A stretch of 64,000 nt of DNA from Kitasatospora sp. NBC_00315. Its GTDB lineage: Bacteria > Actinomycetota > Actinomycetes > Streptomycetales > Streptomycetaceae. The stretch lies in contig NZ_CP108025.1 in the NCBI RefSeq assembly GCF_041435095.1, forward strand, positions 1,798,001 through 1,862,000. Direction: 5' to 3'. The position numbers were made by a program, and so were the translations under genes. Shown piece after piece: positions 1-64,000 of the stretch. Position 1 is the stretch's first letter; each line of letters starts with the position of its first letter. Under the pieces are notes generated by a model. That model was not told the origin of the DNA and did not search any database. It was given only the letters and a program-made list of their open reading frames with translations.

Positions 1-228
1 GTGCAGGCCGCGCTGATCTCCCAGGTGTTCCGTTCGCTGGTCAGCGGCGTCCCGGCGGGTGGCGGCACGCCGGGCGCCGGCCCCTGGCCGTACGTGGGCC
101 CGGTCTTCCTGTACTGCTGGAGCGACGACGGCGGCGCGGCGGGCCCGTTCGGCCTGGTCCGGGTGGACGGCACCGCCAAGGCGGCGCTCGCGGCGGTGAC
201 CGCCCTGTCCCTCACCGGCGGGGTCTGA
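1..228 (+). CDS. Glycoside hydrolase, C-terminal fragment
   Basis: Only the last 75 residues or so lie in the window; the gene begins upstream of base 1, and the GTG at base 1 should not be taken as the start. The fragment holds an alpha-helical stretch, then a WPYVGPVFLYCWSDDG segment and FGLVRVDGTAKAAL. That pattern (aromatic strand, Asp-rich turn, then a line resembling 'FGLL-DGTPK-A') is typical of the end of the TIM barrel in cellulase-like GH5/GH39 enzymes, including PslG-like proteins. The exact family and substrate cannot be set from this tail. It ends at TGA 226-228, facing the P450 gene. Confidence 0.6.
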   Translation: MQAALISQVFRSLVSGVPAGGGTPGAGPWPYVGPVFLYCWSDDGGAAGPFGLVRVDGTAKAALAAVTALSLTGGV

Positions 229-286
229 GCGCTCCGATCCCCCACCGGCGGGTCCGCGCCCGGCCGGGCGGTCGGGTCGCCCACGG

Positions 287-1561
287 CTACCAGGTGAACT
301 TCAGCGACTTCACCCGGTTGTCGAAGGAGGACGGGACGAGCACCGGCTCGCCGACCGCGCGCAGCCCCGGCAACCGGGTGAACAGCTCCCGCAGCAACAC
401 CTTCATCTCCTGCCGGGCCAGGTGGGCGCCGAGGCAGTAGTGCGGGCCGCCCCCGCCGAAGCCGAGGTGCGGGTTGGGCGTGCGGGTGATGTCGAAGGCG
501 TCCGGGTCGCTGAACACGGCCTCGTCGCGGTTGGCGGAGCCGAAGAAGAGCACCACCTTCTCGCCCTCGGCCAGCCGGGTGCCGCCCAGCTCGTGGTCGG
601 TGGCGACGGTACGGCGGAACTGGATGATCGGCGTGGCGTGCCGGATGATCTCGTCGACCGTGCCCCCGAGGTGGCGGTCCACGTCGGAGAGCAGCAGTTC
701 ACGCTGGTCGGGGTGGTCGGTCAGCAGGGTGAGGCCGTGCGCGAGGGCGTTACGGGTGGTCTCCACCCCGGCCACCAGCAGCAGCGAGAAGAACGCGCCG
801 AGTTCGCGGCCGGTCAGGTTCCGGCCGTCGACGTCGGCGGTGACCAGGGCCGAGATCAGGTCGTCGGTGGGGTGGTCGCGGCGTTCGCGGCCGAGGTCGG
901 CGACCATGCCCTGCATCGCGGCGAGGGCGCGCAGCCCGCGCCCGGGGATCCGGATCCGGCTGCGCAGCGGGCGATCCACGCCGGTGTTCTCGGACGCGTG
1001 GTCGACCTGGTCCAGGATGCTCCGGCGGGGCTCCTCGGGGATGCCCATCATGTTGCAGATGACCTGGAAGGGCAGCTCGGCGGCGACCGCGGTGACGAAG
1101 TCGTCCGGGCGGTGCTCGATCACCTCGTCGACCAGCCGGGCGGCGACCCGGCGGATGTCGGCCTCGGCCCGGGCGAGCAGGCGCGGGGTGAAGGCGCGGG
1201 AGATGATCCGGCGCAGCTGGGCGTGCCGGGGGTCGTCCAGGTTGACCATCGAGTCGCCGAACAACGCCCGTACCCAGCGGGCGGGTTCCGGGGTGGTGAC
1301 CCCCGGACCGCTGAGGAACACCGAGGGTGTGCGGCTGGCCTCGACCACGTCGGCGTGCCGGACCAGCGCGTGGAAGCCCTTGGCGGGGCGGCGGCCGCCG
1401 GCGGGCCGCTCGGTGAAGTACACCGGGCCGGGGAGCCTGCGGAGTTCGGCGAAGGCGGCCGCCCTGGCCGGGGCGGGGAGTTTCCAGAACGCCGGGTCGG
1501 CGAGATCGATGCCGGGCGGAGCGGATTCGGCTCGCGCGGAAGTCCCCGCCGGTGCGGTCAT
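287..1561 (-). CDS. Cytochrome P450 (CYP124/125/142-like)
   Basis: A 424-aa cytosolic haem-thiolate monooxygenase. Visible motifs are the I-helix LLLVAGVETTRN (oxygen-binding AG-x-x-T), the K-helix DEIIRH (ExxR), and the haem loop FGGGGPHYCLGAHLA with the axial Cys. Substrate recognition and electron donors (ferredoxin and reductase) are not encoded nearby. The loop and the PNPHLGFGGGGPH context resemble the CYP124/125/142 group that oxidises lipid or sterol chains, but natural-product P450s share this look. The ATG at 1561 was chosen because GGGAG lies about 8 bases upstream; the open frame continues further but is low-complexity. The gene is divergent from a glycosyltransferase, suggesting a shared tailoring or detoxification role (inference). 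Confidence 0.93.
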   Translation of the reverse strand: MTAPAGTSARAESAPPGIDLADPAFWKLPAPARAAAFAELRRLPGPVYFTERPAGGRRPAKGFHALVRHADVVEASRTPSVFLSGPGVTTPEPARWVRALFGDSMVNLDDPRHAQLRRIISRAFTPRLLARAEADIRRVAARLVDEVIEHRPDDFVTAVAAELPFQVICNMMGIPEEPRRSILDQVDHASENTGVDRPLRSRIRIPGRGLRALAAMQGMVADLGRERRDHPTDDLISALVTADVDGRNLTGRELGAFFSLLLVAGVETTRNALAHGLTLLTDHPDQRELLLSDVDRHLGGTVDEIIRHATPIIQFRRTVATDHELGGTRLAEGEKVVLFFGSANRDEAVFSDPDAFDITRTPNPHLGFGGGGPHYCLGAHLARQEMKVLLRELFTRLPGLRAVGEPVLVPSSFDNRVKSLKFTW

Positions 1562-1972
1562 GGTGTGTCTCCCTGTGCCTGTCGGTCCCCACCATTGGCG
1601 GCCACCGACTGGTTCGGTGTCAAACCATGCTGATCTACCGATGATCTGACTGTTCCTCACCCAGTGGGTACAAGAGCCCGCCGGGCACGCCGGCGCCCGA
1701 CGTGCCGGAACCGGCCCGCCCTGCCCGGCCCCGCCCGGACCGGCCGCTCCGGGGGCTGCGGCCGCCGGGCGACGGATCCTGGCGAGCGCCCCGGGGGCCG
1801 GACGGGCGGATCGAGACGGCGGGAGGAGCAGCCTCGCGCGCTCCTGGCAAGGGTCGTCCGCGAATCGTCCGGTTGTGACCGCTCCCCCACCGGGGATTTG
1901 ACGATTCGTCATCTGTGACGGCGACACTACGAAGTGCATCCGAACCATCCGTACCGAGCAAGGAGTAGCACC
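1562..1972. promoter_or_regulatory. Divergent promoter region between P450 and glycosyltransferase
   Basis: This 411-bp spacer has no convincing gene. For the rightward gene there is a TTGACG (1898-1903) and a weak GACACT (1923-1928), 19 bp apart. An inverted repeat CGTCA-tctg-TGACG (1907-1920) sits between them and could bind a regulator. On the minus strand a TTGACA occurs at 1623-1618, with no good -10 downstream. All of this is sequence reading only. Confidence 0.35.
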
Positions 1973-3100
1973 GTGCGCATACTGTTCACCGGCCCGGCGG
2001 CAGCCGGCCATCTGTTCCCGATGGTGCCCACCGCCCAGGCCCTACGGGCGGCGGGGCACGAGGTGTTGTTCGCGGCGTCCCTGCCGCTGGACCAGCTGCG
2101 CGGCTCCGGGTTCCCGCTCACCGAGATCGGTGACGGCAGCAGCATCCAGGACGCCTTCGCGCGCAGCGCCGAGCGAGGCGCGGGTTACGTCAACCACGAC
2201 CGCACGCAGGACGAGATCCTCGCCCTCGCCGCCGTCGGTTTCGCCGAGCTCTCCCGGCCCACCGTGCCGGGCCTGCTGGACGTCGCCGAGCAGTGGCGGC
2301 CGGACGTCCTGGTCTTCGACTCGTTCCAGGCCGCTGCCCCGCTGGTCGCCGCGAAGCTCGGCATACCCTCGGTGCTGCACAACTTCGGGGTCACCTCCGG
2401 CCACGGCATGGTCGCCCGGCTGGCCGCGAACTTCGAGGACGTCTACAAGGAGCACGGGGTCGACGGCCCCGCCCGGCCGATGGCCCTGGACGTGCTGCCC
2501 GCCTCGCTCGGTGGCGACGGTGACGGCTGGCGCGTGCGCTACGTCCCTTACAACGGCGGGGGTCTGGTCCCGGCCGACCTGCTGCGTCGTGGCGAGCGGC
2601 CGCGGATCGCGGTCACCCTCGGCACCGTGCTGACGCAGGTGGACGGCGTCCGGGCGATCGCCGGGCTCGCCGCCGCCGCCGGCACGGTGGACGCCGAGTT
2701 CCTGTTCGCCGTCGGCGGCGCGGATCTCTCGCTGCTCGGCGACCTCCCGGACAACGTCCGGACGCTGCCCTGGGTCCCGCTGGCCGAACTGCTCAGCGTC
2801 ACCGACGCGGTGGTGCACCACGGTGGTTCCGGCACCATGCTCACCGCCCTCACCGCGGGCGTCCCCCAGCTGCTGCTGCCGCAGGGCGCCGACCACTTCG
2901 CGAACGCCGACGCCCTGGTGGCGGCCGGCGCGGCGCTGCGCGCCCGCTCCGAGGAGGTGGACGGCGAGCTGCTCACCCGGCTGCTCACCGACACCGCGCT
3001 GCGCGCGAGCGCGACCGCCCTGCGCGCGGAGAACGCGGCGCTGCCCGCACCGGCCTCGCTGGTGCCGGAGTTCGAGGCCCTGGCCGCGGCCTCACGCTGA
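1973..3100 (+). CDS. GT1-family glycosyltransferase (macrolide/antibiotic type)
   Basis: A 375-aa GT-B enzyme that would move a sugar from a nucleotide-sugar donor to a small acceptor. The N-terminus RILFTGPAAAGHLFPMVP carries the acceptor-side GHLFP motif. The C-terminal donor site reads VHHGGSGTMLTALTAGVP and then LPQGADHFANADAL, the actinomycete antibiotic glycosyltransferase version of the PSPG-like motif. GTG 1973 is preferred over the upstream ATG at 1934 because AGGAG (1961-1965) precedes it and the family starts with this strand. Such enzymes either decorate or inactivate natural products. No sugar-biosynthesis genes are nearby, so a self-protection or xenobiotic role is as likely as biosynthesis. 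Confidence 0.88.
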   Translation: MRILFTGPAAAGHLFPMVPTAQALRAAGHEVLFAASLPLDQLRGSGFPLTEIGDGSSIQDAFARSAERGAGYVNHDRTQDEILALAAVGFAELSRPTVPGLLDVAEQWRPDVLVFDSFQAAAPLVAAKLGIPSVLHNFGVTSGHGMVARLAANFEDVYKEHGVDGPARPMALDVLPASLGGDGDGWRVRYVPYNGGGLVPADLLRRGERPRIAVTLGTVLTQVDGVRAIAGLAAAAGTVDAEFLFAVGGADLSLLGDLPDNVRTLPWVPLAELLSVTDAVVHHGGSGTMLTALTAGVPQLLLPQGADHFANADALVAAGAALRARSEEVDGELLTRLLTDTALRASATALRAENAALPAPASLVPEFEALAAASR

Positions 3101-3106
3101 ACCCGC

Positions 3107-3140
3107 CCGGGGCGGGCCGGCCACGGCCGCCCCGCCCCGG
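3107..3140 (+). terminator. Hairpin after glycosyltransferase gene
   Basis: A 10-bp GC-only stem, CCGGGGCGGG (3107-3116) pairing with CCCGCCCCGG (3131-3140), with a 14-nt loop. It starts 6 bases past the stop. There is no T-run, as is usual in Streptomyces. Confidence 0.4.
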
Positions 3141-3161
3141 TGGCCCGGCTATCGTGGCCGG

Positions 3162-3959
3162 GTGAGCGCCTCCCCCTCGTTCCCGGCCGCCCGCACGCTG
3201 ACGGACGACCTCGGGCTGCCCGTCCGGATCGGCGCGGTGCGGCGGGTGGTCTCGCTCGTACCGTCGCTGACCGAGGCCGTGGCCGGGACCGCGCCCGGTC
3301 TGCTGGTCGGAGCCACCGACTGGTGCACCCACCCGGCGGAGCTGGCGGTCACCCGGATCGGCGGCACCAAGAACCCGGACACGGCCCGGATCCTCGCGCT
3401 GGCACCGGATCTCGTGCTCGCCAACGAGGAGGAGAACCGGCTGCCCGACCTGGACGTCCTGCGGGCCGCCGGAACACCGGTCTGGGTCACCCGGATCCGC
3501 ACGCTCGACCAGGGGTTCGCCTCCCTGGAACGGATGCTGGACGAGGTCTGCGGCCTGGGCCGGCCCGCCTGGCTGGAGCAGGCGCGGGCCGCCTGGCGGG
3601 AGGTCCCGGTACCGGATCGCCCGCTCCGGGCCGTCGTGCCGGTCTGGCGCCGTCCGTGGATGGTCCTGGGGAGTGACACCTTCGCCGGCGACCTGCTGCG
3701 CCGGCTCGGCGTCGAGCCGCTGCACGCCGGACACCCGGAGCGCTACCCCGCGATCCCCGTCGCCGAACTCAACGCGTCCCGGCCCGAGTTGCTGGTGCTA
3801 CCGGACGAGCCGTACCGCTTCACCGCCGAGGACGGACCCGAGGCCTTCCCCGGCGTACCCGCGGCGCTGGTGAGCGGGCGCCATCTCACCTGGTACGGAC
3901 CCTCGCTGGCCGAGGCTGCGACCCTGCTACCGGCGCAACTGGCCCTGCGCGTGGGGTAG
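3162..3959 (+). CDS. Helical-backbone metal/cobalamin receptor domain protein
   Basis: A 265-aa protein of the BtuF/TroA type (two alpha/beta lobes joined by a long helix). The sequence RRVVSLVPSLTEAVAG, then GATDWCTHP, IGGTKNPD and LAPDLVLANEEEN, matches cobalamin or siderophore binding proteins. Unlike transport receptors it has no signal peptide or lipobox, so it looks cytosolic. Cytosolic members of this family are common in streptomycetes and their ligand is unknown. The GTG at 3162 was chosen because upstream residues are low-complexity; the ribosome site is weak. No ABC permease or ATPase is adjacent, which argues against a dedicated uptake system. Confidence 0.78.
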   Translation: MSASPSFPAARTLTDDLGLPVRIGAVRRVVSLVPSLTEAVAGTAPGLLVGATDWCTHPAELAVTRIGGTKNPDTARILALAPDLVLANEEENRLPDLDVLRAAGTPVWVTRIRTLDQGFASLERMLDEVCGLGRPAWLEQARAAWREVPVPDRPLRAVVPVWRRPWMVLGSDTFAGDLLRRLGVEPLHAGHPERYPAIPVAELNASRPELLVLPDEPYRFTAEDGPEAFPGVPAALVSGRHLTWYGPSLAEAATLLPAQLALRVG

Positions 3960-4034
3960 GTGGCCCGGGACCGGAGGCGGGCCGGGGTTCGCTCCGGCGA
4001 AGGCCCCGCGCACGGTTCCTCCGTATGCGGGTCG

Positions 4035-4060
4035 TAGGATGACGCTTCTTCGACGAAGAA
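4035..4060 (+). promoter_or_regulatory. Possible promoter -10 and inverted repeat before SLT lipoprotein
   Basis: TAGGAT (4035-4040) resembles a good -10 hexamer; no clear -35 is seen. Just downstream is a tight inverted repeat, TTCTTCG-a-CGAAGAA (4046-4060), AT-richer than its surroundings. It lies 23 bases before the ATG and would fall at or near the transcription start, so it could be an operator or a 5' hairpin. Confidence 0.35.
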
Positions 4061-4083
4061 CTGTCAACGGGGGTTGGTCACCT

Positions 4084-5049
4084 ATGCGGGTGAAGGTTTT
4101 CAAGGGGTCGACGGTGCTGGCCACGACCGTCGTCCTGTCCGCCGCGCTGCTCACGTCCTGCGGGACGAAGCCGGCGCACGACGCGAGCGCTCCACCACCG
4201 GCCACGGCCGCCGGGACCTCCCCCGCCGCGTCCCCGTCCCCGTCCGACTCCCCGCCGGCCGCCGCGAGCGAGTCCCCCAGCGCCTCGCCGAGCCCCTCGG
4301 CCAAGACCTCCACCGCTGCAGCGAGCAAGCCGGCGAGCGCCAGACCCAGCACGCAGGCGGCGAAGACCACCCCGAAGCCGGTCGCGGCCGCGGCCCCCGC
4401 CCCGGTGGCCAAGCCCGGCCCGGTCGCTCCCCCGCCGCCGGCGCCGACGACGCCGCACGTCCCGCCGCTGGAGAGCAGCTGCAAGCCGTCCTACCCCCGG
4501 CCCAACGAGCCCCGGAGTACCGTCGGCGCGGCGCTGACGGCCGCGGCGGCCCAGTCGCGGGTGCTGAGCCTGAGCAACGGCGGCACCGACCGGATGCCGC
4601 CGCTGCCCACCAGCCTCGTCAGGGCGATCGCCTGGCAGGAGAGCGGCTGGCAGTCGGGCATCCTCGCCTGTGACGGCGGCATCGGCACGATGCAGGTCAT
4701 GCCCGCCACCGTCGCCTGGATGAACGGCAAGTACGCGGCGAAGTCCGACCCCGAGACGCTGGAGGGCAACGTCCAGCTCGGCACCCAGCTGATCGACTGG
4801 CTGATCGCGTACTACGGCGACTCCAGCTTCGGCGGGAAGTACGACCTCACGCCGGACCCGGCCACCGGAAAGACCCCGCTGCTCGACCTGGTGATCGCCG
4901 CCTACAACGCCGGCGCGGGCAATGTGCACTACAACAGCGTCACCGACCCGGTCACCAACACCACGACCGGCAGTCTGGTCATCCCCAATCCGGGCTACGT
5001 CGCGAACGTGAAGGCCCTGATGTCCAGCGCCCCCTGGAACGCCGGCTGA
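4084..5049 (+). CDS. Lytic transglycosylase (SLT domain) lipoprotein
   Basis: A 321-aa lipoprotein predicted to cut peptidoglycan glycan strands outside the membrane. The N-terminus has basic residues, a hydrophobic run and the lipobox LLTSC, giving an acylated Cys. Residues of roughly 25-125 are a Pro/Ala/Ser/Lys-rich wall-spanning linker. The SLT domain follows: AWQESGWQ with the catalytic Glu186, then GIGTMQVMP and AAYNAGAGNV near the end, all standard for the goose-lysozyme-like fold. The ATG at 4084 puts the signal sequence at the N-terminus; an upstream in-frame ATG at 4039 would add 15 residues with no benefit. It is likely monocistronic, ending before a strong hairpin. Confidence 0.9.
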   Translation: MRVKVFKGSTVLATTVVLSAALLTSCGTKPAHDASAPPPATAAGTSPAASPSPSDSPPAAASESPSASPSPSAKTSTAAASKPASARPSTQAAKTTPKPVAAAAPAPVAKPGPVAPPPPAPTTPHVPPLESSCKPSYPRPNEPRSTVGAALTAAAAQSRVLSLSNGGTDRMPPLPTSLVRAIAWQESGWQSGILACDGGIGTMQVMPATVAWMNGKYAAKSDPETLEGNVQLGTQLIDWLIAYYGDSSFGGKYDLTPDPATGKTPLLDLVIAAYNAGAGNVHYNSVTDPVTNTTTGSLVIPNPGYVANVKALMSSAPWNAG

Positions 5050-5087
5050 CGGACCCACCCGCCGCGCCGCCGCCCGGCGGCGCGGCG

Positions 5088-5130
5088 TCGGATCGGATCG
5101 GATCGGATCGGATCGGATCGGATCGGATCG
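5088..5130. repeat. GATCG pentanucleotide tandem repeat
   Basis: Eight exact copies of GATCG run from 5091 to 5130, preceded by a partial copy (TCG, 5088-5090). The repeat sits 39 bp past the stop of the transglycosylase gene and is followed by three copies of a GGCCGGTCA-like 9-mer. It creates nine closely spaced GATC or near-GATC sites. It is probably a slippage-prone microsatellite; no protein is encoded. Confidence 0.9.
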
Positions 5131-5186
5131 AACCTGACCGGGCAGGTCAGGGCCGGTCAAGGCCGGTCAGAGCAGCGCAGGACGGC

Positions 5187-5218
5187 GTGAGCCCGGCGGA
5201 CGGATCCGCCGGGCTCAC
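5187..5218. terminator. Bidirectional hairpin between convergent genes
   Basis: A perfect 14-bp stem, GTGAGCCCGGCGGA (5187-5200) against TCCGCCGGGCTCAC (5205-5218), with a 4-nt CGGA loop. It lies between the stops of the transglycosylase gene (+) and the Glu/Pro-repeat gene (-), so it can end both transcripts. Confidence 0.75.
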
Positions 5219-5262
5219 GGGTGTCGGCGGCCGGCGCTACGGCCGGGCCGGGAACCGGCCGC

Positions 5263-7287
<2,025 letters not shown>

Positions 7288-7494
7288 GTGAAGTCCGGTT
7301 CCTGGCAGGGCGACTACGGCGGGGACTGGCGGAGAGGGTGACGGCGCCGGTGAGCGCCGCGACGGGTCGGTCGGGCGTCCGACGCGACGGGCAACCGGTC
7401 TGGACGCCGGTGTGGACGCCCAGAATACGGGTGCCCGTTCGAGGCTTGCACGCACCCACCGCCCGACGGGGCCGATGACGCGCCGTAGACCCCC

Positions 7495-9084
7495 CTACCG
7501 GCCCTCGTCCGGCCACCGGCGCGCTTCCTCCTCGGGGCGCTGTGCAGGACGGATCGGCCGACCCCGGCGCCGACGGATCGGGCCGAGCGGCACCGTCCGA
7601 ACCCTGCGTCCGGGCGGGGCGCGGCCGCCCGGGGGCAGGCCGTGTCCGGTGCGGCGGAGCGTCTCCGGATTCACCGGTGCGAGGTACTCGGACAGCTCCG
7701 TCCGGTGCCACCAGGCGCCGGTTTCCCGGCGTTCGCGCCGGTCGGTGAAGCGGTAGAGGTAGAGGACGGCCCGGACGTGGGTCGGCGGTTCGGCCGGGAA
7801 GGGGTTGCCGCGCAGCAGCCGCAGAGTGTCCGGATCGTTCGCCAGCAACCGGGCGACGAGCGGCAGGAACCACGGCCGGGCGTAGTCGGGCGAGATGCCC
7901 GCGAACCACATCAACCAGTCCAGTCGCAGGTGGTAGGGCGCGAACTGGCGCGGTCTGCGCCGTACGTCACCCGGCTTCCCCCGGAACCCGTACTCCTTCC
8001 AGACGGTGTGCCCGGTGATCTCGGGGTCGTCGGTACCCTCCAGCACGACCTCCTGGCGGATCCGGTTCACGCTCCCGAAGGCGCCGTAGGTGTTCACCAG
8101 GTGCAGGTGGTCGAAGGAGCGGTTCATCACCTGCCGCCGCGAGAGCATGTTGCGCACCGGCCGGCGGCTGAGCACCACCACCAGGAGCGTCGTCGCGAGC
8201 ACCAGGCCCTCGAACCAGCCGGGCACCGTCCCGTACGAGGGCGTCGCCGGCAGTGGCAGCACACCGCGCAGCCGGGTGGCGTCGACGACGGAGAGCGCGA
8301 GCGCGACGGTGATCCAGTTCAGCCAGGCGAAGTTCCCGGACGCCACCAGCCAGAGCTGGGTCAGCACGATCAGGCCGGCCGCCACCGTGGCCACCGGCTG
8401 GGGCAGGAAGAGACAGCCGGGCACCAGGAGCTGCGTGACGTGGTTGGCCGCCGCCTCGACACGGTGGAACGGCGCCGGCAGGTGGTGGAAGTGCCAGCTG
8501 AACGGCCCGGGCATCGGCTGGGTCTCGTGGTGGTACCGCAGACACGTGAGGTCCCGCCAGCAGCTGTCGCCGCGCAGTTTGATCAGCCCCGCGCCGAACT
8601 CCACCCGGAACAGCAGCCAGCGCAGCAGCCAGAGTGTCGGCACCGGCGGCGCCACCTCGTCGTTGCCGAGGAACGTGGCGAGAAACCCCGCTTCCAGCAG
8701 CAGCGACTCCCACCCGAAGGAGTACCAGGTCTGACCGACGTTGACGATCGACAGGTAGAGCGCCCAGAGCAGGGCCCAGCACAGCATCGACGCCCAGAGC
8801 GGCAGGAGGTCTCCGGCGCCGGCCAGCAGGGCCGCCGCGAGCGCGCAGCCCGTCCAGGCGACGGTCGCGAAGAACCGGTCGGAGTAGCCCAGCCGGAACA
8901 GGCCCGGAGCCTGCCGCAGGCTCACCCGGGCGAGGTGGCGTGGCACCGGCAGCATCCCGTGCTCGCCGATCAGCGCCCGGAACTGGCGAGCCGCGGTGAG
9001 GAATCCGACCAGGTAGACGGCGGCCAGCAGCCGTTGGACGAGCTGCCGGCCCAGCCAGTAGTCGGGCGCCGCGAACCACTGCAT
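7495..9084 (-). CDS. Lipase maturation factor family membrane protein
   Basis: A 529-aa polytopic protein resembling vertebrate LMF1/LMF2 and their bacterial relatives. Hydrophobic segments alternate through residues 15-360. Family signatures include YDRFF-like SDRFFATVAWTG, NVGQTWYSFGWESLLLEAGF, FRVEFGAGLIKLRGDSCWRDLTCL and YHHETQPMP. A soluble C-terminal part contains TVWKEYGFRGKPG and APYHLRLDWLMWFAG. In animals LMF1 helps lipases fold in the ER; the bacterial role is unknown. The ATG at 9084 sits right at the family's usual start. It is a single gene with its promoter presumably in the 165-bp gap 9085-9249. Confidence 0.9.
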   Translation of the reverse strand: MQWFAAPDYWLGRQLVQRLLAAVYLVGFLTAARQFRALIGEHGMLPVPRHLARVSLRQAPGLFRLGYSDRFFATVAWTGCALAAALLAGAGDLLPLWASMLCWALLWALYLSIVNVGQTWYSFGWESLLLEAGFLATFLGNDEVAPPVPTLWLLRWLLFRVEFGAGLIKLRGDSCWRDLTCLRYHHETQPMPGPFSWHFHHLPAPFHRVEAAANHVTQLLVPGCLFLPQPVATVAAGLIVLTQLWLVASGNFAWLNWITVALALSVVDATRLRGVLPLPATPSYGTVPGWFEGLVLATTLLVVVLSRRPVRNMLSRRQVMNRSFDHLHLVNTYGAFGSVNRIRQEVVLEGTDDPEITGHTVWKEYGFRGKPGDVRRRPRQFAPYHLRLDWLMWFAGISPDYARPWFLPLVARLLANDPDTLRLLRGNPFPAEPPTHVRAVLYLYRFTDRRERRETGAWWHRTELSEYLAPVNPETLRRTGHGLPPGGRAPPGRRVRTVPLGPIRRRRGRPIRPAQRPEEEARRWPDEGR

Positions 9085-9249
9085 GCCGGGCCGCTCCAGG
9101 GACGGTGGTCTTCCTGCGGTATCCGTACCACTCGCCCCTCCGGTCGCCGGGGCCGCGACGGGCCGGGCTCCGCCCGGTTCACCCGATCGGGCCTCCGCCC
9201 GCCGCCGAGCGGCCCGCCCCCGGCGGGAGCGGGGCGCCCCGGACCGCTC

Positions 9250-11265
9250 TCACCGGCCGTCGGGCGGCGACCAGGCGGCCGCGCACAGGGCCGTGGCCAG
9301 CTCCTCCCCGTAGCAGGACGCCGTCAGCCAGGCCTCGGTGAACGCCCGGTGGTCGTCGACCAGGACCCGCCCGAAGACGTCGCGCTGCTGGTCGCCGGCG
9401 CTCCCGGCCAGGGCGTCCAGCAGCAGCGCCGCGGTGGCGAGCCCGGCCGCCCGCAGGCGGTGACCGTCCCGCGCGGCGGAACCGGCGCCGACGGCCAGCA
9501 GGGCCAGCGCGCGCCGGCCGCCGGTGACGGCCTGCTCGACCCGGCGGGTCAACAGGTGCACGGGGGCCTCGACGGCGAACGGAGCCTCGGGGCCCCACGG
9601 CGGACCGGAGCCCGGACCCGACGGCGGACCGGACGGCGGACCCGACGGCGGACCGGAAGGCGGACCCGACGGCGGACCCGACGGCGGACCGGACGGCAGA
9701 TCGGACGGCAGATCGGCGCGCTGCAACCGCTCCAGGCCGAGGTTGACCCGGCCGGAGCGGTCCGCCGCGAGCGTGAGGGTGGCGCCCGGCGCGCCGGGGT
9801 CGGCGCCGACGGCCAGCAGGCGCAGCTGCGGCCGGGGTGCACGCTCCAGCCGGCCGATCACCCGCAGGCGCAGCCCCGGGCAGTCGGCGAGCAGCGCCAG
9901 ATTGGCCCCGTACGCGAGGTCCGGGTGGTCGTGGGCCGGGCGGAGCACGAGCGGGAGGCCGTCGCAGTCGGCGTGCGGATAGCGGGCCGCCGAATCCCCG
10001 GACGGGGCGGCCGCTCCGCGCAGCGTGACCTCCAGGAAGAGCAGGTCGCCGCCGGCCGGACGGCTGTCGTGCGGCAGGTCCGTCCAGGCCAGGGCCCGCG
10101 CCACCTGGCGCGTGACGGGCTCGGCCCAGAGCCGGTCGGCGGGCTCCGCCGTCCAGGGCGCCCCGCCGGCCCGGACGGCGCGCACCCCGGCGCCGGCGCC
10201 GAGACGCCCGGTGGCGGACCGGGTCGCGCCCTGGACGGAGAGGCCGGCCCGGGTGAACTCCCGGTGGCTCAGCACCGCGTCACCCAACCGCACCGGGCGG
10301 TTGGCGGCGGCCAGGGCCCCCGACGCCGCCGTGGACCGGTCCGCGTGCGGGGTGATCTCCGCGACCGTGCTCAGCCGGCCGGTGGCGTCCACCGCCCAGC
10401 TCAGCACACCCGCGTGGGTGGCCGTCAGCACGGGCTCGGTGAACAGGCCGTACAGCCGCAGCCCACCCGCCTCCCGGTAGGCCTGGCGGGCGGTGCCGCG
10501 CAGGTCGCCCAGGGCGGATCGGGGCGTCGCGGCCGAGCACAGCGCGCTCGTCAGGCCGAGCAGCTCGCGCAGTGCGTCGGAGAGGTCCGTGAGCCGGTGG
10601 TCGGGCTCCCCGGAGCGGGCCGCGCGCAGCCGGGCGACCACGCCGACGGCCTCGGCGCAGGGGCGGTGCAGGCCGACCAGCCGGGCCTGGTGCGCGGCCC
10701 GCAGCAGCTCCGCCTGGAGCACGGCGCCCGCACCGCTGATCCCGGCGGCGAGCACCGCGGACGCGCAGGTGTGCAGGCGCTCGGCCGCGCCGCTCTCCGC
10801 CCCGGTCAGCGGGACGGCCGTGCTCCCCGGCTCGGCGGCGTCGTCGTCGGTCTCGCCGGGTGCGCCGGGTGCGCCGGCGGCTTCACCACCGGGCTGGCCA
10901 CCGGATTCACCACCGGGCTGGCCACCGGCCTCGCCACCGACGGCGCCGGCGTGTCCGGTGGCCAGTGGGGCGACCGTGACGGCGGCCGCGCGGTGCAGGC
11001 AGGCGGGAGCGAGCAGACAGCCGCAGCGGACGTCCGCCGCGCTGCGGACGACCCCGCCAGGAGCGTGCAGGACGAGCAGGACGTCCTCGTCGACCTCGAT
11101 CGTCCAGTCGTCCCCGGTCCGCCCGACCGGCCGGTCCGCGAGCTTCTCGGCGGCTCCGTCCAGCCGTTTCCGCAGTCGGGGCGAGAGGGCGGCCACCACC
11201 TCGCTGACCACCTCGGGCCGGACCGGCGGCAGGGCCGGCTTGTCGAGTCCGGTCAGTACGGTCAT
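9250..11265 (-). CDS. SWIM zinc finger protein (YehQ-like)
   Basis: A 671-aa protein, last gene of the five-gene MoxR/VWA operon. An early SWIM zinc finger reads CGCLLAPACLH at residues 81-91, giving the CxCxnCxH ligand set (Cys81, Cys83, Cys89, His91). SWIM fingers bind nucleic acid or protein. The rest is long and helical with no catalytic motif I recognise; a Gly/Pro/Ser repeat lies about 150 residues from the end. E. coli YehQ is a SWIM protein in the equivalent gene set. The start ATG overlaps the stop of the VWA gene by 4 bp (ATGA 11262-11265), which implies translational coupling. Confidence 0.85.
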   Translation of the reverse strand: MTVLTGLDKPALPPVRPEVVSEVVAALSPRLRKRLDGAAEKLADRPVGRTGDDWTIEVDEDVLLVLHAPGGVVRSAADVRCGCLLAPACLHRAAAVTVAPLATGHAGAVGGEAGGQPGGESGGQPGGEAAGAPGAPGETDDDAAEPGSTAVPLTGAESGAAERLHTCASAVLAAGISGAGAVLQAELLRAAHQARLVGLHRPCAEAVGVVARLRAARSGEPDHRLTDLSDALRELLGLTSALCSAATPRSALGDLRGTARQAYREAGGLRLYGLFTEPVLTATHAGVLSWAVDATGRLSTVAEITPHADRSTAASGALAAANRPVRLGDAVLSHREFTRAGLSVQGATRSATGRLGAGAGVRAVRAGGAPWTAEPADRLWAEPVTRQVARALAWTDLPHDSRPAGGDLLFLEVTLRGAAAPSGDSAARYPHADCDGLPLVLRPAHDHPDLAYGANLALLADCPGLRLRVIGRLERAPRPQLRLLAVGADPGAPGATLTLAADRSGRVNLGLERLQRADLPSDLPSGPPSGPPSGPPSGPPSGPPSGPPSGPGSGPPWGPEAPFAVEAPVHLLTRRVEQAVTGGRRALALLAVGAGSAARDGHRLRAAGLATAALLLDALAGSAGDQQRDVFGRVLVDDHRAFTEAWLTASCYGEELATALCAAAWSPPDGR
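9596..9715. repeat. 12-bp coding tandem repeat in SWIM gene
   Basis: About eight copies of GGCGGACCCGAC or a one-base variant, drifting into GGCAGATCGGAC. On the coding strand it encodes a flexible GPPSGPPSGP linker. Confidence 0.85.
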
Positions 11266-14200
11266 CGGACCTTCTCCCCCACCCAGCGGGCCAGTTCGAG
11301 CGGACTCAGCGCCGCCACGGGCATGCCGGCCGCGACCAGCTGCCCGGCCACCGCCGTCGAGTAACGCGCCGTGCCGCTGTCGTCGAGGGCGGCGCAGCCG
11401 AGCAGGTGGCAGCCGGCACCGACCAGGGCGCGGGTACGCGCCAGCAGCCCGCCGAGCGGACGGCCCTCCTCGAAGTCACTGATCACCGCGATCAGTGTGC
11501 GGGACGGCACCGTCACCAGGCTCTGCGCGTACTCCAGGCCCGCCGCGATGTGCGTGCCGCCGCCGACCCGGACCTCCAGCAGCAGGCCGAGCGGGTCCTC
11601 CACCCGCTCGGTCAGGTCGACGATCTCGGTCGAGAAGGCCACGAAGTGGGTGCTCAGCGAGGGAACACCGGCCAGGATCGAGGCGGTCAGCGCCGCCCAG
11701 ACGGTGGAGGCCTCCATCGAGCCGGAGACGTCGACGAGCAGGATCAGGCGCCAGTCCGAGGCCGTGCGGGCCCGGCTGCGGAACACCGGCCGCTCGGGGA
11801 TGATCAGCGTGCCGCCGTCCGGGCCGGGCCGGGCGGTGGCGAGGTTGGCGCGGATCGTCCGGTCCAGGTCGAGACCGCCGCCGGGGCGGCGGGTGGGCCG
11901 GGGCACGCCGATCCCGGTCAGGGCCGGGCGAAGTGTGCTCGCCAGCTCCCGGGTCAGCTCCTCCACCAGGCGCCGCACCAGCGGGCGCAGCGCCGCGAGG
12001 CGGGCCTCCGGCAGGCCGCCCGCGTGTTCCAGCACGGTGCGCAGCAGGTCGACGGAGGGCCGGACGGCACCGGGATCGATCACGTCCAGGACGTCGCCGC
12101 GGCCGTGCTCGACGGCGGCGGCGAGGACCTCCTCGCGGATGCCCGGCCCGAACAGGGCGGTCAGCTCCTCCGACCACTCCCGTACTCCGGGGTACGGGGC
12201 CTCCCGGCCTCCGCCCCGGCCCGCGCCGCCGGGGCCGGATCCCTCCCCGCGACCGGTGCCGTAGAGCTCGTCGAGAGCGGTGGCCAGGCGGGCGGAGCGG
12301 CCGGTCGGGCCCCGGCTGCCGGGGCGGCCGAGCAACAGTCGCCAGCGGTCGGCGGGCGGCAGCACGCTTGCCCGGGCCGCACCGGTCGGCGGCGGCGGGA
12401 CCACCGGCGCCGGGGCGGCGACGCCAGGGGCGGCAGGGTGCGGGGCGGCGACGTCCGGGACGGCAGGGTGCGGGGCGGCGGGGGTCGGGTCGGCGGCACC
12501 CGCTGCCGGGCCCACCGGCTCGGTGAACAGACCCCGGCGCAGCAGGGCCCGGCGAGCGGCCAGGTCCGCTCCGGTCCAGGCGGCGAGCAGGGCCGGGTCG
12601 AGGGCCTGCGGCAGGGCGTCGACCCGCTCCCCGAGCCGCTCCTCGACCAGGGCCAGCAGGCGGTCCCTGGCGGCGGGGCTGAGGGTGTCGAAGCCGCCGC
12701 GCAGCGCGGGGAGGCGGTCCAGGAACGCGGAGTCGGGCAGCGCGGCGATCCGCTCCAGCAGGGGTGCGAGCACGGCGGGCGCGGTGGCCAGCAGGCTCTC
12801 GGCGGCGGTCAGCAGGCCGGTGAGGGCCCGGGCGAGCGTGCGCCGTGCGCCGGGGTCGGTGGCGCCGTCCACCCAGGAGGCGGCGCGGTCGCCGAAGGCG
12901 CCCGGCGGCTCCTGCCCGAGCAGCACCCGTACGGCGCCGGCGGCGCCCCGGATCAGCGGCGTGCCGCCGGCGGCCAGCCGGGCGAGCGCATCGCCCAGCC
13001 GGAGTCCACCGAAATCGTCGGCGCGGCGGGCCAGTTCGAGCAGCGCCCGGGCGTCGGCCGGGTCCTCGGAGCCGCCCAGCCCGTCCAGTTGCCGGACGGC
13101 GGCGGCCGTCAGCACGGCGGCCGTGGCCCCGAGGGCCTCGGACCGCTCGGCGCAGAGGTCCAGACCGGCCACATGACCGGCCGCCAGGCGGTCCAGCAGC
13201 CCAAGGGCGTCGAGGAGTTCGGGCAGACCGGCGCAGCCGGGCAGCAGCTCGGCGAGCTGCGCCAGCCGGGCGTCGGCCAGCTCCGGGAGCCCGCAGGCGG
13301 CGGCGTCGGCGAGACCTCGGACGGCCTGCCGGGCCGTGCTCCCCTCGCCCTCCGCCTCGCGCCGCAGCCGCTCGCGCAGCGCGCCCTCGGCGGCCTGCGC
13401 GGGGGTGACCCCGCGCAGCCCCGCCACCGTCAGCATCGCAGCGACGGCCGGGGTCCACCGGACCCGCCAGCGGGTGCCCACCGTCTCGGTGCCGCCCGCG
13501 CCGGAGCCGGTGACCGGCTCGCCGTACGGCACACCGCACGCCTCCAGCCGGTGCAGCAGCAGTTCGCGGCGGCGGTCCAGGGCGGAGCGCAGCGGGTCGA
13601 GGCGCAGCTCGCGGGGGGCGTGCTCGGTCCCGTCGGCGGGGCCGGGCAGGCCGAGGGTGTCGAGCAGGGCCTCGACCGCGGGCGCCAGGCCGCTGCGCGG
13701 GGCGGCCTGGGTGGCGATCCCGGTGCGGGAGCCGACCAGCACGAGTTCGAGGGCGCGGGCGACGGCCCGGCCCCGGCCGAGCGGCTCGCCCTGGGCCAGG
13801 ACGCTCTGGACGGCTTCGACGAGTTCGCCGCGGCCCGGGCCGGGCAGGCCGCGCAGCCGGGCGAGGTCGCCGGCCAGGCGCACGATCTCGCGCGCGTCGG
13901 CGGGCCCGGCGGGGTGGTCCTGCGCGCGCAGCGCCACGCAGATCCGTACGGCGGTGCGGGTGAGGGCCTCGGCGAGCCGGGCCGGATCGCCGCCGGCGTC
14001 CAGCACGGTGTGCTGCCACTCGGGATCGCGGATGCCCGCCGGATAGCCGGAGCGGGCGTCGAGCAGCGGGTAGGTGTAGGGGATCAGCGAGAGGACGAAC
14101 CCGCCGTCCGGGCCGCTGGCGCCGTGGGTGGTGGCGCCGTCGCCGGTGCTGGTGCCGTCTGCGATGCCGTCGCCGGTGGCGGTGTCCTCGGCGGTGCCGT

Positions 14201-15083
14201 CCCCGGTGGCGGTGTCCTCGGCGGCGGCGAGCAGCGCGGGCGCGTGGAAGGCGCCGACCACCGCGGCGACCCGCCGCCCGCCGGCCGTCGCCTCGGCGAG
14301 CCGGGCCCGCATCCACGCCTCCCGGCGCAGGTCGTACGGGTCGACGCCGCCGGCCGCCGCCGCGTCCCGGCGAAGTGCCCAGCCGACCAGCAGGGCGGCC
14401 CGTCGGACCGCCTCCGGGGTGGAGCCGGGCGCGGTGGTCTCGACCAGGCGGTCCCAGAGGTCCTCGTCCGGGCGGCCGGTCAGGCGGGCGCGCAGGGCGT
14501 CGGCCACCCCGGGACCGTCGGGCGCCCCGCCCTGCCGGTGCTCCGCGCGGGCCGCGAGCGGCAGATCGCAGGCGACCACCCGCACGCCGCGCCGGGCCGC
14601 CCAGCGCAGCGCCGCCAGCTCCGGTGAGAAGTCCGCGAAGGGGTAGAACGCGGGCCCGGTCCCGTCCGCCGCGCCGGCCGCCGGCGCGGCGGCCAGGGCG
14701 ACCGGCGCGCGGGTGCCCTCGTCGGCCAGCCACCCCAGCCACGGCTGGAACTCGGCGGGCAGCTCGACCAGCAGCACCTCCGGATCCGCGGCGTCCAGCA
14801 GGGCGGGCACCACCGCCGCGAGCGAGGGCGCGTGGTGCCGTACGCCGACCAGGTAGGGGCCGGGGTGGTCGAGGCCGGCGCGGGCCAGCCGGTGTGCCTC
14901 GGCCTCCAGCGTCGCGCGGTCGTGCCCGGACCTCCCGATCCGGTCGGCGGTGCCGTCGGCGGCGGCCGCCGCGCGGTCGTGCCCGGACCTCCCGATCCGG
15001 TCGGCGGTGCCGTCGGCGGCGGCCGACGCGCGGGCGGGGCCGGGGGCAGGACCGGGGACGGCCCCGGTTGCAGCCGTGCTCAT
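11262..15083 (-). CDS. DUF5682-VWA fusion protein (YehM + YehP in one chain)
   Basis: A 1273-aa protein. After a Gly/Ala/Asp-rich N-terminus, the region from residue 80 on (YLVGVRHHAPSLAAVVPALL, then EVLLVELPAEF) matches DUF5682, the YehM-type domain. The last 170 residues are a von Willebrand A domain: RLILLVDVSGSMEAS gives the MIDAS DxSxS near residue 1115, followed by GGGTH and SDFEEG. VWA proteins of this type work with a MoxR ATPase as metal-dependent adaptors. E. coli encodes the two halves separately, so this looks like a gene fusion. Start ATG 15083 follows the MoxR stop by 5 bp; its stop overlaps the SWIM gene. Several Ala/Pro/Gly repeats suggest flexible hinges. Confidence 0.88.
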   Translation of the reverse strand: MSTAATGAVPGPAPGPARASAAADGTADRIGRSGHDRAAAAADGTADRIGRSGHDRATLEAEAHRLARAGLDHPGPYLVGVRHHAPSLAAVVPALLDAADPEVLLVELPAEFQPWLGWLADEGTRAPVALAAAPAAGAADGTGPAFYPFADFSPELAALRWAARRGVRVVACDLPLAARAEHRQGGAPDGPGVADALRARLTGRPDEDLWDRLVETTAPGSTPEAVRRAALLVGWALRRDAAAAGGVDPYDLRREAWMRARLAEATAGGRRVAAVVGAFHAPALLAAAEDTATGDGTAEDTATGDGIADGTSTGDGATTHGASGPDGGFVLSLIPYTYPLLDARSGYPAGIRDPEWQHTVLDAGGDPARLAEALTRTAVRICVALRAQDHPAGPADAREIVRLAGDLARLRGLPGPGRGELVEAVQSVLAQGEPLGRGRAVARALELVLVGSRTGIATQAAPRSGLAPAVEALLDTLGLPGPADGTEHAPRELRLDPLRSALDRRRELLLHRLEACGVPYGEPVTGSGAGGTETVGTRWRVRWTPAVAAMLTVAGLRGVTPAQAAEGALRERLRREAEGEGSTARQAVRGLADAAACGLPELADARLAQLAELLPGCAGLPELLDALGLLDRLAAGHVAGLDLCAERSEALGATAAVLTAAAVRQLDGLGGSEDPADARALLELARRADDFGGLRLGDALARLAAGGTPLIRGAAGAVRVLLGQEPPGAFGDRAASWVDGATDPGARRTLARALTGLLTAAESLLATAPAVLAPLLERIAALPDSAFLDRLPALRGGFDTLSPAARDRLLALVEERLGERVDALPQALDPALLAAWTGADLAARRALLRRGLFTEPVGPAAGAADPTPAAPHPAVPDVAAPHPAAPGVAAPAPVVPPPPTGAARASVLPPADRWRLLLGRPGSRGPTGRSARLATALDELYGTGRGEGSGPGGAGRGGGREAPYPGVREWSEELTALFGPGIREEVLAAAVEHGRGDVLDVIDPGAVRPSVDLLRTVLEHAGGLPEARLAALRPLVRRLVEELTRELASTLRPALTGIGVPRPTRRPGGGLDLDRTIRANLATARPGPDGGTLIIPERPVFRSRARTASDWRLILLVDVSGSMEASTVWAALTASILAGVPSLSTHFVAFSTEIVDLTERVEDPLGLLLEVRVGGGTHIAAGLEYAQSLVTVPSRTLIAVISDFEEGRPLGGLLARTRALVGAGCHLLGCAALDDSGTARYSTAVAGQLVAAGMPVAALSPLELARWVGEKVR
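14913..15026. repeat. 57-bp tandem duplication in VWA gene
   Basis: Two copies of a 57-bp unit (14913-14969 and 14970-15026), identical except at the end. They add one extra 19-residue segment (ADGTADRIGRSGHDRAAAA-type) near the N-terminus of the DUF5682-VWA protein. The reading frame is kept. Confidence 0.9.
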
Positions 15084-15088
15084 CGGGT

Positions 15089-16312
15089 TCAGTCCTCCAG
15101 TGCCGAGCGCAGGTCCCACAGGGTGCGCCAGGTGGCGGCGCCCTGTTCGGCACGGCGGCGGACCGGGCCGTCCCAGTACCCGAGCAGCCGGGCGGCGTCG
15201 GCCGGGTCGTCCTTGCGGACCACGCCGATCAGCTGCCCCGGCAGCCGGTCGAGCAGCTCGCCGGTACCGGGGAGGTAGGCCGCCGAGACCCCGAGGGCGG
15301 TGGCCACCGAGACCGCCTCGGCGGTGCTCATCACGGTCGAGGGGCGCTCGACGTCCCACCCCTCGGTGGAGCGGCCGGTGCGCAGGTCGCGGAAGGCGGT
15401 GACCAGGGCCTCCAGCACCGCGTCGTCCACCGCGTACGCGGCGCCGGCCCGGGCGACGGCGGCGGTGGACTGGCGGCGGACCAGGTCGACCTCGGCGGCG
15501 AGGCTGCCGATCGGGCCCACCGTCTCGAAGTTGAAGCGGCGCTTGAGGGCGGCCGACATCTCGGAGACGCCCTTGTCGCGGAGGTTCGCGGTGGCGATCA
15601 GCGTGAAGCCGGCCGCCGCGTGCAGCTGCCCGTCCGGGCCTCCGGCCAGCTCGGGAACGGCGATCCGGCGCTCGGAGAGCAGCGAGACCAGCGCGTCCTG
15701 CACCTCGGGCAGGCAGCGGGTGACCTCCTCGACCCGGGCGACGGCGCCCGCCGTCATCGCGGTCAGCACGGGCGAGGGCACCAGGGCCTCCCTGCTCGGG
15801 CCCTTCGCCAGCAGCAGGGCGTAGTTCCAGCCGTACTTGAGCTGGTCCTCGGTGGTGCCCGCGGTGCCCTGGACGGTCAACGCGCTGGTGCCGCAGACGG
15901 CGGCGGCGAGCAGTTCGGAGAGCATCGACTTGGCGGTGCCCGGCTCACCGACGAGCAGCAGGCCGCGCTCACCCGCCAGGGTCACCACGCAGCGCTCCAC
16001 CAGGGAGCGGTCGCCGACGAACTTCTGCTCGATCGCCAGGCTGCGGCGGCCCGCCCTGAGCTTCTCGCCGTCGCTGCCCATCACGAAGGTGACGACGGCA
16101 CGCGGGGTGAGCAGCCAGCCCGGCGGGCGCGGGCCGCCGTCGTGGGCGGCCAGGAACTCCAGCTCGGCGGCGTACCGCTCCTCGGGCGGGACGACCTGGC
16201 GGTCGGCGGTCGCGCTCACGGCTCCGTCGGCGCCGGAGCCGGCCGAGGAGCGGGCCGGAGTGGTGGCAGGGGTGCCGGCCGGGGTGGCTGCAGGGGTGCT
16301 GGTGACGCTCAT
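15089..16312 (-). CDS. MoxR-family AAA+ ATPase (YehL-like)
   Basis: A 407-aa ATPase. After a disordered Ala/Thr/Pro N-terminus, the AAA+ core shows Walker A GEPGTAKS (122-129), a Walker B-like RVEEV (193-197), sensor 1 IATAN (239-243) and an arginine pair in ALKRRF (256-261). The Walker B has Glu where most AAA+ proteins have Asp. MoxR ATPases remodel or chaperone partner complexes using VWA adaptors; the DUF5682-VWA gene is directly downstream. The start ATG overlaps the stop of the 1699-aa protein gene by 4 bp (ATGA 16309-16312). Confidence 0.92.
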   Translation of the reverse strand: MSVTSTPAATPAGTPATTPARSSAGSGADGAVSATADRQVVPPEERYAAELEFLAAHDGGPRPPGWLLTPRAVVTFVMGSDGEKLRAGRRSLAIEQKFVGDRSLVERCVVTLAGERGLLLVGEPGTAKSMLSELLAAAVCGTSALTVQGTAGTTEDQLKYGWNYALLLAKGPSREALVPSPVLTAMTAGAVARVEEVTRCLPEVQDALVSLLSERRIAVPELAGGPDGQLHAAAGFTLIATANLRDKGVSEMSAALKRRFNFETVGPIGSLAAEVDLVRRQSTAAVARAGAAYAVDDAVLEALVTAFRDLRTGRSTEGWDVERPSTVMSTAEAVSVATALGVSAAYLPGTGELLDRLPGQLIGVVRKDDPADAARLLGYWDGPVRRRAEQGAATWRTLWDLRSALED

Positions 16313-19300
16313 CGGCGGCCCTTCTTGCGGGTGCTGGTCCGGAGTTCTTCGTAGCCGGGGGTGTCGCCCTCGCCGATCCGTCGCCAGGCGAGGGCGAACA
16401 GCTCGGGGACGGGCAGCCGGGGCAGGATCGGGCCGTGGTCGGCGGGGTCGTAGAGGCCCGCCTTCCAGGTCTCCACCGGCAGGCCCGGGGAGCGGGCCTC
16501 CCGCCAGCCGCCGGGCAGGAAGAGGCTGCGGCCCGCCCGGGCCCGCTTGGCCTCCAGGACCAGGGGGGTGGCGCCGAGCTCGGCGCGCGCCTTCTTCAGC
16601 CGGGCCGGCTTCCAGCCCGTCCAGCGGGCCACGTTGCGGTCGGTCGGGTCGGGCAGCGCGAGCAGCTGCAGGTAGAGCGCCGCCGCGTCCTCGCCGAGGC
16701 CGTGTGCCGCGGCGACCTCCGCCACCAGCGCGGGCACGCTGAGTTGCGGATCCTGCGCCCAGCCCGCCCCGCCGGGGCCCCGGTCCGTCAGCAGACACTC
16801 CAGCTCCTCCCCCAGGACGGCCTGCAGGGCGGGCGCCTGCGAGCCGAACCAGTAGCTGCCGGACAGGCCGGTGAGCAGCTCGAACAGCGGATCGTCGGGG
16901 CCGGTCAGCCCGGCGGGCCGCAGGTAGGCCCGCTCCAGGAGCCGGCCGCCGGGCGCGAGCACCAGGGCCTCCCCGCAGGCGACCAGGCCGTCGCTGCCCG
17001 CGCCGCCCTGCTCGGGCAGTCCCGCCCGGGTGCGCAGCAGCGGCGCCAGCGGCTCGCCCTTGGCGGTGTGCGCGAGGTCGTGGTCGAGCAGCAGCCCGGG
17101 ATCGGCGAGCCGCCGGCGCAGTGCGGTCAGTGCCTCGGGCAGCAGCGGGCGCAGTCCGTCCCCGTACGGCAGGTGGTAGGCCAGCCAGCGCAGCGCGTCG
17201 ACCGCCGCGGAGAGGCTGCCGCGGCCGGGAAGGGCGCTGTCGTCCTCGGCGGTGAGCTGCTTGTCGGTGCTCCCGTCGACCGTCCGCAGGCGCTGCACGG
17301 TGGTGCGGGCGAGCCAGGCCGTACGGGCCGGGTTGAGCATCTCCTCGATCGCCGTGACCTGCGCACCGGCGACCGTGGCCTGGGCTTCGGCGGGCAGGGT
17401 GACGATCCGTCCGATCCGTCCGAGCCAGAACTCGGCGCCGGCCTCGACGGCGGGGCCCTCGCTCCACAGTGCGGCGGGATCGGCGGGCAGCAGGGCGGTG
17501 CGCAGACCGGTGATGTCGGCGTCGTCGAGCGAGCGGATCCAGGCCCGGGCCGCCGTGGCCTCGCCGGCTCGGATGCCGAAGCCCTTGAGCTGTTCGGCGC
17601 TCAGGAAGGAGCCGTACCAGTGGAACAGGTTCGGTGCGGCGCCGAGCAGCAGGGTGGCCCGGATCCGGCCGATGCCGGTGCGCTCGCCGAACGCCTCGGC
17701 GGCCTCGGGGCGCCAGCGGAAGCTGCCGTGCTCTGCCAGGTGGGCGGTGAGTGCGGCGATCCGGGCGGCCATCGGCTGCCCGTCCACCCGCCGTTCGTCG
17801 TGCAGGGTGAACCCGGCGACCGGCCCGAAGGCGCCGGACGGGTCGTGGTCGAGCGCGAGCCAGTGCAGGCGGTCGCCGTGCGGGCCGTGGCTGGCCAGCA
17901 CCACGACCGTCCGCCCGCCCCGGCGCAGCACCTGGCCGAACCGCGCACCGGTGTCGGGGCGGCCGTCGGACCGGGTGGGCCGACCGGCCTGGGCCTCGCA
18001 CAGCGTGACCACGCGCAGGGTGTCGCCGGGATCGGCGAACGGGCCCCGGGTGAGTTCGGTGAGCAGCAGCGCGAGCGAGGCGCTGACCTCCGGCGCGGTG
18101 ACCGGGCCGGCGGCCGCGAGGGCGAGCGGACCGAGCCGGCCCAGCAGGTGGACCCAGCCGTGGAAGCCGTCGCCGCCCCGCAGCGGGAGCCGCTCGACGT
18201 CCGGCGCCCAGCTGTCCTCGGCCGCGGGAGCCGGGGCGGCGAGCAGGTCCGCGACGATGCGCAGGTTGGCGAGCGTGTGCCAGCTGCCCGAACCGGAGCT
18301 GCCCCAGGAGCGGCCGAAGCCGTTGACGCCGTGCAGCACGGTGGCGACCGCGTCGCGCAGCTCCAGGTCACTGCCGTGCGCGGGGCGGTGGGGCGCACCC
18401 GCGGAGGCCGCCCCGGGGCGCGCGGCGGCCTCGGCCTCGGGCTGCGCGACGAAGCGGGCGGCCCGGTCGAGGGTGTCGGTGGCGATCCGGGCGAGGCCCG
18501 CCACACCGGCGGCGAGCAGCGGGTGCCCGAGCTCCGGCAGGACGGCGGTCACGGCCGGGACGGGCACGTCGGCCGCCTCCCGGTTGCGGGCTATCGGACG
18601 GCGCACGCCCCGGACGGTGAGCCAGCGCTGCTCGGGCCCGTCGGCCGTCTGCGGGTCCGCCGGCCAGGCGGCGTCGATGAGTTCGGCCGCCTGGGCGTCG
18701 GTGACGCTTCGCAGCACCTTGGAGTCCTGTTCGTCGCGGGGGCGCAGCGCGTGCCAGTGGTCGCGCGGCGGCACCAGCGCGGTGCCCGCGGCGGTCAGGC
18801 CGCCCGGTTTTCCGGGGGTGAGCTCGGCGATCCGGTCGGCCGCGGTGCCCGCCCCGTCGGCGAGGCTGAGCGAGAGGCCGTTGGGCTCCTCCACCAGCAC
18901 CGGTTCGGCCCCGGCCGGCAGTCGTAGGCGGGCGATCGGGTGGCGCTGCGGGCGGCCGGTGATCCGCGGCAGAACCGCCGTGCGGCCGTCGGGGGTGGTG
19001 CTGGTCACCTGGTGGTCGCCGACCCGGATCCAACTGCCGAGCAGGCGGCCGTCGGTGCCGAGCGGGGTGTCCTCCAGCCCCGGCTGCAGGGGCAACAGCG
19101 AGGATGGGACGGGCCGCAGCTCGCCGGCCGCGGCGGAGGCCGCGAACACCGGTGGGAGCGAGTCGCGGCCGGTGGCGCCGGTGGCCGGGTCGTGTTCGGT
19201 CAGCACGGGCCGGCCGGCGACATGGCGCCGGACCCAGTGACCGGTGCCGTCGCTGTAGACCTGCCGTTCGACCGGCAGGCTGGTGTCACCGGCGTGCAGG

Positions 19301-21408
19301 GCGCGGGCGCCGGTGGCCCGGCCGCCGCCGGGCAGGGGTACGGAGGTCGGCGCCAGGCCGTCACCGCTGCTGTAGTAGCCGGCGATCGACTCGCCGCCGA
19401 TCGCGGTGATCTCTCCGGGCCGGTTCGACCAGTACCCGCGCTGCTTGCCGTCGTGGAACCAGAGGACCAGCAACTCGCCGTCCACGTACCGCAGGCGGGG
19501 GCGCTGCCAGCGCTCCAGCCGATCCGGGATGCGCAGGGTGTGTTCCAGCAGGACGCCCTGCGGGCCCACCACGACGGCCCTGTCCTCGCGGTGCAGGACC
19601 AGCTGCGGCCAGGCGTTCTCGACGGTGACGCCCTGGAGGCCGGCCTTTGCGCGGGGCATGCCGGGAGCGGCGGACTCCTCGACGCCGAGCAGGCGCAGGC
19701 CCTCCTCCAGGGCGGGCCAGCCGAGTTCGTCGGTGATGCCGGCCCGAAGGGCGCGGCCGAGCAGGGCGGCGACGTCCAGAGCGGCGATCCGCGCCGCGGC
19801 CTCCGGGTTGGCGGCCAGCAGGGCGCCGCGGTGCGGCCGCAGGGCGATCAGCAGGCTCTGGGCGCCCACCAGTCCATCGGCGGCGAGGAGTTCGTCCGCG
19901 CGGTCGTCCGCCCACCCGGTGAAGAGTTCGCGCAGCACGGGTGCGCCGGCGACGACGATGCCGGCCTCGGTGTCCTCGTCCGGGGTCCACACCCCCGGGG
20001 TGGCCGCCCGCAGCACGGGCCGAAGGCGCGGGTCGGCGGCGACGGCGGCGAGGTCGCGGCGGCCGGGGCCGCCGAGGCTCACCCACGCCGCCAGGTCGAA
20101 GGAGAGGCCGACGGGCGGGTCGGCGACCGGCACCCGTTCGGCGAGCAGGAGGTCGAGCAGATTGAGTTCGGTGGCGCCGCGCCGGCGCCGGTCGGCCAGG
20201 ATCTCGACCGGGACGCCGTCGGCGCGCAGCCGCGGCGCCATCCGCCCGACCAGCGCGAGGGTGGCCGCGCAGGCGGGGCGGGCCCGCCAGCCGCGCCCGA
20301 GGTGGGCGACCCAGCGCCGGAGCCAGACGGCGGCGGGCTCGGCGCCGTCCGGGCGCGGACCGGTCAGCAGCAGTTCGGCGCCGCTGCGGGCGAGGACGTC
20401 GAGCCAGGCGCGGTCGCCCTCGGCCTTGTCCTCGGAGCCGCCCGGGTCGGGGAAGACCTCCAACAGGCGGACGCGGACGGCGCTGTCGCGTGCGGCGAGC
20501 TCGATCAGCGCGCCGTGCCAGGACTTCCAGAACGCGCCGGGGGCGCGGTTGACGGCGGGCGAGGCGAGCAGTTCGGCGAGCAGCGCCTGCTCGTGCTCGG
20601 CGCGGTCCAGGCCGGCGGCCCGGATCAGTGCACGGGCGTCCTCCGCGACGCCCGCGTAGGGGGCCATGCCGGCCGCCGAGCGCTCGGCGCACAGCTGCCG
20701 GAAGCGCTGCCAGGCGGTCTCGGGGTCGAGCCGGCCGGCCAACTCCTTGACGTACTGGCGCAGGGCCTTGACGGTGAGTGCGCCGGCCAGCGCGAACTCC
20801 AGGAAGACGGCGCGCAGCCGCTCCTCGTCGACCTCCAGGCTGTAGGTGCGCTCGGCCTCTCTGGCCTTGCCGAAGAAGGTGCCGGCGTAGGTCCGGTTAC
20901 CGTGCTCCAGGAAGATCCTGCCCACCTCCTCGCAGTAGGTCGGCAGGAACTGCGGCACGGCCCGGCCGAGCCGGGTCGCGAGGGCCTCGAAACCGTCCTT
21001 GGCGTTGCCGGGCTTGGACTTCGCCTGTCGGCTGAGCCGCTCCATCTCCTTGACCAGGGCGAGCGCGTGGTGGCCGTTGGCCGGGTCGTGCACCAGCGCC
21101 CAGGCGGGAAAGCCGAGCGCCTCCTGGCGAACCTCGCCGACCTCCACCGGATCGGCGGCGGGAGCCATCCCCAGGAAGTCCGAGGCGAGGTCCTCGGCCT
21201 GACCGAGGGCGCGCGGGACGAGGCGGACCACCCGCCGCTCGCCGAGGGCGGCGTGCGCGTAGCTGCGGGCGGTCAGCACGTCCGCCGGGCTCTGCGGCCG
21301 GCCGGCGCCGGGCACCGTCCCCGCCGGGAGCACGGCCCCGGCGTCCAGCAGCAGTGCGGCGTGCCGGGCGGCCGCGTCGCCCTCGATGTCGCTGCGGTCG
21401 GCGCTCAT
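16309..21408 (-). CDS. 1699-aa conserved protein of the MoxR/VWA operon, possible beta-propeller
   Basis: Function unknown. Residues 1-590 are mostly helical repeats (for example YVKELAGRLDPETAWQRF). Residues 590-865 are rich in short beta strands with Trp, Gly and Asp turns (LRYVDGELLVLWFHDG, GRLLGSWIRVGDHQVTST), which looks like a beta-propeller. Residues 1170-1699 are helical again with conserved-looking FHWYGSFLSAEQL and VARWTGWKPARLKKAR. No ATPase, nuclease or protease motif is visible. MoxR/VWA systems often carry a third, large partner thought to define the target; this protein fits that place. ATG 21408 overlaps the upstream DUF4132 gene stop by 4 bp. At 5.1 kb it is the largest gene in the window. 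Confidence 0.75.
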   Translation of the reverse strand: MSADRSDIEGDAAARHAALLLDAGAVLPAGTVPGAGRPQSPADVLTARSYAHAALGERRVVRLVPRALGQAEDLASDFLGMAPAADPVEVGEVRQEALGFPAWALVHDPANGHHALALVKEMERLSRQAKSKPGNAKDGFEALATRLGRAVPQFLPTYCEEVGRIFLEHGNRTYAGTFFGKAREAERTYSLEVDEERLRAVFLEFALAGALTVKALRQYVKELAGRLDPETAWQRFRQLCAERSAAGMAPYAGVAEDARALIRAAGLDRAEHEQALLAELLASPAVNRAPGAFWKSWHGALIELAARDSAVRVRLLEVFPDPGGSEDKAEGDRAWLDVLARSGAELLLTGPRPDGAEPAAVWLRRWVAHLGRGWRARPACAATLALVGRMAPRLRADGVPVEILADRRRRGATELNLLDLLLAERVPVADPPVGLSFDLAAWVSLGGPGRRDLAAVAADPRLRPVLRAATPGVWTPDEDTEAGIVVAGAPVLRELFTGWADDRADELLAADGLVGAQSLLIALRPHRGALLAANPEAAARIAALDVAALLGRALRAGITDELGWPALEEGLRLLGVEESAAPGMPRAKAGLQGVTVENAWPQLVLHREDRAVVVGPQGVLLEHTLRIPDRLERWQRPRLRYVDGELLVLWFHDGKQRGYWSNRPGEITAIGGESIAGYYSSGDGLAPTSVPLPGGGRATGARALHAGDTSLPVERQVYSDGTGHWVRRHVAGRPVLTEHDPATGATGRDSLPPVFAASAAAGELRPVPSSLLPLQPGLEDTPLGTDGRLLGSWIRVGDHQVTSTTPDGRTAVLPRITGRPQRHPIARLRLPAGAEPVLVEEPNGLSLSLADGAGTAADRIAELTPGKPGGLTAAGTALVPPRDHWHALRPRDEQDSKVLRSVTDAQAAELIDAAWPADPQTADGPEQRWLTVRGVRRPIARNREAADVPVPAVTAVLPELGHPLLAAGVAGLARIATDTLDRAARFVAQPEAEAAARPGAASAGAPHRPAHGSDLELRDAVATVLHGVNGFGRSWGSSGSGSWHTLANLRIVADLLAAPAPAAEDSWAPDVERLPLRGGDGFHGWVHLLGRLGPLALAAAGPVTAPEVSASLALLLTELTRGPFADPGDTLRVVTLCEAQAGRPTRSDGRPDTGARFGQVLRRGGRTVVVLASHGPHGDRLHWLALDHDPSGAFGPVAGFTLHDERRVDGQPMAARIAALTAHLAEHGSFRWRPEAAEAFGERTGIGRIRATLLLGAAPNLFHWYGSFLSAEQLKGFGIRAGEATAARAWIRSLDDADITGLRTALLPADPAALWSEGPAVEAGAEFWLGRIGRIVTLPAEAQATVAGAQVTAIEEMLNPARTAWLARTTVQRLRTVDGSTDKQLTAEDDSALPGRGSLSAAVDALRWLAYHLPYGDGLRPLLPEALTALRRRLADPGLLLDHDLAHTAKGEPLAPLLRTRAGLPEQGGAGSDGLVACGEALVLAPGGRLLERAYLRPAGLTGPDDPLFELLTGLSGSYWFGSQAPALQAVLGEELECLLTDRGPGGAGWAQDPQLSVPALVAEVAAAHGLGEDAAALYLQLLALPDPTDRNVARWTGWKPARLKKARAELGATPLVLEAKRARAGRSLFLPGGWREARSPGLPVETWKAGLYDPADHGPILPRLPVPELFALAWRRIGEGDTPGYEELRTSTRKKGRR

Positions 21409-22262
21409 GCCGACTCCTCCCCTTCGGTCGTGCGCCCGGCGTACAGCCCGGCTGCCATCCGCATCCCCTCGGACCACGCCACCGGCCCGACCTCGCCGAG
21501 CGGCAGCACGCTGCCGTCGGGGCCCGTCCAGCTGAGCGATCCGGTCTCGCACTCGTCGTACTCGTAGTAGTCGCCGACCCAGAGCCGGGCCTCCACCGTG
21601 AGACCGGCCTCGACCACGGGGACGACCGCGTAGCCGCCCCGCACCCGGTAGCCGAGCCGGGCGCAGCGCCCGAGCAGCTCGCGCAGCTCCTTGTAGCGGC
21701 CGCCGGCGTAGGTGGTGACCTCGGTGGCCGCCGCCCGCCCGGCCGGGCGGTGCCAGACCTCGCGGTAGAGCTGCTGGACCTGCTGGGAGACGCCGAGTTC
21801 GGCGGCGAACTCCCGCAGGTCGTCCAGGTCTTCGAGCAGCACGGGGTGCGGGATGCGGATCTCGGCGTCGGTCAGGCGTACGGTGTCGCCGTCCAGATCC
21901 ACCACGCCGAGGCCGCGCTCGGCGTCGGCGCCGCGCAGGAACCCGGCCACGGAGCCGTCCTGACCGGTCACCACGAGGTCGCGGAGCACCTCCCGCCAAG
22001 CCTCGTCGGCCCAGACCGCCGTGACGACGGCGGCAGGCACCGGAAGCGAGCGGACCATCCAGCGCTCGACGTCCTCCAGGCAGCGCCGCCGGTGCGCGGT
22101 GAGCCACTCGGTGAGCCGCCGCAGGCCGGCAACCACCGGATCGTCACCCAGCTTGGTGGGGACGGTCTTCAGCAGCCGGCCCGCCGCGTTGCGGCAGATC
22201 ACCCTGCCCTCGGTGTCCAGCGCGACCTGATAGCCGCCCACCCCCGCTTCAACCCATGCCAC
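21405..22262 (-). CDS. DUF4132 domain protein (YehI C-terminal-like)
   Basis: A 285-aa protein, first gene of the operon. The segment IPHPVLLEDLDDLREFAAEL followed by VSQQVQQLYREVW is the hallmark of DUF4132, which forms the C-terminal part of E. coli YehI; here the domain stands alone. The end, VWADEAW early and YYEYDECETGSLSW late, fits the same family. Biochemical function unknown. The start is a GTG at 22262 giving MAWVEAGVGG, supported by GGAGGAG 7 bases upstream; there is no in-frame ATG at this point. The operon promoter must lie in 22263-22486. Confidence 0.85.
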   Translation of the reverse strand: MAWVEAGVGGYQVALDTEGRVICRNAAGRLLKTVPTKLGDDPVVAGLRRLTEWLTAHRRRCLEDVERWMVRSLPVPAAVVTAVWADEAWREVLRDLVVTGQDGSVAGFLRGADAERGLGVVDLDGDTVRLTDAEIRIPHPVLLEDLDDLREFAAELGVSQQVQQLYREVWHRPAGRAAATEVTTYAGGRYKELRELLGRCARLGYRVRGGYAVVPVVEAGLTVEARLWVGDYYEYDECETGSLSWTGPDGSVLPLGEVGPVAWSEGMRMAAGLYAGRTTEGEESA

Positions 22263-22403
22263 GGCCGCGCTCCTCCACCTGTCCGGTCTGCGATGGGAGG
22301 AACGTAACGGGCCGCACTGACATCGCGTCGGGTGGCCCCGGTCCGGCTGACGGGCAGGTCGGGGCACCCGGCGCGGGCACGGGCGCGACGGACGGGCGGG
22401 GCG

Positions 22404-22473
22404 GACCGGGCGGGACGGACCGGGCGGGACGGACCGGGCGGGACGGACCGGGCGGGACGGACCGGGCGGGACA
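22404..22473. repeat. 14-bp tandem repeat upstream of MFS gene
   Basis: Five copies of GACCGGGCGGGACG, the last ending in A instead of G. It fills the space between the DUF4132 start and the operator region. No coding role is seen. Confidence 0.9.
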
Positions 22474-22486
22474 CCACCGCCGAGAG

Positions 22487-22536
22487 AGTGGACGCAACGT
22501 TGCGTCCACTGTTAACGTCAGACGCAACGTTGCGTC
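22487..22536 (+). promoter_or_regulatory. Twin palindromic operator with promoter before MFS exporter
   Basis: A perfect 24-bp palindrome (22487-22510) and a perfect 16-bp palindrome (22521-22536) share the core GACGCAACGTTGCGTC. Their centres are 30 bp apart, about three helical turns, so dimers would bind on the same face. A promoter fits between them: TGGACG (22489-22494) and TAACGT (22513-22518), spacer 18. Binding would block RNA polymerase. The TetR gene two genes downstream is the obvious candidate repressor (inference). Confidence 0.75.
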
Positions 22537-22557
22537 CAGATAGAGGAGCACACCCGG

Positions 22558-23808
22558 ATGCCCATGCCACCCACCGCCCCGGCGCCCGAGGGCCGGGCCG
22601 GCTCCCCGGCGGCGAACCGGACGGTCATCACCTACGCCTTCTGGATCACCATGGCGGGCACCACCGTGCCCACCCCGCTCTACCCCCTCTACCAGCAGGC
22701 CTTCGGGTTCTCCTCCCTCATGGTCACGGTGGTCTTCGCGGTCTACGCCATCGGCGTGGTCGCCGGACTGCTGGCCTTCGGACGGCTCTCCGACCAGATC
22801 GGCCGCCGCCCGGTGATCGCGCTGGCCCTGCTGCTGGCCGCCGTGGCCGCCGGGATGTTCCTCGCCGCCGACGGCCTCGCCTGGATGCTGCCCGCGCGGG
22901 TGCTGACCGGGTTCTCGGCCGCCCTGGTGACCGGCAGCGCCACCGCGGCGCTGCTGGACCTGGCGGCGCCGGGCGGCCGGGCGCGCGCACAGAGCCTGGC
23001 CATCGGCGCGAACATGGGCGGTCTGGCCTGCGGCACCCTGCTGTCCGGCCTCCTCGCCCAGTGGGCGCCCTCACCGCTGCGACTGCCCTGGCTGGTCACC
23101 CTGGCGCTGACCGCCGTCGCCGCGGCGGGCGTGGCCGCGCTGCCCAGGGGCGCTCACCGCACGGCCGCACTCAACCTGCGCCCGCAGGCCCTGCGGGTGC
23201 CCGCCGGGATCCGGCCCGCCTTCCTGCGCGCGGCCCTGGCCGCCGGGTCGGGCTTCGCCGTCCTCGGTGTCCTCACCTCGGTGACCGGCCTGTTCCTCGC
23301 CCAGCTGCTGCACCTGGAGGATCCGGCGCTCACCGGCCTGGTGGTCTTCCTGGCCTTCGCCTGCACCGCCCTCGGCCAGTTCGCCGCCCGGGCGCTGCGG
23401 CCCGGCCCCGCCCTGGCCACGGCGTGCGGGGGCCTGGTGCTGGCGTCCGCGCTGATCGCCGTGGCGCTGCTCGACCGCAGCCTCGCGCCGCTGCTCGCCG
23501 GGGCCTGCTTCAACGGCCTGGCCACCGGGGCAGCGGTCGGCAACGGCCTCGCCGTGATCAACGCCGGTACGCCCCCGGAGCGCCGCGGGGAGGTGGTGTC
23601 CACCTTCTTCGCGATCCTCTACGCGATGCTCTCCGTTCCGGTGATCGGGGTCGGCCTGCTCATCCGGGCGAGCGGCCTGCGCACCGCCGGGGTGACCTTC
23701 AGCGCGCTGGTCGCCGCACTCGCGCTGATCGTCGCGGTCAGCCTGCTGCGCGGCGCCCGGGGCGGCGGAGAGCCGGACGGGGACCCGGACGGGGGGCGGG
23801 TCCGGTAG
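22558..23808 (+). CDS. MFS transporter (drug exporter type)
   Basis: A 416-aa inner-membrane protein with about 12 hydrophobic helices. Loop 2-3 motif GRLSDQIGRRPVI is the classical MFS motif A, which includes the G-x-x-x-D-x-x-G-R-R-P signature. Its short cytoplasmic tail is Gly/Asp-rich. It is likely a proton antiporter exporting small molecules; the substrate cannot be told. ATG 22558 has GAGGAG (22543-22548) at good spacing. The gene sits under a twin palindromic operator and is followed by a TetR regulator, the usual layout of inducible efflux. Confidence 0.9.
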   Translation: MPMPPTAPAPEGRAGSPAANRTVITYAFWITMAGTTVPTPLYPLYQQAFGFSSLMVTVVFAVYAIGVVAGLLAFGRLSDQIGRRPVIALALLLAAVAAGMFLAADGLAWMLPARVLTGFSAALVTGSATAALLDLAAPGGRARAQSLAIGANMGGLACGTLLSGLLAQWAPSPLRLPWLVTLALTAVAAAGVAALPRGAHRTAALNLRPQALRVPAGIRPAFLRAALAAGSGFAVLGVLTSVTGLFLAQLLHLEDPALTGLVVFLAFACTALGQFAARALRPGPALATACGGLVLASALIAVALLDRSLAPLLAGACFNGLATGAAVGNGLAVINAGTPPERRGEVVSTFFAILYAMLSVPVIGVGLLIRASGLRTAGVTFSALVAALALIVAVSLLRGARGGGEPDGDPDGGRVR

Positions 23809-23816
23809 GCGATGGT

Positions 23817-23848
23817 GCGGACCGCCGGGCGGGCGCCCGTCGGTCCGC
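23817..23848 (+). terminator. Hairpin after MFS gene
   Basis: GCGGACCG (23817-23824) pairs with CGGTCCGC (23841-23848); inside, CGGGC and GCCCG extend the stem past one mismatch to a 4-nt loop. No T-run follows. Confidence 0.5.
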
Positions 23849-23940
23849 CCGTGAGAGGATGATCGCCCGAGCGGGCCCGGCCCGGCCGTGGTGCCCGAAG
23901 GTCACCGCGGCAGCGGACGGACCCCCGCGGTACCGGACAG

Positions 23941-24651
23941 ATGAGACAGCCGCGGCAGCAGCCCGCGGTCGTACGGAAGGACGCCAGCGCCATCGCCGCC
24001 ACCCGGCCGGTCGGCCCCGCAGCCGCTCAGCAGCCCGCCCCGGCGAAGCGCCGTAGCGAGGGTGCGCGTCTGGCGGTGCTGAACGCCGCGGACGACCTGC
24101 TGGTGGAACGCGGTTTCGAGGCCCTGACGATCGAGGGCATCGCGGCGCGGGCCGGTGTGGCCAAGCAGACGATCTACCGCTGGTGGAAGTCCAAGGTCGA
24201 CATCCTGTACGACAACCTCGTCCAGGACGCGGCCGAAGCACTGGCCTGGCCGGAGCCGGCCCCCGGCGCCGGGTACACGGCGCAGGAGCTGCGCGGCTAC
24301 CTGCACCGCTTCGCCGCCTTCCTCGGCGAGGCACCGGCCGGCCGGGTCCTGCAGGCCCTCGTCGGGCATGCCCAGCTCGACCGGCGCACGCACGAACTGC
24401 TGCACACCGGGTTCCTGGACGCGCTGACCGCACGGGACACGGAACGGATCCGCCACTGCCTGGCCGACCACCGGGCCGGGCCCGGGGAGCCCGTGTCGGG
24501 CGCCGAGGCGGCGGAGATGCTGGACGCGCTGCTCGCCCCGCTGTACTACCGCGCGCTGCTCGCCCGCGGCCCGATCGACGCCGCCCTGGTCGACGCCGCC
24601 CTCGACCGGCAGCTGGCCCTGTTCCGGGCGCGGCCCGGCAGCAGCGCCTGA
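23941..24651 (+). CDS. TetR-family transcriptional regulator
   Basis: A 236-aa repressor. After a Gln/Pro/Ala-rich 35-residue leader, the helix-turn-helix reads LTIEGIAARAGVAKQTIYRWW, with the helix before it containing AADDLLVERGFEA. The C-terminal ligand domain includes GYTAQELRGYLHRFAAFLG and, near the end, ALLARGPIDAALVDAALDRQL, similar to TetR_C_16/AcrR-type regulators. The start is uncertain: ATG 23941 has only a weak GGAC upstream, but no better in-frame start precedes the HTH. It is the best candidate to bind the twin palindrome before the MFS gene. Confidence 0.88.
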   Translation: MRQPRQQPAVVRKDASAIAATRPVGPAAAQQPAPAKRRSEGARLAVLNAADDLLVERGFEALTIEGIAARAGVAKQTIYRWWKSKVDILYDNLVQDAAEALAWPEPAPGAGYTAQELRGYLHRFAAFLGEAPAGRVLQALVGHAQLDRRTHELLHTGFLDALTARDTERIRHCLADHRAGPGEPVSGAEAAEMLDALLAPLYYRALLARGPIDAALVDAALDRQLALFRARPGSSA

Positions 24652-24747
24652 CGCCGCCGCGAGAGCACCCCCGCCACCGCCACCCGGCCGGACGGCGCCG
24701 CACCGGCGCCGGTGTTTCCACCGGACCGCCCTGGGCACCCGCCCCTC

Positions 24748-25713
24748 ATGGTGAACATCGGATACACGATGATGACCGAGCAGTGCGGCCCCCGGCAGCT
24801 GGTGGACGACCTCGTCCGTGCCGAACACGCCGGCTTCGACTTCTCCGTCATCTCGGACCACTACTCCCCCTGGATCGGCGCGCAGGGCCACGCGTCCTAC
24901 GCCTGGGCGGTGCTCGGCGCCGCCGCGCAGGCGACCTCGCGGATCCCGCTGATGACCTACGTGACCTGCCCGACCTTCCGCTACCACCCGGCCGTGGTCG
25001 CCCAGAAGGCGGCGACCGTCCAACTGCTGTCCGAGGGCCGCTTCCGGCTGGGGCTCGGCAGCGGGGAGAACCTGAACGAGCACATCGTGGGCGGCGGCTG
25101 GCCGTCGGCCGGCGTCCGGCAGGAGATGCTCGTGGAGGCCGTGGAGATCATCCGGGCGCTGTTCGGCGGCGGCTACGTCACCCGCCGCGGCAAGCACTTC
25201 GACGTGGAGTCCGCCAAGCTCTGGGACCTGCCGGAGCAGCCCCCGCCGATCGGTCTCGCGGTCTCGGGCGAGAAGTCCTGCGCGCTGGCCGGACGGCTGG
25301 CGGACCTGGTCGTGGCCGTCCAGCCGGACCGTGCCCTGATCGACTCCTTCGACCGGCACGGCGGGGCCGGCAAGCCGAGCGTCGGCCAGGTGCCGGTCTG
25401 CTACGACCCGGACCGCGGCGCGGCCGTGGCCCGGGCGCACGACCAGTTCCGCTGGTTCGGCGGCGGCTGGAAGGTCAACGCCGAGCTTCCGGGGCCGGCC
25501 GGGTTCACCGCGGCCTCCGCGTACGTCCGGCCGCAGGACGTGGCGGGGTCGATCGCGTGCGGCGACTCGGTCGAGGAGTTCGTCGAGGCGGTGCGCCCGT
25601 ACGCGGAGGCCGGCTTCACGGAGGTCGCGCTGATCCAGATCGGCGGCGAGAGCCAGCGCGCGTTCCTGGACTGGGCCGAGAGCAGGCTGCTCCCGGCCCT
25701 GCGCGGTCTGTGA
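24748..25713 (+). CDS. LLM-class F420-dependent oxidoreductase
   Basis: A 321-aa luciferase-like TIM-barrel enzyme. The start VNIGYTMMTEQCGPRQLVDD, then FDFSVISDHYSPW, TYVTCPTFRYHPAVVAQ and FRLGLGSGENLNEH, closely follows the F420-dependent G6PDH-related family (TIGR03557 type). Such enzymes use deazaflavin F420 for hydride transfer; the natural substrate is unknown. ATG 24748 matches the family's first strand; the ribosome site is poor. It is co-directional with the TetR gene 96 bp upstream, so both could respond to the same ligand, for example as a detoxifying reductase next to an exporter (inference). Confidence 0.88.
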   Translation: MVNIGYTMMTEQCGPRQLVDDLVRAEHAGFDFSVISDHYSPWIGAQGHASYAWAVLGAAAQATSRIPLMTYVTCPTFRYHPAVVAQKAATVQLLSEGRFRLGLGSGENLNEHIVGGGWPSAGVRQEMLVEAVEIIRALFGGGYVTRRGKHFDVESAKLWDLPEQPPPIGLAVSGEKSCALAGRLADLVVAVQPDRALIDSFDRHGGAGKPSVGQVPVCYDPDRGAAVARAHDQFRWFGGGWKVNAELPGPAGFTAASAYVRPQDVAGSIACGDSVEEFVEAVRPYAEAGFTEVALIQIGGESQRAFLDWAESRLLPALRGL

Positions 25714-25820
25714 CCATCCGGTCCGCCCGCCACCGCCGGGCATGACCGCGCCGAACCGGGGTAGACGGCGCGGCACGGCCCCCCGACCGGGGCGCCGCCG
25801 GTACCGATCCTGGGAGCACA

Positions 25821-26114
25821 GTGAGCCACGCGTCGCACGACACCGACCTCGACGGCTACGAACTCGTCTTCGCCGTACCCGGCGCCGGCGCGGACCAGGA
25901 CGTGGTGCTGGTCTCCCGGAGCACCGTCACCGGCCCCGGCGGCCACCCGGTCTACCGGGACGCCACCGGCATCGTCTGCGCCGAGATCAGCGACCGCGGC
26001 GAGGCCCGGATGCTGGCCTCCGGCGGCCACCAGCGGCTCCGGCACCCGGTGGCGGTCCGGCGCAGCACGCGCCGCGCCGCACGACCGGTGGCCCGGGCCG
26101 CTGCACGCGCCTGA
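25821..26114 (+). CDS. Small DUF6296-like protein
   Basis: A 97-aa protein with a compact N-terminal domain, DGYELVFAVPGAG then VVLVSRSTVTGPGGHPVY and GIVCAEISDRGEARMLASGG. This resembles DUF6296 proteins, which I recall as abundant in Kitasatospora. The last 25 residues are Arg/Ala-rich. GTG 25821 has GGGAG six bases upstream. Function unknown. The gene is flanked by a 23-bp-stem terminator. Confidence 0.65.
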   Translation: MSHASHDTDLDGYELVFAVPGAGADQDVVLVSRSTVTGPGGHPVYRDATGIVCAEISDRGEARMLASGGHQRLRHPVAVRRSTRRAARPVARAAARA

Positions 26115-26180
26115 GCTCCGTGCGCACCGGGGCGCCGCCGGATGCCGGTCCGGCCGACGGCGCCCCGGTGCGCACGGAGC
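26115..26180. terminator. Very strong bidirectional hairpin
   Basis: A perfect 23-bp inverted repeat: arm 26115-26137 (starting GCTCCGTGCGCACC) and arm 26158-26180, loop 20 nt. It begins right after the TGA of the DUF6296-like gene and ends 15 bp before the stop of the convergent CapA gene. Confidence 0.85.
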
Positions 26181-26195
26181 ACGGGAGGCCCCGGC

Positions 26196-27329
26196 TCACT
26201 GCCCGGCGGCCGGCGCGGCGGCCAGACCGGCGCAGCCACGCAGGCCGTCCCGGCGCTTGGCGGCGGCGGTCGCGGCGGCCCCGGTCACCGGCACCGGCAC
26301 GCCCGCGCCGTCGACCACGGCCGGGGTGAAGCTCTCACCGGTGACCTTGCCCGCGGCGGTCAGCGTCAGGGTGGTGACACCGGTGTCGTCGGAGTTCGGG
26401 TAGTCGGACGTGCCGTACCAGAGGAAGTTGCCGAAGCCGTAGCCGACGAAGGTGTTGCCCAGCATGCCCGCGCCGACCATGGTGTGGGCGTGGGTGCCGA
26501 CCACGGCGGTGACGCCGGCCGCGGCGAGCTTCTTGGCCAGGGCGCTCTGCGCGGCGGTCGGGCAGGCCTTGCCCTCCTCGCCCCAGTGCAGGTAGACGAT
26601 CACCACCCGGGCCTGCTTCTTCGCCTCGGTGACGGCCTTCAGCAGCGCGGTGACGTCCAGCGCCGAGGCGATGCCCGGCTTGGTCGCGCCGGCCCGCCAC
26701 TTCTGGTTGGTGAGGTCCTCCACCTGGCTGGCGGCGAGCACCGCGACCTTCACACCCCGGATGGTGGTCAGGTAGGGCTCGTACGCCTCCTTGGCGTTGC
26801 GGCCCAGTCCGATCACCGGGATCGGCGAGTCGGCCTTGGCGGCCAGGGTGTCGGTCAGCCCGTCGGCGCCGAAGTCCACCGCGTGGTTGTTGGCGAGCGA
26901 GACGACGTCCACACCGGAGTCCTTGAGCGCGTCCAGGGCCCTGGGCGAGGTGCGGAAGGTGTAGAGCTTCGGCTCGGGCGCACCCCGGTCGGTGATGGCG
27001 GTCTCCAGGTTGAGCACGGAGAGGTCCGCGTCGGAGAGGGTCGCCGAGATCGGGCCGAGCGCGTGGTCGGGCGGCGCGACGGCGAGCCGGCTCTCGGTGC
27101 GGCCCTCGAAGTGGACGTCACCGGCGAACGCGACCGTGATGACGCCGTCCGGCCTGGGCCGGGCGGAGGGCGAGGCGCCGGGCGACGCGGCCCCGGCGGT
27201 GCCGGGCGCCGCCTGCGCGGCGGGGGCGCCCGTCGTGGCCTTGCCCGGGACCGGGTCGTCGGGCCCGCAGGCTGCCACCGGTGAGAGACCGATCAACAGA
27301 GCGAGCACGGGTGCGACGCGGCGACGCAT
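26196..27329 (-). CDS. CapA-like metallophosphoesterase lipoprotein
   Basis: A 377-aa protein of the CapA/PgsA family, which includes poly-gamma-glutamate synthesis proteins. The signal peptide ends in a lipobox VAAC, so it is probably anchored outside the membrane. The calcineurin-like metal site is visible as AFAGDVHFEGR, VSLANNHAVDFG, YLHWGEEG and VVGTHAHTMVG. CapB and CapC are not nearby, so a true polyglutamate role is doubtful; stand-alone CapA proteins are common in streptomycetes. ATG 27329 was chosen as it directly precedes the basic MRRR of the signal peptide. It is divergent from the M48 protease gene, with a 217-bp shared upstream region. Confidence 0.9.
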   Translation of the reverse strand: MRRRVAPVLALLIGLSPVAACGPDDPVPGKATTGAPAAQAAPGTAGAASPGASPSARPRPDGVITVAFAGDVHFEGRTESRLAVAPPDHALGPISATLSDADLSVLNLETAITDRGAPEPKLYTFRTSPRALDALKDSGVDVVSLANNHAVDFGADGLTDTLAAKADSPIPVIGLGRNAKEAYEPYLTTIRGVKVAVLAASQVEDLTNQKWRAGATKPGIASALDVTALLKAVTEAKKQARVVIVYLHWGEEGKACPTAAQSALAKKLAAAGVTAVVGTHAHTMVGAGMLGNTFVGYGFGNFLWYGTSDYPNSDDTGVTTLTLTAAGKVTGESFTPAVVDGAGVPVPVTGAAATAAAKRRDGLRGCAGLAAAPAAGQ

Positions 27330-27546
27330 GGAATCCCCCCGGGGGTTTGGCAAGAGCGCGGACAGACTACGCCATCCGGCCACAGACTCTTCGCGCCGCC
27401 GACACGTCGGGTTCGAGTGCGGAGTTCGATCGGACCGTCCGGACGGCGGCCCCGCGAGGGGCGCCGAACGGTGCCGGAGGCGGTGCACGGCGCGCCGGCG
27501 GTGCGATCCTGGTCCCCGGCAGGTGTCACCCAGGACGGGGAGAGCG

Positions 27547-28779
27547 ATGGACACGGAGCGCACCGGGGCGCACCCGCGGCGGCGCGTGGCGCAGCGGGAC
27601 GCCCCGCCACCCGGTGGCGGGCCCGCGGACCAGGACTTCACGGCGGCGCAGCGGGCTCGCGGCCGGGCACTGCGCCGCGCCACGAGCCCCTGGGCACTGG
27701 GCGGACGGCTCGCGGGCCTGGCCCTGTCTCTGCTGCTCGCCCTCACCCACGCCGGCGCCGGGCTGGTGACCGCCGCGGGCGCGATGTTCGGCGGCGGACG
27801 GACGGCCCAGGTGCTCGCCGGGACGACCGCCCTGGTCCTGCTCGGCCAGGCACTGCGGCTGCCGTTCGGAGCCCGGGTCAGGGCGGTCCGCGTGCGGTAC
27901 GGGCTGGTCACCCAGGGCTGGGGCGGCTGGGCGGCGGACGTACTGCGCGGGCTGGGGCTCACCCTGGTGCTCGCGCTCCCCGCCGCGCTCGCAGTGTTCG
28001 CGCTGACCGGGCGCTCGCCCGAGCGCTGGTGGCTGCCGGCCGCCGCGGCCGCCGCCCTGCTGACCGCCGCGCTGTCCTTCCTCTTCCCGCTGGTGGTCGA
28101 GCCGGTCTTCAACCGGTTCACGCCGATGGCGCCCGGCCCGCTGCGCGAGGCCCTGCTGGAGCTCGCCGCGCGCGACCGGGTGCGGGTGCGCGAGGTCCTG
28201 GTCGCGGACGCCTCCCGCCGGACGAGCGCGCTCAACGCCTACGTCTCGGGCTTCGGCGCCACCCGCCGGATCGTCGCCTACGACACCCTGCTGGACACCG
28301 CCGAGCCGAGCGAGGTGGAGTTGGTGGTCGCGCACGAACTCGGCCACGTCAAGCACCGGGACGTGACCACCGGGACGCTGCTCGGCGCGGTGGGCGCCGC
28401 GGTCGCGGTCTGCCTGCTGGGGCTGATCACGGCCTGGGGCCCGCTGCTCTCGGCGGCCGGCGCCGACTCGGCGGCCGATCCACGGGTCCTGCCGCTGCTG
28501 GCGGGGGGTGCGGCGCTGATCGGCGCGCTGTCGGGACCGCTGCAGTGCGCGGTCAGCCGCCGGATCGAGGCGCGGGCGGACCGCCACGCCCTGGAACTCA
28601 CCGGCGACACCGCGCGGTTCATCGCGATGCAGCGCCGGCTGGCGGTCGCCAACGTGGCGGACGTCGACCCGCCCCGGCTGCTGGAACTGCTCTTCGCCAC
28701 CCACCCGAGCACGGTCCGCCGGATCGCCGCCGCACGCGCCTGGCAGGCGGCGCCCGGCCATCGCCCCCGGAGCGGATGA
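27547..28779 (+). CDS. M48 (Ste24/CAAX-type) membrane metallopeptidase
   Basis: A 410-aa integral membrane zinc protease. The active site reads ELVVAHELGHVKHRD, with His263, Glu264 and His267 as HExxH; the third ligand is probably in SRRIEARADRHAL (ExxxD). About six hydrophobic helices surround it. The SRRTSALNAYVSGFGATRRIV segment is typical of Ste24 homologues. In bacteria these proteases handle membrane-protein quality control; prenyl substrates are not expected. ATG 27547 follows GGGGAG. No operon partner is obvious. Confidence 0.92.
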   Translation: MDTERTGAHPRRRVAQRDAPPPGGGPADQDFTAAQRARGRALRRATSPWALGGRLAGLALSLLLALTHAGAGLVTAAGAMFGGGRTAQVLAGTTALVLLGQALRLPFGARVRAVRVRYGLVTQGWGGWAADVLRGLGLTLVLALPAALAVFALTGRSPERWWLPAAAAAALLTAALSFLFPLVVEPVFNRFTPMAPGPLREALLELAARDRVRVREVLVADASRRTSALNAYVSGFGATRRIVAYDTLLDTAEPSEVELVVAHELGHVKHRDVTTGTLLGAVGAAVAVCLLGLITAWGPLLSAAGADSAADPRVLPLLAGGAALIGALSGPLQCAVSRRIEARADRHALELTGDTARFIAMQRRLAVANVADVDPPRLLELLFATHPSTVRRIAAARAWQAAPGHRPRSG

Positions 28780-28805
28780 GACGACAGGGCGGGTGGACGG
28801 CCGGG

Positions 28806-28871
28806 GGGTGGGAGGGCCGGCGGGTGGGAGGGCCGGCGGGTGGGAGGGCCCGTGCGCGGGAGGGCCGGCGG
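28806..28871. repeat. 16-bp G-rich tandem repeat
   Basis: Two full copies of GGGTGGGAGGGCCGGC and two partial ones lie between the M48 and MarR genes. The GGG runs could form G-quadruplex-like structure; this is a guess from base composition. Confidence 0.8.
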
Positions 28872-28899
28872 CTCCCTGATCAGGCCGGACCACGTTCGA

Positions 28900-28916
28900 C
28901 GTTGTACTGTGCAACG
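28900..28916 (+). promoter_or_regulatory. Candidate MarR operator overlapping -10
   Basis: Inverted repeat CGTTG-tactgtg-CAACG. The spacer contains TACTGT (28905-28910), a plausible -10 hexamer. It lies 20 bp before the MarR start, so it fits autorepression. Confidence 0.5.
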
Positions 28917-28936
28917 AAATACCGAGGAGGTGCGCC

Positions 28937-29359
28937 ATGTCCGGCCGAGAGGCGTCGATCGACACCATCCAGCGCGAGCTGACCGCCTTCGCCCGGCGCG
29001 CCCGGCACAAGGCCTCCCAGCTGCACCCCGACCTCTCGCTGGTCACGTACAGCATCCTGGACCTGATGAACGAGCGAGACGGCTGCCGGGCCGCCGACGT
29101 GGCCTCGTACTTCATGCTCGACAAGTCGACGGTGAGCCGGCAGGTCGGCGCCCTGGAGAAGCTCGGCCTGCTCGTCCGGGAGACCGATCCCGACGACCAG
29201 CGCGGCCAGATCCTGCGCCCCACCCCGGCGGGCCTCGCCCTGCTGCACGAGGCCGCCGAGCAGCGGCGGCTCTCCTTCGCCGACCGGTTCACCGAGTGGG
29301 CCGACGAGGACGTCGCCCGGTTCGCCGACTACCTGACCCGCTACGGCGCGGCCGACTGA
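28937..29359 (+). CDS. MarR-family transcriptional regulator
   Basis: A 140-aa winged-helix dimeric regulator. The HTH reads CRAADVASYFMLDKSTVSRQV, followed by the wing RETDPDDQRGQILRPTPAG with the DxRxxx-like turn. Flanking helices match the dimer interface. ATG 28937 has the best ribosome site in the region, GAGGAGG. No transporter or enzyme target is directly adjacent except the SpoIIE phosphatase 58 bp downstream, which could be co-transcribed. Confidence 0.93.
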   Translation: MSGREASIDTIQRELTAFARRARHKASQLHPDLSLVTYSILDLMNERDGCRAADVASYFMLDKSTVSRQVGALEKLGLLVRETDPDDQRGQILRPTPAGLALLHEAAEQRRLSFADRFTEWADEDVARFADYLTRYGAAD

Positions 29360-29417
29360 CCCGCGCGGCGCGAGCCGCCGCGTGGCGCGGCGCCCACGCG
29401 CGGTGTACAGAAGAAGC

Positions 29418-30548
29418 GTGCCCCTTCAGCAGAGCCCTGGAGACCATCGCCCGTGGTGGCGGGCCGGCCGCGCACTGCACCTGGTCCCGCTCCTGCTCAT
29501 CGTGGCCATCACCGTCGTCGACATCCTCTCGCCGCCGGACATCCACCTCGGGCCGCTGCTGATCGTCGCACCGGCCGTCACGGCCTCCTTCGCGGGCCCC
29601 CGGGCCACCGGCGTCGTCGGCCTGGTCGCCATCGCCGCCCAGGTGGTGATCGGCCTGCTGCGGGACGGGCTGACCACCTCCAACCATCTGGCCCAGCTCG
29701 CCGCTCTCGTCGTGGTGACGGCCTTCGTGGTCGCCCTGCGCGCGCTGCGCGACCGCCACGAGCGGGAGCTGGTCCAGGTCCGTACGGTGTCCGAGGCCGC
29801 CCAACGCGTCCTGCTGCGACCGCTGCCCGCCAGGGTGGGACCGCTGAGCCTGGCCCACGTCTACCTCGCCGCGGAGGAGGAGGCCCAGGTCGGCGGCGAC
29901 CTGTACGCGATCGCCCGGACGGCCGGCGGGACACGCCTGCTGGTCGGCGACGTCCGGGGGAAGGGGCTGGCCTCGCTCGGCGACGCCGCCCTGCTGCTCG
30001 GCGCCTTCCGGGCCGCCGCCCATCTGCACACCACCCTGCCCGAGCTGGCCCGCTACCTGGACGGCAGCATCTGCTGGGATCTCTCCCGGCCCACCGAGGC
30101 CGACGACCCGGGCGAGTCCTTCATCACCGCGGTGATCCTCGACTTCCCGGACGACGACGCGGTGATCCACATGATCGACTGCGGCCATCCCCCGCCGCTG
30201 CTGCTGCACGGGAGCGCCGTGACCGCGCTGACCACGCTCCGGCCGGCGCCGCCACTGGGCCTCGGCGAGCTGGCCCCCGCCGACTACGTGGTGGAGACCC
30301 GGCCGTTCCGGGCCGGCGACCGCCTGCTGGTCTACACCGACGGCGTGATCGAGGCCCGCGACGCCCGGCGCCGGTTCTACCCGCTCGACGAGCGGATCAC
30401 GGCGTGGGCGGCCGAGCACCCGGACGGCCTGCTCCGGCAGCTGCGCCGCGACCTGCTCGCCCACGTCGGCGGGCGGCTGGACGACGACGCCGCGATGGTC
30501 GCCGTCGAGCGGCTCGCCGACGTGGCGCCCGGGGCCGACCGGGCCTGA
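29418..30548 (+). CDS. Membrane SpoIIE/PP2C-family serine phosphatase
   Basis: A 376-aa protein. Residues 20-120 hold about four hydrophobic helices (LHLVPLLLIVAITVVDIL, AQLAALVVVTAFVVAL). The PP2C core follows: EEEAQVGGDLYAIA, LLVGDVRGKGLASL with metal-binding Asp, IDCGHPPPLLL, LLVYTDGVIEARD and DDDAAMVAV. Such enzymes dephosphorylate anti-sigma-factor antagonists in sigma-factor switching. GTG 29418 was chosen over an upstream ATG because the added residues are Arg-rich and out of family. No partner anti-sigma gene is adjacent. Confidence 0.92.
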   Translation: MPLQQSPGDHRPWWRAGRALHLVPLLLIVAITVVDILSPPDIHLGPLLIVAPAVTASFAGPRATGVVGLVAIAAQVVIGLLRDGLTTSNHLAQLAALVVVTAFVVALRALRDRHERELVQVRTVSEAAQRVLLRPLPARVGPLSLAHVYLAAEEEAQVGGDLYAIARTAGGTRLLVGDVRGKGLASLGDAALLLGAFRAAAHLHTTLPELARYLDGSICWDLSRPTEADDPGESFITAVILDFPDDDAVIHMIDCGHPPPLLLHGSAVTALTTLRPAPPLGLGELAPADYVVETRPFRAGDRLLVYTDGVIEARDARRRFYPLDERITAWAAEHPDGLLRQLRRDLLAHVGGRLDDDAAMVAVERLADVAPGADRA

Positions 30549-30565
30549 CCCCGCCGGGCCCCGCG

Positions 30566-31138
30566 CTATCCGCCGAGCGGCGGCATCGGCGGCAGCGGCG
30601 GGAGGGGCTGCGGCCACGGGGTGGACCGGCTCCCGCCCGCGGCGCGCTCCGGCCGCCGCACGCCGGTGGGCACCGGCGCGGCGAGCAGCCGGGCCGCCGA
30701 GGTGCTGTTGCCCCGGCGGGCGGCCGAGGCCATGGCGGTACGGGCGAGCGCCGGGTGGGTGTGCGGCGGCACGACCAGGAGCAGGAAGTGATCCTGGTGG
30801 CCACCGCCGACGCCGATGGTGTGGGTGCTGGACGAGAAGCAGTTGACGCGCACCACCCGCCCGTCCACGGTGACCCGGCCGGGCACGTCTCCCCAGGCCG
30901 AGCGCTCCACGCCGACGTGCAGGATCGGACCGACCCGGCGTCGCAGGACGGCGACCAGAGCGGGCAGCTCGCGCTCCAGGCGGCGCGAGCGCGGCCACCA
31001 GGCGCCGTCGAACATCCCGGTGTGGGAGAGCGAGGGGTCGAGCACGAGGCGGGGCACCCCGGGACCGGTGGGAGCGGTCGGGCCCAGCAGGCCCGGAGTC
31101 TTGAAGAGCGGATGCTCGAAAGCACGGTCGGTGGCCAC
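30566..31138 (-). CDS. DUF5994 family protein
   Basis: A 190-aa cytosolic protein. The signatures PRLVLDPSLSHTGMFDGAWWPRSR, LPALVAVLRRRVGPILHVGVE and LLVVPPHTHPALARTAM are those of DUF5994, common and multi-copy in streptomycetes; the function is not known. Here a CFSSSTHTIGVGGG stretch replaces the usual GWF. The C-terminus is a Pro-rich tail, PWPQPLPPLPPMPPLGG. The GTG at 31138 is assigned because it starts the family alignment; ribosome-site support is moderate. Confidence 0.8.
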   Translation of the reverse strand: MATDRAFEHPLFKTPGLLGPTAPTGPGVPRLVLDPSLSHTGMFDGAWWPRSRRLERELPALVAVLRRRVGPILHVGVERSAWGDVPGRVTVDGRVVRVNCFSSSTHTIGVGGGHQDHFLLLVVPPHTHPALARTAMASAARRGNSTSAARLLAAPVPTGVRRPERAAGGSRSTPWPQPLPPLPPMPPLGG

Positions 31139-31403
31139 GGCCTGCCCGTCCCCGGCTCTCCACGAGCCGGTTGACTGTCCGAGACCGACGCCGGTCCGGA
31201 TGCCGGCGCTGCTCGATGTCCTCGGTACGTCAACTCTACTGCCGGAGGGGGCCGATCCGGCCGGTCCACGGGAGTCCGGGGGCCGCGGTGCCGGAGTAGG
31301 CTGGCAGTACCGAAGGCACTCCGCATGCCGGCACGCCCGGCGCACCTCCGGGGAACGACGACGCCGGCTCCACGCGAGTGGCACCGGGGACTGGTCGGCG
31401 GCC

Positions 31404-31937
31404 ATGACTGCGACCTCGGACACCACCCCGACCACCTTCGAGCCGCGGACGCCGCACGCGCCGCCCTCGCCGCCCGGATGGGAACGTCCGCTCCCGGTAC
31501 TCGCCCCGACCGCGTCGACGGCCTCGGTCCGCCGGCCCGTCCCGGCCGGGGCCGACGCCACGGTCGCCCGCCTGATGGGCCCGGTGGGACTCCAGCTCAG
31601 CGACGACGTCCTGGTGGACACCGCCATCGCGGTGATGTGCGGCGCCCGGGTGGACCGGCTGGTGACGCGTGATCACGACGGCCGCTGCAGCGGGATGCTG
31701 ACCAGTGCACAGCTCCGGCCCTACCGTGGCCGCACCTGGTACCGGGAGCACCTCGCCGTCCGCGACATCGTCCACGACGGCGGCCCGTACGCCCTGGCCG
31801 GCATGCCCGCCGGCACCGCCGAGAACGCGATGTCGGTGCGCGGCCTGGCGGCGTGGCCGGTGGTCGACTCCGACGGGTACCTGATCGGCGTGATCGCCCG
31901 CAGGACGCTCGCGCCCGAGAGCGCGGAGCGGGCCTGA
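31404..31937 (+). CDS. CBS domain protein
   Basis: A 177-aa protein with a disordered 50-residue head and a tandem CBS pair (Bateman module). The first half reads LMGPVGLQLSDDVLVDTAIAVM with VDRLVTRDHDGRCSGMLT, and the second ends AAWPVVDSDGYLIGVIARR. CBS pairs sense adenine nucleotides or other ligands. ATG 31404 is the first start giving the complete domain. The gene is divergent from the DUF5994 gene with a 265-bp spacer in between. Confidence 0.85.
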   Translation: MTATSDTTPTTFEPRTPHAPPSPPGWERPLPVLAPTASTASVRRPVPAGADATVARLMGPVGLQLSDDVLVDTAIAVMCGARVDRLVTRDHDGRCSGMLTSAQLRPYRGRTWYREHLAVRDIVHDGGPYALAGMPAGTAENAMSVRGLAAWPVVDSDGYLIGVIARRTLAPESAERA

Positions 31938-31939
31938 CC

Positions 31940-31979
31940 GGTCCCCGCGGGCCTGCGGCGGTCCCCGAGGGCCTGCGGC
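31940..31979. repeat. 20-bp direct repeat after CBS gene
   Basis: Two copies of GGTCCCCGCGGGCCTGCGGC, the second with one change (A for C). They start two bases past the CBS stop. Nothing else of note is seen from 31980 to 32150 except GC-rich sequence. Confidence 0.85.
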
Positions 31980-32150
31980 GGGCGCCGGACGCCCCACCGG
32001 CGTGCGCGTCGCGCCCGGGTACGCGCGGGCGTGCGCGCCGCCCGTGTCCACCGGCCGTGACAAGCGTCGCGACCGGATCGGAGCTCGTGCCCGAACCATG
32101 GAGATGACCTGGAGGAACACCCCCCCGCTCGTCCACAACGCGGGCGCGCT

Positions 32151-32201
32151 TTCACTCCCGTAACACAGTATGACTAGTATCGCTCCGTCAAAAGTCATAC
32201 T
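32151..32201 (+). promoter_or_regulatory. Conservon promoter with 9-bp inverted repeat
   Basis: TTCACT (32151-32156) and TAGTAT (32175-32180) with an 18-bp spacer form a plausible main-sigma promoter. AGTATGACT (32167-32175) and AGTCATACT (32193-32201) are a perfect inverted repeat 17 bp apart, spanning the -10 and start site. The region is clearly AT-richer than its neighbours. A repressor or activator site is likely. Confidence 0.55.
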
Positions 32202-32251
32202 CCAGACGGCCGGCCCCGACCCGGGCCGCCGCCTCCCCCGAGGAGAATGCT

Positions 32252-35158
32252 CTGCGCGCGCGTGCGAATCGGCGGACCGCTACACCTGGTCAGGGGGCGG
32301 CCGCGGGGCCGCCGCGTACCAGAGGCGGCCGATCCAGTAAAAAGCCCCCCCGGCTGTCCCTGCGAACGGCACTGCTCGTCCTCGCGGTGGTGCCGGGTAT
32401 CGCGCTCGCCGCGCTCTGGGCGGTGACCAGCGGTCAGACCGTCTTCGACTTCCAGCGACAGGCCGGCCAGGGCCTGCTCGCCCAGAAGGCCGGCCAGCCC
32501 TCCAACATCGTCTACTACAACCTGCAGGAGGAGCGCCGGCTCAGCGCCGAGGCGCTCGCCGACCCGGGCGCGCCGACCGATGCCCTGCGCGCCCAGCGGC
32601 AGAAGACCGACGAGGCGGTCCGGACCTTCCAGGCCCTCTCCGAGGACGTCGCCGCGGACGCCCCCGCCGAGGTGCGCTCGGCCGTGTTCCAGGCCCGCCA
32701 GGCGATGACCCAGCTCGACGCGGAGCGCGCCGGCGTGGACCACGGCACCGCCGAGCAACAGGCGGTGTACACCTACTACACCGACCTCATCTCGGTGGAC
32801 CTCTCGCTCTTCACGGCGCTCAGCCACGTCGACAACGGTGAGATGACGTACATCTCCCGCGTCCTGGTCGACGCCTTCTGGGCGAAGGAGATGCTGGCCC
32901 GCGAGGACGCCGTGCTGGCCCGCGGCTGGCAGTCCGGCAAGCTGAGCATGCAGGACCTCCAACTGGTCCAGCAGTCCATCGGCAACCAGGGGTTCCTCTA
33001 CGGCACGAAGGTCGGACCCTACCTTCCGGCCGGCGAGGCACCCGCCTACCAGGCGCTGATCAACAGCGACAGCTGGCAGGCCAAGGCGACGGTCGAGCAG
33101 TCGCTGACCCGCCCGACCGCCGCCGACGGCGCGGGCAACGTCAGGCTCCCGCCGCTCCACGACCAGTGGCGCCAGGCCGTCGACAAGGTCAACCCCCAGC
33201 TGATGAAGATCATGGAGACCCGTACCGCGGGCGTGGTCGACGTCGGCAAGTCGAGCATCCTGGGGCTGCTCCTCAAGGTGGCGCTGACCAGTGCCGTCGG
33301 CCTGATCGCGGTCATCGCGGTGATCCTGACCACCTGGCGGCTGACCCGCTCGCTGCGTCGCCGGATCCTCGAACTGCAGGCCCAGGCACAGGAGCTGGAG
33401 CGCACCCTGCCCGAGGTGGTGGAACGCCTCGGCCGCGGCGAGCAGGTCGACGTGGAGGCCGAGAGCCGGGCCGTCAGCGAGGGCGCCGGGACCACCTCGG
33501 GTGACGAGCTCGGCCAGCTCGGCCACGCGCTCAACTCCGCGCGCACCAGCGCGCTGGAGACGGCCGTGCGCCAGGCCGACCAGTACCGGGGCTTCGAGCG
33601 GCTGCTGCAGCGCATCGCCCGCCGCACCCAGCTGCTGATCGGCCTCCAGCTCAAGAAGCTGGACGAGCTGGAGCGCCGCCACGAGGACCCGGAGGTCCTG
33701 GAGGGGCTCTTCGACCTCGACCACCTCACCGCCCGACTGCGCCGATACGAGGAGAACCTGGTGATTCTCGCCGGCGGGCAGCCCCAGCGCCGCTGGCGCA
33801 AGCCCGTCCCCCTGCTCGACGTGCTGCGCTCCGCCCAGGGCGAGGTCCAGGACTACCGCCGGATCATGCTGGACGTCGAGGGCAGCCCGTGGCTGTCCGA
33901 GCGGGCGGTCGGCCCGGTGGCGCACGTGCTCGCCGAGCTGATGGAGAACGCGGCGACCTTCTCCCGGCCGCCCACACCGGTGGAGGTGCGGGCCGCGATC
34001 GTCGGCCGTGGCCTGGCCATCGAGGTCGAGGACCGGGGCCTGGGCATGGATCCGGAGCAGTTCGCGGCGGCCAACGAACTGATGAGCCGTCCGCCCCGGA
34101 TGGACGTGCTGGCCAAGGCCGACGACATCCGCCTCGGCTTCTACGTGGTGGCCCGGCTCGCGGCCAACGCCGGCCTGCGGGTGGAGTTCCGCCCCTCCGC
34201 GTTCGGCGGGACCAGGGCCGTGGTGCTCGTCCCGGCCGAGCTGGTCGCCGACGGGGATCCCGGCTACGACGCGGTGGAGCCGGTCGAGCCGATCCCGCTG
34301 CCCGTCCGGACCCGGGGCCGCGAGCTTCCCGGCGCCCCGGCCGCGCTGCCCGTCGCCGAGCCGCTGGCGTCCGTGGTGGCGCTGCCGGAGTACGCGGGCA
34401 CCGGGTACCCGAGCGCCGAGTACCCCACCGCCGAGTACCCGGGCACGGAGTACCCGGGCACCGAGCGCCCCGCCACCGAGTACGCCGCCCCCGAGTACGC
34501 CGGGGCCCCGTTCACCGGAGCCGACCACCGCGCCCCCGGTTTCGCGGAGCCCCCGTACGCCGAGGCGGAGTTCGCGGAGGCGCAGTTCGCGGAGGCCGAG
34601 TACACCGAGGCCCGGTACACCGAGACCGGCCTCCGGGCCCCCGCGCACCGCCCGGCCCCGTACGCGGCGTCGCCGTACCCGGCCGAGGACCGGCACACCG
34701 CCGCCTTCCGGGCCGCGGGCCGCCAGGGCGGCTACCTCGGCGAGGAGCACCGCGCCCCCGAGCAGCCGTACGCCGGCGAGCCCGCCCGCCCGGCCGCCCG
34801 CCCCTCCTGGGCCGCCCCCGAGTCGTACGGCGGCGAGGGGCTGGTGGAGGACGAGAAGCCGCTGCCGAAGCGGGTGCGCCAGGCCAACCTGGCGGCCGAA
34901 CTCCGGCTGCCACCGCCCGTGCAGGGAACGGCCCCGCAGGCCCCGGCCGCCGAGGACGACCCCTTCCGGCGGCCCGCCGCCCCGCGCCGCTCCGGCGCGG
35001 CGATCGGTGCCTTCCAGCGCCAGTCGCGGGTCGCGCGCAGCCAGGGCGAGCCGGACCAAGGACACCAGCAGCACCCCGCACCTCCCGCCCAGATCCCCTC
35101 CCCCTGGGACGGGCAGCAGGCGGATCCCCTCTCCCCTAGGACGGAAGACCGGACATGA
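32252..35158 (+). CDS. NIT-domain sensor histidine kinase of conservon (CvnA type)
   Basis: A 968-aa membrane sensor. The first helix (RTALLVLAVVPGIALAALW) and a second near residues 333-355 bracket an extracytoplasmic nitrate/nitrite-sensing (NIT)-like helical domain. After a linker come a coiled dimer region and an ATPase domain near 556-662, with AELMENAATFSRP (N box), GLAIEVEDRGLGM (G1) and LGFYVVARLA. The last 300 residues are disordered with many EYP, EYA and AEF units. The likely start is CTG 32252, with GAGGAG 6 bases upstream, giving RARANRRTATPGQ as in relatives; the next in-frame GTG (32387) would cut the first helix in half. First gene of the cvnABCD set. Confidence 0.88.
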   Translation: MRARANRRTATPGQGAAAGPPRTRGGRSSKKPPRLSLRTALLVLAVVPGIALAALWAVTSGQTVFDFQRQAGQGLLAQKAGQPSNIVYYNLQEERRLSAEALADPGAPTDALRAQRQKTDEAVRTFQALSEDVAADAPAEVRSAVFQARQAMTQLDAERAGVDHGTAEQQAVYTYYTDLISVDLSLFTALSHVDNGEMTYISRVLVDAFWAKEMLAREDAVLARGWQSGKLSMQDLQLVQQSIGNQGFLYGTKVGPYLPAGEAPAYQALINSDSWQAKATVEQSLTRPTAADGAGNVRLPPLHDQWRQAVDKVNPQLMKIMETRTAGVVDVGKSSILGLLLKVALTSAVGLIAVIAVILTTWRLTRSLRRRILELQAQAQELERTLPEVVERLGRGEQVDVEAESRAVSEGAGTTSGDELGQLGHALNSARTSALETAVRQADQYRGFERLLQRIARRTQLLIGLQLKKLDELERRHEDPEVLEGLFDLDHLTARLRRYEENLVILAGGQPQRRWRKPVPLLDVLRSAQGEVQDYRRIMLDVEGSPWLSERAVGPVAHVLAELMENAATFSRPPTPVEVRAAIVGRGLAIEVEDRGLGMDPEQFAAANELMSRPPRMDVLAKADDIRLGFYVVARLAANAGLRVEFRPSAFGGTRAVVLVPAELVADGDPGYDAVEPVEPIPLPVRTRGRELPGAPAALPVAEPLASVVALPEYAGTGYPSAEYPTAEYPGTEYPGTERPATEYAAPEYAGAPFTGADHRAPGFAEPPYAEAEFAEAQFAEAEYTEARYTETGLRAPAHRPAPYAASPYPAEDRHTAAFRAAGRQGGYLGEEHRAPEQPYAGEPARPAARPSWAAPESYGGEGLVEDEKPLPKRVRQANLAAELRLPPPVQGTAPQAPAAEDDPFRRPAAPRRSGAAIGAFQRQSRVARSQGEPDQGHQQHPAPPAQIPSPWDGQQADPLSPRTEDRT

Positions 35159-35592
35159 CGCGCACCATCGCCACTCACCAGGATCTGGACTGGCTGCTGG
35201 ACGGACTCGTCGACTCGGTGGCCGGCACCAGGCACGCCGTTCTGCTCTCCGACGACGGCCTGGTGGTCAGCCACTCCCGGAGCATCGACCGCTCGGACGC
35301 CGAGCGCCTGGCCGCCGTCGCCACCGGCCAGCAGAGCCTGGCCCGCGGCGTCGGGCAGCTCTTCGACGGCGGCCAGGTCCACCAGGTGATCGTCGAGCTG
35401 GCCGACCTCTGGCTGTTCATCATCGCCGCGGCCCAGGGCACCCACCTCGCGGTGGTCGCCTCCCAGGAGGTCGACGCCGAGGTCATGTCGATGGCCATGC
35501 ACACGCTGGTCCAGCAGGTCGGCCAGAAGCTCGCCACCCCCACCCGCTCCAGTGAGTTCGACGCGTTCGCCGCCCGGGGTGGACGAGGGTGA
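35155..35592 (+). CDS. Roadblock/LC7 domain protein (CvnB type)
   Basis: A 145-aa protein of the longin-like roadblock/LC7 fold. It reads DLDWLLDGLVDSVAGTRHAVLLSDDGLVV then HQVIVELADLWLFIIAAAQGTHLAVV. In conservons CvnB partners the GTPase CvnD and probably acts as a GTPase-activating or membrane-linking subunit. ATG 35155 overlaps the kinase stop in ATGA (35155-35158), implying coupled translation. Confidence 0.95.
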   Translation: MTRTIATHQDLDWLLDGLVDSVAGTRHAVLLSDDGLVVSHSRSIDRSDAERLAAVATGQQSLARGVGQLFDGGQVHQVIVELADLWLFIIAAAQGTHLAVVASQEVDAEVMSMAMHTLVQQVGQKLATPTRSSEFDAFAARGGRG

Positions 35593-36020
35593 GGCCGCAC
35601 TGGAGCGACGAGGAGGAGGACGACGAGGATCTGTCGGGCACCATGGTGCGCCCGTACACGATCACCCGGGGCCGGACCGCCCCGGAGCGCGACGACCTCA
35701 CCCTCATCACCGTGCTGACGACCGTCCAGGACGGCGGCCGCGCGGAGTTCGGGCGGACGGGTTTCGACCGCGCCGCCCGGACCCCGCGCGGGCTCCAGCC
35801 GGAACACCGGCTCATCCTCGACCGCTGCCGCCGGCCGGCCGCGGTGGCCGAGGTGGCCGCCGATCTCAACCTGCCGGTATCGGTGACCAAGATCCTGCTG
35901 GGCGACCTGATCGCCCAGGGCCTGCTGCTGGCCCGCGCGCCGCTCTCGGTGGCGGTGGCCGGCGGCGGAGTGGACCTCGGCCTGCTCAGGGCCGTTCGCG
36001 AAGGACTCCGGAGACTGTGA
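35589..36020 (+). CDS. DUF742 protein (CvnC type)
   Basis: A 143-aa protein with an acidic N-terminus (SDEEEDDEDLSG), the DUF742 marker MVRPYTITRGRTAP and a winged-helix-like PAAVAEVAADLNLPVSVTKILLGDLI. Its role in the conservon complex is not settled; the HTH-like fold suggests regulation. GTG 35589 overlaps the upstream stop in GTGA. Confidence 0.95.
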   Translation: MRPHWSDEEEDDEDLSGTMVRPYTITRGRTAPERDDLTLITVLTTVQDGGRAEFGRTGFDRAARTPRGLQPEHRLILDRCRRPAAVAEVAADLNLPVSVTKILLGDLIAQGLLLARAPLSVAVAGGGVDLGLLRAVREGLRRL

Positions 36021-36616
36021 ACACCATGACAATCGGGACGAACGGTCAGACCGCACCCGCCGCCGTCAAGATCCTGATCGCCGGCGGGTTCGGCGTGGGC
36101 AAGACCACCCTGGTCGGCGCCGTCAGCGAGGTGCCGCCGCTGCGCACCGAGGAGTACCTGACCAAGGCCAGCGTCGGCGTCGACGACCTGAGCGGTGTGG
36201 ACAACAAGAGCACCACCACGGTGGCCCTGGACTTCGGCCGGATCACCGTCAGCAGCGAGCTGGTGGTGTACCTGTTCGGCACGCCGGGCCAGGAGCGCTT
36301 CTGGTTCATGTGGAACGACCTGGTCAACGGCGCGCTCGGCGGGATCGTCATCGTCGACACCCGCCGGGTGGAGAGCAGCTTCGCGTCCATCGACTTCTTC
36401 GAGAGCCGGGGCATCCCCTTCGTGGTCGCGATCAACTGCTTCCACGGCCGCAACACCCGTACGGCGGAGGAGATCAGGGGCGCGCTGGACCTCGACCCGC
36501 AGGTCCCGATGCTGCTCGGCGACGTCCGCGAGCGGGCGTTCGGCCGCGATCTGCTGCTCGCGCTGGTCGACCACCTGATGACCCTGCCCGCCCCGCTGGC
36601 CGCACCGGTCGGCTGA
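36017..36616 (+). CDS. Conservon small GTPase (CvnD type)
   Basis: A 199-aa MglA-like GTPase. The P-loop is GGFGVGKTTL (about residues 22-31), and the G3 region reads LFGTPGQERFWFMW. KKASVGVDD-like TKASVGVDDLSG lies in switch I. With CvnA-C it forms the membrane-associated complex thought to resemble eukaryotic G-protein signalling. GTG 36017 overlaps the DUF742 stop in GTGA; ATG 36026 three codons later is an alternative start. Confidence 0.95.
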   Translation: MNTMTIGTNGQTAPAAVKILIAGGFGVGKTTLVGAVSEVPPLRTEEYLTKASVGVDDLSGVDNKSTTTVALDFGRITVSSELVVYLFGTPGQERFWFMWNDLVNGALGGIVIVDTRRVESSFASIDFFESRGIPFVVAINCFHGRNTRTAEEIRGALDLDPQVPMLLGDVRERAFGRDLLLALVDHLMTLPAPLAAPVG

Positions 36617-36670
36617 CCCGCCCCGCGTCCTCCCCCCGGCCGACCCACCACCTTTTTGGAGACCTCCGTC

Positions 36671-37816
36671 ATGTCCTCACCCCTGCGCGTCCTGATCCAC
36701 GGCGGCGGCATCGGCGGCCTGACCCTGGCCACCGCGCTGGCCCGGCGCGGCCACCAGGTCGACGTCGCCGAGCTCCGCGAGGAGCTGGACGCCCTCGGCG
36801 TCGGCATCATCCAGCCCTCGAACGCGCTGCACGTGATGCGCGAGATCGGCGTACTGGCCGAGTGCCTGGAGGCGGGCTTCGAGTGGGAGGTGCTGACCAT
36901 CTGCGACCCCGCCGGCGCCCCCCTCGCCAAGATCCCGCAGCCTCGGATGGCCGACGCCCCCTCGAACAACGGCATCCCCCGCCCGGCGCTGGCCAAGGTG
37001 CTCGGCCGGGCCGCCGCCGAGGCGGGCGCGAAGATCCGCTTCGGCACCACCGTCACCGCTCTCACCGACGACGGCGAGGGTGTCGACGTCACCCTCTCCG
37101 ACGGCACCGAGGGCCGCTGGGACCTGGTGGTCGGCTTCGACGGCATCGGCTCCCCGCTGCGCCGGCGGCTGTACGGCGACCGCTTCGAGCCGCAGTACAC
37201 CGGCTTCGCCAACTGGCGGGTGACGGTGCCGCGCCAGGCCGAGGTGCAGGGCGTGGTGATGAGCGCGGGCAACCGCAACGCCAAGGCGCTGCTGACCCCG
37301 ATCACCGACGACCTGATGTACCTGGGAACGGTGTTCGCCGAGGCCGAGGACTTCCGCCCGGACCCGGCGCGCGCCCACGAGCAGCTCGCCGAGCGGCTCA
37401 CCGCGTTCTCCGGCCCGGTCGCCGAGGCGCTCACCCACGTCACGGACCCGGCCGCGGTGGTCTACTCGCGGATCTCCCAGGTCACCGTCGAGGACGCCTG
37501 GCACGTCGGCCGGGTGGTGCTGGCCGGCGACGCCGCGCACGCCAGCACCCCGCACCTGGCCCAGGGCGCGGCGATGGCCGTGGAGGACGCCCTGGTGCTG
37601 GCCGAGAGCCTGGACGCGGCGCTGGCGGCCGGGGAGGGCGTGGACGCGGCCCTGGACGCCTGGGAGGCCCGCCGCCGTCCCCGGGCGATGTGGGTGCAGA
37701 GCCTGTCCCGGGCCATCCTGAAGCAGGAGACCGGCAGCCCGACCACCCCCGAGGAGGACGAGCTGCTGAAGGTCGGCATCCCGGGCGCGGCGCACTTCCT
37801 CGTACGCCCGTACTGA
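36671..37816 (+). CDS. FAD-dependent monooxygenase (PHBH fold)
   Basis: A 381-aa flavoprotein hydroxylase. The dinucleotide fold is GGGIGGLTLATAL (residues 11-23), the middle DLVVGFDGIGSPLR is the DG motif, and VVLAGDAAHASTPHLAQGA is the second FAD-binding GD motif. It would use NAD(P)H and O2 to hydroxylate a small substrate. ATG 36671 has GGAG (36658-36661); a TTG at 36656 would add five residues. It lies 54 bp downstream of the conservon GTPase and may be its last gene, taking the place of the P450 found in some conservons. Confidence 0.88.
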   Translation: MSSPLRVLIHGGGIGGLTLATALARRGHQVDVAELREELDALGVGIIQPSNALHVMREIGVLAECLEAGFEWEVLTICDPAGAPLAKIPQPRMADAPSNNGIPRPALAKVLGRAAAEAGAKIRFGTTVTALTDDGEGVDVTLSDGTEGRWDLVVGFDGIGSPLRRRLYGDRFEPQYTGFANWRVTVPRQAEVQGVVMSAGNRNAKALLTPITDDLMYLGTVFAEAEDFRPDPARAHEQLAERLTAFSGPVAEALTHVTDPAAVVYSRISQVTVEDAWHVGRVVLAGDAAHASTPHLAQGAAMAVEDALVLAESLDAALAAGEGVDAALDAWEARRRPRAMWVQSLSRAILKQETGSPTTPEEDELLKVGIPGAAHFLVRPY

Positions 37817-37836
37817 TTCCGACCTGTTCGACCTGG

Positions 37837-37869
37837 TGGGGCCCCGTCGCCTGACGGGGCCCCATTTTT
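37837..37869 (+). terminator. Classical intrinsic terminator
   Basis: A perfect 12-bp stem, TGGGGCCCCGTC (37837-37848) with GACGGGGCCCCA (37853-37864), GCCT loop, then five T (37865-37869). A T-run is rare in this genome, so it is a reliable end for the conservon transcript and separates it from the geosmin synthase gene. Confidence 0.93.
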
Positions 37870-37929
37870 GTCTGCTGATATGACTGTTTCGGTTACCGGA
37901 TACGCCGCCGGGACCCCGGGTAATGCTGA

Positions 37930-40254
<2,325 letters not shown>

Positions 40255-40297
40255 CCGGCGGGGGGCCGCCGGGGTGGGCGGCGCGGGCCGCGGGCGG

Positions 40298-40336
40298 GCG
40301 GCGGGGCCGGTCGGATCGTCCGACCGGCCCCGCCGC
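40298..40336 (+). terminator. Strong hairpin after geosmin synthase gene
   Basis: An 18-bp perfect stem (40298-40315 with 40319-40336) with a TCG loop, starting 43 bp after the stop. No T-run. Confidence 0.8.
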
Positions 40337-40399
40337 ACGCCCGGCAGCGGGAGGCCGGTCCGGTGAACGTGCCCCTACTGTTCACCACGTGACACCACA

Positions 40400-40429
40400 T
40401 TGGTATGACAGATGGGTTATGTGTATACA
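40400..40429 (+). promoter_or_regulatory. Candidate promoter for MFS gene
   Basis: TTGGTA (40400-40405) and TATACA (40424-40429) with an 18-bp spacer. Around the -10, ATGTGTATACAT is an imperfect palindrome, possibly an operator. The stretch is AT-rich and would give a 5' leader of about 30 nt. Confidence 0.5.
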
Positions 40430-40466
40430 TCTCGCTATCCTGACCGCCCATTGACGGAGAATCACC

Positions 40467-41696
40467 GTGTCCTCTCCCCCCGCCGTCGCGCCTGCCGTCC
40501 CCACCGCGTCGGCCGCCCCCGCGGCCCCCCCTGCGTCCAGGTTCCAGGCTCCGGTGCTGATGGCCGGCAGCTGCCTGCCGATCCTCGGAGCGGTGCTGAT
40601 CGCGCCGGTCCTGCCCAAGATGCAGGACCACTTCGCCTCGACCGCCGGCGCGGACGCGCTCGTCCCGATGGCCCTGACCATCCCGGCGCTCGCGCTGGCC
40701 CTGCTGGCCCCCTTCGCGGGCATGCTGGTCGACCGGCTCGGCCGCAAGCGGCTGCTGGTCGGCGCCTCCCTCGTGTACGCGCCGATCGGCACGGCGCCGC
40801 TGTGGCTCGACTCGCTGGGCTCGATCGTCGCCGCCCGCGCGCTGCTGGGTGTGGTCGAAGCGGTCATCATGACCTGCTGCACCACCCTGATCGGCGACTA
40901 CTACGACGGCAAGCAGCGGGAGCGCTACCTCGCCCTGCAGGCCGTCTGCAGCGCCCTGTCCGCCACCGCCTTCTTCGCCGTCGGCGGGGCGATCGGCTCG
41001 GCCGGCTGGCGCGCGCCGTTCTGGGCCTACGCGGTCAGCCTGCTGCTGGCGCCGCTGATGGCCGCCGTCCTGGTCGTGCCCCGCCGTACCGAACCGCAGG
41101 GCGCCGAGGCGGCCGAGGCCGGCCGGCCATTCCCCTGGCGCCGGCTGGCCGCGCCCTGCGCGCTCACCTTCTTCGGCGCGGTCGTCTTCTACACCGTGCC
41201 CGTGGAGATGTCCTACCTGCTGGACGACATCGGGGTGAAGGCGACCGCCACGATCGGCATCGCGAGCGCGACGGCCAGCGTGGCCACCGTGATCGGCGCA
41301 TTCACCTTCACCCGGCTGGCCGACCGGGCCGAGCGGCTGCTGCCCGCCGTGCTGACGCTGTGCGCGGCCGGCTTCACCGTGATGTGGCTCGCCGACGGCA
41401 CCGTGCTCCTGGTGGTGGGCGCCGTGGTCAACTGCCTCGGCGGCGGCATGCTGCTGCCGACCCTGCTGACCCGGGCGATGGCCCTGCTGGACTTCGCCGA
41501 CCGGGGCCGCGGCACCGGTCTCTGGAACGCCGCCTTCTTCTTCGGCGAGTTCGTCTGCCCCCTGATCCTGCTCGGCGTCTCGCACGCGGTGGGCGGCCTG
41601 GCGGGCGCGGTCGGCCTGCTCGGCGCGGCCACCCTGGTACTGGCCGCCGTACTGCGGTTCACCCGGCGCCCGGCGGCGGCGCTGCCGTCCGCCTGA
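40467..41696 (+). CDS. MFS transporter
   Basis: A 409-aa membrane protein with about 12 helices. The N-terminal half shows PFAGMLVDRLGRKRLLVG, the MFS motif A. Helices continue through ALAVARALL-like segments to the last helix AGAVGLLGAATLVLAAVL. Substrate unknown; the overall look is of a drug or sugar exporter. The GTG at 40467 has ACGGAGA upstream, and the first 20 residues are Ala/Pro-rich. It stands alone after the geosmin terminator, so it need not be part of that pathway. Confidence 0.88.
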   Translation: MSSPPAVAPAVPTASAAPAAPPASRFQAPVLMAGSCLPILGAVLIAPVLPKMQDHFASTAGADALVPMALTIPALALALLAPFAGMLVDRLGRKRLLVGASLVYAPIGTAPLWLDSLGSIVAARALLGVVEAVIMTCCTTLIGDYYDGKQRERYLALQAVCSALSATAFFAVGGAIGSAGWRAPFWAYAVSLLLAPLMAAVLVVPRRTEPQGAEAAEAGRPFPWRRLAAPCALTFFGAVVFYTVPVEMSYLLDDIGVKATATIGIASATASVATVIGAFTFTRLADRAERLLPAVLTLCAAGFTVMWLADGTVLLVVGAVVNCLGGGMLLPTLLTRAMALLDFADRGRGTGLWNAAFFFGEFVCPLILLGVSHAVGGLAGAVGLLGAATLVLAAVLRFTRRPAAALPSA

Positions 41697-41819
41697 CCTC
41701 CCCCGAGGGCCGGCCGGGCTCCCGCACGGATCCCGGCCGGCCCGCGCCGCCCCCGGCACGCCCTCGGGCGATCGCGCCGCCCAGCACCGAGGATGGGGGG
41801 AGGCCATGAGGAGGCACCT

Positions 41820-42554
41820 GTGGAGCAGGGGAACAGCGGGCCGGCCGGCGGCCGGATCGACGTGCGCAGCGCGGTGGCCGCCACCGTCCTGCTGCTGGTC
41901 GCGGCCAACGTCCTCAACAACCGGATCGCGCCCTCGGCCTACCTGATCACGGCGCCGGTGACGGCCGCGCTGCTGCTGCTCCTGCTGCGCCTGGCCGGTG
42001 GTACCTGGGCCGACGCCGGGCTGGACCGGGCCGGCTGGGGGCGCGGCGCGCGGTGGGCCGCCGTCCTGATCGCCCTGGTGGCGGCGGTCTACCTGGCGGG
42101 AGCCCTGTTCCCGCCGACCCGGGGCCTGTTCGCCGACCGCCGGACGCAGGGCGACGGCGCGGGCACCGTCGCCTTCGAGGTGCTGGTGAGGCTGCCGCTC
42201 GGCACCGTGCTGCTGGAGGAGCTGGCCTTCCGGGGCGTGCTGTACGGGCTGCTGTGGAAGGGCTGGGGCGTCAAGGTCGCCACGATCGGCTCCTCGGTCC
42301 TCTTCGGGCTCTGGCACGTGCTGCCCTCGCTGCACCTGGGCGAGGACAAGCCCGCGCTGGGCTCACTGTTCGGGCACTCCGTCGTGGGGGTGGTCGTGGT
42401 GGAGGCCGGCACCGTCCTGTTCACCGGCCTGGCCGGAGTGCTCTTCTGCGAGCTGCGCCGGCGCAGCGGCAGCCTGCTGGCCCCGGCCGGACTGCACTGG
42501 GCGACCAACGCGCTGGGGATCGTGACGGCCTTCGCCCTGCGCTCGCTGACCTGA
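41820..42554 (+). CDS. CPBP-family intramembrane metalloprotease
   Basis: A 244-aa membrane protein of the Rce1/CPBP (ABI) family. Motif 1 LEELAFRGVLYG holds Glu133-Glu134 and Arg138, motif 2 is FGLWHVLPSL and motif 4 is GLHWATNALG with His and Asn. Members cleave or modify peptides within the membrane; bacterial members often protect against or process bacteriocins. The GTG at 41820 is chosen because GAGGAGG (41808-41814) lies 5 bases upstream. Confidence 0.9.
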   Translation: MEQGNSGPAGGRIDVRSAVAATVLLLVAANVLNNRIAPSAYLITAPVTAALLLLLLRLAGGTWADAGLDRAGWGRGARWAAVLIALVAAVYLAGALFPPTRGLFADRRTQGDGAGTVAFEVLVRLPLGTVLLEELAFRGVLYGLLWKGWGVKVATIGSSVLFGLWHVLPSLHLGEDKPALGSLFGHSVVGVVVVEAGTVLFTGLAGVLFCELRRRSGSLLAPAGLHWATNALGIVTAFALRSLT

Positions 42555-42621
42555 GCCCGGCGGGCGGGCGGGAGGTGCCGGCCGGGGCCCGGTCCGGGCG
42601 CCGGGGCGGGACCCGGGCCGG

Positions 42622-44298
42622 TCAGCGCGCCATCAGTTCCGCCAGCCGCGTGGTGTCGGCGGCCGTCCAGCCCGGCGGCGCGGCGATCGCGGCCCAGGCG
42701 TCGGTGGGCAGCGTCCCGTACCGGTGGCCGAAGCCGGCCGGCACGTCGTTGGCTCCGGCCAGGTCGCAGGCGACCTGCCAGAAGGTGACGACGGGGTACC
42801 AGCGCATCGCCGGGGAGACGTCCGCGGCGCGCGGGTCGTCGAGCCACTCCGGTCTGCTCAGGAGCATGCCGGGGCTCCACCAGACGATCGGGTCCGAGCC
42901 GTTCTGCAGGTAGACGACCCGGGTGCCGTCCCAGGGCTGCGCCGGGAGCTCCAGGTCGGCCGGCACCTGGGCGAAGCGCACCGAACGGCCATTCTCGAAG
43001 ACCGGGCGCCAGACCGGGCTGCCCTGCTGCCGGTCGTCGGTGACCCGGCGCCAGATCGGGTTGTCGAAGGTCGGGCCGACCAGCAGGGCGCCTTCGGTCT
43101 CGGCCGCCAACCGGTCGAGCCGCCCGTCGAAGGCCTTCTCGGTGGCGAACGACCCCAGGCTCTCCCCGTAGACCACCAGGCGCGGGCGGTCTCCGGCGGG
43201 GAGCGTCGCCCACTTGGCGTGCACCGCGTCGAACAGGGCCCGGCCGGCGTCGGTGGCCTCGTCCTCGGTCAGCACCGAGACCCAGCTCGGCAGGTAGGAG
43301 TACTGGATGGCCACCATCGCGCTGTCCCCGGCGTACATGTACTCCAGCGGCGTGCTGGCCTGCGCGTTGATCCAGCCGCTGCCGGTGGTGGCCATCACGG
43401 CGAGGATGCTGCGGCGGAAGCCTCCGGTGCGCTCCAGCTCGGCGACGGCCAGGTCGGCCCGCCCCTGCAGGGTGTCGGCCGACCGCAGTCCGACGTAGAC
43501 CCGGACCGGGTCCTGGGCCTGGCGGCCGGCGAACGCGGACAGTTCGGCCTCGGTCGCGGCGGTGCCGACGAAGTCCCGGCCCTTGGAGCCGAGGCTCTCC
43601 CAGGACTCCAGCGAGGCGGGGCTGCCCGAGAGCGTGGGCAGCTGCGGCCGGACGATCCCGGCGGTGGTGCCCTGGTCGGTGAGCGAGGCGGCGCGCTCGA
43701 CCACGTCCAGCACCCCGGAGAGCAGGAAGCCCTGGACGAAGCCGACCACCAGGAAGGCCACCACCGCGACGCCCGCGCCGAGCGCGAGGCGCGCCGGGAC
43801 CACCCGCCCCAGCGCGCGCCCGACCACCCGGGTGGCGAGCCGCAGCACCCGGGCCACCAGCACGATCAGCGCGCCGGTCAGCAGCGCGGCCAGGGGCACC
43901 AGCGACCACCGCCACCAGGAGATCTCCGGGGGCAGCGACACGGCCCGCCGGACCTCCCCCTGCCAGCGCACGCTCCAGGCGGTCACCGCCACCACGAGCA
44001 CCGCGCCGACCACCGCGAGCACCGCCCAGGCCGTCCGGCGGACCCGGGGCCCCGGCCGGGCCCCGAGCCTGCGGGCGATCGCGGCGACCAGGGCCCCGGC
44101 CCCGTACCCGATCGCGGCCGTCACCCCCGCCTCGACACCCTGCAGCCACCAGGAGCGGGGCAGCATGGAGGGGGTGAGGGACAGGTAGTAGAAGAGGACC
44201 GCGCCGGCCACCGCACCCCACCCGGGCCGGCCCCTGACCACCGGGCGGTCGCCGGTGTGCTCGCCGAGCCGAGTGCCGAACCGTGACCACGCCCGCAC
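42622..44298 (-). CDS. Membrane alpha/beta-hydrolase (Abhydrolase_9 type)
   Basis: A 558-aa protein. Residues 30-240 include four or five membrane helices; the rest is an alpha/beta-hydrolase domain. The nucleophile elbow reads LVVYGESLGSFA, giving Ser in GxSxG, preceded by DSAMVAIQYSYLPSW, a mark of PF10081-type proteins. Related mycobacterial and streptomycete proteins are poorly characterised, likely lipid esterases facing outside. GTG 44298 has GAGGAG upstream. The gene is convergent with the CPBP gene and divergent from the TetR gene. Confidence 0.88.
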   Translation of the reverse strand: MRAWSRFGTRLGEHTGDRPVVRGRPGWGAVAGAVLFYYLSLTPSMLPRSWWLQGVEAGVTAAIGYGAGALVAAIARRLGARPGPRVRRTAWAVLAVVGAVLVVAVTAWSVRWQGEVRRAVSLPPEISWWRWSLVPLAALLTGALIVLVARVLRLATRVVGRALGRVVPARLALGAGVAVVAFLVVGFVQGFLLSGVLDVVERAASLTDQGTTAGIVRPQLPTLSGSPASLESWESLGSKGRDFVGTAATEAELSAFAGRQAQDPVRVYVGLRSADTLQGRADLAVAELERTGGFRRSILAVMATTGSGWINAQASTPLEYMYAGDSAMVAIQYSYLPSWVSVLTEDEATDAGRALFDAVHAKWATLPAGDRPRLVVYGESLGSFATEKAFDGRLDRLAAETEGALLVGPTFDNPIWRRVTDDRQQGSPVWRPVFENGRSVRFAQVPADLELPAQPWDGTRVVYLQNGSDPIVWWSPGMLLSRPEWLDDPRAADVSPAMRWYPVVTFWQVACDLAGANDVPAGFGHRYGTLPTDAWAAIAAPPGWTAADTTRLAELMAR

Positions 44299-44396
44299 GT
44301 CCCGCTCCTCTTCCGTCCGGCTGCCCCGCTCTTCGACAATCGACCTATGTTCCGCCTGACGCCCCGTTGATCCGGGTTCATCGGGTGTGCGGCGAT

Positions 44397-44443
44397 TTCG
44401 TGTCCTGCGGCGGCACGGCCGTTCGTGTCCTGCGGCGGCACGG
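44397..44443. repeat. 22-bp direct repeat in divergent spacer
   Basis: Two identical 22-bp copies starting TTCGTGTCCTGCGGCGGCAC (44397-44418 and 44422-44443), 25 bp apart. The 306-bp spacer 44299-44604 otherwise holds only the operator noted at 44561; I see no gene in it. Confidence 0.85.
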
Positions 44444-44560
44444 GCGGCGGCCACCGGATCGGCGGTCCGGGGCTCACGCCGAAGTCGAGGCCGTCGACAG
44501 CCGGTTCGTCGGGAGGGGTGATCCGGAGCAGGCGCTCCGATGCCCTACTCACAAGTAAGT

Positions 44561-44574
44561 TTACTACTCGGTAA
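44561..44574 (+). promoter_or_regulatory. Candidate TetR operator
   Basis: TTAC-tactcg-GTAA inverted repeat in an AT-rich island, 30 bp upstream of the TetR start. Nearby AAGTAAGT and GGTAAGTT are further half-site look-alikes. Likely autoregulation, and possibly control of the divergent hydrolase. Confidence 0.45.
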
Positions 44575-44604
44575 GTTCGGGGCCGGGTTGGATACCCTTG
44601 CACG

Positions 44605-45315
44605 ATGGATCCGCAGACCGGCCGCAAGCGGCTACCCCGCAAGGTCCGCGAACAGCAGATGCTCGACGCCGCCGTGCAGGTGTTCTCCCGGCGCGGCTTC
44701 CACGCCGCCTCGATGGACGAGGTCGCCGAGCACGCCCGGGTGTCCAAGCCCCTGCTGTACCTGTACCTGGGCTCCAAGGAGGAGATCTTCTCCGCGTGCA
44801 TCGCCCGGGAGGCCGACCGCCTGGTCAACGCCATCGGCGCGGCCACGCCGGCCGACGGTGGTGACCCGGCCGAGCAGCTCTGGGACGGGTTGACCGCCTT
44901 CCTCACCCACGTCGCGGAGAACCGCGCCGGCTGGGTGGTCCTCTACCGGCAGGCCCGCAGCCGGAGCGACTCGCTCGCCGCCCAGGTCGCCCGGGCCAGG
45001 GCGGAGATCGTCGACACCGTCACCGGACTCGTCCGCCAGGCCATGGAGCCGTCCGGGCGCGGCATCGCCGGCGGCGACTACGCCGCGCTGCGCAGGGAGT
45101 CCGCGGCCGTCGCGCACGCGCTGGTCGGCGCCGCCGACGCGCTGGCCGAGTGGGCGCTCGCGGTGCCCGGCGAGCAGCCTCGGGCCACCGCCCGCCGACT
45201 GATGGACCTGGTCTGGATCGGCCTGGAGCGGCGGGCCAAGGGTGAGGGCTTCCACCCGCCCGGTGAGCCGGAGGGCGGCGAATCGGTCGCCGACCGGCTC
45301 CGGGCGAACCCCTGA
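44605..45315 (+). CDS. TetR-family transcriptional regulator
   Basis: A 236-aa regulator. The HTH reads ASMDEVAEHARVSKPLLYLYL, preceded by AAVQVFSRRGFHA. The C-terminal domain AENRAGWVVLYRQARSRSDSL resembles TetR_C of regulators tied to lipid or drug response. The tail after residue 215 is Gly/Glu-rich. ATG 44605 starts MDPQTGRKRLP, as expected. It is followed by a hairpin, then by two convergent secreted hydrolase genes. The target is unknown; the divergent membrane hydrolase is the simplest choice. Confidence 0.9.
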   Translation: MDPQTGRKRLPRKVREQQMLDAAVQVFSRRGFHAASMDEVAEHARVSKPLLYLYLGSKEEIFSACIAREADRLVNAIGAATPADGGDPAEQLWDGLTAFLTHVAENRAGWVVLYRQARSRSDSLAAQVARARAEIVDTVTGLVRQAMEPSGRGIAGGDYAALRRESAAVAHALVGAADALAEWALAVPGEQPRATARRLMDLVWIGLERRAKGEGFHPPGEPEGGESVADRLRANP

Positions 45316-45343
45316 GCGGACCGCGGAGCGCAGCAGCGGGCCG

Positions 45344-45383
45344 GCCGGGACCGGTCCCCACCTGGGTGGGGCCCGGTCCCGGC
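45344..45383. terminator. Bidirectional hairpin
   Basis: An 18-bp stem with one mismatch (45344-45361 against 45366-45383), CTGG loop. It lies between the TetR stop and the stop of the convergent penicillin acylase gene. Confidence 0.7.
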
Positions 45384-45399
45384 CGACGGACCGGAGCGG

Positions 45400-48258
45400 T
45401 CAGCGGTGGCTCTGGAACTGCACCACCTGCTGGTAGGTCGGCCGGTTCTGCCAGGTCGTCTTGGCGTCCGTGACCCCGCCCAGCGGACGCTGGATGATGG
45501 TGTCGGCGCACCACTGGTCACCCGCCGAGCAGTCCGCGTCGCCCGGGTAGACCTGGGCCGGGGTCTGCGCGGCGGCCTGGCCGAGGCTGGTCAGCACGGC
45601 CTGGCGGCAGGCGGCCGGGTCGCCGCCGCCGCAGAACGGACGAGCCAGCGGGCCGGCCACGTGCTCGCCGAGAACGGCCCGCAGATCCTTGTCGACATAG
45701 CTCCACCAGCCGTACTGGAACGCCGAGCCCTTGTGCGGCACGGACTCGTTGGCGGAGACCGCGCCACCGGCGACCGGCCCGGTCTGGCCGCCCGACGGGG
45801 ATTCGTTGATCTGCAGCGCGCCGGTCAGCGCGGCGAACAGCCCGTCGCCCATGCCGGGTCGGAACTCGGCCTGGGCGAGCAGGGGCCACCAGGCGTCCAG
45901 GATCCGGATCGCGTCCGCGTCGGCGTAGGTGTGGCTGCCCGCCGAGGTCTCCCGGCGCCGGTCGCCCGCCGCCTGCCAGGACGTCAGCTTCTGGACGGCC
46001 GCGGCCTGCGCCGGATCGGTGACCGGCGCGCCCCCGATCACCCGGAGCAGCTCCGGCAGCACGTCCTCGGCCCGCAGGTCGGCCACCGCCGCGCCCTCCA
46101 TCGCCTGCACCAGGGCGACCCGGCCGACCTTGGCGCCACTGCCGACCAGGGCCTTCACCCGGTCGTCCAGCAGATCGCCCCGGTGCACCGAGCCGTTCCC
46201 GAAGCCGGCCGGCGCGACACCGCCGGCCTGCTTGTTGTTCCAGGAGATGTAGTAGTCCTGGTCGACCGACTGCGGATGCTCGGCCGGCGGCGTGTAGCGG
46301 GCCGTGTTGGCCGCCGGGTCGAAGCCCTGCCACTCGTAGGCCGGCTGGGCGAGCACCGGCAGGCCCGGGTCGACCCCGTCGGCGCGTACGGGGTTGCTGC
46401 CGGAGTTGTAGTACGCGGTGTGGGCGGAGTCGGCGTAGAACCAGTTGAAGGTGTAGTTGATGTTCTGCGCGGCCTGCTGGAAGCTCGCCGGATCGTGCAC
46501 CGCGCCGGGGTCGTTGAGCATCTGGAAGCCGACGATGGAGTCCGCCTCGTGCCGGTAGGTGGAGCGCAGCGAGGTGAACGCGACGGGCCTGCCGCCGACC
46601 GTGCCGCGGGCCGACACCAGCCCGTACGCGGTCCGGTTCATCACCAGGGTGTAGGAGCCGGCGGCGGTGGCGTCGGCGGTGGTCGGGGACCACGAGTTCT
46701 TCCGCTCCAGGCGCTCCATCGGCGTGCAGGCGCCGTGCAGCAGGTAGGCGTCGGCCGCGAGGGTGACGGGCGAGCCGTCGGGGGTGCACAGCGGTACGGC
46801 GTAGGTGTCGGTGATGTCCTGGCCGGCCGAGGTGGCGCTCCACGCGTAGTCCTGGCCGCGGCCGAGCTCGACGTAGAAGCTGAGCCCGGCGAAGGCGGCC
46901 CCCCGGGCACTGATGCCGGGGCCCTGGATCTCCTCCAGCATCAGCAGCTGGGGGGCGAAGTAGCCGGTCTGCGGTCCGAAGACGGCGACCGGGTGCCCGT
47001 CGTCGGTGTACCTGCCGGACACCACGAGGGCGTTGGACATACCGTGCCTGGCGGTCAGCAGGTTGCCCGGCAGGACGCCCGGGGACGCGGTGGGCGCCAC
47101 CGAGGCGCCGGTGCCGGTGGCGTCCTCGATCATCGGCTCGGGGACGACCGAGCCGGCGTCCGGGATCGCGGCGCCCTGCGGGTTCGCGGGCGGCTGGGCG
47201 TACGGGAAGCGCTGTCCGTCGTGCAGGGTCTGCACCGCCTCGGGGTCGTCGGCCTCGCGCAGCGAGGACCACAGGGCGTCACCGGCGGCCGTGCCGTAGC
47301 GCGCCTCCGCGGCCGACCTGACCTGGGCGGAGGCGAGTTCACCGCCGCCGCCCGAACCGAACAGGGCGCCGATCACGGCGGCCAGCGCGACCAGGTCGGT
47401 GAGCTCGAAGTGGTCGATGCCGCCCGCGTTGGTGAACCAGTCGATGTGGCCGGTGAGATCGTACTCACCGGGGAACGTACGGGCCTGGTAGACCTTGTCG
47501 ATGTAGGTGTTGATGCCGTCCAGGTAGGCCCCCGCGTCGGCCAGCGCCTGCTGCGCCCTGGGGCCGGTGCCGAAGGCGCCGTCGATCTGCTGCTGGAGCT
47601 CTGCCTCGGTGTACGGCGCGGCCTGCCAGAAACTCTGCTCCAGCTGACGGTTGGCGGCGGCTCCGCCCGCGAACCCGGAGAGTTGGCCCCGGCCGACGTG
47701 GCGGAACAGGTCCATCACCCAGAGCCGGTCCTGGGCGGCGGCGTACCCGGCGCCGTACTCGGTGCCGTAGCGGGTGGTGCCGGTGATGTGCGGGACGCCG
47801 GTGGCCTTGTCGCGGACGATGGTGACGTCCGGCCGGGGGCTGGTGCTGCTGGCCACCTGGGCGGCCGGCACGCCGAAGGAGGAGTCGTTGAAGAAGCTCC
47901 CCAGCTGGGCCGTGGTCAGGCCCGGGTAGGCCTGGGCGAGGGCGGCGTACGGGCCGAGCTGGTCGTCGGTGTGGGCGGGGCGGGTACCGAAGGCGCGGTT
48001 GCCGAGGATGTCCGCCAGGGTGGCGTTGCCGTTCTCGCCGGGCGGCAGGATGTCGTTGCAGCGGCCGCCGCAGTAGTCGGGCGCCGGGGCCGCGGCGGCG
48101 CCGGCCGTGGGGGCCGGGGCGGCGAGCGCGACGACCGTGGCGGCGACCGCCAGGAGGGCGGCGGCGCGCAGCCGCAGGCGGGCGGCCCGCGCGCGGGGCG
48201 GGGTCGGGCGGGGCGGGGTCGGGCGGGGCTCGGTCGGGTGGGTTGTCCTCGGCTGCAT
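45400..48258 (-). CDS. Secreted penicillin acylase-family Ntn hydrolase
   Basis: A 952-aa exported precursor. It has an Arg-rich N-region, hydrophobic core and Ala-rich cleavage zone (residues 1-60). In this family the chain is cut autocatalytically, exposing an N-terminal Ser; here it is Ser408 in HGMSNALVVSG, with VAVFGPQTGYFAP just after. The residue before Ser is Met, not the usual Gly of classical penicillin acylases, which may alter processing. Substrates could be beta-lactams, acyl-homoserine lactones, lipopeptides or phenylacetyl amides. Start ATG 48258 has GAGGAG upstream. Cys residues suggest a few disulfides. The next gene upstream on the same strand is a secreted lipase. Confidence 0.9.
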   Translation of the reverse strand: MQPRTTHPTEPRPTPPRPTPPRARAARLRLRAAALLAVAATVVALAAPAPTAGAAAAPAPDYCGGRCNDILPPGENGNATLADILGNRAFGTRPAHTDDQLGPYAALAQAYPGLTTAQLGSFFNDSSFGVPAAQVASSTSPRPDVTIVRDKATGVPHITGTTRYGTEYGAGYAAAQDRLWVMDLFRHVGRGQLSGFAGGAAANRQLEQSFWQAAPYTEAELQQQIDGAFGTGPRAQQALADAGAYLDGINTYIDKVYQARTFPGEYDLTGHIDWFTNAGGIDHFELTDLVALAAVIGALFGSGGGGELASAQVRSAAEARYGTAAGDALWSSLREADDPEAVQTLHDGQRFPYAQPPANPQGAAIPDAGSVVPEPMIEDATGTGASVAPTASPGVLPGNLLTARHGMSNALVVSGRYTDDGHPVAVFGPQTGYFAPQLLMLEEIQGPGISARGAAFAGLSFYVELGRGQDYAWSATSAGQDITDTYAVPLCTPDGSPVTLAADAYLLHGACTPMERLERKNSWSPTTADATAAGSYTLVMNRTAYGLVSARGTVGGRPVAFTSLRSTYRHEADSIVGFQMLNDPGAVHDPASFQQAAQNINYTFNWFYADSAHTAYYNSGSNPVRADGVDPGLPVLAQPAYEWQGFDPAANTARYTPPAEHPQSVDQDYYISWNNKQAGGVAPAGFGNGSVHRGDLLDDRVKALVGSGAKVGRVALVQAMEGAAVADLRAEDVLPELLRVIGGAPVTDPAQAAAVQKLTSWQAAGDRRRETSAGSHTYADADAIRILDAWWPLLAQAEFRPGMGDGLFAALTGALQINESPSGGQTGPVAGGAVSANESVPHKGSAFQYGWWSYVDKDLRAVLGEHVAGPLARPFCGGGDPAACRQAVLTSLGQAAAQTPAQVYPGDADCSAGDQWCADTIIQRPLGGVTDAKTTWQNRPTYQQVVQFQSHR

Positions 48259-48471
48259 TCCTGCTCCTCGCGGCGCACTTCAGGACGGTTCGGCGGCGCC
48301 TTCGCGCTCGGGACGGGGCGTCCCGTGCGGGCGCCCGTCGGCGAGCCCCGGGCGGGCCTCCATGGGAGTGGGGCCCATGGAGGCCCGGGTGGGGGCGGGT
48401 GGGGGTCGGGTGAGTGCCGGGTGGGGTGGGTGAGGGTGGCCCGGGCCGGGAGCGGCCCGGACCCTGAGCGG

Positions 48472-49443
48472 TCAGCCGGTCAGGTTGGCCCAGCAGTCGG
48501 CCTCGCCGACGTGCGCCGGGTCCAGCGCGTGCCGGACCTCGTGCAGCACGACCGGGTCGACGGCCATCAGCACGTGGTCCGGGCTGTTCGCCGCACAGAG
48601 GTCCTGCACCAGCACGTTGTGCACGTCGGGACCGGTCAGTTCCTGGGTCCGATAGGGCGTCACCACCTCGTCGTAGCGGGTGATGATGTTCGTGTAGGAG
48701 ACTCCGGGCATGGTGTCGCCGCCCGCGTCGAGCCGGGTCAGGACGTCCGAACCGACGACCTGGTCCGTGCAGGCGGGGCAGGCCGATCCGATGATGTCCA
48801 GCGCGCCGGGGATCGACCGGGCCAGCACGGCCAGACCGTCGAGGGTGGTGCCGTGGCTGCTCGGCGCGATGCCCACCAGGGTGTGCACCTTGGCCGCGCC
48901 GCCGTCGAACTTCAGGTAGTAGCGCGGCAGCAGACCACCGCCCTGGCTGTGGCCGACCAGGTCGGCCTTTCCCGCGGCGGTGGCGGCCAGCACCCCGTCC
49001 ACGAAGGTGGCGAGCTGTCGGGCCGAGTCCGGAACGGGCCCGATCGCCCGCAGGATCGGAACGCCGGGCTGCTCACCGTACGTCAGGGCGAACACGCAGT
49101 ACCCGTCGGCCTTCAGCGCGGGGGCGATGGTCAGCCAGTTGACCGAGCCGTCGGCGAAGGTCCCGTGCACCAGCACGACCGGCCGGGGGTGGGCCGGACT
49201 CGGCTTGCAGTTCCAGTCGTTGGCGCCGGGGACGAGAGGGGCGGCGAGCGCCTTGGCGGCGGTCACCGGATCGGTCCCGGCCGAGACGGCGGCGGCGGGG
49301 GCGACGGCGCCGTGGGCGGGGACGGCTCCGACCAGGGCGCCGGCGAGCAGGGTGCAGCCGGCGAGCAGCCGGGCGAGGGGGCGCCCGGAGCCGGATCCGA
49401 CGGAGCCGGGTCTGCGGGAGGGGTGGCGTGCGGTTCTGGGCAT
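48472..49443 (-). CDS. Secreted lipase (alpha/beta-hydrolase, class 2)
   Basis: A 323-aa secreted enzyme. The signal peptide spans residues 1-45 (LARLLAGCTLLAGALVGAVPAHG). The core holds PVVLVHGTFADGSVNW (oxyanion loop HG), the nucleophile elbow LVGHSQGGGLLPRYYL, and VHNVLVQDLCAANSPDHVLM with the catalytic His. It resembles Pfam Lipase_2, similar to extracellular triacylglycerol lipases of streptomycetes. ATG 49443 has AAGGA upstream. It may share a transcript with the acylase downstream, but the 213-bp G-rich gap between them argues for separate units. Confidence 0.9.
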   Translation of the reverse strand: MPRTARHPSRRPGSVGSGSGRPLARLLAGCTLLAGALVGAVPAHGAVAPAAAVSAGTDPVTAAKALAAPLVPGANDWNCKPSPAHPRPVVLVHGTFADGSVNWLTIAPALKADGYCVFALTYGEQPGVPILRAIGPVPDSARQLATFVDGVLAATAAGKADLVGHSQGGGLLPRYYLKFDGGAAKVHTLVGIAPSSHGTTLDGLAVLARSIPGALDIIGSACPACTDQVVGSDVLTRLDAGGDTMPGVSYTNIITRYDEVVTPYRTQELTGPDVHNVLVQDLCAANSPDHVLMAVDPVVLHEVRHALDPAHVGEADCWANLTG

Positions 49444-49656
49444 GACTGTCCTTCGGGTGGGGGATCGAGGCATGCATGCACTCCGAGGCGGAAAAGCGCC
49501 TACGCATCGGTAAGTTACCCAGGAGTCAGAACCTTGGCCAGACTTCGCGCACGGCTTTTGCCGCGTCCATCTCAAGTCCGCGAGGGCCGGCCCGACCCGC
49601 CGGGCCGGACCCGCCCTTCCGCTCCGGCGTGCCCGGACGAAAGGATGAGCACCGGG

Positions 49657-49670
49657 TGGGAACGCTCCCA
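49657..49670 (+). promoter_or_regulatory. CebR/LacI-like operator before SGNH hydrolase
   Basis: TGGGAACGCTCCCA differs by one base from TGGGAGCGCTCCCA, the operator recognised by CebR in Streptomyces (established for cellobiose/cellotriose response). It ends 51 bp before the ATG. The region 49444-49656 around it otherwise shows only GC-rich spacer. Confidence 0.6.
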
Positions 49671-49721
49671 TCCGGAGGTGGACCGCACCGGCAGCCCCTG
49701 CCCACCGAAGGAGAGAACCCG

Positions 49722-50918
49722 ATGACCACGCACCTCACCAGCGCGATCACCACCGCGATCACCACCGAGGGCCCCGTCGCCGTCCGCGGCGCGCTCGACC
49801 TGGAGCGCACCCCGGACGGGTTGCAGCCGCACCGGCTGCCCCCCGCCGCCCGCGCGCAGTTCCCCGACGAGTACATCGGCATGGTCGAGGCCCAGCCCTG
49901 CGGCGTCCGGCTCGCGTTCCGCACCGCGTCGGCCACCGTGGAGCTGGAGGCCCGTCCGACCAGGATCGTCTGGTCGGACGGCTCGCGGGGCCCCGACGGC
50001 GTCTACGACCTGCTCGTCGACGGCCGGCCGGTGCGGCGCGCCGGCGTCGTCGGCGGCGGGGACGTCATGGCGGTGGACGCGGACGGCCGCACGCGGACCA
50101 CCCCCGGGCCGGCCGGCCGGGCGCGCTTCACCGGCCTCGGCGAGGCGATGAAGGACGTCGAGATCTGGCTGCCGCACGCCGAGCGCACCGAGCTGATCGC
50201 CCTGCACACCGATGCGCCCGTGCACTCCCCCGCACCCGCCGCCGGCCCGGTCTGGCTGCACCACGGCAGCTCGATCAGCCACTGCACCGAGGCGGACGGC
50301 CCCACCGACACCTGGCCGGCCGTCGCCGCCGCCCGAACCGGCGTCCAGCTGGTCAATCTGGGACTGGGTGGCAACGCCCTGCTCGACCCGTTCACCGCCC
50401 GCGCCATCCGGGACACCCCGGCCGACCTGATCAGCCTCAAGCTGGGCATCAACCTGGTCAACACCGACGCGTTCCGGCTGCGGGCCTTCGGGCCGGCCGT
50501 GCACGGCTTCCTGGACACCGTCCGGGACGGCCACCCGGACACCCCGCTGCTGGTGGTCTCCCCCATCCTCTGCCCGGCCGTGGAGGACTCCCCCGGCCCC
50601 ACCGTCGCCGACCCGGACTCCCCCACCCTGCGGTTCGTCACCCTCGGCACCCCCGCCGACCTCGCGACCGGCCGGCTCAGCCTCAACGTGATCCGCCGGG
50701 AGCTGTCCGCCATCGTGGCGAGCCGCGCGCGGCACGACCGCCACCTGCACTACCTGGACGGCCGCGAGCTCTACGGGCTCCGGGACTTCGCCGAGCTGCC
50801 GCTGCCGGACGGCCTGCACCCCGACACGGCGGGCTACCGCCTGATGGGCGAACGCTTCGCGAGCCTCGCCTTCGGCCCCGGTCGCGCGTTCGCGCGGACG
50901 CCCGCCCCGGCCCGCTGA
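49722..50918 (+). CDS. SGNH/GDSL-type hydrolase (probable carbohydrate esterase)
   Basis: A 398-aa protein without a signal peptide. Residues 1-170 look like a beta-sandwich (CGVRLAFRTASATVELEARP). The SGNH domain follows: HHGSSISH holds the nucleophile Ser, LGLGGNALLDP the Gly, LKLGINLVN the Asn, and LPDGLHPDTAGY the Asp-His pair. This two-domain layout is shared by carbohydrate deacetylases such as CE2-type enzymes. ATG 49722 has AAGGAGA upstream. A CebR-like operator in front suggests control by a plant-cell-wall sugar, so a glycan deacetylase is a reasonable guess. Confidence 0.85.
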   Translation: MTTHLTSAITTAITTEGPVAVRGALDLERTPDGLQPHRLPPAARAQFPDEYIGMVEAQPCGVRLAFRTASATVELEARPTRIVWSDGSRGPDGVYDLLVDGRPVRRAGVVGGGDVMAVDADGRTRTTPGPAGRARFTGLGEAMKDVEIWLPHAERTELIALHTDAPVHSPAPAAGPVWLHHGSSISHCTEADGPTDTWPAVAAARTGVQLVNLGLGGNALLDPFTARAIRDTPADLISLKLGINLVNTDAFRLRAFGPAVHGFLDTVRDGHPDTPLLVVSPILCPAVEDSPGPTVADPDSPTLRFVTLGTPADLATGRLSLNVIRRELSAIVASRARHDRHLHYLDGRELYGLRDFAELPLPDGLHPDTAGYRLMGERFASLAFGPGRAFARTPAPAR

Positions 50919-50982
50919 GGTGCGGGGCCGCGCCCCCGGAGGGCTCGCCCCGCGGGCGGCGCGGCGTCCGGCAGCGGCCCGG

Positions 50983-51144
50983 TCAGTGCGGCCGCACCTC
51001 GGCGCCGCAGCGCGGGCACCGCGTGGGCGGCGCGGCGTCCAGCACCGCGTCGCAGTCCGGGCAGAGCCGGTTCAGCCAGCAGGGCGCCTCGCCGCCCCCG
51101 GTGTCCGGCGCTCGCCCGGTCGCGTCCTCGCCCTCGTCCGTCAT
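50983..51144 (-). CDS. 53-aa zinc-ribbon protein
   Basis: A small protein with an acidic/Gly N-terminus (MTDEGEDATG) and two CxxC knuckles, CPDC and CPRC, 14 residues apart, typical of a rubredoxin-like zinc ribbon. The whole end reads TRCPRCGAEVRPH. Such mini-ribbons are widespread in streptomycetes with no known role; they may bind RNA or protein. Start ATG 51144; the upstream GGTGACGTC is a modest ribosome site. Confidence 0.75.
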   Translation of the reverse strand: MTDEGEDATGRAPDTGGGEAPCWLNRLCPDCDAVLDAAPPTRCPRCGAEVRPH

Positions 51145-51523
51145 GACGTCACCCTACGGTCGGGCGGTGGCCCGGCGCAGCCGCCCCGGCCGGCGGTGCC
51201 GGCCGGGCCCGGCCCGGCTCCGCTCGGGGCCCGCTGCGCTCCCGTCGCGACCCCGTCGCGACCCCGTTCCGGCCCGGGTGTCGCCGGGAGCGGTGGGCGC
51301 GCGCGGCCCGGAGTACCGTGGAACGAACCGAGGGTCACACGCACCGGCGGCCGGACCGGCGGGCGCCCTCGGCCGGTGGGCCGGTCGGCCGGGTCGCCGG
51401 TGGCGGATCTCCGGGAGCGGAGGCGGGCAGGCATGGTCATCGGTCGCGAGGCCCCCTACCGGCCGCGCCGCCCGCTCGACGACCGGCGGCCCCGGATCGG
51501 GCGGCGCAGGACGGACGGTCGCG
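51145..51523. other. Spacer, no gene seen
   Basis: A 379-bp GC-rich stretch. It contains two adjacent copies of CCCCGTCGCGA (about 51244-51266). No frame on either strand looks coding. It must contain promoters for the zinc ribbon (leftward) and the NfeD-like/flotillin pair (rightward). Confidence 0.5.
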
Positions 51524-51748
51524 ATGCACGTGCGGGACGACGCGCAGGAGAGCCCGATCGGAGCGGTCGGGCGGGTCACCGTCTCCATCCCGCCGGACGG
51601 GCCCGGCGAGGTGCTGCTGCCGCTGCGCGGCGGGAGCGAGTCCTTCGCCGCGTGGTCCGAGCAGCCGATTCCCCGCCACGCGCAGGTCATGGTGGTCGAG
51701 CGCACGTCGGCGCGGTCCGTCGTCGTGGTGCCCTTCCCCTCCCCGTAG
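51524..51748 (+). CDS. NfeD-like OB-fold protein (soluble part only)
   Basis: A 74-aa protein. SPIGAVGRVTVSIPPDGPGEVLLPL and PRHAQVMVVERTSARSVVVVPF match the C-terminal OB-fold of NfeD proteins, which pair with SPFH/flotillin proteins. The usual membrane helices of NfeD are absent. The start is not firm: ATG 51524 lacks a strong ribosome site. It lies 49 bp upstream of a flotillin gene, which supports the family call. Confidence 0.7.
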   Translation: MHVRDDAQESPIGAVGRVTVSIPPDGPGEVLLPLRGGSESFAAWSEQPIPRHAQVMVVERTSARSVVVVPFPSP

Positions 51749-51797
51749 TCCCCGGTACCGAGGCCGCCGTCGACCGGCGTCCGTCGAGGAGGCCGTG

Positions 51798-53027
51798 ATG
51801 TTGTTCTGGCACGTTCCGGCGCCGAACGAGGCGCTGTTGATCTCAGGGTCCAAGCGGCAGGCGCAGGACACCCAGTTCCGGATCGTCACCGGTCACGGCA
51901 GTTTCGTGATGCCGGTCAAGCAGAAGGCCCGGATGCTCTCGCTGGCGCTGCGCGAGGCCGAGATCACCGAGGACTGCGTGACCCAGCAGGGCATCCGTCT
52001 CAACGTCCGCGCCGTGACGGTGTTCAAGGTGGGCGACGACTCGGTGTCGATCGCCAACGCGGCCCGTCGCTTCCTGGCCGAGCAGGAGAAGATGGAGGAG
52101 CTGGTGGGCCGCATCTTCGCCGGACACCTGCGCTCCATCATCGGCGGCCTGACCGTCGAGCAGATCATCCGGGAGCGCGACCGGGTCGCCCAGGAGGTGA
52201 AGGAGGGCAGCCACAGCGAGATGGAGAAGCTCGGCATCGTGGTCGACGCCCTGCAGATCCAGGAGATCGGGGACACCACCGGCTACATCGACAACCTCGC
52301 GGCCCCGCACGCCGCCGCGGTGGCCAGCCGGGCCCGGATCGCGCAGGCGAAGGCCGACCAGGAGGCGACCGAGCGGGAGCAGGAGGCGGCCGCCCTCAAG
52401 GCCCAGTACGAGCGGGACACCGCGATCAAGCGGGCCGGGTTCGTCGCCGAGACCGAGCAGGCCAACGCCCGGTCCGCGCAGGCCGGGCCGCTCGCGGAGG
52501 CCCGGGCCTCCCAGGAGGTCGTCGAGCAGCAGACCTCCCTGGCGCAGCGGCACGCCGATCTGGCGGCGCGGCGGCTGGAGGCCGAGATCCGGCGGCCGGC
52601 CGACGCCGAGGCGTACCGTCAGCGCACCCTGGCGGAGGCGGCCCGGGACCGGGTGCGGTTCGAGGCGGACGCCGCCGCGTACGCGGAGCGGACGACCGCC
52701 GAGGCGTGGGCGGTCGCCGCGACCGCGCGGGCGGGGGCCCTGCGGGGCGGCAACCAGGAACTGATCGCGGCCAACCGGGTGATCGAGAACCTCCCGTCGC
52801 TGGTCGACGCGGCCGCCCGGGGCCTGTCCGGCTCGAACCTGACGGTGCTCAACGGCACCGAGGGCGTGAACCAGCTGGCGGCCGGCCTGGTCGGTCAGGG
52901 CATGGCCGTTCTCGACGCCGTCAGGAAGTCGACCGGTCAGCAGTCGACCGGTCAGCAGCGGAAGGCCACCGCGCCCAACGGCGACCACACGATCCGGCAC
53001 ACCTTCCGACCCGTCCACGGCGGCTGA
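51798..53027 (+). CDS. Flotillin (SPFH) family protein
   Basis: A 409-aa scaffold protein. The N-terminus MLFWHVPAPNEALLISGS starts the SPFH domain directly, without the membrane helix most flotillins have. SPFH runs through NVRAVTVFKVGDD to LGIVVDALQIQEI; then comes a long coiled coil of Ala/Glu/Gln (residues 175-310) and an SNLTVLNGTEGVNQL tail as in flotillins. These proteins organise membrane microdomains. ATG 51798 has GAGGAGG 6 bases upstream (a GTG at 51795 is too close). Confidence 0.92.
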   Translation: MLFWHVPAPNEALLISGSKRQAQDTQFRIVTGHGSFVMPVKQKARMLSLALREAEITEDCVTQQGIRLNVRAVTVFKVGDDSVSIANAARRFLAEQEKMEELVGRIFAGHLRSIIGGLTVEQIIRERDRVAQEVKEGSHSEMEKLGIVVDALQIQEIGDTTGYIDNLAAPHAAAVASRARIAQAKADQEATEREQEAAALKAQYERDTAIKRAGFVAETEQANARSAQAGPLAEARASQEVVEQQTSLAQRHADLAARRLEAEIRRPADAEAYRQRTLAEAARDRVRFEADAAAYAERTTAEAWAVAATARAGALRGGNQELIAANRVIENLPSLVDAAARGLSGSNLTVLNGTEGVNQLAAGLVGQGMAVLDAVRKSTGQQSTGQQRKATAPNGDHTIRHTFRPVHGG

Positions 53028-53052
53028 GCGCCCCGGCGGGTCGGCGCGCGGC

Positions 53053-53114
53053 CGTCCCGCCCCGGCACGCGGCCGCCCTGCCCCGTCCCGCCCCGGCACG
53101 CGACCGCCCTGCCT
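53053..53114. repeat. 31-bp direct repeat after flotillin gene
   Basis: Two copies of a CGTCCCGCCCCGGCACGC unit (53053-53083 and 53084-53114) with one mismatch, filling most of the 86-bp gap between the flotillin and cupredoxin genes. Confidence 0.8.
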
Positions 53115-53590
53115 CAGCGCACGGTCAGCGTGCCGTGCATGTAGGTGTGGATGCTGCAGATGTAGGGGTAGTCGCCCGGCTGCGTCGGTGCGGTGACCGT
53201 GGCCGTGCCGCCGGCCGCGATCACGCCGGTGTCGAAGGAGTTGTCCTCGGCGGTGAGGGTGTGCGAGCTGTTGTCGGTGTTGTTCACGGTGACCGTCGCC
53301 CCGGGGGCCACCGTGATCGCGACCGGCTTGAATGCGAAGTCCTTGATCGTCACGGTGAGGGAGTCGCCGGCCACGGGCGAGGACTCGGTGGCCGTGGCCG
53401 AGCCGGAGGGAGCGGCGGTGGAGGCGCTCGCCGAGGCCGAGGCGGATGCGGAGGCAGAGGCAGAGGCCGTCGCGGGCGCCGGCGTGCTGGGGCTGCTCGG
53501 GCTGCTGGAGCAACCCGCGAGGGCCAGCAGCAGGGAGCAGGCGGCGACCGCCGGGGCGATCCGCCGGTGGCGGTGGGTGGTACGCGGCAT
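53114..53590 (-). CDS. Cupredoxin (plastocyanin-like) lipoprotein
   Basis: A 158-aa lipoprotein. The lipobox LAGC gives an acylated Cys, followed by an (Ala-Ser)n linker. The copper site is complete: NNTDNSSHTLTA (His) and YPYICSIHTYMHG (Cys, His, Met), a type 1 blue copper arrangement. It likely carries electrons or copper at the membrane. The start is ATG 53590, giving MPRTTHRHRR before the signal helix. Confidence 0.9.
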   Translation of the reverse strand: MPRTTHRHRRIAPAVAACSLLLALAGCSSSPSSPSTPAPATASASASASASASASASTAAPSGSATATESSPVAGDSLTVTIKDFAFKPVAITVAPGATVTVNNTDNSSHTLTAEDNSFDTGVIAAGGTATVTAPTQPGDYPYICSIHTYMHGTLTVR

Positions 53591-53769
53591 GGTGGTCGTC
53601 CGGCCTTTCCGGTCCCGCCCGCCGGTGGCCGGGCGCAGGCGCCCAGCCTCTCGCGCGGGTGCCGACCCGCCCGGGAGCCCACACCCGGCCGGGCCCCGGC
53701 TCACCCGTGCGGGCGAGCCGCTGCGCTCCCGTACGACCGTACGGCCCCGGCCGCCCGCCGACGGCGCCG

Positions 53770-55884
53770 TCAGGGGCCCGAGTGCTCCGGCAGCGGCTGC
53801 TCGGACCAGATGGTCTTGCCCTCCCGCTGGTAGCGGGTGCCCCAGTCGGTGCTGAGCTGCATGACGATGAACAGCCCCCGGCCGCCCTCGTCGGTGCTGC
53901 GGGCCTGCCGCAGGTGCGGCGCGGTGTTGGTGTGGTCGGAGACCTCGCAGATCAGTGTGCGGTCACGGATCATGCGCAGCTGGACGGTGCCCCTGCCGTA
54001 GCGGATCGCGTTGGTGACCAGTTCGCTGACGATGATCTGGGTGCTGTAGTCCAGGTCGTCCAGGCCCCAGGCGGCCAGCTGGCGTCCGGCCATCCGGCGC
54101 GCGTCGGCGACCACGGCGAGGTCGGCCGGGAAGGTCCAGACGGCGACGTTCTCCTCGGCCAGGTGGTGGGTTCGGGCGAGCAGCAGGACGGCGTCGTCCC
54201 CTGGGCGTTCCGGCACCAGGGCGTAGACGGCGGCGTCGCAGAGCTCCTGGAGACTGCGGCCCGGCTGCGCGAGCAGGTGGTGCAGGCGGTCGAGGTGGGC
54301 GTCGCTGTCCCGGCCCCGGCCGTTGACCAGGCCGTCGGTGTACAGCGCGAGAATGGTGCCCTCGGGCAGTTCGGCGGTCGCGCTCTGGTAGCCGGCGTCG
54401 CCGACCCCGAGGTGCGGCCCGGCCGGCACCTCGAACGGCAGGATCTCCCCGTCGGGGTCGATCATCAGGGGCTGCGGGTGGCCGGCCCGGGCGCTGGTCA
54501 GACGACGGGAGACCGGGTCGTAGACCAGGACCAGGCAGGAGGCCAGGAACTCCGAGGCGGAGACGGCCGCGCCGGGCGCGGAGGCCGCCAGCGCGTTGTC
54601 CACGGCGAGGCGCTTGGCGGTCTCGTCCAGGCGCTCCAGCAGTTCGTCGGGCGGCAGGTCGAGCGAGGCCAGGGTGCGGACCGAGGTCCGGAGCTGGCCC
54701 ATGGTCGCGGCGGCCTCGACGCCGCGACCGGCGAGATCCCCGACGACCAGCGCCACCCGGGCCCCGGACAGCGGGATCACGTCGTACCAGTCGCTGCCGG
54801 CCCCGCCCGGTATGTACAGGTGGGCGGCGTCGACGGCGGAGACCGAGGGGGGCTGGCGGGGCAGCAGGTAGCGCTGCAGGGCGGTGGCCACCGTCCGCTC
54901 ACGGGCGTAGCTGCGGGCCTTGTCGATACTCAGCGCGGTGCGGTCCGCGAGCCGCTCGGCGAGGTCGAGGTCGGCCTCGTCGAAGGGTTCGGCCCGCGCG
55001 TTGCGGTAGTGCACCGTCAGGCCGAGCACCGCGTCGTGCACCGCCATCGGGACGACCATCAGGGAGTGCACCCCGTAGCTGCGCAGCAGCGCGCCGAAGG
55101 CCGGGTTGGCGGCGAGCCAGGGTTCGTCCTCGCGCAGCGCGGTGATCAGGCGCGGGCGGATGTCGGCCAGGCTCTGGGAGAACGGGGTGGAGTAGCCGAA
55201 GGTGTTCAGCCGGCCGACGTAGACGGGCAGTTCCCCGCCGCTTCGGGTGCGGTACGCGGCGCGGCGCAGCGGGTGGTCCGGGGAGACGCCGCCGTGGTGC
55301 TCGGGGCCGGCCCGCCAGGTCTCGTCGAGGACGTCCACGGTGGAGGCGTCGGCGAAGCGCGGGACGGTGACGTCGACCAGCTCCTGGGCGGTGGCGGCGA
55401 TGTCCAGGGTGGAGCCGATGGTCTGCTGCGCCGTGTGCAGGATGGCCAGCCGGTCGGCGGAGGCGGCCTGCTCGGTGATGTCCTCGACGGAGACGGCGAC
55501 CGCCCGGGAACGGCCGGCCTGCGTGCCGGTGCCGGCCTCCAGCCGGTACAGCGTGAGGGTGAGCACGACGACCGGGCCGTCGTCCCGGCGTTCATCCGTA
55601 CGGGGCCCGACGCCGCCCCGGATCATCCGGTTCGTCACCCGGGCGCCGGTGGCCAGGACCTCCGCGGCCAGCTCGGTGATCTCGTCGGCGGGGAACCCGG
55701 GCGCGACGTCGGCCAGCCGGCGGCCGAGGGCGTCCTGCCCCGGCAGGCAGTGCAGGGCCGCGGCCGACCGGTTCAGGGTGATCACCCGCATGTCGGCGTC
55801 GAGGACGTACCAGGCGCGCGGGGCCGCGCCGAACAGTTCCTGCAGGAGGGCGGTGTGGTCGGCGCCCGGATCCGAGTCCCGCAC
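53770..55884 (-). CDS. PAS-GAF-PP2C-HATPase multidomain phosphatase
   Basis: A 704-aa cytosolic signalling protein. PAS: residues 15-130 (LFGAAPRAWYVLDADMRVI). GAF: about 150-320 (ADRLAILHTAQQTIGSTLDI). PP2C/SpoIIE: about 330-560 with GGAGSDWYDVIPL, VALVVGDLAGRGVEAA, ALYTDGLVNG and GDDAVLLLA. An anti-sigma-type ATPase (RsbW-like) ends it, about 578-700, with IIVSELVTNAIRYG (N box) and GGRGLFIV. Such proteins can both dephosphorylate and phosphorylate anti-anti-sigma factors. GTG 55884 has GGAGG upstream. Confidence 0.93.
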   Translation of the reverse strand: MRDSDPGADHTALLQELFGAAPRAWYVLDADMRVITLNRSAAALHCLPGQDALGRRLADVAPGFPADEITELAAEVLATGARVTNRMIRGGVGPRTDERRDDGPVVVLTLTLYRLEAGTGTQAGRSRAVAVSVEDITEQAASADRLAILHTAQQTIGSTLDIAATAQELVDVTVPRFADASTVDVLDETWRAGPEHHGGVSPDHPLRRAAYRTRSGGELPVYVGRLNTFGYSTPFSQSLADIRPRLITALREDEPWLAANPAFGALLRSYGVHSLMVVPMAVHDAVLGLTVHYRNARAEPFDEADLDLAERLADRTALSIDKARSYARERTVATALQRYLLPRQPPSVSAVDAAHLYIPGGAGSDWYDVIPLSGARVALVVGDLAGRGVEAAATMGQLRTSVRTLASLDLPPDELLERLDETAKRLAVDNALAASAPGAAVSASEFLASCLVLVYDPVSRRLTSARAGHPQPLMIDPDGEILPFEVPAGPHLGVGDAGYQSATAELPEGTILALYTDGLVNGRGRDSDAHLDRLHHLLAQPGRSLQELCDAAVYALVPERPGDDAVLLLARTHHLAEENVAVWTFPADLAVVADARRMAGRQLAAWGLDDLDYSTQIIVSELVTNAIRYGRGTVQLRMIRDRTLICEVSDHTNTAPHLRQARSTDEGGRGLFIVMQLSTDWGTRYQREGKTIWSEQPLPEHSGP

Positions 55885-56512
55885 CGTGGTACCTCCGGGG
55901 TCGTCGTCCGTGATCCCTCCCCACGATCGCAGAGCGGGCCGCGACGGCAAGTCATGCGTCCCGGGCGTGTCGGCGTCCGAGGCGGGCCGGGCGGGTGCGG
56001 TGACGGGGCGGTGAGGATACCGGTGGCGGGCGGGCGCAGGGGCCGGGCGTGGGCGGGGACGGCCGGCAGCGGTCGGCGCGGCCCGCGGACGAGGGCCGGA
56101 CGGGGCTCACTCGTTCGGCCCATCGGACGGCCGTCCCGCACGCGGTCGCGGCGGCGGTGTGAAAACCCCGAGACCTCCTTCTCCTGAGCGGCGGTCAGTT
56201 CGCGAGCGACTGCCCCGGGGAAGCGGAGCGGAGCCGGACCTGTGGCGGGTTCGTCCTCACCTCGGTGACCACCCCGCTCCGGGGCGGCCGACGACATCGC
56301 GCACCCGGTCGCCCGGGCGGCCGGCGGCGGTGGCGTGCTGCTGCTCGGCGCCCCCTGTCAGCGCGGTGCTCGGACGGTGCGTCAGCAGCACGGCCACCGC
56401 CATGACCGTGGCGCCGATCGCCGTCTCGGCGGCGCACGACGCCGGGATCTCCGGGCGGCCGGTGCCGATGTGCGTGGCGGCGGACCGTCCTCCGAGCGGC
56501 GGGCGGGCCCGG
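55885..56512. other. Spacer between phosphatase and glutaminase, no clear gene
   Basis: A 628-bp stretch. On the minus strand an AGGAGAAGGAGG-like ribosome site lies near 56170-56190, but no good start or family follows it. A 95-codon minus frame (56257-56544) has a hydrophobic core but no recognisable fold. I leave it unannotated. Confidence 0.4.
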
Positions 56513-57775
56513 TCAGCCGTCCCGGACCGGGCGGCCCGGCGCACCCGTCACGGTGACCCGGTGGCCCGCCGCGGACAGCCGGCCCAGGGCGGAGCGCAGC
56601 ATCGCCTCGGCGACGGGGTCGATCGCGGTGACCCGGGAGAGGTCGAGCAGCAGCGGGCCGGCCGGGCCGGCGGCTCGCCGCGCCAGCGCGAACAGCACGC
56701 GTTCGGCCGCCGTGAAGTCGAGCGCGCCCTGCGCCGCCACCACCGCGTCCTGTCCGGCGGCCAGGAGGGTCGGCGCTCCCCGGGCGGGGCGGCGCATCAG
56801 GTGCAGGCCGAAGCGCTCGGACAGCTCGCGCAGCGCCGCCGCGCCCCGGACCGGGTTGCCGGTGGCGTCCAGCGGCGGGCTCCAGCAGGCCACGCCGAAC
56901 CGGGCCGGGCTGACCGCGATCAGCCCGCCGGACACCCCGCTCTTGGCGGGCAGTCCGACCCGCAGCAGCCACTCGCCGGAGGCGTCGTACATACCGCAGG
57001 TCGCCATCACCGACAGGACCTGCACGGCGACCGGCTCGTCCACCACCCGCTCACCGGTCACCGGGTTCACCCCGCCGTTGCCCAGCGTCGCCGCCATCAC
57101 GGCGAGGTCGGCCGCCGTCGCCCGCACGGCGCACTGGCGGAAGTAGAGGTCGGTGACGGCGAGCGGGTCGCAGGCCAGGGAGCCGGCGCCGCGCATCAGG
57201 TAGGCCAGCGCCCGGTTGCGGTCGCCGGTGGCCGCCTCGGAGGCGTAGACGGCCTCGTCCACGTCCAGCCGGCGGCCGGCGAAGGCGCTGAGGCGGGCGA
57301 GGACGCGCTCGAAGCGCTCGGCGGGCGTCGCGCCCGGCAGCAGCGCGGTGGCCGCGATCGCCCCCGCGTTGACCATCGCGTTCGACGGCCTGCCGGTGCC
57401 CTCCTCCAGGCTGATCGCGTTGAAGGCCTCGCCGCTCGGCTCCGCGCCCACCCAGCGGCTGACCTCGTCCAGGCCCAGTTCGGCGAGGGCCAGGGCGTAG
57501 ACGAACGGCTTGGAGACCGACTGCAGGGTGAACGGCTCGCTCGCCTCCCCCGCCTCGTAGCGGTGCCCGTCCATGCTGACCAGGGCCAGGCCGAAACCGG
57601 CCCGGTCGGCCCGGGCCAGTTCGGGGATGTACGCGGCGACCTCGCCCTCGTCCAGGGTGCGCAGCCGCCGGTACAGATCGGCCAGCGCGGCGGTCACCGC
57701 GTCGGGAGCGGGGTCGGCGGCGGGGTCGGGGCCACGGTCGGAGTCGGCGGCGGGGTCGGGGTCGGCGGCGGCCAC
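56513..57775 (-). CDS. glsA: Glutaminase with C-terminal STAS domain
   Basis: A 420-aa enzyme of the serine-dependent beta-lactamase/glutaminase fold, hydrolysing L-glutamine to glutamate and ammonia. The catalytic tetrad SVSK (Ser86, Lys89) sits in TLQSVSKPF; SLEEGTGRPSNAMVNAGAI and AKSGVSGGLIA are family motifs. The last 90 residues form a STAS domain (PLLLDLSRVTAIDPVAEAML), as in many actinomycete glutaminases, for regulation. The start is GTG 57775 with no ribosome site; a TGA lies in frame two codons upstream, ending a leader ORF. Confidence 0.92.
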   Translation of the reverse strand: MAAADPDPAADSDRGPDPAADPAPDAVTAALADLYRRLRTLDEGEVAAYIPELARADRAGFGLALVSMDGHRYEAGEASEPFTLQSVSKPFVYALALAELGLDEVSRWVGAEPSGEAFNAISLEEGTGRPSNAMVNAGAIAATALLPGATPAERFERVLARLSAFAGRRLDVDEAVYASEAATGDRNRALAYLMRGAGSLACDPLAVTDLYFRQCAVRATAADLAVMAATLGNGGVNPVTGERVVDEPVAVQVLSVMATCGMYDASGEWLLRVGLPAKSGVSGGLIAVSPARFGVACWSPPLDATGNPVRGAAALRELSERFGLHLMRRPARGAPTLLAAGQDAVVAAQGALDFTAAERVLFALARRAAGPAGPLLLDLSRVTAIDPVAEAMLRSALGRLSAAGHRVTVTGAPGRPVRDG

Positions 57776-57778
57776 CTG

Positions 57779-57910
57779 TCAGGGCGTCACGATCGGGAAG
57801 GGCACCGTCAGACACCGGAGCACCCGGCCGGCCAGGAGGACGACCCGCCGGGGGCGCCCGGCTGCCGGAGTCCTCGCAGCCGCTCCGGCAGGGGGTGGGC
57901 AGGTCGTCAT
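57779..57910 (-). CDS. Putative leader peptide in frame with glutaminase
   Basis: A 43-codon ORF starting MTTCPPPAGAA and ending LTVPFPIVTP. Its ATG (57910) has a strong GAGGAG 4 bases upstream. The TGA stop (57781-57779) is followed by CAG and then the glutaminase GTG, all in the same frame. It may be a leader peptide that couples translation, or the true N-terminus cut off by a stop (sequence error or nonsense mutation). It resembles no family I know. Confidence 0.45.
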   Translation of the reverse strand: MTTCPPPAGAAARTPAAGRPRRVVLLAGRVLRCLTVPFPIVTP

Positions 57911-57950
57911 CGCGCTCCTCGGCACGCCGGCGGGTCCGCGCGGCCGGCAC

Positions 57951-57999
57951 GGATCACGGACCACGGACCACGGACCACGGACCACGGACCACGGACCAC
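57951..57999. repeat. GGACCAC heptanucleotide tandem repeat
   Basis: Six exact copies (57958-57999), preceded by one variant GGATCAC (57951-57957). It lies 41 bp or more upstream of the leader ORF start on the minus strand, so it is in the glutaminase promoter or 5' leader. Copy-number change could tune expression. The rest of the 398-bp gap 57776-58173 has no other gene. Confidence 0.9.
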
Positions 58000-58173
58000 G
58001 GCAAACCTACCGAAGTACCAATGATTCGGCATGCGGAGCAGCCGGTGCCCCGGACGGTCGTCCCGGGCACCGGCTCCGCCCCGGCCGCCACGGCGGCGAG
58101 GCCCCCACTGCCCCCCGCCCCCGCTCCGGCGAGGCCGCGGCGCCCCGACGCCACGGCTCCTCCGCCCCGGCCG

Positions 58174-60162
58174 CTACAGCGGTGGCTCCTCGCGGACGAC
58201 CGCCGAGCATCCCGCCGGGACGTCCAGGCCGCCGCCCGGCACCGGGCGCCCGGTCAGCAGATCGTGGCCGGACAGCGCGAGGTGCACGTCCCGGTCGGTG
58301 TTGTTGATGACGAACAGCCAGCTGCGGCCGTCCGCCGAGCGGCGTCGCACCGCCTCCACACCGGGCGGCAGGCCCGGCAGCTCCGGGCTCACGCCGCTCT
58401 CCTCCAGGATCCGGTCGATCAGGGCGCGGTACGCCGCGTCGTCCAGCTTCGTCGAGACGTACCAGCCGGTGCCCTCGCCGAAGGCGTGGCGGGTGACGGC
58501 GGGCCGGCCGGCCAGCGGGCCCTCGGCGTACGTGGTCACGGTCTCGGCGCCCTCGGTGCGCAGGTCCTCGCTCCAGAGCGTCCCGGTGGAGCCGTCGGAC
58601 AGGGCGAGGGCGGCGCCGGCCGCGAGCGGGCGGTGCTCCTCGCCACGGATGCCCAGGACCTCCCTGAACGCGCCGGGGTGTCCGCCGAGGCGGACGTGGT
58701 GGTGCTGGTCGACCACACCGCTGAAGTACTGCACCAGCAGTGTGCCCCCTCCCTCGACGTACCGGCGCAGTGCGGCGGCGCCCTCGTCGGAGACCAGGTA
58801 GAGGCTGGGGGCCAGGACCAGCCGGTAGCGGGAGAGATCGGCCTCCGGGTGGGCGAAGTCGGTGGTGATCCCGGCGTCCCAGAGCGCGCGGTGGGCGCGC
58901 TTGAGGGTGCCCGGGTAGTCGAGCTCGGAGGACGGCAGACCGTCGGTGTCCAGCGCCCACCAGGCGTCGGCGTCGTGCAGGACGGCCGCCTCGGCGGTGA
59001 CCGTGGAGCCGGCGATCTCGTCCAGCGCGGCGACGGCCTCGCCGGTGGCGACGGTCTCCCGGAAGATCCGGGTGTCGGGGCCGGCGTGCGGGACCATCGC
59101 GGAGTGCCAGAGCTCGGCCCCGGCCCGGGACTGGCGCCACTGGAAGAACAGCGCGCCGTCCGAGCCGCGCGCGATGTGGGCCAGCGAGCTGCGCAGGATC
59201 CGGCCGGGCTCCTTGGGGAGCACCCGGTCCCCGAGGTAGACGGTGTTGGTGCCCTGCTCGATCAGCAGCCAGGGCTTTCCGCCGCCGAAGGAGCGGGCGC
59301 GGTCGGCGCCGAACGCGGTGTCGGCGTCGCCGTCCAGGCCCGGGGCGTCCATGTAGTGGTCGATGCCGACGAAGTCGACCTCGCGTCCGAAGGCCCAGAG
59401 GTCGAGCGTCTGGTAGCCGGGCAGCATCAGGTTGGTGGTGACCGGCACCGCGGGCGGGATGTGGCGGCGCACGGCGTCGCGCTGCTCGCGGTAGGCCGCC
59501 AGCGCCTCGTCGGACCAGAACCGGCGGAAGTCCAGGGTGTGGCCGGGGTTGTGGTGCCACTGGGTGGCGCGCGGAGGCGTGATCTGCTCCCAGGCGCCGT
59601 AGCGCTGGCTCCAGAAGGCCGTGCCCCAGGCGTGGTTGAGCGCGTCAAGGGTGCCGTACCGGGCGCGCAGCCAGACCCGGAAGGCGGCCGCGGACTGTTC
59701 GCAGTGGCAGACGGTGGCGTACTCGTTGTGGATGTGCCACATCACGACGGCGGGGTGCTCGCCGTAGCGCTCGGCGAGCGCCTCGGCGATCCGGGCCGCC
59801 GCCCGGCGGTAGGCCGGGGCGGCGAGGCAGTAGGTGTCGCGGCTGCCGTGGGTGAGCCGGGTGCCGTCGGGGGTGACCGGCATGGCCTCGGGGTGGGCGA
59901 GGGTGAACCAGGGCGGCGGTGAGGCGGTCGGGGTCGCCAGGTCGACCCGGACGCCGTTGGAGTGCAGCCGCTCCAGGTGGGCATCGAGCCACCCGAACTC
60001 GTAGCGCCCCTCCTCGGGTTCGAGCAGCGCCCAGGAGAAGACGCCGACCGTGACGAGGTTGACGCCGGCCCGCCGCATCAGCTCGTCGTCCTCCTTCCAG
60101 GTCTGCTCGTCCCACTGCTCGGGGTTGTAGTCCCCGCCGAAGGCCATGCCGGTCAAGGGCAT
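58174..60162 (-). CDS. GH42 beta-galactosidase
   Basis: A 662-aa cytosolic enzyme cleaving beta-galactosides. GGDYNPEQWDEQTW opens the TIM barrel; the acid/base Glu147 lies in WHIHNEYA and the nucleophile Glu302 in WLLIEQGTNT. Cys residues near C112 and CHC (152-154) resemble the zinc cluster of GH42. The trimerisation domain (about 400-600) and a C-terminal beta domain follow. No signal peptide. ATG 60162 is 11 bp from the GH31 stop, so both are co-transcribed. It likely works on oligosaccharides brought in by the ABC importer of the same cluster. Confidence 0.95.
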   Translation of the reverse strand: MPLTGMAFGGDYNPEQWDEQTWKEDDELMRRAGVNLVTVGVFSWALLEPEEGRYEFGWLDAHLERLHSNGVRVDLATPTASPPPWFTLAHPEAMPVTPDGTRLTHGSRDTYCLAAPAYRRAAARIAEALAERYGEHPAVVMWHIHNEYATVCHCEQSAAAFRVWLRARYGTLDALNHAWGTAFWSQRYGAWEQITPPRATQWHHNPGHTLDFRRFWSDEALAAYREQRDAVRRHIPPAVPVTTNLMLPGYQTLDLWAFGREVDFVGIDHYMDAPGLDGDADTAFGADRARSFGGGKPWLLIEQGTNTVYLGDRVLPKEPGRILRSSLAHIARGSDGALFFQWRQSRAGAELWHSAMVPHAGPDTRIFRETVATGEAVAALDEIAGSTVTAEAAVLHDADAWWALDTDGLPSSELDYPGTLKRAHRALWDAGITTDFAHPEADLSRYRLVLAPSLYLVSDEGAAALRRYVEGGGTLLVQYFSGVVDQHHHVRLGGHPGAFREVLGIRGEEHRPLAAGAALALSDGSTGTLWSEDLRTEGAETVTTYAEGPLAGRPAVTRHAFGEGTGWYVSTKLDDAAYRALIDRILEESGVSPELPGLPPGVEAVRRRSADGRSWLFVINNTDRDVHLALSGHDLLTGRPVPGGGLDVPAGCSAVVREEPPL

Positions 60163-60173
60163 CTGTTCGTCCC

Positions 60174-62201
60174 TCAGTCTCGGATCGGGAGGTCGGCGCC
60201 GTCGCGCAGGAAGAGCGGGATCCGCTCCAGCGGGGCGTCCACCCGAACGCTCCGACCGCCGGGGTGGCGCTCCCCCGTCCAGGCGTCCGTCCACTCGGCG
60301 CCGGCCGGCAGGTGGACCGTGCGCTCGCGGGCACCGGCCTCGGTGACCGGGGCGACCAGCAGGTCCGGGCCGAGCAGGAAGGCGTCCTCCACCCGCCAGG
60401 CGGCCGGGTCGGCCGGGAACTCCACGAACAGCGGGCGCATCGGCGGCAGGCCCTGCTCGGCCGCCGCCTCCATCTGCCGCATGACGTACGGCCGCAGCCG
60501 CTCGCGCAGGTGCAGGTAGCCGGAGAGGATGCCGTACGCCTCCTCGCCGTAGGACCACACCTCGTTGGCCAGTCCGGTCATCGCCGGCTCCAACTTCTGG
60601 TCCGGGCCGCGGAATCCGTGCAGTCGGAACAGCGGGCAGAACGCGCCGTACTGGAACCAGCGGATCAGCACCTCGCGGTAGGCCGGGTCGTCCGGGTCGC
60701 CGCCGTGGAAGCCGCCGATGTCGGTGGTCCACCAGGGGATGCCGGAGACGGCGACGTTCAGGCCGGCCTTGATCTGGGCCCGCAGGCTGGCGAAGTCGGT
60801 GCCGATGTCGCCCGACCACAGCGCGGCGCCGTAGCGCTGGGCGCCCGCCCAGGACGAGCGGTTGAGTGTGACGATCTCGCTCTCGCCCGCGGCGACCATG
60901 CCGTCGTGGATCATCCGGGCGTTCTCGCGCGGGTAGAGGTTGCCGACCTCCAGACCCGGGCCGGCGTGGTAGCGCAGGTTCGCCGGGTAGCCGGGCTTGA
61001 GCTCGGGCTCGCAGGCGTCCAGCCAGAAGACCTTGATGCCGAGGTCGTGGTAGTTGCGCCTGATCCGCTCCCAGACGAACGAGCGGGCGTCCGCGTTGGT
61101 GGCGTCGTAGAAGGCGACCTGGGCGGAGTAGGCGTTCAGGCCCTTGTCCGGCCAGTCGGCGTGCGCGACCGGGCCGTACTCGGTGTTGATGAGGAGGCCC
61201 TCGTTGAGCAGCTCGTGGTAGTTCTCGCTGAGCGGGCTGACCGAGGGCCAGACCGAGACCATCAACTTGATCCCGAGCTCTTCGAGTTCGGCGTTCATCG
61301 CGGCCGGGTCGGGCCACTCGGCCGGATCGAACTTCCAGTCGCCGAGGTGCGTCCAGTGGAAGAAGTCGCTGACGATCACGGAGAGCGGCAGGCCGCGCCG
61401 GCGGTACTCCCGGGCCACCTCCAGCAGCTCGGCCTGGGTGCGGTAGCGCAGTTTGCACTGCCAGAACCCGGAGGCCCACCACGGCAGGACCGGGCTGTGG
61501 CCGGTGGCGTCGGCGTAGTTGCGCAGCACCGCGGCGGGCTCGCCGGCCGTCACCCAGTAGTCCAACTGCCGTGCGCTGTCCGCGACCCAGCGCGTGCCTG
61601 TCGCGGCGAGCTCGACCCGGCCGATGGCCGGGGAGTTCCACAGCAGACCGTAGCCGCGGTCGGAGAGCAGGAAGGGGATGGTCACCTCGCCGTTGCGCTG
61701 GACCAGGTCGATCACGGCGCCCTTCTGGTCGAGCATGCCGTGGGTGTGCTGGCCGAGGCCGTACATCCGCTCGCCGTCGTAGCTGCGGAAGCGCTGCTCC
61801 AGCCGGTGGTAGCCGTTCCCGGTGGCGGTGTACAGGCGCGGGCCGGGCCACCAGAAGTGGTGCGGCTCCTCGGCCAGCAGCTCGGCGCCGTCGGCGGTGC
61901 GCAGGAAGGCGATCCGCCCTGCGGCGGGGTGCAGTTGGGGGTCACTCGCATCGGGCGCGTTGCCGTCGATCCGGACCGTGATCGCGCCGTTGACCAGCGT
62001 GGCGGTGTTGCCCTCGATCTTGACGACGGCGCCGGAGGGGCCCGGTCGGTCCAGCAGGGCGCCGGGCAGATCCTCGATCAGCGGGCCACCGGGAGTGGCC
62101 CGGACCCGGACCGCGTCGCGGCCCCAGGGCTCCACCCGCAGGGTCTCGCCCCTGGCGCGCCACTCGAGGGCGCCGCCGAGGTCATGGATGTGGTTGGGCA
62201 T
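60174..62201 (-). CDS. GH31 alpha-glucosidase/alpha-xylosidase
   Basis: A 675-aa cytosolic GH31 enzyme. The nucleophile Asp395 lies in FWLDACEPE, close to the WLDATEPE pattern of alpha-xylosidases, and the acid/base Asp465 is in WSGDIGTDF. The N-terminal beta domain has YGLGQHTHGM, and the C-terminus is a beta sandwich (LPAGAEWTDAWTGE). It is shorter than E. coli YicI. Paired with GH42, it may take apart xyloglucan side chains (alpha-xylose then beta-galactose), an inference. ATG 62201 lies inside the last codons of the LacI gene, with GGAGA upstream. Confidence 0.93.
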   Translation of the reverse strand: MPNHIHDLGGALEWRARGETLRVEPWGRDAVRVRATPGGPLIEDLPGALLDRPGPSGAVVKIEGNTATLVNGAITVRIDGNAPDASDPQLHPAAGRIAFLRTADGAELLAEEPHHFWWPGPRLYTATGNGYHRLEQRFRSYDGERMYGLGQHTHGMLDQKGAVIDLVQRNGEVTIPFLLSDRGYGLLWNSPAIGRVELAATGTRWVADSARQLDYWVTAGEPAAVLRNYADATGHSPVLPWWASGFWQCKLRYRTQAELLEVAREYRRRGLPLSVIVSDFFHWTHLGDWKFDPAEWPDPAAMNAELEELGIKLMVSVWPSVSPLSENYHELLNEGLLINTEYGPVAHADWPDKGLNAYSAQVAFYDATNADARSFVWERIRRNYHDLGIKVFWLDACEPELKPGYPANLRYHAGPGLEVGNLYPRENARMIHDGMVAAGESEIVTLNRSSWAGAQRYGAALWSGDIGTDFASLRAQIKAGLNVAVSGIPWWTTDIGGFHGGDPDDPAYREVLIRWFQYGAFCPLFRLHGFRGPDQKLEPAMTGLANEVWSYGEEAYGILSGYLHLRERLRPYVMRQMEAAAEQGLPPMRPLFVEFPADPAAWRVEDAFLLGPDLLVAPVTEAGARERTVHLPAGAEWTDAWTGERHPGGRSVRVDAPLERIPLFLRDGADLPIRD

Positions 62202-63258
62202 GGCTGTTCTCCACGTCTGCGGGGGTCTGCGGGGAAGGGAAGTGGGGCGGGCGCGACGGCACCGGGCCGGAGCTCTCCCGTACGGTCAGCACCGGTGTGA
62301 GCAGGGTGACCTCGGGGGTGGAGCCGCCGTCGATGCGGCCCAGCACGAGTTCGACGGCCCGCCGGCCCAGGTCCTCGGCCGGGCCGGTGACGGCCGTCAG
62401 GCGCGGGGAGTTCTGTTCGGCGAGCTGCTCGGGGCAGAGCGCGACGACCGAGACGTCCTCGGGCACGATCCGCCCCGAGGTGCGCAGCAGGCTGAGCAGC
62501 GGGCCGATGGCGCCCTCGTTCTGGACCACGAAGCCGGTGGTGGCCGGGCGGTCGTCGAGGATCCGGCCGAGGACGCCCGCGGTGCTCTCGAAGGTGCCCT
62601 CGCACGGGCGGTGCAGGGTGCGCAGGCCGCGCTCGCGGGCCCGCTCCCGGAAGCCCGTGAGGGTGCGCTCGGCGTAGCCGGCGTGCCGCTGGTAGACCTG
62701 CGGCGCGTAGCCGATGAAGGCGACCTCGCGGTGGCCGAGGTCGGCGAGGTGGTCGGCGCACAGGGCGCCGGCGGCGGCGAAGTCGTGGTCGACGCAGGAC
62801 AGCCCGGCGGTGTCGGCAGGCAGGCCGATCAGCGCGGCGTGGCTGCCGAGTTCGCGCAGCACGGGGATCCGCTCGTCGTCCAGCTCGACGTCCATCAGGA
62901 TCACGCCGTCGGCGAGCCCGCTGGCGGCGACCCGGCGTACGCCGTCCGGCCCCTCGTCGTTGGTGATGAGCAGGACGTCGTACCCGTGGCTCCGGGCGGT
63001 CATCGTCACCGAGATCGCGATCTCCATCATGATGGGGACGTAGACGTCGGTGCGCAGCGGGACCACCAGCGCGATGATGTGCGAGCGCTTGCCCGCCAGC
63101 GCGCGGGCACCGGCGTTGGGGTGGTAGCCCAGGTCGCTGATGGCCCGCTCGACCCGGCGGCGGGTGGGCTCCGAGATGCTGCGCTTGCCACTGAGGACGT
63201 AACTCACCGTGCTCGGGGACACGCCTGCGTGCTGGGCCACTTCGGCGAGTGTCACCAT
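62182..63258 (-). CDS. LacI-family transcriptional regulator
   Basis: A 358-aa sugar-responsive repressor. The HTH is TLAEVAQHAGVSPSTVSYVL (residues 3-22), followed by a hinge helix PNAGARALAGKRS and a periplasmic-binding-like ligand domain (IIALVVPLRTDVY, GFVVQNEGAIGPLLS). The tail extends 20 bp into the GH31 gene, giving an unusual 20-bp overlap, so the two are certainly on one message. ATG 63258 matches the family start. The ligand is probably a sugar released by the GH31/GH42 enzymes. Confidence 0.93.
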   Translation of the reverse strand: MVTLAEVAQHAGVSPSTVSYVLSGKRSISEPTRRRVERAISDLGYHPNAGARALAGKRSHIIALVVPLRTDVYVPIMMEIAISVTMTARSHGYDVLLITNDEGPDGVRRVAASGLADGVILMDVELDDERIPVLRELGSHAALIGLPADTAGLSCVDHDFAAAGALCADHLADLGHREVAFIGYAPQVYQRHAGYAERTLTGFRERARERGLRTLHRPCEGTFESTAGVLGRILDDRPATTGFVVQNEGAIGPLLSLLRTSGRIVPEDVSVVALCPEQLAEQNSPRLTAVTGPAEDLGRRAVELVLGRIDGGSTPEVTLLTPVLTVRESSGPVPSRPPHFPSPQTPADVENSHAQPHP

Positions 63259-63365
63259 TGGATCGGTATCCCCCTGCTGCGTTCTGCTGCGTTGTTCGGA
63301 CGGGTGGTACGGGCGGCGGGTGGTACGGGCGGGCTGCCGGCGCGGCCCAGCCTAGGGCTTGGGTG

Positions 63366-64000
63366 TCAGCCCTTGACCGCGCCGGTGAGCACGCCCTTGG
63401 CGAAGTGCTTCTGGACGAACGGGAAGGCGATCACGACCGGCACGAGGGTCAGGACCACCACGGCCATCTGCAGGGAGAGCGGGGCCGTCGCGGTCGCGGC
63501 GTTGCCGAAGCCGGCGTTGACCTGGCCCGGCATGTTCGTCCCGAGGTTGACGTACTGGTAGAGCACGTACTGCAGGGGCCACTTCTGGCTGCTGGTCGGC
63601 ATGTAGAGCATGACGTTGAAGAAGGAGTTCCAGTAGCCGACGGCGTAGAACAGGGTGATCACCGCGGTGACCGCCCGGGAGGTCGGCAGGACCACCGACC
63701 AGAGGATGCGCCACTCGCCCGCGCCGTCCATCCGGGCCGCGTCGATCAGTTCGGACGCGGTGCTGCCGTAGAACGAGCGCAGCACCAGGATGTTGAAGAC
63801 GCTGACGGCACTGGGCAGGATCAGCGCCCAGTACTGGTCGAAGCCGCCGAGTCCGGTGACCACCAGGTAGGAGGGGATCAGGCCGCCGCTGACGAACATG
63901 GTGACCACCAGGATCATCAGCAGCGTGCGGTGGCCGAGCGAGCGGGGGCGGGAGAGGCCGTAGGCGCAGAGGATCGAGACGAGCATCGAGAAGGCGGTGC
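63366..64000 (-). CDS. Carbohydrate ABC transporter permease (MalG/LplC-type), partial
   Basis: The C-terminal 211 residues of a membrane permease; the N-terminus lies past the right edge, so the apparent ATG near 63986 is not the start. The cytoplasmic EAA loop is ELIDAARMDGAGEWRILWSVVLPTSR, and SGGLIPSYLVVTGLGG with QKHFAKGVLTGAVKG at the end is typical of LplC-like CUT1 permeases. It feeds sugars to the neighbouring GH31/GH42 enzymes. The partner permease and binding protein should be just outside the window. Confidence 0.92.
   Translation of the reverse strand, partial: TAFSMLVSILCAYGLSRPRSLGHRTLLMILVVTMFVSGGLIPSYLVVTGLGGFDQYWALILPSAVSVFNILVLRSFYGSTASELIDAARMDGAGEWRILWSVVLPTSRAVTAVITLFYAVGYWNSFFNVMLYMPTSSQKWPLQYVLYQYVNLGTNMPGQVNAGFGNAATATAPLSLQMAVVVLTLVPVVIAFPFVQKHFAKGVLTGAVKG

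Follow-up and report, generated by a model that had tools for sequence, protein, structure and literature searches.

Introduction

Few of the non-canonical start codons of bacteria have been studied (PMC5472188). The gene for initiation factor IF3, infC, starts with ATT in Escherichia coli and with ATC in Streptomyces (PMC5472188). In Streptomyces, sigR starts with GTC, a codon that is repressed by IF3 and conserved in 32 of 34 species; when GTC is replaced by a canonical codon, SigR is overproduced relative to its partner (PMC5472188). As for CUG, its initiation complexes are reported to be of lower stability than those formed on AUG, GUG or UUG (PMC11497404), and a survey of 36 genome triplets recorded only two switches to CUG among 61,358 reconstructed ancestral AUG starts (PMC5622118).

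We describe here a sensor-kinase gene of Kitasatospora sp. NBC_00315 for which the sequence comparisons make CTG 32252 the start codon with high probability. Coordinates refer to the window, the whole stretch of 64,000 nucleotides that was analysed (contig NZ_CP108025.1, positions 1,798,001 to 1,862,000 of the forward strand).

The kinase gene and its conservon

The coding features are as follows.

32240..32245, forward strand: Shine–Dalgarno sequence GAGGAG, read from the sequence, with its GGAG core 6 bases 5' of the CTG
32252..32254, forward strand: CTG, the probable start codon, present in 102 of 102 orthologues, with no change at any of its three bases on a tree of 75 tips
32252..35158, forward strand: sensor histidine kinase of the CvnA type, 968 amino acids, from profile matches to NIT and HATPase_c
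35155..35592, forward strand: CvnB, roadblock protein (Robl_LC7, E = 3.1e-23)
35589..36020, forward strand: CvnC, DUF742 protein (DUF742, E = 1.3e-30)
36017..36616, forward strand: CvnD, small GTPase (PF03029, E = 7.1e-30), starting at GTG 36017 or ATG 36026

An in-frame TGA at 32171-32173 bounds the kinase frame upstream, and from 32174 it stays open as far as 35158. Read from the CTG, the protein consists of a basic N-terminal segment, a first membrane helix, a NIT sensor domain (E = 3.3e-34) and a HATPase domain (HATPase_c, E = 4.6e-9), and it ends in a long low-complexity tail; the helix and the tail were judged by eye. An earlier note on this DNA had pointed to the GAGGAG at 32240-32245, properly spaced from a CTG in the kinase frame, and had reported no in-frame ATG, GTG or TTG ahead of GTG 32387. 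Both statements hold, with six bases between the core and the CTG and with no such codon from the TGA onward. GTG 32387, the 46th codon when the CTG is taken as the first, lies within the first hydrophobic helix, as was also said (helix LRTALLVLAVVPGIALAALWAV, by visual inspection). The remaining nearby candidate, ATG 32247, had rightly been described as out of the kinase frame and too close to the ribosome site; it lies one base past the Shine–Dalgarno sequence.

Since genes for a roadblock protein, a DUF742 protein and a small GTPase come next, the kinase is by its gene content the CvnA that heads a four-gene conservon, an actinobacterial G-protein system. The four genes are adjacent and in the order CvnA kinase, CvnB roadblock, CvnC DUF742 and CvnD GTPase, and the kinase stop overlaps the ATG of CvnB as ATGA. 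The match of CvnD to PF03029 is over the cut-off of that model, and its match to TIGR00231 (small_GTP) is below the cut-off. The same NIT-type sensor with a HATPase domain, followed by roadblock, DUF742 and GTPase genes, is described for CvnA of actinobacterial G-protein systems (PMC13343842), in a paper whose main text does not contain the term 'start codon'. Eleven other matches occur in the genome of the window; three of them were inspected by eye and all have ATG candidates, so the CTG start is not a feature of the family at large.

Two neighbouring regions may be recorded here. Upstream of the conservon are a SpoIIE-type phosphatase gene (29382-30548) and a CBS-domain gene (31404-31937). 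Downstream of the conservon and of an FAD monooxygenase-like gene lies a two-domain terpene cyclase (37939-40254), which matches NF041168, the family 2 encapsulin cargo terpene cyclase, scoring 1220.5 bits where the cut-off is 1200.

Relatives and trees

Relatives were drawn from 61 genomes, that of the window included, and from 75 loci with organism names. A search of 394 genomes of the family gave a match in 80, the own genus accounting for 57 matches in 70 genomes, and of 392 genomes in the genus to which G410 belongs, 25 had a match. The best named relatives are Kitasatospora, with 84% identity over 383 residues in K. indigofera. When 175 homologous loci were screened for the helix pattern, five failed; L161 and L167 were restored by hand, and L174, L179 and L180 were excluded as distant homologues of 35-39% identity. 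The start motif was not found in L178.

Start regions were classified by a rule that allowed any leucine or canonical start codon, beyond CTG, and that demanded R-x-R after the codon and an SD-like tetramer before it. By this rule 21 of 112 distinct regions were placed outside the CTG clade, either for an ATG or GTG placed two codons upstream or for being distant. The CTG clade itself numbers 102 distinct start regions after removal of duplicates, with the window counted in, and is made up of Kitasatospora and a subset of Streptomyces (S. halstedii, S. laculatispora, S. atratus, S. griseomycini, S. calvus and others). Changes were counted on a tree of 75 of 91 CTG regions (at least 300 codons), built with the first 12 codons omitted and having a length of 8.9. 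The origin of the start was traced on a protein tree of 86 of the 102 CTG-clade genes and 14 outgroup genes, rooted on two distant genes. A DNA pattern scan of the 394 genomes was unusable for start-codon counts: 342 matched, and the reversed control frequently matched too.

Conservation of the initiation region

The aligned start codon is CTG in all 102 distinct orthologous start regions, and in all 57 genomes of the own genus that carry the gene. It stands behind a ribosome site, GGAG lying 5-7 bases upstream in 101 regions (six bases in 98, seven in two and five in one), with GGAC in the remaining region. In the orthologues that carry M-R-x-R-A-N-R-R the codon is likewise CTG in place of a canonical one; comparison with orthologues had been proposed in the earlier note, which expected that N-terminus. 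The expectation was borne out in some orthologues (codon 6 is AAT, for Asn, in 28 of the 102) and failed in others, where the protein begins, for example, RTRASRR or RARRAS.

On the 75-gene tree each base of the CTG changes zero times, against a mean of 8.3 for third positions; 19 of 324 third-position columns and 64 of 324 first-position columns are also unchanged. The GGAG bases change 0, 0, 1 and 1 times, whereas spacer bases -6 to -4 change 10, 7 and 9 times. A comparison with leucine codons inside the protein is instructive. In the 75 aligned genes there are 22 further columns in which leucine makes up 90% or more; their CTG fractions range over 0.05-0.91 and they undergo 5-21 codon changes, whereas the start column is CTG in 75 of 75 and undergoes none. 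Codons 2-4 are likewise conserved. Codon 2, with CGC in 73 of 75 genes, is nearly as conserved as the start, and for this reason the constraint may, at least in part, cover the initiation region as a whole beside the start codon.

In 40 of the 102 regions, the window among them, there is no in-frame ATG, GTG or TTG from the nearest upstream stop to the first helix; the remaining 62 have an upstream or a downstream canonical candidate. CvnB served as a control for drift of the start. It has ATG in 25 of 30 distinct regions, and the other five are distant homologues in which the projected position missed the start; CvnB therefore shows no start drift and offers no contrast to the kinase.

The leader

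Two features were noted upstream of the ribosome site.

32151..32180, forward strand: promoter-like element, TTCACT (32151-32156), an 18-base spacer and TAGTAT (32175-32180), picked out by eye
32207..32231, forward strand: leader stem-loop, from predicted folds, just upstream of the ribosome-binding site

The promoter-like element, a putative promoter judged from its sequence, overlaps a block that is conserved among the orthologues, and a TAGTAT-type element lies 70-80 bases upstream of the CTG in 75 of 78 genes. In the window the strongly conserved block, TATGACTAGTATC..CGTC, occupies 32151-32190; it is partly present in another family (L029, L030). A perfect 8-base inverted repeat, AGTATGAC/GTCATACT, surrounds the promoter-like block in the window only, among the 102 regions.

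All 102 single-sequence folds have position -24 in a base pair. Folding was scanned in 60 of the 102 genes with 21 segments of 40 bases between -75 and +225, and the segment centred at -30 gave the minimum, with a mean z of -1.78 +- 0.14; of the folding analyses this one gave the clearest signal. The maxima were at the CTG (+0.91 at 0) and at +15 (+1.19); weak folding at the start is the pattern expected of an initiation site. For the 48-base stretch between -62 and -15 the mean z was -0.89 over 102 leaders, as against -0.14 for a coding control of 87 genes. Whole leaders of about 100 bases folded no better than shuffles in the six tested (z from -0.18 to 1.28). The stem sequence diverges between groups (CCAGTC/GGCTGG, CCGGCC/GGTCGG and GAACGG/CCGTTC) and these differences look compensatory by inspection of the sequences. 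With RNAalifold, a poor alignment of 15 leaders gave -3.61 kcal/mol and change on both sides in three of 15 pairs, and a poor alignment of 84 leaders gave no leader stem. The stem-loop has no match in Rfam. In the best fold of the window a 4-bp stem pairs GAGG of the Shine–Dalgarno sequence with CCTC, which is not general among the leaders. A leader stem is found too in relatives of the ATG clade and in some of the GTG clade, at a different position.

These features bear on the most serious competing interpretation, namely that the CTG is the start but that the initiation region is held by a different function of the RNA or DNA and not by low output or IF3. The conservation of codons 2-4 and of the position of the stem-loop speaks for it. 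It is more difficult to reconcile with the freedom of bases -6 to -4, or with the fact that the C-to-A, C-to-G and C-to-T changes, each of which would strengthen the start, are never seen in 75 genes. We consider this interpretation possible, with a substantial but clearly lesser than even chance of being correct.

Other candidate start sites

Were translation to begin further downstream, at GTG 32387 or at the ATG that orthologues carry 12-14 codons after the CTG, a shorter protein would result. That ATG is present between the CTG and the helix in 42 of the 102 orthologues, just 5' of L-R-T-A-L-L, and in 15 of the 42 it is preceded by GGAG at 13 bases. The distribution of changes over codon positions also speaks for it: in 35 genes with the downstream ATG the signature of coding sequence is strong in the 25 codons that follow (21, 7 and 82 changes) and weak in the stretch between CTG and ATG (17, 16 and 25). 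The same stretch is nevertheless constrained, even if its coding signature by itself is weak, since it has accumulated 58 changes in 39 bases compared with 184 over positions -36 to -13, a stretch of 24 bases. An SD-like tetramer within -14 to -5 precedes the ATG in none of the 42 genes and the CTG in all 42 of them, and 13 bases is a long spacer. In addition, 56 of the 102 regions have no canonical codon between the CTG and the helix, including L156, in which a CTG is aligned with that ATG, and a start at GTG 32387 would cut the first helix. Downstream ATG and GTG starts, without a well-placed Shine–Dalgarno sequence, were rejected and we judge them very unlikely.

The CTG motif is in frame with the helix in all 89 genes that were found by a frame-free pattern, over 13 linker lengths; two of the 91 genes were not found in this way. 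The 91 genes had been pre-selected for an in-frame candidate, a step that cost no orthologue because the 21 regions set apart are of the ATG/GTG type or are distant relatives.

A canonical start upstream of the CTG, such as the ATG of the conserved TATGACTAGTATC block, is more improbable still. Some in-frame ATG, GTG or TTG does occur between the upstream stop and the CTG in 37 of the 102 regions, and in a few of them, such as L003, L005 and L014, the block's own ATG shares the kinase frame. Against this, the promoter-like block keeps no constant frame with respect to the kinase, its distance to the CTG falling into each of the three (39, 21 and 18 of 78 genes), and the ATG of the block is lost in some species, being GTG in L020 and GCG in L023. 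The other 65 regions have no upstream canonical codon. An in-frame stop lies five codons or fewer upstream of the CTG in nine of the 102 regions, and nine read TAGGAG, which puts an in-frame stop inside the Shine–Dalgarno sequence itself. Bases -20 to -12 change 3-15 times each on the 75-gene tree. The upstream start was rejected on the three-frame distances of the block and on the in-frame stops.

A start at ATG 32247 (GAATGCTCTG), which is out of frame and would need a subsequent frameshift to reach the frame of the kinase, can draw on an ATG at the same place in 48 of the 102 orthologues; this candidate was rejected because only those 48 have it and 54 do not, and with the ATG sitting too near the Shine–Dalgarno sequence we find it barely credible. 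The other half of the choice offered in the earlier note, that either CTG initiates or a base error at 32252 hides a GTG (or an ATG), is ruled out in practice by the CTG of 102 of 102 orthologous regions and of every one of the 57 own-genus genomes that carry the gene, and its likelihood is negligible; the first half, initiation at CTG, receives strong comparative support.

Probable origin of the CTG start

The CTG clade is monophyletic with a support of 0.78 in the protein tree of 86 of the 102 genes, and it is joined with a support of 1.0 to a sister clade that reads ATG-GCN-CTG (M-A-L-R). This ATG clade consists of Streptomyces (S. megasporus, S. verrucosisporus, S. radiopugnans, S. pini, S. 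barkulensis, S. lycii, DH37 and one other). Farther relatives read GTG-GCA and then CTC, CTT or GTG. From these two groups together, the ancestor probably began M-A-L/V. At the place of the ancestral start the CTG clade has AAT, CAT, TCA, TCT and other codons, and the third codon is its sole conserved start candidate. Given a monophyletic CTG clade and a sister clade with ATG two codons upstream, we infer that the ancestral start was lost once and that the codon for Leu-3 was turned into a start.

The sister clade deserves a comment of its own. In L096-L100 and L108 the GGAG is two bases from the ATG and eight from the CTG, and in view of these distances the sister clade may itself use the CTG as a start.

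Proposed mechanism

Our preferred explanation, which we hold to be likely overall, combines a CUG start, a strong ribosome-binding site, retention for low output and an origin from Leu-3. The ribosome-binding site, six bases upstream, would direct initiation at the CUG of 32252, which the initiator tRNA would read as fMet to give M-R-A-R-A-N-R-R... The leader stem-loop may aid the loading of ribosomes or bear further control. Because CUG is a poor initiator and is discriminated against by IF3, the kinase would be made at a low rate per mRNA. ATG, GTG and TTG are each one base away, and the retention of CTG would reflect selection against them. That about 100 orthologues keep the same poor start signal suggests its deliberate use for a scarce protein.

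The probable purpose would be to hold the kinase at a low level compared with CvnB, CvnC and CvnD, with a synthesis that is sensitive to IF3 as in the case of sigR. For this part, scarcity relative to the partners together with a role for IF3, the argument is by analogy and we regard the chances as evenly balanced; low output could be selectable also without regulation by IF3. In its most complete form the proposal is that the whole clade depends on CUG as an obligate start, that this start goes back to a single capture of an internal leucine codon, and that selection maintains it to throttle translation of the sensor in a bacterial G-protein system, probably with gating by IF3 and help from the stem-loop. 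Taken in its entirety it is tentative, and we would put it a little short of even.

There is a practical consequence. Gene finders that are limited to ATG, GTG and TTG would misplace the start of this kinase, and in the window the first codon available to them cuts the first membrane helix.

Comparison with known systems

Conserved non-canonical starts are already known; what is new here is the codon, the class of gene and the traced origin. Among the matches listed in the open-access literature there was no report of a conserved CUG start in these bacteria. The maintenance of CUG in about 100 orthologues is unusual in view of the two switches to this codon per 61,358 ancestral AUG starts (PMC5622118). 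The locus offers a natural test of why selection should retain a weak start, and the path by which a non-canonical start arises, through loss of the ancestral codon and capture of Leu-3, can be traced in it.

With infC the kinase gene shares a conserved non-canonical start codon (PMC5472188). The start of infC, however, provides autoregulation of IF3, and the kinase is not a translation factor. In the genome of the window infC (L209, about 1480-1500) reads GAGGAGG-CCCC-ATC, with a strong Shine–Dalgarno sequence, which is consistent with an ATC start there.

The closest precedent for the CTG start of the kinase is sigR (PMC5472188). In both, a non-canonical start is kept across a genus behind a strong ribosome site, in the same bacterial family, and a regulatory gene is followed by the gene of a partner through an ATGA overlap. 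They differ in the codon, CTG instead of GTC, and in the product, a membrane sensor kinase instead of a sigma factor. Control by IF3 has been shown for sigR and is proposed for the kinase by analogy, and it is for the kinase that the start has been traced to an ancestral Leu-3.
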